Below are positions 1 to 39,752 of a stretch of DNA of 39,752 nucleotides, piece by piece; within the stretch, counting starts at the first letter, position 1, and each line of letters opens with the position of its first letter. This stretch comes from Oscillospiraceae bacterium. GTDB lineage: Bacteria > Bacillota > Clostridia > Oscillospirales > Ruminococcaceae. The stretch is from NCBI GenBank assembly GCA_017439985.1, contig JAFSIC010000016.1, positions 1 through 39,752 of the forward strand, written 5' to 3'. The notes under the pieces were generated by a model that was given only the letters and a program-made list of their open reading frames with translations, did not search any database and was not told the origin of the DNA. The translations under genes and the position numbers were made by a program.

Positions 1-765
1 ATCGTCAGTAGCGTCGAAGCCCATTACCAGAATGTCTTTGGATGCGCCGGAGATTGCTTCCATTGCGCCCAGTGCCATTTCGTCGTTTGCTGCGAATACT
101 GCCTGGATGTCGCCGTTAGCCTGGAGCATGTTTTCCATTACGGACATACCCTGGGTACGGTCGAAGTTTGCGGTCTGAGAAGCAACAACAGTCAGTTTGC
201 TGTCAGCTACATTGTGGAAGCCCTGGCTTCTTTCGATTGCTGCAGATGCACCGTTGGTACCTACCAGTTCAGCTACTTTCACACCTTCGCCGAGGGTATC
301 AATGATGTACTGGGTTGCCAGTTCTGCACCGAGAACGTTGTCGGATGCGATCTGACAGTCGATTTCTACGCCGTTTACTGCACGGTCAACGGAAATAACT
401 TTAACGCCTTTTGCTTTTGCAGCTTCAACTGCACCGGTAACTGCGTCAGAGTCACATGGGTTTACGATCAGAACAGAAACGCCCTTTGCCACCAGGTCTT
501 CGATGTCGGAAACCTGTTTGGTTACGTCGTCGCCTGCGTCTACTACGCTCAGGCTTACGCCGGCTTTGTCAGCAGCTGCTTTTGCGCCTTCTGCCAGAGT
601 TACGAAGAATGGGTTGTTCTGAGTAGATACGGAAAGACCAATGGTGCCTTTTGCGGCAGGAGCATTGGCTGCGACGGAGTTTTCTTCACCGTCAATGGTA
701 ATTTTACAGCCGGTCATGGTGAAGACCATCATCAGGCTGAGAAACAGACAGAATAATCTTTTCAT
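1..765 (-). CDS. rbsB: Ribose ABC transporter substrate-binding lipoprotein (3' end cut by window)
   Basis: The extracytoplasmic ribose (or related sugar) binding component of an ABC importer. The ATG at 765-763 opens a lipoprotein signal peptide: basic KR, a hydrophobic stretch, then a lipobox MTGC with the lipidated Cys at residue 20. A sugar-binding type I periplasmic-binding fold follows, with family-typical stretches such as TQNNPFF, LIVNPCDSDAV, VISVDRAVNG and VFAANDEMALGA. Only the first 255 codons are present; the frame is open to base 1, so the last roughly 50-70 residues lie outside. It is the last gene of rbsDACB, 29 bp after rbsC. Family assignment is firm; ribose specificity is inferred from the linked rbsD. 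Confidence 0.93.
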   Translation of the reverse strand, partial: MKRLFCLFLSLMMVFTMTGCKITIDGEENSVAANAPAAKGTIGLSVSTQNNPFFVTLAEGAKAAADKAGVSLSVVDAGDDVTKQVSDIEDLVAKGVSVLIVNPCDSDAVTGAVEAAKAKGVKVISVDRAVNGVEIDCQIASDNVLGAELATQYIIDTLGEGVKVAELVGTNGASAAIERSQGFHNVADSKLTVVASQTANFDRTQGMSVMENMLQANGDIQAVFAANDEMALGAMEAISGASKDILVMGFDATDD

Positions 766-794
766 GCTTTTAATCTCCAATCCTATATCAACAC

Positions 795-1769
795 TTATCT
801 CTTGCTGTCGGACAGAACTGCAACGAGGATTACGAGCGCTTTGATAACGTCCTGATAGTAGGAAGTAACGCCCAGAATGTTCAGACCGTTGCTCAGTACA
901 GCGATGATCAGTACGCCTGCGATGGTGCCGGTGATTTTACCGCGGCCACCGCTCATGGAAGTACCGCCCAGTGCTACTGCTGCGATTGCATCCAGCTCGT
1001 AGCCATCACCGAGGGTAGGCTGTGCGGAGTTTACACGAGAGATCATCATCAGACCTGCCAGAGCAGACATGAAACCGGAGATAGCGTATACGGAAGTTTT
1101 GATTTTTGCAGTGTCAACACCAACCAGTTTTGCACATTTTGCGTTGGAACCGGTTGCATAGATTTTACGGCCGTAAGTAGTATGGTTCAGGATGAAGTAG
1201 AAGATTGCGAATGCCAGGATCAGAATTACTGCCGGCAGAGGGATCTTCACGTTTTCTGCGAACAGAGGAACGATGTTACCTTTACCAAGTGCTTTGAAGA
1301 GGAAAGAACCGCTGGTCAGAGTATCAGACAGACGGGAGATTGGTTTACCGTCGGTAATGATCATTGCCAGACCACGGTATGCAGTCATAGTTACCAGGGT
1401 AGCGATGAATGGCTGCAGGCGGCCTTTGGTTACCAACAGACCGGATACGGTACCCAGCAGAGTACCAACGATCAGAGCGCCGCAGATACATACGATTGCA
1501 GGCATACCCATGGTGATCATTTCAGCGCAGATGATTGCGCTCAGTGCGAAAACAGAACCTACGGACAGGTCGATACCGTCAGAAAGAATTACGCAGGTCA
1601 TACCGATTGCGATCAGACCGTTAAAGGACGCCTGACGCAGCAGGTTCAGCAGGTTGCTTGGTGCGCGGAATTCCGGACTGATGATACCCAGAACAACTGC
1701 CAGCAGCACCAGTGCGATAAACGCGCCATATTCGCCCAACATTGAGCCGATATTTTTTTCCTTTTTCAT
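795..1769 (-). CDS. rbsC: Ribose ABC transporter permease RbsC
   Basis: Membrane permease that forms the translocation pore of the ribose importer with RbsA and RbsB. It is 324 residues long, the usual length for this family, and almost entirely hydrophobic with about eight to ten predicted membrane spans. The hallmark GIDLSVGSVFAL stretch and the C-terminal ALGGTSMSGGRGKITGT loop, which contacts the ATPase, are both visible. Its ATG shares one base with the rbsA stop (TAATG), so translation is probably coupled. No defects are seen. Confidence 0.95.
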   Translation of the reverse strand: MKKEKNIGSMLGEYGAFIALVLLAVVLGIISPEFRAPSNLLNLLRQASFNGLIAIGMTCVILSDGIDLSVGSVFALSAIICAEMITMGMPAIVCICGALIVGTLLGTVSGLLVTKGRLQPFIATLVTMTAYRGLAMIITDGKPISRLSDTLTSGSFLFKALGKGNIVPLFAENVKIPLPAVILILAFAIFYFILNHTTYGRKIYATGSNAKCAKLVGVDTAKIKTSVYAISGFMSALAGLMMISRVNSAQPTLGDGYELDAIAAVALGGTSMSGGRGKITGTIAGVLIIAVLSNGLNILGVTSYYQDVIKALVILVAVLSDSKR

Positions 1770-3253
1770 TACAGACTTCCTCCTGTTGCCAATGTCATTA
1801 CTTTTGCCTGATCAGCGCCTGCAGCGTCGATGATACCGGTTACCTCACCCTCATGGACAACCATGATGCGGTCGCTCATACCCAGAACTTCCGGAAGCTC
1901 AGAGGAAACCATGATTACAGCTACGCCTTTTGCTGCCATATCATTGATAACATTGTAAATTTCTTTTTTCGCACCGATGTCCACGCCTCGGGTTGGTTCG
2001 TCGAGGATCAGGATCTTTGGATCGGTGTAGATCCATTTTGCGAGAACAACTTTCTGCTGGTTACCACCGGAGAGGTTGTTACATTCGTGATCCGGACCAA
2101 AGCATTTGATGCGGAACTCTTCGATGCCCTTTTTCACCAGTTCAGCCTGTTTCTTCGGATTCAGAACGCCGCTGCCGGAAACTTTGCCCAGGTTGGCGAT
2201 CTCAATATTTTCTGCAATGGATTTCTCCAGCAGCAGACCTTCGGTTTTACGGTCCTCGGTGATGAAACCGATGCCGTTTGCGATAGCCTGTCGAGGGTTT
2301 TTAATGGTAACTTCTTTGCCTTCGATGTAGATCTTACCGCCATCTACCGGCAGATTGCCGAAGATAGCCTGCATGATCTCGGTACGGCCGGCACCCATCA
2401 GACCTGCAACACCCAGAACTTCGCCGGCTTTTACGGAGAAGTTCACGTTGTGGAATTTCTTGCCGCTGGAAAGACCTTCTACGCGGATCACTTCGTCGCC
2501 GATTTTAACATCACGATGTGGGTAACGTTCACCGATCTCACGACCGATCATCATCTGAACAACGTCATCCATGGTGATGTCTTTGATGTATTTGGTATCA
2601 ACATACTGGCCGTCGCGGAGAATGGTGATACGTTCGCACATTTCGAAGATCTCTTCCATACGGTGAGAGATATAAACGATGGAAACGCCTTTTGCGGTCA
2701 AGGAGCGCATAACTTCAAAGAGAACTTTGGTTTCGCTCTCGGTCAGTGCTGCGGTCGGTTCGTCCATGATGAGGACTTTTGCATCCACCATCAGTGCTTT
2801 ACAGATCTCAACCATCTGCTGCTGACCGACGGACAGATCTGCCATCGTAGCATCGATCGGAATATGTACGCCCAGACGATCCATTACTTCCTGAGCTTTT
2901 GCGCGCATCGCTTTCTTATCGCAAATACCAAAACCTTTGGTGATCTCTTTGCCCATGAAGAGGTTTTCTTCAACGGTCAGGTCAAAGAGGGAGTTGATCT
3001 CCTGGTAAATGAAGACGATACCTGCTTTTTCAGCTTCCTGAGGATTTTTGTAGTTCACTTCCTGACCATCCACGAAGATAGTACCGGAATCTTTGGTATA
3101 AACACCGGTGAGGATCTTCATCAGAGTAGATTTACCTGCACCGTTTTCACCCATGAGAGCGTGAACTTCGCCATCTTTGAGCAGGAAGCCGGCATCTTTC
3201 AGAACCTGGTTGCTGCCAAAGGACTTGTTGATGCCTCTCATCTCAATATTCAT
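1769..3253 (-). CDS. rbsA: Ribose ABC transporter ATP-binding protein RbsA (two ABC domains)
   Basis: Cytoplasmic ATPase that powers the ribose importer. Its 494 residues carry two fused ABC domains. The N-terminal domain has Walker A GENGAGKST (residues 35-43), signature LSVGQQQ and Walker B VLIMDEPTAAL. The C-terminal domain has the degenerate Walker A GLMGAGRTE typical of sugar importers of this class, signature LSGGNQQK and Walker B ILILDEPTRGVD. It lies 19 bp after rbsD and overlaps rbsC by one base. Monosaccharide importer class is certain; the ribose assignment rests on rbsD. Confidence 0.95.
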   Translation of the reverse strand: MNIEMRGINKSFGSNQVLKDAGFLLKDGEVHALMGENGAGKSTLMKILTGVYTKDSGTIFVDGQEVNYKNPQEAEKAGIVFIYQEINSLFDLTVEENLFMGKEITKGFGICDKKAMRAKAQEVMDRLGVHIPIDATMADLSVGQQQMVEICKALMVDAKVLIMDEPTAALTESETKVLFEVMRSLTAKGVSIVYISHRMEEIFEMCERITILRDGQYVDTKYIKDITMDDVVQMMIGREIGERYPHRDVKIGDEVIRVEGLSSGKKFHNVNFSVKAGEVLGVAGLMGAGRTEIMQAIFGNLPVDGGKIYIEGKEVTIKNPRQAIANGIGFITEDRKTEGLLLEKSIAENIEIANLGKVSGSGVLNPKKQAELVKKGIEEFRIKCFGPDHECNNLSGGNQQKVVLAKWIYTDPKILILDEPTRGVDIGAKKEIYNVINDMAAKGVAVIMVSSELPEVLGMSDRIMVVHEGEVTGIIDAAGADQAKVMTLATGGSL

Positions 3254-3272
3254 ACTTTGTTAGCCCTCCTCA

Positions 3273-3677
3273 TCAAGCGAAGATACAGCCAGACTGCAAA
3301 ATGATATTTGCATATGGAGTAATTTCACCTGTTCTGATTACTGCTTTGCAGCTCTTGGTCTGTTCTTTCAGTTCCACGTGGGAAACAAACTCGGTTTCCA
3401 CATTCTGTCCTGCGAACAGTTCTTCGATCTGCTTGAGCACCTGCGGATTCTGTGTTTTGATTTCTTCTGCCAGGATGATCTTTTCGATCTTCATGTCAGC
3501 AGCAACCAGCTCCAGCGTCCGCATAAAGGTCGGTTCGCCAAAAGCCAGCGCCAGATCAATACGTTCTGTCTCGTCAGGGATTGGCAGACCACAGTCGCCG
3601 ATACAGATCTGATCCGTATGTCCCAGATAAGACAGGACTCTTGAAATGTCGCTGTTCAAAATTCCTGCTCTTTTCAT
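3273..3677 (-). CDS. rbsD: D-ribose pyranase RbsD
   Basis: Interconverts beta-pyranose and beta-furanose forms of ribose so that ribokinase can use the imported sugar. The protein is 134 residues, close to the family length, with the catalytic His at residue 20 (YLGHTD), the ERIDLALAFGEP segment and the C-terminal GEITPYANIILQSG that packs at the subunit interface. The start is set by an AAAGGAGAGG ribosome binding site just upstream of ATG 3677; the frame is open further upstream to 3860 but that part has no family similarity and covers the promoter. First gene of the operon. No ribokinase or LacI-type regulator is in view. Confidence 0.94.
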   Translation of the reverse strand: MKRAGILNSDISRVLSYLGHTDQICIGDCGLPIPDETERIDLALAFGEPTFMRTLELVAADMKIEKIILAEEIKTQNPQVLKQIEELFAGQNVETEFVSHVELKEQTKSCKAVIRTGEITPYANIILQSGCIFA

Positions 3678-3831
3678 ACCTTTTCCTCTCCTTTGAGTTT
3701 GAATTGTGCATCCCAATGCACGCGGCGAAAAGACGACAACATCCTGACCCGTATCCTCTCCCAGATACAGAACAGAATTTGTCTCTTTTTCGTATTTATT
3801 GGACAGTTTTTCAACTATCATAATTATATTT

Positions 3832-3860
3832 ATTATAATATATGACAAAACAAATCGCAA
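3832..3860 (-). promoter_or_regulatory. Promoter of the rbsDACB operon
   Basis: On the minus strand TTGCGA (3860-3855), a 17-bp spacer and a perfect TATAAT (3837-3832) form a sigma-A promoter. Transcription would start near 3825, giving a 5' leader of about 150 nt before rbsD. No convincing riboswitch was recognised in that leader. Confidence 0.75.
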
Positions 3861-3872
3861 GAATTCTTTGCG
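3856..3872. promoter_or_regulatory. Near-palindrome overlapping the rbs -35 box, possible repressor operator
   Basis: CGCAA-GAATTC-TTTGCG is a palindrome apart from one extra T and overlaps the -35 element of the rbs promoter. Its size and position fit a repressor operator of the LacI/RbsR type, but the regulator gene is not in the window and this is inference. Confidence 0.4.
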
Positions 3873-4017
3873 TTTTCCCCGTATTTAACAAGTTAACACT
3901 TTATCCTTATTCATATTAAACAATCTTTTGATGATTTGAGCCAAAAATCACTCTCGGCATATGAACACATAATGGAAAACATGACCGAAGTTCATACAAA
4001 TTTTGTGAGATATATGC

Positions 4018-4056
4018 ATAAAAAATCCCATTTCAGCCCGTTCTGAAATGGGATTT
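4018..4056 (-). terminator. Intrinsic terminator after the glycosyltransferase gene
   Basis: A perfect 14-bp stem (4023-4036 with 4043-4056) and a 6-nt loop are followed on the minus strand by a T-rich tract. It begins 4 bp after the glycosyltransferase stop codon. The roughly 150 bp between here and the rbs promoter shows no gene. Confidence 0.9.
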
Positions 4057-4059
4057 GTC

Positions 4060-5013
4060 CTATTCTTTGTCGCTTTTTTTCTTATAAATATGACGATACA
4101 GCGCCTTGCTGAAACGATAGTAACGATAGCGTTTCTTATAGCGCGGCGGGAAATGTTTTGCGTGACTGGTTGGGAACTGTTTCATCAGCTGTTCAGCCAA
4201 TTTTTCCTGCTGGCTGCCCTTATCCATGTGTGGGTAAGCATCCATGATCACAACCATCATATACAGCTCATTACGCAGCATATTGGGGAATTTCTTCTTC
4301 AGATATTCGTAGCGCTCATGGGTCAGGAAGAACTTATCCTCATAGAATTTTTTATCACGGTTATGCAGGATACTTGTTCCACGCTGATAATAGTTGCAGA
4401 GCTTCACCGGATTGTAGCTTACCGCTTCGCACTGTCCCATCAGCTTGTACATGGTTCCCAAATCTTCCATCTTGCGGCCGACCGGAAAACGCAGCTCCCG
4501 GAACAAAGAACGATGATACATTTTGTTCCATGCGTAATTCGCATATTTTTCCTTGGTGAACAAATGATTGATGGCTTCTTCGGTATTGAACACCTCTGTC
4601 TTTTCCGGATCAAATGTAATTTCTTGCAGTTCATCCCCATCGTGATACACAAGGAAGCCACAGGCAGACAGCTTCACATGATGCTTCCGGATCTCGCTGT
4701 ATAAAATCTCCACCATGCGTTTGTCCATGAAGTCATCACCATCTACGAAACAAATATATTCACCTTGCGCCTGGTCCAAACCGAAGTTTCGTGCACTGGA
4801 GAGACCTCCATTTGGCTTATAGAAGTATTTCACTCGTGGATCTTTTTGAGCATACGCCTCACAGATCGCTCCGCTGTTATCAGGAGAACCATCATTGATC
4901 AGCAAAATCTCAATGTTTTCATACGTCTGCGCCATCAGGCTTTCGATACAGCGCGGCAGACAGTCTTCAATATCATAAATAGGGACGATGATACTGATAA
5001 GTTCTTGATTCAT
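4060..5013 (-). CDS. Family 2 glycosyltransferase
   Basis: Transfers a sugar from a nucleotide-sugar donor, probably to a cell-surface polysaccharide or glycolipid. The 317 residues begin with a GT-A fold: ISIIVPIYDIEDCLPRCIES, LLINDGSPDNS for nucleotide binding, NGGLSSARNFGL, and the metal-binding DxD motif as FVDGDDFM at about residues 89-96. The C-terminal half is basic and aromatic-rich with no clear membrane span, ending in a very basic tail (KKKSDKE). A GAGGAAGGG site precedes the ATG. It stands outside any visible polysaccharide cluster and has its own promoter and terminator. Acceptor and sugar are unknown. Confidence 0.88.
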   Translation of the reverse strand: MNQELISIIVPIYDIEDCLPRCIESLMAQTYENIEILLINDGSPDNSGAICEAYAQKDPRVKYFYKPNGGLSSARNFGLDQAQGEYICFVDGDDFMDKRMVEILYSEIRKHHVKLSACGFLVYHDGDELQEITFDPEKTEVFNTEEAINHLFTKEKYANYAWNKMYHRSLFRELRFPVGRKMEDLGTMYKLMGQCEAVSYNPVKLCNYYQRGTSILHNRDKKFYEDKFFLTHERYEYLKKKFPNMLRNELYMMVVIMDAYPHMDKGSQQEKLAEQLMKQFPTSHAKHFPPRYKKRYRYYRFSKALYRHIYKKKSDKE

Positions 5014-5053
5014 AGCAAATTCCCTTCCTCATTGCAAATTCATGCATGATTTC

Positions 5054-5081
5054 ATTGTATCGGAAATCTGCAAAAAGTCAA
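5054..5081 (-). promoter_or_regulatory. Promoter of the glycosyltransferase gene
   Basis: TTGACT (5081-5076), a 16-bp spacer and TACAAT (5059-5054) on the minus strand. It lies directly after the stop of the EFR1 gene, so the glycosyltransferase is transcribed at least partly on its own. Confidence 0.6.
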
Positions 5082-5085
5082 ATTC

Positions 5086-5841
5086 CTATTTCTTATACTC
5101 AGGACAGCGATAGCGTCGTTTTCCGCGGCTGACGTTTCCATACTCGATCGCCTCGACCGGACAATGACAGATACAAGCCATGCAGTGAGTGCAGTGTTTT
5201 CCCCACTGAGGCAGACCGTCTTTCAGACTGATGTTGTTAAGTACGCAAAGCTCCGCACATTTTCCGCAGCCAATGCATTTTGCTGTAGCGTAAAACTTAT
5301 CCGCTTTGATGTAATACTGATTGAAGCCTTTATTCACCAGAGAACTGCAAACTTTGCCCAACGGAGAAACTTTCTTCTGCGGAAGCGCTTCGTTTTTGCT
5401 CATATACACGACCGCTTCACTCAGCGTCTGCTGTGCCTCAGTCAGCATTTTTTCACACTTCTCCTCCGATGGAACATCGAACAAAGCGATATAGTTTTCC
5501 GGCATGGCTACTTTTAGAGTACCTTTGTAATTCAGCTGCAGCTCCTGACAGAGCTGTTCGTTGTACGCAGCGGCGCCACCGATATCTGAACCGCAGGTCA
5601 TGACAAAATACACATCACGGCTTCCCTGCAGCCAGCTGCTGCGAATGAAATCCATAAAAACATGTGGCAGCTGCCACGCATAGGTTGGTGCCACAAAAAT
5701 CCATGGCTTTCCGGAAATCAGTTCTGCCTGAATTCCATGTTTGATGTAATGGAAACAATCCAACAGCTCATCGTCGAGTTTATCTGCCAGAAATTGTCCG
5801 CAGTAGCGGCTGTTTCCGGTACCGGAAAATGTTACGATCAT
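5086..5841 (-). CDS. EFR1-family ferredoxin: flavodoxin-like domain plus two 4Fe-4S clusters
   Basis: Probable electron-transfer protein of the EFR1 ferrodoxin family common in anaerobic Firmicutes. The N-terminal flavodoxin-like domain begins with the FMN phosphate-binding loop TFSGTGNSRY (residues 4-13). Two C-terminal 4Fe-4S motifs follow: C189-x2-C-x2-C-x3-C199 and C217-x2-C-x2-C-x3-C227-P. The ATG follows an AAGGAGAG site and lies 12 bp after the HAD stop codon, so the two are probably cotranscribed. The redox partner is unknown; no dedicated oxidoreductase lies nearby. Confidence 0.87.
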   Translation of the reverse strand: MIVTFSGTGNSRYCGQFLADKLDDELLDCFHYIKHGIQAELISGKPWIFVAPTYAWQLPHVFMDFIRSSWLQGSRDVYFVMTCGSDIGGAAAYNEQLCQELQLNYKGTLKVAMPENYIALFDVPSEEKCEKMLTEAQQTLSEAVVYMSKNEALPQKKVSPLGKVCSSLVNKGFNQYYIKADKFYATAKCIGCGKCAELCVLNNISLKDGLPQWGKHCTHCMACICHCPVEAIEYGNVSRGKRRYRCPEYKK

Positions 5842-5853
5842 ACTGTTCTCTCC

Positions 5854-6759
5854 TTATAAATGAATCGGTACTTTGGAAATGGATTCGGTGATACTTTTCT
5901 TCTCGTTCTGACGGATCCGTTCTGCAATGTCCATGATTTTACTGCAGATCCACAGTTGCGCCGTAGTTCCTTCCCGATAGTCTGCCTCCGCATAAGTATG
6001 GATCCTGCCATCCATACGCAGCTGCTCTACCTGGCGAAAGGCTCTTGCATCGCCCTTCGGATAGATCGCAAAAGTAGAACCGCCATTTTTATTGACAAGA
6101 GAAAAAGCAGGAATATCACTTGGTCCATCGGCGATATAAATCATATTCTCAAAAGGCACACGGCGTTTATGAGCCGACACTTTGGAGTTCACATCAATCT
6201 CCGGATGCTTCGGCACACCCTTGTTGATTTCAAAGATAGCGCGCGTTTTGGACGTATTATCGATGGTATAGCCCAGTTCTGCAATGACTTTCCTGCCGTT
6301 TATTTCATCTTCGATCAGTTCATTGCCCCAGACTCCGTCCACATAGTCCATGATGGCCGTGCCTTTGATAACAGCCAGCATCCCCGTGCTGACGATATAG
6401 TGCTCCACCTTGATATCATATTCTTTGTAGTGAGGGTCGTCTGCGATCATCCGTTTCGTCTTCTCGAAAATCTCCGGGATTCCCGGATAAAACTGCAGTT
6501 CCCTGCCGAAAGTTTTCAACTTTTCATTGTTCAGGTCGGGGAAAACTCCCTCCCGCACATATCGGAGGAAATGATTGAGATAAATGGTATCTCTGTTGAC
6601 GCGAACGCCCTGTTCCCTCAGATACTTCTCCGGTAGTTCGTGAACTTCCTTCCAGAACTGATTTCCATCCACACCGTAGTGAGAGAAAATCGGGTCCTGC
6701 ATATAGCCATCCACCAGTGTTTTGTCAAAGTCCCAAATCACAGCGATCACATTAGCCAT
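5854..6759 (-). CDS. HAD-superfamily phosphatase-like hydrolase
   Basis: Predicted haloacid dehalogenase-superfamily phosphohydrolase of unknown substrate. The catalytic DxDxT motif is WDFDKT (Asp10 and Asp12 from the chosen start) and the acidic motif IV is IYIADGPSD, with a large alpha-helical cap between them. Three consecutive ATGs occur at 6765, 6762 and 6759; the AGGAGG site is only about 1 nt from the first but about 7 nt from the third, so 6759 (MANVIAVIW) is preferred, giving 301 residues. Likely first gene of an operon with the EFR1 ferredoxin; the functional link is not evident. Confidence 0.85.
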   Translation of the reverse strand: MANVIAVIWDFDKTLVDGYMQDPIFSHYGVDGNQFWKEVHELPEKYLREQGVRVNRDTIYLNHFLRYVREGVFPDLNNEKLKTFGRELQFYPGIPEIFEKTKRMIADDPHYKEYDIKVEHYIVSTGMLAVIKGTAIMDYVDGVWGNELIEDEINGRKVIAELGYTIDNTSKTRAIFEINKGVPKHPEIDVNSKVSAHKRRVPFENMIYIADGPSDIPAFSLVNKNGGSTFAIYPKGDARAFRQVEQLRMDGRIHTYAEADYREGTTAQLWICSKIMDIAERIRQNEKKSITESISKVPIHL

Positions 6760-6789
6760 CATCATACCTCCTTTTGTTGTTCTGCTTTT

Positions 6790-6818
6790 ATTCTACATGG
6801 ATGAGGAAGGGCTGTCAA
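6790..6818 (-). promoter_or_regulatory. Promoter of the HAD-EFR1 operon
   Basis: TTGACA (6818-6813), 17-bp spacer and TAGAAT (6795-6790) on the minus strand, about 30 bp before the HAD start codon. Confidence 0.75.
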
Positions 6819-6834
6819 TTCCCCTCCATTGTAC

Positions 6835-6865
6835 GCAAAAAGCCCGACGGAATCCGTCGGGCTTT
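6835..6865 (-). terminator. Intrinsic terminator of the amidohydrolase pair
   Basis: A 12-bp stem (6839-6850 with 6854-6865, GC-rich core GCCCGACGG) and a 3-nt loop, followed on the minus strand by a run of T. It starts 11 bp after the downstream amidohydrolase stop codon. Confidence 0.92.
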
Positions 6866-6875
6866 GGGGCTTCGT

Positions 6876-8042
6876 TTACATAATATTGTGAACCACTTCG
6901 CCGTCGATCATGCTCAGGCGGCAGAGGCTCAAGCTGCTGAATGGATGGCCGTCAAAGATCGCGATGTCAGCGTCTTTGCCTACTTCCAGAGAGCCTACAC
7001 GGTCCTCCAGACCCAGAGTTTTTGCAGGGTTGATTGTAACACCTTCAAAGGCTGCTTTTTCGCTGAGACCGTTTCTCATCAGCAGACCGATGGTTGCAGG
7101 CAGATACGCAGTTCTGCTGCCTTCGTCAGCAGTCAGGGAAACCTGCAGACCTGCATTTGCCAGAATTCCTGCATTCTCGATGGTCATGTTCCACAGTTCC
7201 TGTTTGGTCGGTGCCCAGAGATGTGGACCGATGGTGCAGCGGATATTTCTCTTCTTCAGTGCATCTACGATCATGTGACCCTCAGTGCAGTGTTCGATGG
7301 TGTAATCCAGACCGAATTCCTCTGCATAGCGGATGGCAGTCATAATGTCATCGGAGCGATGTGCATGAATACGGCAGCGCATTTCACCGCGTACAACAGG
7401 TACCAGTGCATCCAGACGGAAATCAGGTTCCGGTGCTTTGGATGGGTCGGTTTCAGCTGCTTTCAGCTTATCAGAGTACACTTTTGCTTTGTACAGAGTC
7501 TCACGAATCAGAGCTGCCACACCCATACGGGTCATTGGCAGTTTGCGGTCTGTGCCGTAGCAGCGTTTTGGGTTTTCACCCATAGCAAATTTCATCTGCT
7601 CGCAGCCCGGAACTTCCATTTCTTCTGCGGTGTTTGCTTTGCGCAGTTTAATAACGGTGCCACGACCGCCGATCAGGTTCGCAGAGCCCGGCAGAATGCA
7701 TACGGTGGTGAAACCAGCCTGGCGAACTACGTCAACAGCGTAGTCGTAAGGGTTCACAGCGTCGATTGCTCGAACCTGTGGAGTGATCGGGTCGCTCATT
7801 TCGTTGCCATCCAGCGGAATGGAAGGATTGGTTCGCGGCTCGTTAAAGTTACACATATGAGTGTGCGGATCGATAAGACCCGGGGTAACCCACATGCCCT
7901 CTGCATTGATGATTTCAGCATCCGCCGGGATATCAATATTTGCGCCAACTGCAACGATTTTTCCGTTTTCTACAAGAACGGTGCCCTGCTCGTAGGTATC
8001 ACCGGTCACGGTCACTACTTTACCATTTGTAATTGCGATCAT
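6876..8042 (-). CDS. Amidohydrolase family protein, copy 2 of a tandem pair
   Basis: Metal-dependent amidohydrolase of the imidazolonepropionase-like type (COG1228-like), substrate unknown. The 388 residues show the small N-terminal beta-sandwich ([18 protein letters not shown]), the metal-binding HTH in [15 protein letters not shown], further ligand candidates in RIHAHRSDD and TIEHCTEGH, a catalytic Asp candidate in LTADEG, and the C-terminal sandwich strand [15 protein letters not shown]. It lies 18 bp after its paralogue and matches it across its full length. No transporter or pathway partner is adjacent. Family confident, reaction not assignable. Confidence 0.87.
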
Positions 8043-8060
8043 CGTTTCTGCTCCCCTTCC

Positions 8061-9224
8061 TTACAGTGTGTTCTTGTAGATCTCGCCGTCAATCATAACC
8101 AGACGGCAGAGGGTCATACTATCGAATGGGTGACCGTCAAAGATAGCGATATCCGCATCTTTACCAACCTCCAGAGAACCTACTCTGTGGTCCAGATTGA
8201 GGACTTTTGCAGGGTTGATGGTCACACCCTGAATTGCTTTTTCTTCGCTGAGACCACGGCGCATCAGCATACCGATGGTCATTGGCAGTCTGGAAGTTTC
8301 AGAACCGGTGTCGGCAGTCAGACAAACAGTAATGTTCTCTTCGTTTGCCAGAATACCGGAATTCTCCAGTTTACGGCCGTGGATCTCCACCTTCGATGGT
8401 GCAGTCAGATGAGGACCGATAACTACACGAGCGGATTTCTCGTTAAGAACGTCTGCAATTTTATAACCCTCGGTACAATGTTCGATAACATAATCCAGAT
8501 TGTATTCTTCTGCAATGGAAATTGCGGTCAGAATGTCGTGGGAAGTATGTGCGTGCATACGGCAGCGCATCTCGCCGCGTACAACCGGAACCAGCGCTTC
8601 CAGTTTGAAGTCCGGTTTTGGTTTCTTGGAAGGATCAGTCTCTGCTTCGATCAGAGAATCGGAGTAGTTCTTCGCATTGAAGAGAGCTTCTCTCAGAACT
8701 GCACCAACGCCCATACGGGTGCTTGGAATTACCTTTTTACCACCGTAAACACGTTTTGGATTTTCACCGAAAGCAAATTTCATCTGCTCAGTACCTGGAA
8801 TCGCCATCTCTTTGGCGGTGTGTCCACGGAGTTTTACAGAAATACCGGTACCGCCGATCACATTGGCGGAACCAGGCAGAATGCAAACGGTGGTGAAGCC
8901 TGCTTCACGAACCGGTTTGATCGCATAGTCATCAGGATACACAGCATCCATTGCACGAACATGAGCGGTAATCGGGCTGGTAGCCTCGTTGCCGTCGTAG
9001 TTACCAGGAATACTGTTCGGTTCATTGAAATTGGAAATATGAGTGTGGCAGTCGATCAAGCCCGGCATAACCCAGCAGCCGGCTGCATCGATCACTTCGG
9101 CATCGGCAGGCACTGCAACATCAGCGCCTACTGCCACGATTTTATCGCCCTCTACCAGAACGATACCTTTGTCGTATGTCTCCCCTGTTACGGTCACAAC
9201 TTTACCGTTGATAATCGCTTTCAT
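8061..9224 (-). CDS. Amidohydrolase family protein, copy 1 of a tandem pair
   Basis: Paralogue of the following gene with the same architecture: [31 protein letters not shown] with the HxH metal site, RMHAHTSHD, VIEHCTEGY, LTADTGSE and [15 protein letters not shown]. The preferred start is ATG 9224 (MKAIINGK), preceded by GAAGGAGGAAA; an in-frame extension to 9263 would cover that ribosome binding site and much of the leader. The result is 387 residues, almost the same as the second copy. The pair share a promoter and terminator and may act on related substrates or as a hetero-oligomer (inference). Confidence 0.87.
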   Translation of the reverse strand: MKAIINGKVVTVTGETYDKGIVLVEGDKIVAVGADVAVPADAEVIDAAGCWVMPGLIDCHTHISNFNEPNSIPGNYDGNEATSPITAHVRAMDAVYPDDYAIKPVREAGFTTVCILPGSANVIGGTGISVKLRGHTAKEMAIPGTEQMKFAFGENPKRVYGGKKVIPSTRMGVGAVLREALFNAKNYSDSLIEAETDPSKKPKPDFKLEALVPVVRGEMRCRMHAHTSHDILTAISIAEEYNLDYVIEHCTEGYKIADVLNEKSARVVIGPHLTAPSKVEIHGRKLENSGILANEENITVCLTADTGSETSRLPMTIGMLMRRGLSEEKAIQGVTINPAKVLNLDHRVGSLEVGKDADIAIFDGHPFDSMTLCRLVMIDGEIYKNTL

Positions 9225-9280
9225 TTGGTTGTTTCCTCCTTCAGAAGTCGAATCGCCCGTCAAATTCCGGGCACAAGTTC

Positions 9281-9309
9281 ATCATAGCACAAGGGAAAAG
9301 CCATTTCAA
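9281..9309 (-). promoter_or_regulatory. Promoter of the amidohydrolase pair
   Basis: TTGAAA (9309-9304), 17-bp spacer and TATGAT (9286-9281) on the minus strand. A small GCCCG/CGGGC hairpin (9255-9272) falls at the expected 5' end of the transcript. Confidence 0.75.
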
Positions 9310-9380
9310 ACAAAGCAGCACATTCTTCAGATTTTCCCGCAGTTTGCATGAAAGTCGCTTCGAGAAATTAGAAAACAGCA

Positions 9381-9412
9381 CAAAAAAAGACCCGCCCTTT
9401 CGGGCAGGTCTC
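9381..9412 (-). terminator. Intrinsic terminator ending the ribosomal protein cluster
   Basis: Stem AGACC-x-GCCC / GGGC-x-GGTCT (9389-9412) with a 4-nt loop, followed on the minus strand by seven T. It begins 13 bp after the rplQ stop codon and is the only clear terminator after rpsJ. Confidence 0.92.
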
Positions 9413-9425
9413 AAAACACATCAAA

Positions 9426-9767
9426 TTAAACCAATTCGATGATAGCCATTTCAGCTGCGTCGCCGCGGCGAGGACCAGTTTTGATGATGCGGGTGTAACC
9501 GCCATTGCGTTCCATGTATTTTGGAGCAATTTCATCGATGGTCTTTTTAGCAACGGTTTCTTTGGTTACGTAGGAGTACACCTGACGCTTAGAATGGAGG
9601 TTATCCTGTTTCGCTTTGGTGATGATTCTGTCAGTCATTGCTTTGACTTCTTTAGCTCTGGTAACGGTGGTTTCGATCTTGCCGTTTTCCAGCAGGAAGG
9701 TTACCATCGCTCTGAGCATGGCAGCTCTGCTATCGCTAGTTCTGCCGAGTTTTCTAGTACCTGGCAT
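9426..9767 (-). CDS. rplQ: 50S ribosomal protein L17
   Basis: Large-subunit protein near the peptide exit tunnel. The 113-residue product has the characteristic N-terminus [18 protein letters not shown] and the C-terminal [20 protein letters not shown]. It is the last gene of the cluster, 42 bp after rpoA and just before the terminator, the normal position in Firmicutes. Confidence 0.98.
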
Positions 9768-9809
9768 CCAAATTCACTCCTTTATTTCGGATAGTGGAAT
9801 TATTCTCAA

Positions 9810-10808
9810 CTATTCATCGGTTTTGTTCAGGCTGAAACCAAGGGAATCCAGTTTCGCGAGAACCTCTTCCAGAGATTTTTTACCGAGGTTACGAACTTTC
9901 ATCATTTCATCCTGAGATTTGTTAATCAAATCACTTACAGTGTTGACGCCTGCCCGTTTGAGACAGTTGAACGCACGCACAGAAAGGTCAAGCTCTTCAA
10001 TGGTCATCTCAAGAGCCTTTTCCTTACCGGTGTCTTCCTGAGTATCCATGATCTCAGTATTGCTCACTTCTTCGGACAGATCCACGAAGTGGTTGAGTTG
10101 TCTATTGAGGATCTTGGCTGAAAGAGAGACAGCTTCTTTTGCAGAGATAGTACCATCTGTCCACACTTCCAATGTCAGCTTATCATAGTCTGTAATCTGT
10201 TCTACACGTGTGTTCTCTACAACGTAGTTCACTTTCAAAACAGGGGTATAGATGCTGTCAACATAAATCTTGTTAAGGCTCAGTTTATCTACCTGAGCTT
10301 TATCCTGAACGGATTTATCGTTGTTTTTGTCCTTAGCAATCTGTTTGTTCTTGTCGGCAGAAACATAGCCCTGACCTTTATCAAGAACAATTTCCATTCT
10401 AAGGGAAGCGTTAGGGCCCAATGTAGCGATATGCATGCTTGGGTCGAGGATCTCTACATCAGAATCACACTGAATAGAGCCTGCGGTAACTTCGCATTCA
10501 CCCTCTGCATTGATGTATACAGTCTTAGGACCTTCGCAATAGAGCTTTGCAGTTAAACCTTTGATGTTGAGGACGATCTCTGTAACATCCTCTTTAACGC
10601 CCTCAATGGTTGAGAATTCGTGCTGCACACCATCAATTTTGATGGAGGTTACTGCAACACCAGGAAGCGAGGAGAGCAAAACTCTTCTAAGGCTGTTGCC
10701 TAAAGTTGTTCCAAAACCTCGATCGAGTGGTTCAACAACAAATCTGCCGTAAGAGCCGTCAGGTTTCAGTTCTTCAGTCTCGATCTTTGGTTCGATAATC
10801 TTAACCAC
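9810..10808 (-). CDS. rpoA: RNA polymerase alpha subunit
   Basis: Scaffold subunit of RNA polymerase. The N-terminal dimerisation domain is recognised by [20 protein letters not shown] and [19 protein letters not shown]; the C-terminal domain by [20 protein letters not shown] and [15 protein letters not shown], which bind UP elements and activators. The start is GTG 10808, 7 nt after AAGGAGGG. The 332-residue protein is longer than the roughly 315 usual in Bacillus because of a charged insertion at about residues 155-180 (see findings). It is separated from rpsD by a 144-bp structured spacer. Confidence 0.98.
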
Positions 10809-10952
10809 AATTAAACCCTCCTTGTATAACTAGGCATCCACAGAACAGGGTTCGGGATGATCCAGTTGTATGTTTCGCGTTCCCATGCTGAATTTTCGCA
10901 AACAATAAAAGTGACCTGCGGGCAGATGTGTGCCCGCCGGCAAACACCCTTA
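10809..10952 (-). other. rpsD-rpoA spacer with two RNA hairpins
   Basis: This 144-bp spacer is long for the cluster and holds no gene. In the transcript, GCGGGCA/TGCCCGC (10918-10924 with 10931-10937) forms a 7-bp hairpin soon after rpsD. A second hairpin pairs 10855-10863 with 10833-10839, with an AU bulge and an inner GAAC/GUUC stem, about 25 nt before the rpoA start. The T stretch after the first hairpin is too distant for a clear terminator. It may be a processing site or an autoregulatory target. Confidence 0.45.
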
Positions 10953-11567
10953 TTATTTGGAGTACAGCTCAACGATGAGATGTTCTTCAACATCCAGGTC
11001 GATATCTTCACGGCTTGGCAGCTCGATTACTTTACCAACCAGGGTTTCTTTGTTGATTTCCAGCCATTTAGCAACTGGTTTGGAAGCGTTGATTTCTGCC
11101 ATAGCTTTCACTTTGTCAGTACCTTTAGCTTCGATAACATCGCCAGCTTTCAGCAGGATGGAAGGAATGTTTGCTTTATGGCCGTTCAGAGTGAAGTGAC
11201 CATGGCGAACCATCTGTCTAGCTTCTGCTCTGGAGGTAGCCAGACCCATTCTGTAAACTACGTTGTCCAGACGGGATTCGAGCAGTTTCAGCAGGTTTTC
11301 ACCAGCCTGACCGTCCATTTTGGTAGCCAGTTCGAAGTAGTGAGCGAACTGACCTTCCAGTACGCCGTAGAAGCGTTTGGTTTTCTGTTTAGCACGGAGC
11401 TGAATACCGTACTCAGAAACTTTTTTACGGTTCTGACCGTGCTGGCCAGGAGCGTATGCTCTGCGAGCCAGAGCGCATTTATCAGAGTAGCATCTTTCGC
11501 CTTTCAGGAACAGTTTCTGTCCTTCACGACGGCAAAGTTTGCATACCGCGCCAGTATATCTTGCCAT
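10953..11567 (-). CDS. rpsD: 30S ribosomal protein S4
   Basis: Primary 16S rRNA binder that nucleates 30S assembly. At 204 residues it has the usual length, the N-terminal zinc site Cys9, Cys12, Cys26 and Cys31, and an S4 RNA-binding domain around [17 protein letters not shown]. Ribosome binding site GGGAGGTAAG. Its position between rpsK and rpoA is typical of Clostridia and differs from Bacillus, where rpsD stands alone. S4 is a known autoregulator in other bacteria. Confidence 0.98.
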
Positions 11568-11590
11568 ATTATACTTACCTCCCTATAAGA

Positions 11591-11989
11591 CTATACGCGT
11601 CTTCTCTTTGGTGGGCGGCAACCGTTGTGTGGAATTGGGGTTACGTCTTTGATCATGCTAACCTCAAGACCTGCTGCCTGCAGTGCGCGGATAGCAGCTT
11701 CACGACCGGAGCCTGGGCCTTTAACGTATACTTCAACAGTTTTCAGACCATGTACCATTGCAGCTTTAGCAGCGGTTTCTGCTGCAGTCTGAGCTGCGAA
11801 AGGAGTGGATTTTCTGGAACCTCTGAAGCCAAGACCACCTGCGGATGCCCAAGACAGTGCATTACCCTGGGTATCGGTGATAGTTACGATGGTGTTGTTA
11901 AAGGTAGACTGGATATGAGCAGCACCACGTTCAATATTTTTACGTTCACGACGTCTTGGTGCGGCTTTTTTTGCGTTTGCTTTAGCCAT
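11591..11989 (-). CDS. rpsK: 30S ribosomal protein S11
   Basis: Platform protein that helps shape the mRNA path at the E site. The 132-residue product has a basic N-terminus ([12 protein letters not shown]), the core [19 protein letters not shown] and the conserved C-terminal [18 protein letters not shown]. It lies 19 bp downstream of rpsM, in standard alpha-operon order. Confidence 0.98.
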
Positions 11990-12008
11990 TTCTCCTATCC
12001 CTCCCTAA

Positions 12009-12377
12009 TTATTTCTTCTTGTTAGCGACTGTTTTAGCTTTACCTTTGCGAGTACGTGCATTGGTTTTAGTTCTCTGACCTCTTACAGGCAGACCACGTC
12101 TGTGACGCAGGCCTCTGTAGGAGCCAATTTCAATCAGTCGTTTGATGTTCAGTGCGGTGTCACGACGCAGGTCGCCTTCTACCACAAAGTTTTTATCAAT
12201 ATAATCTCTCAGCTTGGAGACATCGTCTTCTTCCAGGTCTTTTACTCTGATATCAGGGTTTACACCTGTAGCAGCAAGGATGTCAGATGCGGACTTTCTG
12301 CCAATACCGTAGATATAGGTAAGTCCAATTTCAACTCGCTTCTCACGAGGCAAGTCAACACCAGCAATACGAGCCAT
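12009..12377 (-). CDS. rpsM: 30S ribosomal protein S13
   Basis: Head protein contacting the P-site tRNA and the B1 inter-subunit bridges. The 122-residue product starts [20 protein letters not shown], has the helix-hairpin-helix region [11 protein letters not shown] and the basic C-terminus [20 protein letters not shown]. It follows rpmJ in standard order. Confidence 0.98.
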
Positions 12378-12427
12378 ACTTTTGTCGCACCTCCATTATA
12401 TCGGTTTCCATAGTTTGGTTGAAACTA

Positions 12428-12541
12428 TTAGCCCTGACGCTGTTTATGTTTTGGGTTATCGCAGATAACCATAATGCGTCCTTTGCGTTTGATTACTTTA
12501 CATTTTTCGCAAATAGGCTTAACGGAAGGTCTTACTTTCAT
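12428..12541 (-). CDS. rpmJ: 50S ribosomal protein L36, zinc form
   Basis: A 37-residue protein read directly from the minus strand between infA and rpsM; it starts [17 protein letters not shown] and ends NPKHKQRQG before TAA. The Cys11, Cys14, Cys27, His32 zinc site identifies the zinc-dependent form of L36. An AGGAGG-type site precedes ATG 12541. This is the expected place for L36. Confidence 0.97.
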
Positions 12542-12593
12542 TTGAAATACCTCCTTGTATTTACCTAAACAGTGAATTTAATTTATGAACGAA

Positions 12594-12812
12594 CTATTTG
12601 GATCTCCAGGTAATTCTACCTTTCTGCAGATCGTATGGAGACATCTCCACAGTCACTTTATCGCCTGGCAGGATGCGGATGAAGTTCATACGCAGTTTGC
12701 CGGAGATATGAGCCAGAATTACATGGCCGTTTGGAAGCTCAACTTTGAATTGAGCGTTTGGCAGAGATTCGAGAACCTTGCCTTCCAGTTCGATTACGTC
12801 TTCTTTAGACAA
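12594..12812 (-). CDS. infA: Translation initiation factor IF-1
   Basis: An S1/OB-fold factor that occupies the 30S A site during initiation. The 72-residue product has the normal length and the signatures [20 protein letters not shown] and [18 protein letters not shown]. The start is TTG 12812, spaced 8 nt from a strong GAGGAGG; no ATG in frame would preserve the conserved N-terminus. Confidence 0.97.
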
Positions 12813-12828
12813 GCAAATTGCCTCCTCG

Positions 12829-13065
12829 CTAAATCAAGTCTAACATGGTTAATGCTTTTCGCAGAGCCTTGTCGGAATGGATCTGATCCAAATCAATGTG
12901 CTGTTCTGTTTTCTGCAGATGACGGCTGTTCTTTGCTTTCGGTGTGCTGAGTTTTCTCAGCTTACCGTCTGCTACAAGAATGCGTCCTGCTTCGCAGCCA
13001 AGCACTACCTGGAATCGGTCTTTATCGCGACCGGCAATGGATTTCACAACTGTTCCACGCTTCAT
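12829..13065 (-). CDS. KOW-domain RNA-binding protein
   Basis: Small 78-residue protein with an N-terminal KOW/L14e-like motif ([20 protein letters not shown], residues 4-23) followed by a basic middle ([20 protein letters not shown]) and an acidic-hydrophobic tail. A gene of this kind sits between map and infA in many Clostridia. It is presumed to bind rRNA or the ribosome, but its function is not established to my knowledge. It lies 8 bp after map and 16 bp before infA. Confidence 0.85.
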
Positions 13066-13073
13066 CTGTTCAC

Positions 13074-13817
13074 CTAAGCTTTCGTCAGGATCACAGGACC
13101 GTCCGCCGTGATGGCGATCGTGTGTTCAAAGTGTGCGGATAAGGATCCGCTGGCAGTCAGCACAGTTCCGTTTTTCAGGGTCTTTACTGCACTGCCTTTT
13201 ACATTGATCATCGGTTCGATGGCCAATGTCATACCCGGCATCAGTCGAAGACCTCTGCCCGGTGTGCCGTAGTTTGGAACCTCCGGTGCTTCGTGAAGCT
13301 TTTTGCCCACGCCGTGACCGACGAAGTCTCTCACTACTGCGAAACCAAACGATTCTGCATAGGACTGTACTGCGTAACCCACATCACCCAGACGATTGCC
13401 CGGCTGAGCAGCCTCAATGGCTTTGTACAGACACTGTTCTGTTACTTCCATGATCTTGCGGGCTTCATCAGAAACCACGCCTGCAGCGAAGGTCGCTGCA
13501 TTATCACCGGTGTAACCATTGATCGCAGCACCGACATCCACACTGACGATATCTCCTTCACGAATGATTCGATCCGATGGGATACCATGAATCACTTCGT
13601 CATTGACGGAGATGCAGCACGCTGCCGGAAAGCCGCCGTATCCAAGAAAGGTTGGTTTTGCACCCTGAGACACGATGAACTCGTGAACCATTTTATTAAC
13701 GTGTGCGGTTGACACACCCGGTCGGATCAGTTCTCCTGCAAGTTTCAGCGCTTGAGCTGAAATCTGGCAGGAAAGCTTCATGTCCAACAGTTCTTTGCTC
13801 GTTTTAAGCGAAACCAT
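13074..13817 (-). CDS. map: Type I methionine aminopeptidase
   Basis: Removes the initiator methionine from nascent proteins. The 247 residues contain the full pita-bread active site: His77 (VIHG), Asp94 (VDVG), Asp105 (GYTGDN), His168 (VGHGVG), Glu201 (AIEPM) and Glu231 (FEHT). There is no N-terminal zinc-finger extension. It lies 2 bp after adk, in the usual secY-adk-map order. Confidence 0.97.
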   Translation of the reverse strand: MVSLKTSKELLDMKLSCQISAQALKLAGELIRPGVSTAHVNKMVHEFIVSQGAKPTFLGYGGFPAACCISVNDEVIHGIPSDRIIREGDIVSVDVGAAINGYTGDNAATFAAGVVSDEARKIMEVTEQCLYKAIEAAQPGNRLGDVGYAVQSYAESFGFAVVRDFVGHGVGKKLHEAPEVPNYGTPGRGLRLMPGMTLAIEPMINVKGSAVKTLKNGTVLTASGSLSAHFEHTIAITADGPVILTKA

Positions 13818-13819
13818 TA

Positions 13820-14452
13820 TTAGGCCTCCAGAGCTTTCAGGATTTTGGCGGTGATCTCATCAAGAGCGCCAACACCCTCTACCATAACAAGGTTGCCTTT
13901 GTTCTGATAGTAATCTTTCAGAGGCTCAGTCTGCTCGTGATAAACCTGCAGACGTGCTTTTACGGTTTCCGGCTCGTCATCCTTACGGATGGTCAGCTCA
14001 GTACCGCATTTGTCGCAGTGAACGCCATCTTTTGCTGGGTTGAACTCGGTGTGGTAGGTTGCGCCGCATTTGGAGCAAACTCGACGACCGGTCATACGAC
14101 CCATGATCACGTCATCAGCAACTTCGATATCCAATACTTTATCGATCTGGACACCCATCTGATCCAGGGCTTCTGCCTGTGGAACAGTTCTTGGGAAGCC
14201 ATCAAGGATGTAACCGTTTGCACAGTCGTCCTGTTTGAGTCTGTCGTTAACCATTTCGATTACGACTTCATCTGGAACCAGAGCACCGGAGTTAACGAAC
14301 TCTTTTGCTTTGAGACCAGCTGGAGTTTCATTTTTCATTGCTTCGCGGATAATATTACCCGTGCTGATCTGTGGGATATTGTAATGTACACAAATTTTTT
14401 CTGCCTGAGTACCTTTACCAGCACCAGGAGCGCCCAGCAGGATGATCTTCAT
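13820..14452 (-). CDS. adk: Adenylate kinase, zinc-binding LID type
   Basis: Catalyses ATP + AMP to 2 ADP. The P-loop GAPGAGKGT is at residues 7-15, with STGNIIREA for AMP binding, YILDGFPRT, and a LID domain with Cys126, Cys129, Cys146 and Cys149 that binds structural zinc, as in Gram-positive enzymes. ATG 14452 is chosen because AAAGGGGAC lies 8 nt upstream and the protein then starts MKIILLGAPG; a TTG further upstream would overlap the site. Length 210 residues. Confidence 0.97.
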   Translation of the reverse strand: MKIILLGAPGAGKGTQAEKICVHYNIPQISTGNIIREAMKNETPAGLKAKEFVNSGALVPDEVVIEMVNDRLKQDDCANGYILDGFPRTVPQAEALDQMGVQIDKVLDIEVADDVIMGRMTGRRVCSKCGATYHTEFNPAKDGVHCDKCGTELTIRKDDEPETVKARLQVYHEQTEPLKDYYQNKGNLVMVEGVGALDEITAKILKALEA

Positions 14453-14470
14453 GAAAAAGTCCCCTTTCAA

Positions 14471-15787
14471 TTATTCCAGGAATCCTTTGTAGTGACGCAT
14501 CATCATTTCAGATTCCAGCTGTCTTACAGTATCCAGTGCAACACCAACTACGATGATGATGGTGGTACCACCGAAGGAAATGTTGATCTTGGTGATAGCT
14601 GCTACGAAGATTGGCAGGATTGCTACTACAGCCAGGAACAGAGCGCCTACCATAGTAACTTTAGAAATGATTTTGGAAATAAAGTCGGAAGTTGGTTTAC
14701 CAGGTCTGATACCTGGGATAGCACCATTCTGTTTTCTCAGGTTGTTAGCCATTTCAATTGGATTGTACTGGATAGCAACATAGAAGTAAGCGAATGCAAC
14801 GATCAGTACGAAGTAGATCAGAGCATAGAATGGGCTGTCATAGTTCAGCGCATTGAGTACTTTCTCCATGAAACCGCCTTCAGCTGGAGTTACGAACGCA
14901 CCGATGGTGGTTGGAATTGCCAGGATGGTGGAGGAGAAGATAACCGGCATAACACCGGAGAGGTTTACGCTGATTGGAAGATGGCTGGACTGGCCACCGT
15001 ACATTTTACGGCCAACTACGCGTTTTGCGTACTGAACCGGAATACGGCGTTCAGCTTTAGTCATCAGAATGATGAAGGAAATCATCAAAACGAAGAGAAC
15101 TACGATTACCGGAATACCGATCACGTAGCGGAGACCCTGTCCCAGGAAGCCAGTACGGAGCAGGTCAATACCCTCAAGGAAGTACTGAATAACGCCCAGT
15201 GCTGCGGTCAAACCTCTGGCTACGATACCAGCGAAGAGCAGCATGGAGATACCGTTACCGATACCTTTTTCATCGATTCTTTCACCCAGCCATACACAAA
15301 TCATTGCGCCGGCGGTGAAGGAAAGAACGATGGTCAGTGGAATCAGGAAGTTTGCGAAGCCGTTGCTGCCACTCATTACAGCACTCTGAGATTTCAGAAT
15401 GTTGTAGTAACCGAAGGACTCGATCAGAGCCAGAGCTACGGTGGTGCCACGTTCGATCTTCTTCAGTTTCTTTCTGCCGGATTCGCCTTCCTTAGAAAGC
15501 TTTTCCAGTGCAGGAATTGCTACGGTGAGCAACTGGATAATAATGCTGGCAGAGATGTATGGGGTGATAGACAGAGCGAACAGAGTACCGTTCTGGAAAG
15601 CACCACCAGTCATCAGGTTGAGGTAGCCGAAGAGGTTACCATCGCCGAAGCCTGCCATCTGGCTTGCATTCAGGAATGGCACCGGCAGAGCCGCGCCAAT
15701 CCGGAATACGACAATAATCATCAGGGTGTACAGGAGTCTATTTCTCAGGTCAGGCATTTTCCACGCGCGCTTGAGAGTTTCGATCAT
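14471..15787 (-). CDS. secY: Protein translocase subunit SecY
   Basis: The channel-forming subunit of the Sec translocon in the cytoplasmic membrane. It is 438 residues with ten predicted spans. Recognisable parts are the N-terminal MIETLKRAWKMPDLRNRLLY, plug-region text around AGFGDGNLFGYLNLMTGGAF, and the cytoplasmic loop RRIPVQYAKRVVGRKMYGGQ that contacts SecA and the ribosome. It follows rplO by 1 bp, so coupling is likely. Confidence 0.98.
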   Translation of the reverse strand: MIETLKRAWKMPDLRNRLLYTLMIIVVFRIGAALPVPFLNASQMAGFGDGNLFGYLNLMTGGAFQNGTLFALSITPYISASIIIQLLTVAIPALEKLSKEGESGRKKLKKIERGTTVALALIESFGYYNILKSQSAVMSGSNGFANFLIPLTIVLSFTAGAMICVWLGERIDEKGIGNGISMLLFAGIVARGLTAALGVIQYFLEGIDLLRTGFLGQGLRYVIGIPVIVVLFVLMISFIILMTKAERRIPVQYAKRVVGRKMYGGQSSHLPISVNLSGVMPVIFSSTILAIPTTIGAFVTPAEGGFMEKVLNALNYDSPFYALIYFVLIVAFAYFYVAIQYNPIEMANNLRKQNGAIPGIRPGKPTSDFISKIISKVTMVGALFLAVVAILPIFVAAITKINISFGGTTIIIVVGVALDTVRQLESEMMMRHYKGFLE

Positions 15788-15788
15788 C

Positions 15789-16229
15789 CTAGATCACCTC
15801 TGCTTTACCGCCTGCTTTTTCGATTTTTTCTTTAGCAGATGCGGAGAATGCTGCTGCGTTAACAGTCAGTTTTTTGGTCAGTTCACCGTTACCGAGAACT
15901 TTAACACCGTCGTTCAGTTTTTTGATCAGACCAGCTTCTCTCAGAACGTCTGCAGTAATTACAGTGCCGTCTTCGAAGCGTTCCAGATCGCTTACGTTAA
16001 CAGTGGAGTAAACGGTTGCAAAGATGTTGGTGAAACCTCTTTTTGGAACACGTCTCTGCAGAGGCATCTGGCCACCTTCGAAGCCAGGTCTTACGCCGCC
16101 GCCGGAGCGTGCATTCTGTCCTTTATGACCCTTACCAGCGGTTTTACCGTTACCGGAACCTGCGCCTCTACCAACGCGGAAAGCTTTTTTGGTAGAACCT
16201 GGTGCTGGGCAAAGTTCGTGCAATTTCAT
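15789..16229 (-). CDS. rplO: 50S ribosomal protein L15
   Basis: Late-assembly large-subunit protein. The 146-residue product starts [20 protein letters not shown] and has the glycine-rich, basic extension [19 protein letters not shown] that threads into 23S rRNA. Standard place between rpmD and secY. Confidence 0.98.
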
Positions 16230-16249
16230 TGTAGCTGCACCTCCTTGAA

Positions 16250-16429
16250 TTAAGCTTCGGTTACCTGTACGAGGTGAGAAATCTTATTGATTTTACCTCT
16301 GGTAGCTGCGTTGTCAGGCTGGATAACCTCGTTACCGATTTTTCTCAGACCAAGGGAATGAGCGGTAGCGATCTGGTCGTCCTTGCGGCCCTGAAAACCT
16401 CTTACCAGTTTGATTTTAAGGTTTGCCAT
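16250..16429 (-). CDS. rpmD: 50S ribosomal protein L30
   Basis: A 59-residue protein read directly between rpsE and rplO. It begins [20 protein letters not shown] and has the family core [19 protein letters not shown] and [12 protein letters not shown]. The ATG at 16429 follows an AGGAGG-type site; the stop TAA is at 16252-16250. Confidence 0.97.
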
Positions 16430-16443
16430 AAGTTGCGACCTCC

Positions 16444-16944
16444 TTATCCGATAATTTCTTCAACGCTTTTGCCACGGATTGCTGCAACTTCTTCAGCTGT
16501 TCTCAGAGCAGCCAGACCATTGATGGTAGCAGTTACAACATTGCATGGGTTGTTGGATCTCAGGCATTTGGTACGGATATCGTGGATACCTACCATTTCG
16601 AGTACTGCACGTACTGGACCACCTGCGATAACACCAGTACCTTCTGGAGCTGGCATCATCAGAACACGGCCTGCGCCGAATTCACCAACGATTTCGTGTG
16701 GGATGGTTGTGCCTTTCAGGCTAACTTTGATCAGATGTTTTTTAGCATCTTCGATACCTTTACGGATAGCATCTGGAACCTCTGCAGATTTACCAATGCC
16801 GAAGCCTACGATACCGTTACCGTCGCCTACAACAACCAGTGCCGCAAATTTCATAACACGTCCGCCTTTAACCGTTTTGGATACACGGTTAATAGCAACG
16901 ACTCTCTCGTTCAGTTCGAGTTTAGAAGCGTCAATGCGAGTCAA
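16444..16944 (-). CDS. rpsE: 30S ribosomal protein S5
   Basis: Decoding-fidelity protein at the mRNA entry channel. The 166-residue product has the double-stranded RNA-binding-like N domain ([18 protein letters not shown]) and the core [20 protein letters not shown]. The start is TTG 16944, spaced 7 nt from GGGGAGGG. Order rplR-rpsE-rpmD is conserved. Confidence 0.98.
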
Positions 16945-16959
16945 AAGTATCCCTCCCCG

Positions 16960-17319
16960 TTAGAATTTGAGGCCGCCCTCACGAGCGCCTTCTGCTAATT
17001 CTTTTACGCGGCCATGATAGAGGTAACCGCTACGGTCGAATACAACCTCGGAGATACCTTTTTCGAGAGCCTTAGCTGCTACTGCTTTACCAACTTTAGC
17101 AGCTGCTTCTTTATTACCGCCGAAACCTTCAAAGCCTTTTTCCATAGAAGATGCGCTAACCAGAGTTACACCGTTAACGTCGTCAATGATCTGGGCATAG
17201 ATATGTTTAGCGGAGCGGAATACGTTGAGGCGTGGACGCTCAGGTGTGCCGCTAATTTTAGCTCTAACTCTGCGATGTCTTTTCAGTCTCGCTTTGTTGC
17301 TATCAAGCTTTTTCACCAT
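16960..17319 (-). CDS. rplR: 50S ribosomal protein L18
   Basis: 5S rRNA-binding protein of the central protuberance. The 119-residue product has a basic N-terminus ([17 protein letters not shown]), [19 protein letters not shown] and the C-terminal [20 protein letters not shown]. No anomaly. Confidence 0.98.
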
Positions 17320-17336
17320 TTCGATTCACTCCTTTA

Positions 17337-17879
17337 TTATTTACCTTTACCAGCTTTACCTTCCTTGCGGATGATAACTTCGTCTACGTATTTAATACCT
17401 TTGCCCTTGTATGGCTCTGGCAGACGTTTTTCACGGATTTCAGCAGCGAGCTGACCTACAGCTTCTTTGTCTGCACCGCTAACAATGATTTTGTTAGGAG
17501 CTGGTACCTCGATAGTGAGGTTTTCTGGTTCTGGCATGATTACTTTGTGGGAGTAGCCCAGGATCATAACCAGGTTTTTACCTTCTTTAGCTGCTCTGTA
17601 ACCTACACCGTTAACTTCCAGTTCTTTTTTGAAACCTTCAGTTACACCGATTACCATGTTGGAGATCAGAGTTCTGGTGAGGCCGTGCAGGCTTCTGTTT
17701 TCTTTCTCATCGTTTGGACGAGTAACAACGATTTCGTTGCCCTCTACTGCGATATCCATTGCGGAGTGCAGTTCTTTAACGAGAGTGCCTTTTGGGCCTT
17801 TAACAGTCAGTTCGTGGCCGTTGAGTTTAACTTCAACGCCTGCAGGAACTACAACTGGTTTTCTACCAATTCGAGACAT
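17337..17879 (-). CDS. rplF: 50S ribosomal protein L6
   Basis: Two-domain protein near the factor-binding site. The 180-residue product begins [19 protein letters not shown] and has the C-terminal signature around [20 protein letters not shown]. Normal length and context. Confidence 0.98.
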
Positions 17880-17894
17880 TCTTCGTGCACCTCC

Positions 17895-18293
17895 TTACCA
17901 AATGAATGCAAGGACTTCGCCGCCAACATTCTCTTTGCGAGCCTGTTTGTCGGTCATAATGCCTTTTGGAGTGGACATGATAGCAATACCAAGTCCGTTC
18001 ATAACTGCTGGCATATCCTTGCAGCTGGTATAGATGCGCAGGCCAGGTTTGGAAACTCTTTTCAGGCCGGTGATAACAGCCTCTTTACCTACACCGTATT
18101 TCAGAGTGATACGGATGATACCCTGTTTTCCATCATCAATAACCTGGAAGCCTTTGATGTAACCCTCATCCAAGAGAATCTGTGCAATAGCTTTTTTCAT
18201 GTTAGATGCTGGAACATCAACGGTGTCATGTTTTGCTGCACTCGCATTACGGATACGAGTCAGCATATCAGCGATTTTATCTGTAATTTGCAT
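17895..18293 (-). CDS. rpsH: 30S ribosomal protein S8
   Basis: 16S rRNA central-domain binder and, in E. coli, the autorepressor of the spc operon. The 132-residue product starts [20 protein letters not shown] and ends [17 protein letters not shown], matching the family. No separate S8-type leader site was identified here. Confidence 0.98.
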
Positions 18294-18317
18294 GACGTCA
18301 ACCTCCTTTGCTTGTGC

Positions 18318-18503
18318 TTACCAGCTGGCTTTCTTCACGCCTGGAATCTGACCTTTGTAAGCCAGTTCACGGAAGCAAATACGGCAAATACCGAATTTAC
18401 GAAGATATGCGTGAGGTCTGCCGCAGATTTTGCATCTGTTGTATGCGCGAGTAGAGTACTTTGGCTCTCTCTGCTGACTAACTTTTTTACTAGTTTTTGC
18501 CAC
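18318..18503 (-). CDS. rpsZ: 30S ribosomal protein S14, type Z (zinc form)
   Basis: Short 61-residue S14 of the zinc-binding type: Cys24, Cys27, Cys40 and Cys43 form the finger ([20 protein letters not shown]). The start is GTG 18503 preceded by a purine-rich GGGGGTAAGG. In the normal spc position between rplE and rpsH. No second, zinc-independent copy is in the window. Confidence 0.98.
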
Positions 18504-18516
18504 GGTACCTTACCCC

Positions 18517-19056
18517 CTATTTCTCGAATGGTGCACCCATCAGCTTCAGAAGCTCACGGGATTCCTCATCGGTGTTAGCGGTAGTAACGAAGCAGATGTC
18601 CATACCGCGTACTTTATCGATTTTATCGTACTCGATTTCAGGGAAGATCAACTGTTCTTTCAGACCCATGGAGTAGTTACCACGGCCGTCGAAACCGTTA
18701 GGGTTGATACCTCTGAAGTCTCTTACTCTTGGGAGAGCCAGGTTGAAGAGTCTGTCAACGAACTCATACATAACGTCGCCTCTCAGAGTAACTTTTGCAC
18801 CGATAGTCATGCCTTCACGAAGTTTGAAGTTAGCTACGGATTTTTTAGCTTTGGTTGGAACAGCTTTCTGACCGGTGATGGTGGTCAGGTCAGCGATGAT
18901 AGCGTCGATCAGTTTGTGGTTGTCGCGAGCTTCGCCGCAACCAACGTTTACAACTACTTTATCCAGTTTAGGAATCTGCATAACGCTTTTGTAACCGAAC
19001 TTTTTGTACAAAGCTGGCGCAACTTCAGCTGCGTAGAATTCTTTCATTCTTGCCAT
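18517..19056 (-). CDS. rplE: 50S ribosomal protein L5
   Basis: 5S rRNA binder contacting the P-site tRNA. The 179-residue product has [38 protein letters not shown] and [20 protein letters not shown]. Normal length and context after rplX. Confidence 0.98.
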
Positions 19057-19075
19057 TGTTCTGCTCTCCTCCTAA

Positions 19076-19387
19076 TTAGAATGTTTCGCCGCATTTTTTG
19101 CAGAGGCGAACTTTGCCTTCTGCGGTGATTTTGTGTGCTACGCGGGTAGGTTTGCCGCATTTTGGGCATACCAGCATTGCTTTGCATGCGTACATAGCAC
19201 TTTCAGCGTCAACGATACCGCCTTTATCGCCCATCTTGCGAGGTTTAACATGTTTTTTGATCATGTTGCAACCTTCAACAATGATTTTGCCTTCTTTTGG
19301 GCTTACAGCCAGGACTTTGCCCTGTTTGCCTTTATCTTTACCGGTGAGGATAACGACTGTATCGTTTGTTTTAACGTGTACACTCAC
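19076..19387 (-). CDS. rplX: 50S ribosomal protein L24
   Basis: Assembly-initiator protein with a KOW motif ([20 protein letters not shown]). The C-terminal part has CPKCG and CKKCG (Cys74, 77, 96 and 99), a zinc-finger-like pair seen in some Firmicute L24 proteins. GTG 19387 is preferred because AGGAGG lies 8 nt upstream; an in-frame GTG at 19396 overlaps that site. Length 103 residues. Confidence 0.97.
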
Positions 19388-19402
19388 TTTGAGCACCTCC
19401 TA

Positions 19403-19771
19403 TTAAAGTACCTCAGGGGCGAGGCTGAGAATCTTGAGGTAATCATTATCACGCAGTTCTCTCGCCACTGGGCCAAAAATACGTGTGCCCCTTGGAGTCT
19501 TATCATCTTTAATAATAACAGCAGCATTTTCGTCGAAACGGATGTAAGTACCGTCTTCGCGTCTCAGGCCCTTTGCAGAGCGAACGATTACTGCCTTAAC
19601 AACGTCACCTTTTTTAACAACACCGCCTGGAGCAGCTTTCTTAACGGAAGCTACAACCACGTCGCCGATGTTTGCATATCTACGACGGGTACCACCCAGA
19701 ACGCGGATGCACATGAGTTCTTTTGCACCAGTGTTGTCGGCAACTTTGAGATAGGTCTGCATCTGAATCAC
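19403..19771 (-). CDS. rplN: 50S ribosomal protein L14
   Basis: Inter-subunit bridge protein, 122 residues, with [20 protein letters not shown] and the C-terminal [20 protein letters not shown]. The start is GTG 19771 after AAGGAGGG; it gives the conserved N-terminus ([10 protein letters not shown]). Confidence 0.98.
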
Positions 19772-19821
19772 AGAGCATGCCCTCCTTTCGGTTGTACTAT
19801 CAAACCAATATAATGTTTAGA

Positions 19822-20076
19822 TTATTTAGCCTGTTCGATTACTTTAACTACTCTCCAGTGTTTGTCTTTAGACAGTGGACGAGTTTCCATAACCTGCACT
19901 TTGTCACCGATTCTGCAAGCGTTTTCTTCGTCATGTGCTTTGAAGGTGATGGTGCGTTTCATGTTTTTTTTGTAGAGAGGATGTTTAACGTTGTCTTTAA
20001 CAGCTACTACAACGGTTTTGTCCATTTTGTCGCTAACTACAACGCCCACTCTGGTTTTTCTAAGATTTCTTTCCAT
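19822..20076 (-). CDS. rpsQ: 30S ribosomal protein S17
   Basis: OB-fold 16S rRNA binder. The 84-residue product has [20 protein letters not shown], the motif [11 protein letters not shown], and [16 protein letters not shown]. Normal length and location between rpmC and rplN. Confidence 0.98.
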
Positions 20077-20093
20077 TGTGTTATCCTCCCTTC

Positions 20094-20285
20094 CTATTTC
20101 ATTTCGTTTTCTTTGATAACGGTAGAGATCTTAGCAATGTCGCGTTTAACTGCTTTGATTCTCATTGGGTTATCAAGCTGGTTGATTGCATGCTGGAAGC
20201 GGAGGTGGAACAGTTCTGCTTTCAGTTCGTTGAGTTTTTCAACCAGTTCGCTAGCGGACAGTTTTCTGATCTCAGCGATTTTCAT
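20094..20285 (-). CDS. rpmC: 50S ribosomal protein L29
   Basis: Exit-tunnel-rim protein that contacts trigger factor and SRP. The 63-residue helical-hairpin product has [20 protein letters not shown] and the C-terminal [20 protein letters not shown]. Its ATG shares a base with the rplP stop (TAATG), indicating translational coupling. Confidence 0.98.
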
Positions 20286-20704
20286 TACTTGTCACCCTCC
20301 TCTTTCTTGATGAATTTGCATTTGATTGGCAGTTTGTGCATAGCCAGACGCATAGCTTCGCGAGCCAGCTCTTCGCTTACGCCGCCGATTTCAAACATAA
20401 CTCTACCTGGTTTAACTACAGCAACCCAGTATTCAGGGCTACCTTTACCAGAACCCATTCGGGTTTCAGCAGGTTTTTCAGTGATTGGTTTGTCAGGGAA
20501 GATTTTAATCCATACCTGACCGCCACGTTTGATGTAACGGGTCATTGCAATACGGGCAGCCTCGATCTGGTTGGAGGTGATCCAAGCTGGTTCGAGAGCC
20601 TGGAGGCCGAAATCGCCGTTGGAAACAACGTTGCCTCTCATTGCTTTACCTTTCATACGTCCTCTGTGGACTCTGCGGTATTTTACTCTTTTAGGCAGAA
20701 GCAT
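20285..20704 (-). CDS. rplP: 50S ribosomal protein L16
   Basis: A-site-proximal protein required for late 50S assembly. The 139-residue product starts [20 protein letters not shown] and contains [35 protein letters not shown] and [15 protein letters not shown]. The ATG overlaps the rpsC stop by one base (TAATG). Confidence 0.98.
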
Positions 20705-21390
20705 TATTTTTTGCCTCCTTCCTTGCGAGGTGCTCTTTTAACTTCCTGAAGAACTTCACCAGCGTAAACCCAAACTTTAACACCGATTTTACCGTAGGTG
20801 GTATCTGCTTCAGCGAAGCCGTAGTCGATGTCAGCTCTCAGGGTCTGCAGTGGAATGGTACCTTCATGGTAGTGCTCGGTACGAGCGATTTCAGCGCCAG
20901 CCAGACGACCGGATACGCTTACTTTGATACCTTTAGCACCCAGTTTCATAGCGCGGCCGATGGACTGTTTCATAGCGCGGCGGAAAGAGATACGTCTTTC
21001 CAGCTGAGCAGCGATGTTTTCAGCAACCAGCTGAGCGTTTTTGTCTGGATGTTTTACTTCAACGATGTTGAGGAATACTTTAACTGGAACTTCTTTGTTC
21101 TTGTTAACCATTGCCTCGCACTGTGCGCGAAGTTTTTCGATTTCTGCGCCGCCTTTACCGATAACCATACCTGGTTTAGCGCAGTGGATGTGGATTCTAA
21201 CTTTTGCAGCGTCGCGTTCGATTTCGATTTTAGGAACGCCAGCCAGATGCAGCTGTTTTTTGAGAACTTTACGGATGTTGTAGTCCTCTACCAGGAGATC
21301 GCCGAAGGCATTATCTCTTGCAAACCAGCGGGAATCCCAATTTTTAATAACGCCAACACGGATACCGTGTGGATTAACTTTCTGTCCCAT
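20704..21390 (-). CDS. rpsC: 30S ribosomal protein S3
   Basis: mRNA-entry helicase component. The 228-residue product starts [20 protein letters not shown], has the KH domain core [15 protein letters not shown] and the C-terminal [20 protein letters not shown]. Normal context. Confidence 0.98.
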
Positions 21391-21411
21391 AGTTTAACGC
21401 CTCCTTCTGAT

Positions 21412-21747
21412 TTATTCCTGTTCTTTCACTACGATAGTGATGTTAGATGTTCTTTTGAGCACTCTGTATGCTCTGCCCTGAGCTCTTGGTCTTACACGTT
21501 TCATTGTAGGACCCTGACCTACGAAGCACTCTGCCACGTACAGGGAGTTAGCGTCCATGTTGTGGTTGTTTTCAGCGTTAGCAATAGCGGATTTCAGCAG
21601 TTTTTCTACTGGTTCGCATGCTGCTTTTGGAGTGTATTTCAGGATAGCCAGCGCCTGTTTTGCTGGTTTATTTCTGATCAGGTCGAGCACAATCTGCACT
21701 TTACGAGGTGCAATGCGGGCATTTCTAAGGTAAGCCCTTGCTTCCAT
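21412..21747 (-). CDS. rplV: 50S ribosomal protein L22
   Basis: Exit-tunnel constriction protein and macrolide-resistance hot spot. The 111-residue product has [20 protein letters not shown] and a beta-hairpin tip region [20 protein letters not shown]. Sequence around the tip looks normal, with no insertion. Confidence 0.98.
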
Positions 21748-21773
21748 TTGTTATCCTCCTTTCGGTCGTCCGC

Positions 21774-22046
21774 TTATTTGGATTTCTTAGATCCAGCGTG
21801 ACCTCTATAGGTTCTAGTAGGAGCGAATTCTCCCAGTTTATGTCCTACCATGTCTTCGGTAACGTATACCGGAACATGTTTACGTCCATCATGAACAGCA
21901 AATGTGTGTCCAACGAAATCAGGGAAGATAGTGGATGCACGGCTCCAAGTTTTGAGAACTCGTTTTTCGCCTGCAGCATTCATCTCTTTTACGCGTTTCA
22001 GCAGAACTGGCTGCACGAAAGGTCCCTTTTTAACACTTCTACTCAT
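21774..22046 (-). CDS. rpsS: 30S ribosomal protein S19
   Basis: Head protein near the A site. The 90-residue product starts [20 protein letters not shown] and contains [20 protein letters not shown] and [16 protein letters not shown]. Slightly shorter than the common 92-93 residues, at the C-terminus. Confidence 0.98.
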
Positions 22047-22077
22047 TGTTCATCTGCCTCCTTTCATTCAACCTGCT

Positions 22078-22911
22078 TTACTTGTCGTTACGACGTTTAA
22101 CAATAAATTTGTTAGAAAGGTTTTTCTTCTTTCTGGTTTTGTAGCCAAGAGCAGGTTTACCCCAAGGAGTAACAGGGCCTGGACGGCCGATTGGGGATTT
22201 ACCTTCACCACCACCGTGTGGATGGTCACATGGGTTCATTACGGAACCGCGAACGGTTGGTCTCCAGCCCATGTGGCGTTTACGGCCAGCTTTACCGATG
22301 TTTACGTTCTCGTGTTCGAGGTTGGATACCTGACCGATAGTAGCCATGCATTCAACAGGAACATTTCTCAGCTCGCCGGATGGGAGTCTGATCAGAGCGT
22401 ATTTGCCTTCTTTAGCCATCAGCTGAGCCATGATACCAGCAGCGCGAGCGAGCTGAGCGCCTTTGCCTGGGTACAGTTCAACGTTGTGGATGAAGGTACC
22501 AACTGGGATGTTAGCCAGTGGAAGTGCGTTACCTGGTTTGATGTCAGCGTTAACACCGGACTCGATCACGTCGCCAACTTTCAGGCCGTGTGGAGCAACG
22601 ATGTATCTCTTTTCGCCATCTTCGTACTGAACCAGTGCGATGAAAGCGGAACGGTTTGGGTCGTACTCGATGGTGAGTACGGTAGCTGGCATATCAGCTT
22701 TGTTTCTCTTGAAGTCGATTACGCGGTATTTTCTTCTGTTGCCGCCGCCGTGGTGACGAACAGTGATTCTACCGTAGCTGTTGCGACCAGAGGTTTTCTT
22801 CATTGGTTCGAGAAGGGATTTCTCTGGAGCAACCTTGGACAACTCGGAGTAGTCGATAACGGTCATCTGACGTCTGGAAGGAGTTGTCGGTTTATAGGTT
22901 TTAATAGCCAT
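22078..22911 (-). CDS. rplB: 50S ribosomal protein L2
   Basis: Highly conserved protein needed for subunit association and the peptidyl-transferase centre. The 277-residue product has [20 protein letters not shown], the conserved [20 protein letters not shown] (including the functional His in HPHGGGEG) and a basic C-terminus. An 80-bp spacer with GC-rich complementarity separates it from rplW. Confidence 0.98.
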
Positions 22912-22990
22912 TCGGTTTCACTCTCCTCATAAGGATTTGTCGGGACATGAGTCATCCCATAGTTGCCGGCCCCGAGTTGGGCGGGCTTTA

Positions 22991-23284
22991 TTACATCATG
23001 CTATCGAAGAATTCGATGGTTTTGGAATCTTCAGTCAGGGTAACAATAGCTTTTTTCCAGTCTGGAGTGTAGCCGAATTTCATACCCTGGCGTTTCATTT
23101 TGCCGCTAACGTTGATGGTGTTAACTTTAGCAACTTTTACGCCGAAGACTTTTTCAACTGCCTGAGCAATTTCGATTTTGTTAGCAGATTTAGCAACTTC
23201 GAAAGTGTACTTTTTCAGCGCAATGTTCTGCATGGAAGCTTCAGTGATGATAGGTCTTACGATCACGTCGTGTGCAGTTTTCAT
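22991..23284 (-). CDS. rplW: 50S ribosomal protein L23
   Basis: Docking site for trigger factor and SRP at the exit tunnel. The 97-residue product has [40 protein letters not shown] and [13 protein letters not shown]. The ATG overlaps the rplD stop by one base (TAATG). Confidence 0.98.
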
Positions 23285-23907
23285 TATGCGTACACCTCCT
23301 CAATTTTTTCTACTGCTGCTTTAGCAACGATGAATTTTTCGCAGTTCAGAATGTCGTAAACATTCAGGGTGTTAACCAGAGCAGTTTTTACGCCTGGGAT
23401 GTTAGCTGCGCTCTTAACGAACTTAGCGTTCAGTTCAGGCATAACGATCAGAGATTTTTTGGTTGCGCCCAGTTTGGTGAGCATCTCTGCAACAACTTTG
23501 GTTTTGAACTCTTCAACAGCAATGTTCTCAATAACGATCATGTTGTTATCCTGAACTTTTGCGGAGAGTGCGGATTTCATAGCCAGTCTCTTAACTTTTT
23601 TGTTCAGAGCGTAGCTGTAGTCTCTTGGTTTAGGACCGAGAGCGATACCACCGTGAGTCCACTGTGGAGCACGGATGGAACCCTGTCTTGCGCGGCCGGT
23701 ACCTTTCTGTTTCCAAGGTTTTCTGCCGCCGCCTCTTACTTCGGAACGAGTCAGAGTAGACTGAGTGCCCTGACGCTGATTTGCCAGGTAGTTAACTACT
23801 GCTGCATGCATTACGGAAGTGTTTGGTTCGATACCGAAGATAGCATCAGAGAGGGTCATTTCGCCAACGCTTTTGCCGGTCATATCAAATACTGTAACCT
23901 GTGGCAT
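23284..23907 (-). CDS. rplD: 50S ribosomal protein L4
   Basis: Tunnel-constriction protein and, in E. coli, autoregulator of the S10 operon. The 207-residue product has the extended loop [20 protein letters not shown] followed by [21 protein letters not shown]4 is one candidate ligand for the RNA structures seen upstream in this cluster (inference). Confidence 0.98.
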
Positions 23908-23923
23908 GGTGTTTCCTCCTTCC

Positions 23924-24553
23924 CTATGCTTTTACGCTGTTGGTGATGTATACGATGCCGTTTTTAGCACCTGGAATAGCACCCTTCAGCGCGATCAGAT
24001 TGTTTTCAACGTCAACTTTGACTACTTCGAGATTCTGAACGGTAACTCTTTCAGCACCCATGTGACCTGGCAGTGGCATGCCTTTGAAGACATGAGCTGG
24101 GTCGATAGGACCGTTGGAACCGGAATGTCTGTGAACAGGGCCGGTACCGTGAGTTTCTTTCAGTCTGTGGCCACCAAAGCGTTTGATGGTACCAGCATAA
24201 CCTTTACCTTTGGAAGTGCCGCATACATCTACTTTGTCGCCGATTGCGAAGGTGTCTGCTTTGATCAGATCGCCCACATTCAGGGTGGAGCAATCTTCCA
24301 GACGGAACTCTCTCAGATGACGTTTCATAGCCACGTCAGCTTTTGCGAAGTGGCCCTGGAGAGGTTTGGAAACATGTTTGCTTGTGGTTTCGCCAAAACC
24401 GATCTGCACAGCTTCATAGCCGTCGTTTTCGATTGTCTTTTTCTGAACGACTACACAAGGACCTGCTTCGATTACAGTTACAGGGATGAACTTGCCGTTC
24501 TCGTCAAAAAGCTGAGTCATACCGAGCTTTTTGCCTACAATGCACTTATTCAT
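23924..24553 (-). CDS. rplC: 50S ribosomal protein L3
   Basis: Early 50S assembly protein reaching the peptidyl-transferase centre. The 209-residue product starts [20 protein letters not shown], has the conserved [20 protein letters not shown] and [20 protein letters not shown]. Its ATG follows AGGAGGT, itself just downstream of two hairpins in the unusual 126-bp rpsJ-rplC spacer. Confidence 0.98.
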
Positions 24554-24580
24554 TGTAAATATACCTCCTATTGGTTATTG

Positions 24581-24660
24581 GTTGGTGTTTCACCAACATT
24601 ACCTTTGCAGACGCTTTCTTTCCCTATCCCGGTTTTCACCAGGCTCCCAGGGAGAAAGCG
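24581..24660 (-). ncRNA. Structured RNA in the rpsJ-rplC spacer, candidate r-protein regulatory element
   Basis: In the transcript (minus strand), CGCUUUC-UCCCU (24660-24649) pairs with AGGGA-AA-GAAAGCG (24626-24612) through a 7-bp and a 5-bp helix separated by a two-base AA bulge. Inside is an asymmetric loop (GGGAG opposite AU) and a 6-bp helix CCUGGU/ACCGGG capped by a GAAA tetraloop. A second hairpin, GUUGGUG-AAA-CACCAAC (24597-24581), follows and ends about 14 nt before the rplC ribosome binding site. No T-run follows, so it is not a terminator. Ligand unknown. Confidence 0.6.
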
Positions 24661-24679
24661 AACCTCTAATTCGCAATGA

Positions 24680-24991
24680 CTAGAGTTTAACTTCGATTTC
24701 TACGCCTGCAGGGAGCTCAAGACTTTTCAGAGCTTCAACAGTTTTAGCAGTTGGTCTCAGAACGTCAATGAGTCTTTTGTGGGTTCTCAGTTCGAACTGT
24801 TCGCGGCTGTCTTTGTATTTATGAACAGCGCGAAGGATGGTTACGATTTCTTTATCGGTTGGGAGTGGAATTGGGCCAGAAACTCTAGCACCTGTTCTTT
24901 TTGCTACCTCTACGATTTTTTCTGCAGAAGCATCTACCAGCTGATGATCGAAACCTCTCAGTCTGATTCTGATTTTTTCGTTGACTGCCAC
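24680..24991 (-). CDS. rpsJ: 30S ribosomal protein S10
   Basis: Head protein, also the NusE partner in antitermination complexes. The 103-residue product has [37 protein letters not shown] and [20 protein letters not shown]. The start is GTG 24991, 7 nt after AAGGAGG; ATGs just upstream are out of frame. It is the first gene of the 32-gene ribosomal cluster and is preceded by a roughly 320-nt leader. Confidence 0.98.
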
Positions 24992-25074
24992 ATCATCGCC
25001 TCCTTAGACATTTTCTTTTATGGGACGACGTCTTAACCACTGAACACGCATCCGTGTGTTTCACGGTTTCAGCA

Positions 25075-25115
25075 ATAAAAAATCCGGACAAACCGCCATA
25101 GCGCAGTTCACCCGG
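25075..25115 (-). terminator. Intrinsic terminator (attenuator) in the rpsJ leader
   Basis: On the minus strand CCGGGTGAACTGC (25115-25103) pairs with GCGGTTTGTCCGG (25096-25084) over 13 consecutive pairs including G-U, with a 6-nt loop, followed by ATTTTTTA. It lies about 90 nt before the rpsJ start and downstream of the promoter, so it would stop transcription of the whole ribosomal cluster unless prevented. Confidence 0.75.
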
Positions 25116-25245
25116 GACCTTAGACGATCTTCTCAAAGAAGCTCGCCACAACTTTAACGCCGCACAGTTGTCCCTTGCGAAACTTCTGTGTTTCAAGTCG
25201 TTAGTCAGTGTTGTAAGCCGCCCGGTTTAAAATCGGACATACTCG

Positions 25246-25283
25246 GCGGAAATTACCTGCTTCTCAGAGCAGCAACCTCCCGC
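25246..25283 (-). ncRNA. Bipartite hairpin at the 5' end of the rpsJ leader
   Basis: About 30 nt after the predicted transcription start, GCGGGA (25283-25278) pairs with UUCCGC (25251-25246), enclosing a symmetric 5x5 internal loop (GGUUG and GUAAU) and an inner CUGCU/AGCAG helix with a CUGAGA loop. Further leader hairpins occur near 25172-25198 and 25149-25170. The shape resembles a ribosomal-protein binding leader; no specific Rfam family was recognised from memory. Confidence 0.5.
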
Positions 25284-25317
25284 TTCATCGCATATCTTGT
25301 GCAGTCTTTGCTTGTTT

Positions 25318-25346
25318 ATAATATCATCATTTTTCTTGAATTGCAA
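25318..25346 (-). promoter_or_regulatory. Promoter of the S10-spc-alpha cluster
   Basis: TTGCAA (25346-25341), exact 17-bp spacer and TATTAT (25323-25318) on the minus strand. Transcription would start near 25311, giving a leader of about 320 nt before rpsJ. Confidence 0.75.
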
Positions 25347-25349
25347 GCC

Positions 25350-25650
25350 TTTTTTACGCCTCAAAAAGCGATTCAGACCATCCTCCAGTTTCGGAGATTT
25401 CAACAGCCGACTTTTGTGCACCATGTACAAGCACGGACCCATATTATGGAATTCACTGCCGTGGAGGAGGCCTTTTACCCTTTGCTCCTCGTCACTTTCC
25501 TATGTTTTCACTCTTTATTTTGATCAGATTGACGGAGTTTTATTCCAAAGTCTTTGCCTTTTTCTGTTTTCCGATTAGGCGCCTCGTCAGAACGACGGAG
25601 TGCCTTTATATATTATAATAAGGTAGAGACCTGCCGGGTGTTTCACAAAA
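25350..25650. other. About 300 bp without a convincing gene, between divergent rpsJ and zinc-ribbon promoters
   Basis: No open frame here has a good ribosome binding site together with recognisable protein sequence. The one clear element is an 11-position hairpin with one mismatch (25578-25588 with 25594-25604) followed on the plus strand by TTTATATATT, a weak terminator candidate with no plus-strand gene visible before it. Confidence 0.5.
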
Positions 25651-25679
25651 TTGCTCAAAATCCCTCTTTGTGCTATACT
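25651..25679 (+). promoter_or_regulatory. Promoter of the zinc-ribbon gene
   Basis: TTGCTC (25651-25656), 17-bp spacer and TATACT (25674-25679), about 30 bp before the ATG. Confidence 0.65.
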
Positions 25680-25710
25680 GATAAAAAGACCAAATGAGAG
25701 GAGAGCTGCT

Positions 25711-25956
25711 ATGATCTGCCCATATTGCGGACAAGAGATGGAGAAAGGTACTCTGCACAGCCGAGGCGGCAACTATTTTCTGCCTGACGGTAAGATTGCA
25801 TCCAGTATCACTTTCCCTACCAAACGATATTTCAAAAAGTCAAACGCCATCAGCCTCCCACCCGATCCTTGGGAACTGAGCCCTACATGGCCTGTTGCGT
25901 ACTGCTGCCGCAGCTGCAAAAAGCTTATCATCGAATATGAGCAGGAGGAATCGTGA
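25711..25956 (+). CDS. Small zinc-ribbon protein of the PF20097/DUF6487 type
   Basis: An 81-residue protein of unknown function. It has an N-terminal Cys pair CPYCG (residues 3-7) and a C-terminal pair in YCCRSCKKLIIEYE, probably binding one zinc, with a short beta-rich region between. This layout resembles the PF20097/DUF6487 family as I remember it. GAGAGGAGAG precedes ATG 25711. It sits just upstream of the proS T-box but has its own promoter, and the proS promoter begins 6 bp after its stop. Confidence 0.75.
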   Translation: MICPYCGQEMEKGTLHSRGGNYFLPDGKIASSITFPTKRYFKKSNAISLPPDPWELSPTWPVAYCCRSCKKLIIEYEQEES

Positions 25957-25962
25957 TTTTTC

Positions 25963-25991
25963 TTGACAGCGACAGGGAAATGTGCTATTTT
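25963..25991 (+). promoter_or_regulatory. Promoter of the proS T-box transcript
   Basis: Consensus TTGACA (25963-25968), 17-bp spacer and TATTTT (25986-25991). Transcription would start near 25998. Confidence 0.75.
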
Positions 25992-25997
25992 AATTTC

Positions 25998-26265
25998 GTA
26001 AATACAGCAGTAATAGAACAAAGGCTAAGATAAGAAACAGTACAGTCCCTACGCCGTGCAGAGAGAAGATGGTTGGTGCAAATCTTCCGGTGCGTTCTGG
26101 AACCAGTCTTGGAGCCGCAGCCCCGAACTCACAGTAGGCGCTGACGGGTTCTCCCGTTACAGAGAACACGAGAGCAGAATATTTCGTATATTCTGAATTC
26201 AGGTGGTAACACGGACTATGTATGTTCGCCCTGAGTTGACTTTACGGTCAACTCAGGGCTTTTTG
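25998..26265 (+). promoter_or_regulatory. T-box riboswitch (proline, specifier CCA) controlling proS
   Basis: The leader contains the conserved T-box sequence AGGTGGTAACACGG (26201-26214). Stem I can be traced: GGCU/AGCC and AAGA/UCUU pair 26023-26030 with 26107-26116. The specifier loop shows GAA followed by CCA (26103-26105), a proline codon that matches the downstream prolyl-tRNA synthetase. A stem III hairpin (CAGAATAT/ATATTCTG) comes before the T-box. Uncharged tRNA-Pro should stabilise the antiterminator and allow read-through. Confidence 0.93.
26228..26264 (+). terminator. T-box terminator hairpin
   Basis: Perfect 13-bp stem (26228-26240 with 26247-26259), 6-nt loop, then a T-run. This is the off state of the T-box switch; it lies about 45 bp before the proS ATG. 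Confidence 0.93.
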
Positions 26266-26309
26266 TTTCTTTGACTGCTGAAACTTATTATAAGAAAGGT
26301 GGTACTGCT

Positions 26310-27749
26310 ATGGCAGACAACAAAAAAATGGTCGAAGAGATCACTTCCATGGACGTGGACTTCGCCCAGTGGTACACTGACATCGTTAAAAAAGCAGAAC
26401 TGATCGACTACACCAGCGTAAAAGGCTGCATGGTTATCAAACCGGCCGGCTACGCAATTTGGGAAAACATCCAGAACGAACTGGACAGACGCTTCAAAGA
26501 AACCGGCGTAGAAAACGTATATCTCCCAATGTTTATTCCTGAAAGCCTGCTGCAGAAAGAAAAAGATCATGTAGAAGGTTTCGCTCCTGAAGTTGCTTGG
26601 GTTACTCACGGCGGTCTGGAACCTCTGCAGGAACGTCTCTGCGTAAGACCTACCTCCGAGACCCTGTTCTGCGACCTCTACTCTAAAGATATTCACTCTC
26701 ACCGCGACCTGCCAAAACTGTACAATCAGTGGTGCTCCGTTGTTCGCTGGGAAAAAACCACCCGTCCATTCCTGCGCTCCCGTGAATTTCTCTGGCAGGA
26801 AGGCCACACCGCTCATGCTACCGCTGAAGAAGCTGAAGAGAGAACCATTCTCATGCTGAACACCTACGCAAGCTTCCTGGAAGATGTTCTGGCTATCCCT
26901 GTTGTAAAAGGCCGCAAAACCGATAAAGAGAAATTTGCAGGCGCTGAAGCTACCTACACCATCGAAGCTCTGATGCACGACGGTAAAGCTCTGCAGTCCG
27001 GTACTTCCCATAACTTCGGCGACGGCTTTGCAAAAGCATTCGGCATTCAGTACACTGACAAAAACAACAAACTGCAGTATGTTCACCAGACTTCCTGGGG
27101 CATGACCACCCGTCTGATCGGCGCGATCATCATGGTTCACGGCGATGACAGCGGTCTGAAACTGCCACCAAGAATCGCTCCAACTCAGGCTGTGATCATT
27201 CCAATCATGCCTAAGAAAGAGGGCGTTCTGGAGAATGCTGCGAAGATGGAAGCTGCTCTGAAAGCTGCCGGTATTCGCGTGAAAACCGACAACAGCGACA
27301 AGAGCCCTGGCTTCAAATTCGCTGAGCAGGAAATGCGCGGCATTCCTGTACGTATCGAATGCGGCCCAAAAGACATGGAGAAAAATCAGTGTGTTGTTGT
27401 TCGTCGTGACACCCGCGAGAAAATTATCGTTTGTCTGGACGAGCTGGCAGTAAAAGTTCCTGAAATTCTGGAAACCATGCAGAAAGACATGCTGGAAACC
27501 GCTCGTGCTCACCGCGATGCTCACACCTACACCGCTCACAACTACGAAGAGCTGATGGATATTCTGGAGAATAAACCTGGCTTCGTAAAAGCTATGTGGT
27601 GCGGCGATCAGGCTTGCGAAGATAAGATCAAGGAAGTGGCTTCCGCTACCTCCCGCTGCATCCCATTCGAGCAGGAACAGATCTCCGACGTGTGCCCAAT
27701 CTGCGGCAAACCTGCAAAACACATGGTTTACTGGGGCAAAGCTTACTAA
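26310..27749 (+). CDS. proS: Prolyl-tRNA synthetase, archaeal/eukaryotic-like type
   Basis: Charges tRNA-Pro. At 479 residues it is the short type without the bacterial editing insertion. Class II motifs are visible: [20 protein letters not shown] (motif 2), [17 protein letters not shown], and [20 protein letters not shown] (motif 3 region). The anticodon-binding domain contains [19 protein letters not shown], and the C-terminal domain carries CGDQAC and CPICGK cysteines with a terminal Tyr, as in archaeal-type enzymes. ATG 26310 follows AAAGGTGGT. Controlled by the proline T-box. Confidence 0.97.
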
Positions 27750-27760
27750 TATTGCAAATA

Positions 27761-27790
27761 AAAAAGACCTCCCTATGGAGGTCTTTTTCT
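27761..27790. terminator. Bidirectional intrinsic terminator between proS and the DUF4097 gene
   Basis: AAAGACCTCC (27763-27772) and GGAGGTCTTT (27777-27786) with a CTAT loop, T-rich on both flanks. It serves the convergent proS and padR-operon transcripts. Confidence 0.9.
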
Positions 27791-27791
27791 T

Positions 27792-28694
27792 TTAGACATT
27801 GAAATTAATCTGACCGCCACCATTTTTGATCGTCAGTCGATTTGGTGCATTGGGATCTCTGGTCGGATGAGTTGATGGATCGTATTTTCTGGTATAGGTC
27901 GTACTGAGGCCTTTCGGTTCGCCCTCAACAACCTTGTAGTATTTATCCAATTCAGTCCACAGAGTTACTTCCATATGTCCAATACCATTGTTTAGTCTCA
28001 CATCGCCAAGGAAGTCGCCCACCAAATCAGTGTCGCCGATTTCACTGGTGATTTCTGTTCCTTCCATAACATACATTGCCGTTGCTTGAATATTACCTAC
28101 TTCACTTTCTACTGTAAGGAAATCCATCGTCATATTATTTAACCTGGTATTTCCCACTTCATTTTCGATATCAAGTTTTCGTAAATCCAAACTATATACA
28201 ACGGTATTGCCGACTTCTTTATCAATCTTCACCTCGCCCAGCTTAAAGTCTTTCGGGATGTGGATCTCGATTTTTCTCAGAGAATCCGCCTGGACACCCC
28301 AGTAATCGTCTTCCTCTTCCTCCAAATAGAGAGTTCCGCCTTCGATTTTATACTTGATATTATTTTTATCAAAATCATACTTGGAGTCGGTGTAGGTCAT
28401 ACTGAATTCATCGCCGCCGCAGATAATCAGCTCACTGACGCCCAGCTCCGCAGAAATATTCTCAAACTCCTCCAGCGACCACGTTTCGGTGGCTTTGTTG
28501 GTATAGAGGTCATTCATGAAGCGAGTATCAACATCGATGTCATGGTAGTCGGCGTCATATTCAATATCGATGGTGTCGCTATTGATGGCAGCTCCGATGT
28601 CTGCGCCGCCGACCCAACCAACCAGACAAAGCAGGGTGCCAATCATGCAGCAGCCCAAACCGATTTTCGCCAAAAGTTTCAAGCCTTTATTCAT
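27792..28694 (-). CDS. DUF4097-family beta-strand repeat protein
   Basis: Predicted membrane-anchored surface protein of 300 residues. A hydrophobic segment at residues 10-28 (IGLGCCMIGTLLCLVGWVGG) acts as signal or anchor. The rest forms about five repeats of roughly 20 residues ending in a Gly turn, as in KEVGNT, NEVGNT, SEVGNI, SEIGDT and NGIGHM, which suggests a right-handed beta-helix. AAAGGAG precedes the ATG. It is the last gene of padR-DUF1700-DUF4097, a common Firmicute arrangement thought to concern envelope stress; the precise function is unknown. Confidence 0.85.
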   Translation of the reverse strand: MNKGLKLLAKIGLGCCMIGTLLCLVGWVGGADIGAAINSDTIDIEYDADYHDIDVDTRFMNDLYTNKATETWSLEEFENISAELGVSELIICGGDEFSMTYTDSKYDFDKNNIKYKIEGGTLYLEEEEDDYWGVQADSLRKIEIHIPKDFKLGEVKIDKEVGNTVVYSLDLRKLDIENEVGNTRLNNMTMDFLTVESEVGNIQATAMYVMEGTEITSEIGDTDLVGDFLGDVRLNNGIGHMEVTLWTELDKYYKVVEGEPKGLSTTYTRKYDPSTHPTRDPNAPNRLTIKNGGGQINFNV

Positions 28695-28697
28695 GGT

Positions 28698-29234
28698 CTA
28701 CGCTCCTTTCCGTTGGATGAAATGATGAAACAGAGCTTTTGTTCCGCAGATAATGCCGTAAGCTGCCAAAATCAACAGACCGAACAGCAAAATAGATGCA
28801 CCCATGCCAAAAATCGCAGTTGAAATGCTGACAGCCAGCGCATGGATCGCTGCTTTCATCAGTGCCAATGCCACAACAAAGAAGATAAAGAACAGCAGCA
28901 CCACAACAAAGAGCAGTACTAACGCCAGGATACCTACTACAAAAAGTAGCGGGATCCAAAGCGGTGCGGACAAAATACCGGCAAGAATACCTGCAAGATT
29001 TCTATGTGCTTTTGGTTGTACCTGCTGTACCGGCATGGAGTTGCTGCGTGCGTTATAGTCGGAAATAATGCGAGCCGCAACTTCTGCCGGGGAGCCCAGC
29101 TCCAGCAGAACCGCTTCATCATTGCCTGCTTCTTCAAAATATTCGATATAGTAAGCCATGGCCGCATCCTGCTCCTCGTTAGGCAGATAGCCAATGCGGT
29201 ACTTCAGCTCCTTGAGAAACTTATCTCTGGTCAT
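28698..29234 (-). CDS. DUF1700 (HAAS-domain) membrane protein
   Basis: A 178-residue membrane protein. The N-terminal domain (TRDKFLKELKYRIGYLPNEE, then YYIEYFEEAG) is the soluble HAAS/DUF1700 module that usually associates with PadR-like regulators. Residues from about 85 on hold three or four hydrophobic spans. ATG 29234 is chosen because AATGGAGG lies 8 nt upstream; an upstream ATG at 29249 overlaps that site. The start overlaps the padR 3' end by 14 nt. Probably works with the DUF4097 protein (inference). Confidence 0.87.
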   Translation of the reverse strand: MTRDKFLKELKYRIGYLPNEEQDAAMAYYIEYFEEAGNDEAVLLELGSPAEVAARIISDYNARSNSMPVQQVQPKAHRNLAGILAGILSAPLWIPLLFVVGILALVLLFVVVLLFFIFFVVALALMKAAIHALAVSISTAIFGMGASILLFGLLILAAYGIICGTKALFHHFIQRKGA

Positions 29235-29547
29235 GCTCGTTGCCTCCATTCATTACTCGGTCTACATTGTCCCGAAACTCATTCCACTGGCCCCGGAACT
29301 CGTTAAAACGCATTTTTCCTGCCGCGGTAATGGTGTAATAGCGGCGATTTCTGCCCTGATAGGGCTGGTCGTAGGTGTCCAGAAAGCCATCTTTCTGCAA
29401 GCGGCGCAGAACCGGATACAGTGTGGATTCGGACACATCCATAATCTGCTTGACTTCCTGTGTCAGCTTGTAGCCATAGGCGTCCTCATGATGCACAATG
29501 GCCAATACACAAGCCTCCAGCAATGCAGAACCCAACTGGAATGCCAT
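29221..29547 (-). CDS. PadR-family transcriptional regulator
   Basis: A 108-residue winged-helix regulator. The N-terminal helix-turn-helix GYKLTQEVKQIMDVSESTLY and wing PVLRRLQKDGFLDTYDQPYQ, then YYTITAAGKMRFNEF, are typical of PadR proteins of the short s1 type; the C-terminal dimerisation helix is short. It is first in the operon with the DUF1700 and DUF4097 genes and is likely autoregulatory, given an inverted repeat around its own promoter. Confidence 0.92.
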   Translation of the reverse strand: MAFQLGSALLEACVLAIVHHEDAYGYKLTQEVKQIMDVSESTLYPVLRRLQKDGFLDTYDQPYQGRNRRYYTITAAGKMRFNEFRGQWNEFRDNVDRVMNGGNEHDQR

Positions 29548-29573
29548 ATCGTTTCCCCCTTTGCTCTTCTTTG

Positions 29574-29613
29574 ATTATATTATATTTCGTATAGTATTAG
29601 TTGTCAATATAAT
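29574..29613 (-). promoter_or_regulatory. padR operon promoter flanked by an inverted repeat
   Basis: Consensus TTGACA (29607-29602), 17-bp spacer and TATAAT (29584-29579) on the minus strand. ATTATATT (29574-29581) and AATATAAT (29606-29613) form an 8-bp inverted repeat overlapping both promoter boxes. This is a natural site for PadR autorepression (inference). Confidence 0.75.
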
Positions 29614-29643
29614 ATTGTTTAATTCATAAAGTGTTCAAAAATG

Positions 29644-29674
29644 GTAAAAAAAGAGCCTGCTTTCGCAGGCTCTT
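29644..29674 (-). terminator. Intrinsic terminator after the aroE-aroK operon
   Basis: Perfect 10-bp stem AAGAGCCTGC / GCAGGCTCTT (29651-29660 with 29665-29674), TTTC loop, and a seven-T run on the minus strand, just after the unknown-protein stop. Confidence 0.92.
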
Positions 29675-29680
29675 GCTGTT

Positions 29681-30109
29681 TTATTTCAGAATTTCCAGTA
29701 AATCTTCATACAAATCGTCGGTATCATCGTCTAAGCAGATATAGGGCTGACCGTTAATGACCACGCGACCATTGCTACGGATGTCGATATCATTGTGTCC
29801 CATCTGCCAGCTGATGCAGAGTTCATACTGATTTTTCTCGTTGCGATAGAAAAGTCGTGAAACAGGAACACGCAGATAGTTACCCTCCAGTTCATCCATG
29901 ATCTCACCAATCACTGCCGCATCGGTGATTTCCTCATCGAACAACGTATCCCAGCTTGCACCGGGTACTTCATGATATGTGTGGATCACACGCAGCTCCT
30001 GCGGAAGCGCTTCTTCAATTCGAAGCTGATTGGTCAGGGAGTAAAAGACACCGCAGAAGATCAATACTATGATGACGGTTATTGCTGTTTTCTTCTTACT
30101 CATATTCAT
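29681..30109 (-). CDS. Unknown membrane-anchored protein
   Basis: No family recognised. From ATG 30109 (4 nt after AAAAAGGAG; ATG 30103 is an alternative) it is 142 residues: a short basic start (MNMSKKK), one hydrophobic span at about residues 9-24 (AITVIIVLIFCGVFYS), and an acidic globular part likely outside the cell. The latter has tryptophan- and Asp-rich patches and ends CLDDDTDDLYEDLLEILK. It lies 68 bp after aroK and before the operon terminator, so it may be cotranscribed with aroE-aroK, though no functional link is apparent. Confidence 0.65.
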   Translation of the reverse strand: MNMSKKKTAITVIIVLIFCGVFYSLTNQLRIEEALPQELRVIHTYHEVPGASWDTLFDEEITDAAVIGEIMDELEGNYLRVPVSRLFYRNEKNQYELCISWQMGHNDIDIRSNGRVVINGQPYICLDDDTDDLYEDLLEILK

Positions 30110-30176
30110 CACACTCCTTTTTCCAATCATAACATGTAAGAATGAAAAAGAAAAGATGCAATCCAAAAAAGGAAAA

Positions 30177-30668
30177 CTATTTACAATTTTCAATAATTTG
30201 TGCCACGGTCCTATTCAGCATTCCGCTGTTCTCAACACAAACAGAAGCCACCGATCGATAAATTTCATCGCGCTTTTTGAAAATTTCATGTAGCTGCTCC
30301 TTGCTGTTCGCTCGTACCAAAGGGCGGTCGCTGTCTTTGATGCGCTCGTAGCAATCCTCAAAAGGAACATCCAAATATACCACGAATCTGTCCTGCAGCT
30401 TCTCCTGCACCGCCTGAGACAGCACAAAACCGCCTCCCGTAGAGATAATCATTTTCTCCGCTGCGGCCAGTTCAGCGGCTAAATCAGCCTCCAGCTGGCG
30501 GAAATAGGCTTCTCCTTTCTCTGCAAAAATAGCAGGGATCGGGCCGTGCCTTTCCTCGATCATCTGGTCGGTATCAATGAGAGTCCAGTGCAGCTCCCGT
30601 GCCAGTGCCTTGCCAACTGTGCTCTTTCCCGAACCCATAAAGCCACAGAGAAAAATCGCCTGTTTCAT
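30177..30668 (-). CDS. aroK: Shikimate kinase
   Basis: Phosphorylates shikimate at O3 in aromatic amino acid synthesis. The 163-residue product has Walker A GFMGSGKST (residues 9-17), DTDQMIEERHG with the shikimate-contacting Asp, FRQLEAD, STGGGFVL (the GGG shikimate-binding loop) and the LID arginine in DRPLVR. The ATG shares a base with the aroE stop (TGATG), so the genes are translationally coupled. Confidence 0.96.
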   Translation of the reverse strand: MKQAIFLCGFMGSGKSTVGKALARELHWTLIDTDQMIEERHGPIPAIFAEKGEAYFRQLEADLAAELAAAEKMIISTGGGFVLSQAVQEKLQDRFVVYLDVPFEDCYERIKDSDRPLVRANSKEQLHEIFKKRDEIYRSVASVCVENSGMLNRTVAQIIENCK

Positions 30669-31513
30669 CAAAGCACCTCCTCCATCTCCTGCAAAACCTG
30701 TTCCACCTGTTCTTGCGTGAAACGTTTGCCGTACCAAATCTCCTGTGCGGCCGCTGCCTGCCACACCAACATCGGCATACCGCCGCAGACACGGCAGCCC
30801 GCCTGTTTTGCAGCTTTCATCAGCTGTGTTTCCCGTGGATTATAAATGCAGTCAAAAACCGCCTGCACACCTTTCAAAGCGCCCTGCGGAATCGGCATCG
30901 CATCTGTGTTCGGGAACATTCCCACAGGACTCGCATTGATGAGCAGATCAAAATCACCGCTCAGTTCTTCGGAGGAAACGACCTGCACTTCCTTTCCGGA
31001 AATACGAGTCAGCTTCTCCGTCAGTTCCTGCAAATCCTTATGAGCTCCTTTTCGGAATTGCTCAACATGCTGTTTTCGCACAGCTAACGTCAGCTGACAG
31101 CCGCGATACGCACATTCGGTTGCGAACATTCTTCCGGCACCGCCAACACCAACGACGCAGACAGAACCTGCGATTTCTACTTCTGCACCCTCCAAACAGC
31201 GCACAAATCCAATACAGTCCGTATTGTATCCAATGTACTTTCCATTTTGTTTTGAAACAACATTCACTGCTCCGTGTTTCAGAGCAGACTCATCCAATTC
31301 ATCCAAATAAGATTTGATGTTCAGTTTGTGCGGAATGGTCACGTTAAAACCGTCCAGCTTCTTCAGTGATGGGATAGCTGCATCCAGCTCTTCCGGGCTG
31401 AAGTCCAGTTTCTTATACTCAATAGGCTCTCCCATAAAGCGGCTCAGTTTCTCATGCAGAACCGGAGACAGCGTGTGTCCCAGGGGATGACCCAACAAAC
31501 CTGCGTTTTTCAT
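30668..31513 (-). CDS. aroE: Shikimate dehydrogenase
   Basis: NADPH-dependent reduction of 3-dehydroshikimate. The 281-residue product has LGHPLGHTLSPVLHEKL for substrate binding, VTIPHKLNIKSYLDE with the catalytic Lys, YNTDCIGFVR with the catalytic Asp, the Rossmann loop GVGGAGRMFATECAYRG and NASPVGMFPNTDAMPIP. AAGGAGG precedes the ATG. First gene of an aroE-aroK operon; other shikimate genes are not in view. Confidence 0.96.
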   Translation of the reverse strand: MKNAGLLGHPLGHTLSPVLHEKLSRFMGEPIEYKKLDFSPEELDAAIPSLKKLDGFNVTIPHKLNIKSYLDELDESALKHGAVNVVSKQNGKYIGYNTDCIGFVRCLEGAEVEIAGSVCVVGVGGAGRMFATECAYRGCQLTLAVRKQHVEQFRKGAHKDLQELTEKLTRISGKEVQVVSSEELSGDFDLLINASPVGMFPNTDAMPIPQGALKGVQAVFDCIYNPRETQLMKAAKQAGCRVCGGMPMLVWQAAAAQEIWYGKRFTQEQVEQVLQEMEEVL

Positions 31514-31535
31514 GGCTTTCGCCTCCTTATCTTTG

Positions 31536-31565
31536 AATATAGCACAGAATCCGCTGCTTCGGCAA
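31536..31565 (-). promoter_or_regulatory. Promoter of aroE
   Basis: TTGCCG (31565-31560), 18-bp spacer and TATATT (31541-31536) on the minus strand, about 23 bp before the aroE ATG. Divergent from the acpP promoter; about 130 bp between them shows no gene. Confidence 0.6.
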
Positions 31566-31692
31566 TCTTTTTTCTGAAAAGCATGGAGGAAACTTCAATA
31601 ACCTTTTCTGTTTTCTCTTGACTTTTCTTCCTTTGTCGCAACTTTTACGAAAAAACGCACATATTTTTTCCATTTCCTTTATGAAAAAACTA

Positions 31693-31721
31693 TTGATTTG
31701 TGTTATGAAAACAGGTATCAT
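31693..31721 (+). promoter_or_regulatory. Promoter of acpP
   Basis: TTGATT (31693-31698), 17-bp spacer and TATCAT (31716-31721). Start predicted near 31728, giving a 72-nt leader. Confidence 0.65.
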
Positions 31722-31735
31722 ATCTTTTGAGCGAT

Positions 31736-31765
31736 GGTACAAAAACCGCAGCAGCGGTCTGTACC
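31736..31765 (+). promoter_or_regulatory. Hairpin near the 5' end of the acpP leader
   Basis: GGTACA (31736-31741) pairs with TGTACC (31760-31765), and inside it ACCGC (31745-31749) pairs with GCGGT (31754-31758) around an AGCA loop. No T-run follows, so it is not a terminator. It may stabilise the transcript or serve as a DNA operator. Confidence 0.55.
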
Positions 31766-31799
31766 GGTATAACAGGCTTCGTTGAAAGGAGGATATCAC

Positions 31800-32030
31800 A
31801 TGGACGTTCTGGAAAAGATCATCGACATTCTGTGCGACCAGCTTGATCTGGACAGAGAGCAGGTTACCGAAGATTCTGAGATCATTGACGATTTGGGTGC
31901 TGATTCCCTGGACATCGTAGACCTCATTATGACTCTGGAAGATGAATTCGATACCGAAATCACCGACGAAATGGTTGAAGGCATGAAAACCGTTGGTGAC
32001 ATTGCCCGTTTCGTAGAAGAACATCTCTAA
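31800..32030 (+). CDS. acpP: Acyl carrier protein
   Basis: Carries growing fatty-acyl chains on a phosphopantetheine arm. The 76-residue acidic protein has the four-helix ACP pattern and the attachment motif LGADSLD with Ser36. ATG 31800 follows AAAGGAGGA. It stands alone between its own promoter and terminator rather than in a fab cluster, so it may be either the housekeeping or a second ACP of this genome. Confidence 0.95.
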   Translation: MDVLEKIIDILCDQLDLDREQVTEDSEIIDDLGADSLDIVDLIMTLEDEFDTEITDEMVEGMKTVGDIARFVEEHL

Positions 32031-32042
32031 TCGAGACACTTA

Positions 32043-32070
32043 CCGCCCGAATGCTTCGGGCGGATTTTTT
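32043..32070 (+). terminator. Intrinsic terminator of acpP
   Basis: CCGCCCGAA / TTCGGGCGG (32043-32051 with 32055-32063), TGC loop, then ATTTTTT. It starts 12 bp after the acpP stop. Confidence 0.93.
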
Positions 32071-32077
32071 ATGCAGT

Positions 32078-32109
32078 AAAAAAGCTCCCTCATCAGAGGG
32101 AGCTTTTTC
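32078..32109. terminator. Intrinsic terminator of pflB-pflA, usable in both directions
   Basis: AAAGCTCCCTC / GAGGGAGCTTT (32081-32091 with 32096-32106), ATCA loop, T-rich on both flanks. On the minus strand it closes the pfl operon; on the plus strand it backs up the acpP terminator. Confidence 0.9.
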
Positions 32110-32822
32110 TATTTGCTAAGAATACGATTCAGTTCGTTCATGCAGTCTCTCGTTGGTTCAGGGAGATGAGCAAAACGGAACTTCAGTCCCATTTTGTCAT
32201 ACTTCACCTGACAGATTTTGCGGAAAGGAAGCAGCTCCGTTTTATCCACGCAGCTGTGCTTTTCTGCAATCGCTTTGAAAGCAAGAATGGTTTCCTCATT
32301 GTCGTTCAACGTTGGTATCGTTACCTGACGCAGAGTGACCGGGATCTCCTGCTCATTAAGATAAGCGAGGAAATCCAACGGTGCCTGCAGACTGCAGCCT
32401 ACATAATCCCGATATTGACTCTCACTGGTATATTTGATATCCAGCAAGACCCGATCGGTCTCCTGTAGAGCCGCTTTCACAGCGTCGTTCCAGATGCTAC
32501 CGGAGGTATCCAGACAGGTGTTGATGCCTTTCTCATGGCAGAGAGCAAATACAGCCTGTACAAATTCCGCCTGCAGTAGCGGCTCGCCGCCGGAAATGGT
32601 GATCCCGCCTTCCGCTCCGAAGTATTCACGGTAGCGCACTGCCTTTTCCACGATCTGCCCTGCGGTATATTCTGTACCGCCCGACATTGCCCATGTATCG
32701 GGATTATGGCAGCAGCCACAGCGAAGGTTGCAGCCCTGCAGAAAGACTACAAAGCGCACTCCGGGGCCGTCCAGCGTACCGAGACTTTGTATGGAATGAA
32801 CATAGCCTTTGACAGAATCCAT
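32109..32822 (-). CDS. pflA: Pyruvate formate-lyase activating enzyme
   Basis: Radical SAM enzyme that abstracts hydrogen from the glycyl-radical residue of PflB. The 237-residue product has DGPGVRFVVFLQGCNLRCGC, where Cys31, Cys35 and Cys38 (CxxxCxxC) bind the 4Fe-4S cluster, followed by ITISGGEPLLQAEF for SAM binding. It starts 2 bp after pflB without a strong ribosome binding site, suggesting translational coupling. Confidence 0.96.
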   Translation of the reverse strand: MDSVKGYVHSIQSLGTLDGPGVRFVVFLQGCNLRCGCCHNPDTWAMSGGTEYTAGQIVEKAVRYREYFGAEGGITISGGEPLLQAEFVQAVFALCHEKGINTCLDTSGSIWNDAVKAALQETDRVLLDIKYTSESQYRDYVGCSLQAPLDFLAYLNEQEIPVTLRQVTIPTLNDNEETILAFKAIAEKHSCVDKTELLPFRKICQVKYDKMGLKFRFAHLPEPTRDCMNELNRILSK

Positions 32823-32824
32823 TC

Positions 32825-35056
32825 TTATACAGCCTCGTGGAAGGTTCTGCTGATGACTTCACGCTGCTGTTCTTTCGACAGCTTGTGGAAGTTTACAGCA
32901 TAACCGGAAACACGGATGGTCAGGTTTGGATATGCTTCCGGATCTTCGTATGCTTTCATCAAGGTCTCACGGTTCATGACATTGACATTGATGTGATGTG
33001 CTTTCTTCGCAAAGTAACCATCAAGGATCATTACCAGATTGTTGATGCGTTCTTCTTCCTCACGACCCAGAGCTTCCGGAGTGATGGAGAAGGTGTTGGA
33101 AATACCGTCGCGACAGTCATCGTAACTCAGTTTTGCCACAGAGTTCAGGGATGCCAGTGCGCCGTTTTCCTCGCGGTTGTGCATTGGGTTTGCACCCGGT
33201 GCAAATGGAGCGCCTGCTGCTCTGCCATCCGGAGTAGCAGCGGTATTCTTACCGTACATAACGTTAGAAGTAATCGTCAGAACGGACAGAGTATGCTCTG
33301 CATTGCGGTAAGCAGGAGTTTTACGCAGCTCGGTGATCACGCGATGAGTCATATCTTTTGCAAGCAGGTCAACACGATCATCGTCGTTGCCGTATTTCGG
33401 GAAGTCACCGGTAGTTTCAAATTCGGAAATGAAGCCATCCTCGTTTTTGATTGGGCGTACATTAGCGAATTTGATCGCGCTGAGAGAGTCAGCTACAACA
33501 GACAGGCCGGCAATACCGAAGGCCATGAAACGATGAACATCTGTGTCATGGAGAGCCATCTGAGTTTTCTCATACGCGTATTTATCGTGCATGTAATGAA
33601 TAACATTCATGGTATTTACATAGAGATGCATCATCCATGCAAGATAGGTATCAAAGCGAGCCATCACTTCATCGAAGTCCAGTTTTTCTACGTCCATTAC
33701 CGGCATCTGTGGACCGATATGCATTTTGCTGGAAGTATCGTAACCGCCGTTGATAGCGATGAGCATCAGTTTTGCCAAGTTGCAGCGTGCACCGAAGAAC
33801 TGCATCTGTTTACCGATCTTCATTGCAGATACGCAGCAAGCGATGGCATAGTCATCACCGTAGAGAGGACGCATTACATCGTCGTTTTCGTACTGGATGG
33901 AGTCGGTATCCGCAGAAACTTTTGCACAGAATTTCTTGAAGTTAGCCGGCAGGGAAGTAGACCAGAGAACGGTCAGGTTTGGTTCCGGAGAAGAGCCCAG
34001 AGTATACAGGGTATTCAGCATACGGAAGCTGCTCTTGGTAACCAGAGTTCTGCCGTCTTCGCCCATACCGCCCACTGCTTCGGTGATCCACATTGGGTCG
34101 CCGCCGAAGAGTTCGTTGTATTCCGGAGTTCTCAGGTGACGAGCCATACGGAGCTTCATTACGAAGTCATCCATCAGCTCCTGAGCGCCTTCTTCGGTCA
34201 GAGTGCCGTTGGCAATGTCTCTTTCAAAGTAAATATCAAAGAAGGTGCTGACACGACCCAAGGACATCGCTGCGCCGTTCTGCTCTTTGATGGATGCAAG
34301 GTATGCAAAGTAAGTCCACTGGATCGCTTCACGGGCGTTGGCTGCAGGCTGGCTGATATCATAGCCATACATCTGTGCCATTTCTTTCATGTAGCCCAGG
34401 AAGGCGATCTGCTGATAGAGTTCCTCATCCAGACGAACCTGTTCGGTGGTGAAGACACCTTCAGCCAGTTTCTTTTTATCTTTCTGTTTTTCAGCGATCA
34501 GTTTATCCACGCCATACAGTGCAACGCGGCGGTAGTCACCGATGATACGGCCGCGGCCGTAAGCATCCGGCAGACCGGTCAGAACGTGGCATTTACGAGC
34601 AGCACGCATTTCATCGGTGTAGGCACGATATACACCTTCATTATGGGTGGTACGGAAGCGGAATTCCTCTTCCACTTTATTGCTCAGTTTGTAACCGTAA
34701 GCCTCGCAGGCCTGTTTTACCATACGCATACCGCCGAATGGGTTAACACCGCGTTTCAGCGGACGATTGGTCTGCAGACCGACGATCAGCTCATTTTCTT
34801 TGTCGAGATAGCCCGGAGAATAGCTGGTCAGAGAAGAAACAGTAGCGGTATCAATGTCGAGCACACCGCCAAACTGTCTTTCCAGCGCGAAGAGCTGCTG
34901 CAGCTTCTTCATCAGATTCTTGGTTCTTGGAGTTGCTTCAGCCAAAAAGCTGTCATCTCCTGTGTATTCCTTATAGTTTGTCTGGATAAAGTCACGAACG
35001 TTGATCTCGTCCTGCCATACACCTTTGACAAAACCATTCCAATTAGTATGTTCCAT
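32825..35056 (-). CDS. pflB: Pyruvate formate-lyase (glycyl radical enzyme)
   Basis: Converts pyruvate and CoA to acetyl-CoA and formate under anoxia. The 743-residue product has the active-site Cys pair in [12 protein letters not shown] and the glycyl-radical motif [12 protein letters not shown] with Gly near residue 718. ATG 35056 follows AGGAGG at normal spacing; an upstream in-frame extension lies in the leader and is rejected. The leader holds a ZTP riboswitch with terminator, so expression should rise when ZMP/ZTP accumulates. Confidence 0.97.
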
Positions 35057-35095
35057 TTGTATTACCTCCTGTCTTTGACTGAATTGCACCAAAAC

Positions 35096-35133
35096 AAAAA
35101 AGGGCAACTCAGCTTAACAAAACTGAATTGCCC
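35096..35133 (-). terminator. Terminator forming the expression platform of the pflB riboswitch
   Basis: GGGCAATTCAG (35133-35123) pairs with CTGAGTTGCCC (35112-35102) over 11 positions, with a 10-nt loop, followed by six T. Its 5' arm begins with the GGGCA that is part of the conserved riboswitch core, so aptamer and terminator exclude each other. Confidence 0.88.
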
Positions 35134-35202
35134 AGACGGTCGGCATATAAGCTTTTACACTTCCCCGCGGTACTCCGCGAATTCCGTCAGTCATGTAAAA
35201 GC
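35129..35202 (-). promoter_or_regulatory. ZTP riboswitch (pfl motif) upstream of pflB
   Basis: P1 is a perfect 9-bp helix GCUUUUACA/UGUAAAAGC (35202-35194 with 35159-35151). Inside are UGACUGACGGAA, a 5-bp P2 (CGCGG/CCGCG, AGUA loop) and GGGGAAG. After a linker comes GCCGACCGUCUGGGCA. The pseudoknot GACGG (35188-35184) with CCGUC (35139-35135) forms 5 bp and differs in sequence from the form I remember from reference aptamers, which would be covariation. Position ahead of pflB fits the class. Predicted to be an ON switch. Confidence 0.9.
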
Positions 35203-35210
35203 GACAGCTT

Positions 35211-35224
35211 TGTGAAATATCACA
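35211..35224. promoter_or_regulatory. TGTGA-N4-TCACA palindrome at the pflB transcription start
   Basis: Two 5-bp half-sites with a 4-bp centre lie about 6 to 19 bases after the predicted start site. The half-sites resemble those of Rex or CRP/FNR-type regulators, but the 4-bp spacing matches neither standard form exactly. It could give redox control on top of the riboswitch. Confidence 0.4.
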
Positions 35225-35236
35225 CTGTCCAATATT

Positions 35237-35265
35237 ATAATACCAAGCCCGCTCGACGATGTCAA
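35237..35265 (-). promoter_or_regulatory. Promoter of pflB-pflA
   Basis: Consensus TTGACA (35265-35260), 17-bp spacer and TATTAT (35242-35237) on the minus strand; start near 35230, so the riboswitch begins about 28 nt into the transcript. Confidence 0.8.
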
Positions 35266-35275
35266 GTAGCTGAAA

Positions 35276-35311
35276 AAGAAAATCCCCCAATACGGTATAG
35301 TATTGGGGGAT
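35276..35311 (-). terminator. Intrinsic terminator of fhs
   Basis: Perfect 12-bp stem (35282-35293 with 35300-35311, CCCCCAATAC core), GGTATA loop and TTTTCTTTTT on the minus strand. It insulates fhs from the pflB promoter that begins 11 bp further on. Confidence 0.92.
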
Positions 35312-35323
35312 CCAAATCAAGAA

Positions 35324-37000
35324 TTAGAACAGACCGGAGATCTTGCCGGTGGAATCTACGTCGATACGTTCAGCGGCAGGAACTTTTGGCAGACCAGGCA
35401 TGGTCATGATCTCGCCGGTGAGAGCAACGATGAAGCCTGCACCTGCGGAAACTTTCAGGTTGCGAACCTGAACTTTGAAGCCTCTTGGTGCACCCAGCAG
35501 AGCAGCATTATCGGAGAAGCTGTACTGAGTTTTTGCCATACAGATTGGCAGGTTGCCGAAGCCCAGTGCGTTCAGATTTGCCATCTGTTTTTTCGCACCC
35601 GGAGTCAGTTCAACGCCGTCGCCATGATAAATTTTGGTAACGATGGCATTGAGTTTTTCTTCGATGGACATTTCGGTGTCGTAGCAGAAGGTGAAGTCGT
35701 TTGGCTGTTCGCAGAGACGAACCACTTCGTTAGCCAGCTCGATACCGCCGTCGCCGCCTTTGCCCCAAACTTCGGACAGAGCAACGTTAACGCCCAGTTC
35801 TTTGCATTTGTCTTCGATCAGTTTCAGCTCTGCTTCGCTGTCGGTTGGGAAGCGGTTGATCGCAACCACTGCAGGCAGTTTGTAAACGGTGGTGATGTTT
35901 TCAACGTGCTGCAGCAGGTTTGGCAGACCTTTTTCCAGAGCTTCCAGATTTTCGTTATTCAGATCAGCTTTTGCAACGCCGCCGTGATGTTTCAGTGCAC
36001 GAACGGTAGCTACTACTACAACGGCAGCAGGTTTCAGACCAGCCATGCGGCATTTGATGTCGAGGAATTTCTCAGCACCAAGGTCAGCACCGAAACCGGC
36101 TTCGGTAACAACGTAGTCGCCCAGTTTCAGAGCCATACGGGTAGCCATGATACTGTTGCAGCCATGAGCGATGTTTGCGAATGGACCGCCATGTACGAAC
36201 GCAGGGGTATGTTCCAGAGTCTGAACCAGATTTGGTTTCATTGCATCTTTCAGCAGAGCGCACATAGCGCCTTCTGCTTTCAGCTGTCTTGCGGTAACAG
36301 GTTCTTCTTTATAAGTATAACCAACAACGATGTTGCCCAGACGTTCTTTCAGGTCGTCCAGATCTCTTGCCAGACAGAGAACAGCCATGATTTCGGAAGC
36401 AACAGTGATGTCGTAACCGTCTTCACGAGGAGTACCGTTGATTCTGCCGCCCAGACCGTCGGTCACGAAGCGCAGCTGTCTGTCGTTCATATCCACGCAG
36501 CGTTTCCAGGTGATGCGGCGTGGGTCGATGTTCAGAGCGTTACCCTGATAGATGTGGTTATCCAGCATAGCTGCCAGCAGGTTGTTTGCTGCGCCGATGG
36601 CATGCATATCGCCGGTGAAGTGCAGGTTGATATCTTCCATTGGAACAACCTGTGCATAACCGCCGCCTGCAGCACCGCCTTTTACGCCGAATACAGGGCC
36701 GAGGGATGGCTCACGCAGTGCAACCACTACGTTTTTGCCGATTTTTTTCAGACCGTCAGCCAGACCAACAGTAGTGGTGGTTTTACCTTCACCTGCCGGG
36801 GTTGGGCTGATCGCAGTAACCAGAATCAGTTTGCCGTCCGGAGTATCTGCTTTTTCGGTCAGCATATTATAGTCAACTTTTGCTTTGTAATTGCCGTACT
36901 GTTCCAGATATTTTTCGTCAATACCTGCAGCTGCCGCGATGTCGCGGATATGGCTCATTGTCGTTTCCTGAGCAATTTCGATGTCGCTTTTGTAACCCAT
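35324..37000 (-). CDS. fhs: Formate-tetrahydrofolate ligase
   Basis: ATP-dependent formation of 10-formyl-THF from formate and THF, the entry of formate into one-carbon metabolism. The 558-residue product has normal length, the P-loop [38 protein letters not shown] and [19 protein letters not shown] 37000 follows AAAGGAGAA. Next to the formate-producing pflBA but separately transcribed. It supports purine synthesis and possibly reductive acetogenesis-type reactions; no other Wood-Ljungdahl gene is in view. Confidence 0.97.
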
Positions 37001-37052
37001 AGAACATTCTCCTTTTCGTTTGTAGTATCCGAAGCGGGTCTCATTACTTTTT

Positions 37053-37081
37053 ATTATACGTTTCTTACACTGTGATGTCAA
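37053..37081 (-). promoter_or_regulatory. Promoter of fhs
   Basis: Full consensus TTGACA (37081-37076), 17-bp spacer and TATAAT (37058-37053) on the minus strand, with a short leader of about 46 nt and no riboswitch seen. Confidence 0.85.
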
Positions 37082-37100
37082 CGCTCCCGCTCCCTGCAAT

Positions 37101-37754
37101 TTACAGGAATGAAGCGATAAACTGCGCTGTTTTTCTTGCAATACGCTTGTGACCTTCTGCAGAAGGATGCAGACCGTCCGGCAGAGTACAGGAACGCATT
37201 TCCGCTGTTTCCGAATTGATGTTGCTCATGCTGAACAGATCAAGCACAGGGATCGCATAGTATTCTGCCATTTCCAAGAGGGCGTCACGATAATCTTTCA
37301 AGATATGTCCGTCCTGATTCTGCTCGGTCCAGTAAGGATACTCCTTGAATCCATTGACACGCATCGGAGACAACAGCATGATCTCACCCTGCGGATTATC
37401 TTTCAGCAGAGTCTTGATAATATGCTCCAGTGCACCGCAGAAGGTATTGATATCGCCATTCCCTCTCTGTCCCAATGGAACAGAGTTCATGAAATCATTA
37501 ACGCCGCCGAAAATAATGCAAAGGTCGTAGTCTCGTTTGATCTCCTCAAAGCGTTCCACAAACGGAGCCTCTTTGCGGCGGGTACAAACTGCCACCGTAC
37601 TGCCGCTGACAGCGTGCTTCACGATTTGAGCTTGCGGGAAGATCTCCTGCAGAAACTCTGCCCAGCCATAGCCGTCATTGCCTGCACCGCAGGTAATGCT
37701 GTCGCCGAGACAAACGATTTTCTTGTCACACCAGTAGTCATAACCCATTTTCAT
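37101..37754 (-). CDS. SGNH/GDSL-family hydrolase
   Basis: Predicted esterase or lipase of the SGNH fold, 217 residues, with no signal peptide and so probably cytoplasmic. Block I is [11 protein letters not shown] with the nucleophile Ser, block III is [12 protein letters not shown], and block V is [16 protein letters not shown] with the Asp-x-x-His pair. The AGGAGG site lies inside the end of the trmO gene 1 bp upstream, so the two are coupled. Substrate unknown. Confidence 0.88.
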
Positions 37755-37755
37755 G

Positions 37756-38451
37756 TTAGCCCTCCTGTTCCATATCCATCACGGTCAAAATGCCGTTATT
37801 CACCTTAAAATGCAGCTCAAAGCCCGCAAAACTCAGGCCATAGAGCCTCTCCGGATCGTCCTGATAGGCAGGTCGTGGATCCTGCGATAAAATACCCAAC
37901 AAAGCTGCCTGTTTTTCTTTCGGAAGTTTGTTCAATAGCTCCTGCGGAATCTCCACCTGAATGGAGTAGTCTTTCTTTTCCGCTGCGAAACCGCCACGGG
38001 CCTCCGGGTGGCTGTCCACGTAGGGGAGGTATGGCTTGATGTCGTAAATTGGCGTGCCGTCCAGCAGATCCGCTCCGGCAACGATAAGTGCCGGTCCATC
38101 CTCCGCATCCCAGTCAACCTGCAGCAGCTTCACGCAGGAAAGCCCCATAGGATTCGGGCGAAACGGCGCTCTTGTTGCAAAAACACCGATGCGGGTGTTT
38201 CCGCCCAATCTCGGCGGACGCACAGTCGGATGCCACGCATCGTGTTTATTCGCGCTGAAGCGCCAGATGAGCCAGAGATAATCAAAATCCTCGATGCCTC
38301 TCAAAGCCTCCGGATTGCGGCAGTAAGGTTCCAGTACAATGCGCGCCGTCAGTTCTTCCACCAGTCCGCTTTGACGAGGGATACCGAATTTCTCCTTGAA
38401 GTCGGTTTGAATATGAGCGATTGGCTCCATGATAAAGGTTTCGCTGGACAA
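37756..38451 (-). CDS. trmO: tRNA (N6-threonylcarbamoyladenosine37-N6)-methyltransferase TrmO
   Basis: SAM-dependent methylation of t6A37 in ANN-decoding tRNA-Thr (YaeB/TsaA family). Signatures are IAHIQTDFKEKFGIPRQSG, DFDYLWLIWRF, RPPRLGGNTRIGVFATRAPF, RPNPMGLSCVKL and LDGTPIYDIKPYLPY. The start is taken as TTG 38451, 7 nt after AAGGAGG; ATG 38430 would remove only seven residues. At 231 residues the length fits the family with its C-terminal extension. Couples to the SGNH hydrolase gene. Confidence 0.92.
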   Translation of the reverse strand: MSSETFIMEPIAHIQTDFKEKFGIPRQSGLVEELTARIVLEPYCRNPEALRGIEDFDYLWLIWRFSANKHDAWHPTVRPPRLGGNTRIGVFATRAPFRPNPMGLSCVKLLQVDWDAEDGPALIVAGADLLDGTPIYDIKPYLPYVDSHPEARGGFAAEKKDYSIQVEIPQELLNKLPKEKQAALLGILSQDPRPAYQDDPERLYGLSFAGFELHFKVNNGILTVMDMEQEG

Positions 38452-38508
38452 AATGCCGCCTCCTTTTTGGCTGTAACACTGAATTTTTAGAGAAAACTTC
38501 CAAAATCC

Positions 38509-38539
38509 TTGACATGAAGTCAGCTCTAAGTGTTATAAT
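38509..38539 (+). promoter_or_regulatory. Promoter of the DUF362 gene
   Basis: TTGACA (38509-38514), a long 19-bp spacer and TATAAT (38534-38539) with TG one base before it (extended -10). An AT-rich 7-bp hairpin (38552-38558 with 38565-38571) follows in the 80-nt leader. Confidence 0.65.
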
Positions 38540-38625
38540 GCTATCGTAAAGTAATATCTTCTTAGATATTATCCTTTCACAAGAAAAAAGTCAATGAACA
38601 ATCAAATATATGGAGGTCGATTCCT

Positions 38626-39489
38626 ATGAAATCCAAAGTTTACTTCTCCAGAACCATCACTCCAGAGAAAGTTCTTGAACTCTACGAACTGCTGGACAAA
38701 AAACTGGAAGGCAAAGTAGCGATCAAACTGCACTCCGGTGAACCTGGCAACCAGAACTTCCTGCGTCCTGATTTCTGGAAACCAATCATTGATTCCGTTG
38801 GCGGTACCGTTGTTGAATGCAATACCGCTTACGAAGGTGAACGCAACACCACCGAAAAACATCTGAAAACCATCGAAAAACATGGTTGGAGCACTGTTTT
38901 CCCATTCGACCTGATGGATGCAGAAGGCCCTGACATGGAACTGGATATTCCAAACGGTAAAATCATCAAAAAGAACTACGTTGGTAAAAATCTGAAAAAC
39001 TATGATTCCATGCTGGTTCTGTCCCACTTCAAAGGTCATCCGATGGGCGGCTTCGGCGGCGCGCTGAAACAGCTCTCCATCGGCGTTGCTTCCACTCTGG
39101 GTAAAAACAACATCCACGGTGCAGGCGATACCAGCGCATGGACCAAAAATCATGATGCCTTCCTCGAAGCAATGGCAGACGCTGCTGAATCCGTTGTTAA
39201 ATACTTCAACGGCAACGCAGTTTACATCAACGTAATGAAAAATATGTCCGTTGACTGCGACTGCTGCGCAAAAGCGGAAGACCCATGCATGAAAGACATC
39301 GGTATCCTGATCTCTCTGGACCCAATCGCTATCGACCAGGCTTGTCTGGATCTGGTTTACGCTTCCGAAGACCCAGGTAAAGATCACCTGATCGAACGTA
39401 TCGAAAGCCGCAACGGTATCCTCACCGTAGAAGCTGCTGCAGCTCTGGGCTACGGCTCTCGCGAATACGAACTGATCGAAGTAAAATAG
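38626..39489 (+). CDS. DUF362-domain protein
   Basis: A 287-residue cytoplasmic protein of the DUF362 family, a domain often linked to Fe-S proteins in anaerobes. It lacks the C-terminal ferredoxin domain found in longer members. Recognisable stretches are KVAIKLHSGEPGNQNFLRPD, LSHFKGHPMGGFGGALKQLS and a cysteine group VDCDCCAKAEDPCM that might bind a metal. The codon use is strongly biased like the ribosomal genes, suggesting high expression. ATATGGAGG precedes the ATG. Function unknown. Confidence 0.87.
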   Translation: MKSKVYFSRTITPEKVLELYELLDKKLEGKVAIKLHSGEPGNQNFLRPDFWKPIIDSVGGTVVECNTAYEGERNTTEKHLKTIEKHGWSTVFPFDLMDAEGPDMELDIPNGKIIKKNYVGKNLKNYDSMLVLSHFKGHPMGGFGGALKQLSIGVASTLGKNNIHGAGDTSAWTKNHDAFLEAMADAAESVVKYFNGNAVYINVMKNMSVDCDCCAKAEDPCMKDIGILISLDPIAIDQACLDLVYASEDPGKDHLIERIESRNGILTVEAAAALGYGSREYELIEVK

Positions 39490-39499
39490 TCCTCTCCAA

Positions 39500-39526
39500 G
39501 CAGGCGCCAAAAGCGCCTGCTTTTTT
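39500..39526 (+). terminator. Intrinsic terminator of the DUF362 gene
   Basis: GCAGGCGC / GCGCCTGC (39500-39507 with 39513-39520), CAAAA loop, then six T. Confidence 0.93.
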
Positions 39527-39538
39527 CTTTTTTCTCGG

Positions 39539-39567
39539 TTGACAAACCTCCCCGCTCCATGTAAAAT
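39539..39567 (+). promoter_or_regulatory. Promoter of the tRNA-like RNA and tRNA-Arg transcript
   Basis: Consensus TTGACA (39539-39544), 17-bp spacer and TAAAAT (39562-39567). Start predicted near 39574, 10 nt before the tRNA-like palindrome. No separate strong promoter is seen before the tRNA at 39707. Confidence 0.75.
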
Positions 39568-39583
39568 GAACTCAATGCGGCAC

Positions 39584-39687
39584 GCCTCCGTAGTTAAGTG
39601 GATATAATAAACCCCTCCTAAGGTAGCGTTACAACGCTCACCTTGGAAAAACCTTAGGAGGGAGCTGAGTCCGATAACTACGGGGGC
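39584..39687 (+). ncRNA. tRNA-Arg(CCT)-like inverted-repeat RNA of unknown function
   Basis: The first 40 nt read as the 5' half of a tRNA-Arg(CCT): 7-nt acceptor strand GCCTCCG, TA, D-arm GTTA-AGTGGATA-TAAT, A, then AACCC and the anticodon loop CTCCTAA. The expected 3' half with a T-arm is missing. Instead the second half is complementary to the first: 39675-39687 pairs 13 of 13 with 39584-39596, and 39652-39662 pairs 11 of 11 with 39613-39623. A competing local hairpin (39618-39646) uses the same CCTAAGGT strand. Could be a degenerate tRNA or a bistable regulatory RNA. Confidence 0.55.
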
Positions 39688-39706
39688 TGACAAAAAAATT
39701 TAATAT

Positions 39707-39752
39707 GTCCCAATAGCTCAGTTGGATAGAGCACACGCCTCCTAAGCGTGGG
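39707..39752 (+). tRNA. tRNA-Arg(CCT), 5' part, cut by window edge
   Basis: Acceptor strand GTCCCAA, TA, D-arm GCTCAGTTGGATAGAGC, A, and a perfect anticodon stem CACGC/GCGTG around loop CTCCTAA, giving anticodon CCT (Arg, AGG codons). The window ends just after the anticodon stem. Confidence 0.93.

Follow-up and report, generated by a model that had tools for sequence, protein, structure and literature searches.

The palindrome close to the 3′ end of the window (the whole analysed stretch, 39,752 nucleotides of contig C58 from an Oscillospiraceae genome, G000) is very probably the left attachment junction (attL) of an integrated mobile element and probably not a regulatory RNA. We consider it very likely that the element is an ICE, that attL was formed by tyrosine-integrase recombination with the anticodon loop of a host tRNA-Arg(CCU) gene for which no second copy was found, and that the replacement tRNA is element-borne. 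An earlier note, made from the sequence of the window, had taken the palindrome for one RNA upstream of a real tRNA and had listed a mobile-element end among its options; that option proved to be right.

The split host tRNA gene

Upstream of the junction lies a host gene for a 287-aa DUF362 protein (38626..39489, plus strand; PF04015, E 4.4e-48); DNA homologous to the flank carrying this gene borders an orphan 3′ half in the related genome G001. A promoter-like site, TTGACA-17-TAAAAT, at 39539..39567 of the plus strand matches the consensus at 11 of 12 positions, as the earlier note had said, and a comparable promoter layout precedes the G001 5′ half (L009). The host tRNA-Arg(CCU) is represented by an orphan 5′ half, with acceptor strand, D-arm and anticodon arm, at 39584..39623 of the same strand. 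The last 10 bases of this half (39614..39623) are also the common core CCTCCTAAGG of the anticodon loop, at which host and element meet. The element-borne attachment arm follows (39624..39706), with a GTTACAAC dyad (39628-39635), an inverted core CCTTAGGAGG (39652-39661) and an inverted stretch resembling a tRNA 5′ half (up to 39687), all on the plus strand. The first 46 nt of an element-borne tRNA-Arg(CCU) complete the window on that strand (39707..39752) and are cut by the contig end. This 3′-truncated tRNA gave the only Rfam match at 38000-39752, and its 27.7 bits, obtained from a tRNA inside which the contig ends, lie below the gathering score of 29 bits; ARAGORN called no tRNA in the window. 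The string CCTAAGGTAGCG (39617-39628), presumably also found in 23S rRNA in the region of the I-CeuI site, is probably a coincidence.

The stretch from 39614 to 39752 was found without a mismatch (139/139) in a Lachnospiraceae contig (L117), where a different tRNA 5′ half and unrelated upstream DNA precede the shared arm. Since identity starts exactly at 39614 and the DNA before it is unrelated, the arm and the tRNA that follows arrived together, as foreign DNA. The tRNA-Arg(CCT) of L117 is complete and its first 46 nt are identical to 39707..39752, which bears out the real tRNA-Arg(CCT) that had been proposed next to the palindrome. The L117 contig stops shortly after this tRNA, so the body of the element is outside view there. 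Similar arms were present in 10 further loci, again behind different host halves.

These comparisons bear on the suggestion that a decaying tRNA underwent a local inverted duplication with no mobile element involved. The 3′ half of the palindrome does resemble a tRNA 5′ half on the minus strand, as had been noticed: its reverse complement aligned to tRNA 5′ halves with a score reached by 0/60 shuffles (a single alignment test with single-base shuffles). However, the identical arm and tRNA stand behind a different tRNA half in another family, the host 3′ half has been displaced beside an ICE-type end, and L159, the other arm of the window family in that test, lacks such an alignment (38/60 shuffles as high). 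The difference between these two arms assigns the inverted tRNA-like segment to the window's version of the arm; in all, 3 of 40 arms reached 0/60. As the whole story inverted duplication is refuted, and we leave it a negligible chance, but it may account for how the arm originated inside the element.

The missing 3′ half was located in the same genome, on contig C53, where it reads from 24322 down to 24279; the 133 bp ahead of it belong to the right end of an element. Over 144 bp, this right end shares 93.75% identity with its counterpart in an ICE of Negativibacillus massiliensis. When the 5′ half of the window was joined to the 3′ half of C53, ARAGORN called a normal 75-nt tRNA-Arg(cct), in agreement with the earlier assignment of the 5′ part to a tRNA-Arg(CCT); the host tRNA was rebuilt in the same way in 6/6 genomes tried. 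In G002, of the same genus, the tRNA is intact between homologues of genes from both flanks and represents an empty site. The element body was not found in the G000 bin, which is incomplete and in which the best integrase match is 27% identical, so the ends of C58 and C53 are not physically joined in this assembly; in the strain itself the element would lie between the two halves. The locus in G000 (window 39490-39752 and C53, L267), with promoter and both halves, is inverted relative to the flanking genes when compared with G001, G002 and G003; simple integration gives no explanation for this inversion.

A tRNA-integrating island of the canonical type, in which attP makes the host tRNA whole again at one of the junctions, would share with the window the anticodon-loop site, the tyrosine integrase and the displaced 3′ fragment. 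Such an island is nevertheless an extremely improbable account of this locus: the host 5′ half together with the arm yields no tRNA, no reconstituted tRNA was found at attL or at the C53 junction, and the complete tRNA comes from another gene, located within the element, and not from an attP fragment that restores the split one.

Integrated elements in relatives and distribution of the junction

Integrated attL-bearing elements of the kind we propose can be followed in relatives. In N. massiliensis (G003) an upper element of 53 kb, which has a complete tRNA just within its border, encodes a relaxase, a T4SS coupling protein, a TraG-type ATPase and ParB. It terminates in a tyrosine integrase gene (PF00589), and an orphan 3′ half lies 0.8 kb away. 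This 3′ half and what comes after it are identical to L117 over 103 bases; a window-type element therefore lies beneath the upper one. The lower element contains a RepA_N gene and is 81% identical over 5 kb to L257, a locus with a window-type arm. Judged from the conjugation genes of the upper element and the RepA_N gene of the lower, they do not look like temperate phages. Another orphan 3′ half is located 145 kb further, beside a second integrase, and the region (G003:C2:317307-516124; L227, L033, L034, L268) contains elements stacked at one tRNA site with two integrases, each of which has an orphan 3′ half next to it. Two reverse-transcriptase (RVT_1) genes are further cargo of the upper element.

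A search of eight genomes for the integrase gave five strong matches (43-100% identity) in four of them, all of them no more than about 0.8 kb away from a tRNA half or a whole tRNA, and four weaker ones (27-33% identity). PF00589 is present in five integrases of related elements. Among the same eight genomes, the best match in G001 was 27% identical and contained a stop, and G012 had none.

Relatives of the palindrome were searched for in 61 genomes, including its own. This search, of the kind that the earlier note had suggested, gave two nearly full-length matches outside its own genome, in G003 (76% identity) and G016 (75%), besides many partial ones. Inspection of 24 loci revealed two main kinds: the 5′ half is either part of an intact 75-nt tRNA-Arg(CCT), or breaks off at CTCCTAAG, after which come an unrelated arm and a different tRNA-Arg(CCT), which is complete. 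In several of these loci two or more 5′ halves stand one behind the other. An order-wide search found the junction motif in 24/394 genomes, compared to 0 for a reversed control, and a complete tRNA-Arg(cct) was called in L117, L257 and L244.

The exact junction pattern occurs in at least 117 stretches of species genomes and in one contig of a viral collection; by their titles, most carriers among the matches listed belong to the Clostridia and a few to other Firmicutes. The viral-collection contig (L166, IMG/VR UViG_3300018479_000107) has the same junction and is perhaps an ICE filed as a virus. From the matches listed, 124 junctions in 118 sources were kept; a match in Arsukibacterium (L089), with no tRNA half on its 5′ side, was taken for a chance occurrence of the pattern and left out of the counts. 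A complete tRNA-Arg(CCT) lies downstream in 83 of the 124 listed junctions, and one (L077) has a tRNA with NN in the anticodon arm. Another 40 of them (L049-L166) are within 360 bp of a contig end, as is the junction of the window; assemblies seem to break there, and the counts are therefore probably low. Among the listed junctions with a complete tRNA, two or more 5′ halves precede it in 30/83, from 27 sources, and 56/83 have the tRNA start 92-94 bp after the core.

In each of the 12 junction-bearing genomes subjected to a pattern search, a single complete CCU tRNA came to light (in G000 it is cut), together with one or more orphan 3′ halves. By this count the host tRNA-Arg(CCU) appears to be single-copy in 12/12 genomes, with patterns that may miss diverged copies; the exact pattern missed the complete tRNA of G044. 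In that genome (L038:8066-8308) an 81-bp repeat made of arm and tRNA 5′ half occurs twice in tandem with a complete tRNA at the end, and an orphan 3′ half lies 6.1 kb further on. A third pattern match in G333 (L293) gave no tRNA call.

Pairing between the host half and the arm

The palindrome is where the earlier note had placed it and as regular as described. Its outer helix GCCTCCGTAGTTA (39584-39596 with 39675-39687) has 13/13 positions paired, one of them G-U, and its inner helix CCCTCCTAAGG (39613-39623 with 39652-39662) has 11/11. With a minimum free energy of −52 kcal/mol, the fold lies far below the mean of its shuffles (−29.9, z −5.9), none of which was as low (0/200). A fold of such stability speaks for a structured regulatory RNA, a switch or a tRNA sponge, in which selection would have matched the arm to the 5′ half and to the anticodon loop of the tRNA next to it. 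So does the interaction of the window arm with tRNA-Arg 5′ halves, which is far better than that of shuffled arms (0/40, z −8.0); five of 16 other arm clusters also reached 0/40, on one of two measures (z −2.2 to −4.1). In an alignment of the arm family (12 loci, with 8 distinct arms and 12 distinct halves) 78.1% of cells were paired, compared to 30-57% in versions slid by 1-3 columns, the structure having been drawn from one of the aligned sequences.

Evolutionary comparison points the other way. The compensatory base changes proposed as a check of both stems were absent over the 12 loci: 369/500 shuffles reached the percentage paired and 306/500 the covariation score. Two pairs of the inner helix are broken in 8/12 loci, and in the alignment variation is concentrated in the host half, the arm being almost constant. 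Native combinations were no better than swapped halves, either within the arm family (1368/5000) or over 117 pairs (15/60). Tested against 101 host tRNA-Arg(CCU) 5′ halves, the window arm gave a mean of −46.8 and a native value of −51.8, rank 14/101, and 11 of the 16 other arm clusters reached 0/40 on neither measure. The complementarity of the arm to the anticodon loop of the adjacent tRNA is real, but the special meaning attached to it did not hold, as both tRNAs are CCU with the same loop. The two arms are of different origin, one from the host and one from the element, and the identical element arm occurs behind an unrelated host half; together with the lack of covariation, this leaves the description as a single palindromised RNA, the switch and the tRNA-sequestering reading unsupported. 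A standard tRNA spanning the whole palindrome, the outcome the earlier note had set against itself, was not called by ARAGORN. We regard a regulatory RNA as very unlikely; what survives of it is the general affinity of the window arm for tRNA-Arg 5′ halves. A trend for promoterless arms to pair better with the 5′ half was inconsistent over arm clusters.

Proposed mechanism and known systems

Under the attL interpretation, the tyrosine integrase would recombine the element into the host tRNA-Arg(CCU) gene at its anticodon loop and split the gene, so that the promoter and 5′ half would remain at attL and the 3′ half would be moved to the far end. The short core would leave the host tRNA unrebuilt, and the complete tRNA-Arg(CCU) of the element would replace the lost one, a gene on which the cell presumably depends. 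In turn, the new tRNA would serve as the target of the next element, and the stacked 5′ halves of relatives would be explained by each new tRNA being targeted in its turn. This scheme is drawn from sequence comparison.

The first base of the window-type element tRNA is 93 bp after the start of the core, in the same direction. No good promoter was found between core and tRNA in the window arm, where the best site matches at 7/12 positions; on this basis we infer promoter capture for this arm type, in which the host promoter probably drives the element tRNA, to be excised afterwards from the transcript. Among the matches listed, 33 of 116 junctions have a good promoter (11-12/12) before the element tRNA, compared to 0.2% of shuffles.

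The closest known system is the tRNA-dependent lysogeny of temperate phages of Actinobacteria (Guerrero-Bustamante and Hatfull 2024, PMC10865867). According to the parts of that paper available to us, the tRNA requirement was demonstrated experimentally, the Discussion also names Lactobacillus prophage Lj965, and the authors state that prevalence outside Actinobacteriophages needs investigation. Those phages, as described there, and the present elements have in common a tyrosine integrase (here, in the elements of relatives), an attB in a host tRNA, and a short core (about 10 bp) that does not rebuild the tRNA, which is replaced by a complete tRNA of the same isotype borne by the element. In contrast to the phages as portrayed in those parts, the elements are conjugative, occur in Clostridia and some other Firmicutes and are known from their sequences; the tRNA mostly begins 70-95 bp from the core and is collinear with the host promoter, and insertions are serial, with stacked 5′ halves. 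No description of an ICE version was found in the open PMC literature, judged mostly from listings, and the ICE form, in which the tRNA of gut Firmicutes is replaced serially, seems to be a new version of this kind of integration.

Other comparisons extend as far as the accessible portions of the respective papers. In Sinorhizobium meliloti prophage hot spots (PMC11476347) a foreign tRNA likewise substitutes for the host tRNA, but the elements are prophages and stacked 5′ halves are not described in the portion available. In the disrupted tRNA-Thr of Caldiarchaeum (PMC3293823), too, the 5′ fragment of a tRNA stands before a complete variant, and a mobile element is held responsible; this case differs in involving an archaeon, a 1.8-kb recombinase element and intron gain. 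Fragments of tRNA from integration are reported in PMC9897764, and the accessible part of PMC12904643, on a gut mobilizable element, does not mention tRNA.

The attL interpretation offers a route for the repeated replacement of a core translation gene via horizontal transfer, and it predicts dependence of the host on the element; orphan tRNA halves and contig breaks may be explained by such integration. A broader joint reading, which we put forward as speculative and judge unlikely, is that a widespread class of conjugative elements in gut Firmicutes takes over the one tRNA-Arg(CCU) that the host has, with an arm segment folding away the dead 5′ half. If so, every arrival would kill the resident tRNA and supply its own, and with it a fresh landing site for the next; the host would depend on the end of the element even after the rest had decayed, and a layered, readable record of past invasions would be left. 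In the window arm type, which has no promoter of its own, the inverted tRNA-like segment would in addition hide this dead half and thereby allow expression of the element tRNA from the captured host promoter.

With the tDNA islands of Islander (PMC4383910, available in part) the elements share the tyrosine integrase, the anticodon-loop sub-site and the displaced tRNA fragment at the far end; the islands, as presented there, carry a fragment that restores the split gene, whereas here a whole tRNA gene is carried. Derivation of the window arm from a plain tRNA 3′ half was not supported, as 5/60 shuffles scored as high. Likeness to a tRNA 3′ half was detected in 9 of 40 arms (at most 1/60 shuffles as high), against a chance expectation of about one, some of the nine being relatives of one another; this bears on a possible descent of such systems from tRNA-restoring ones.
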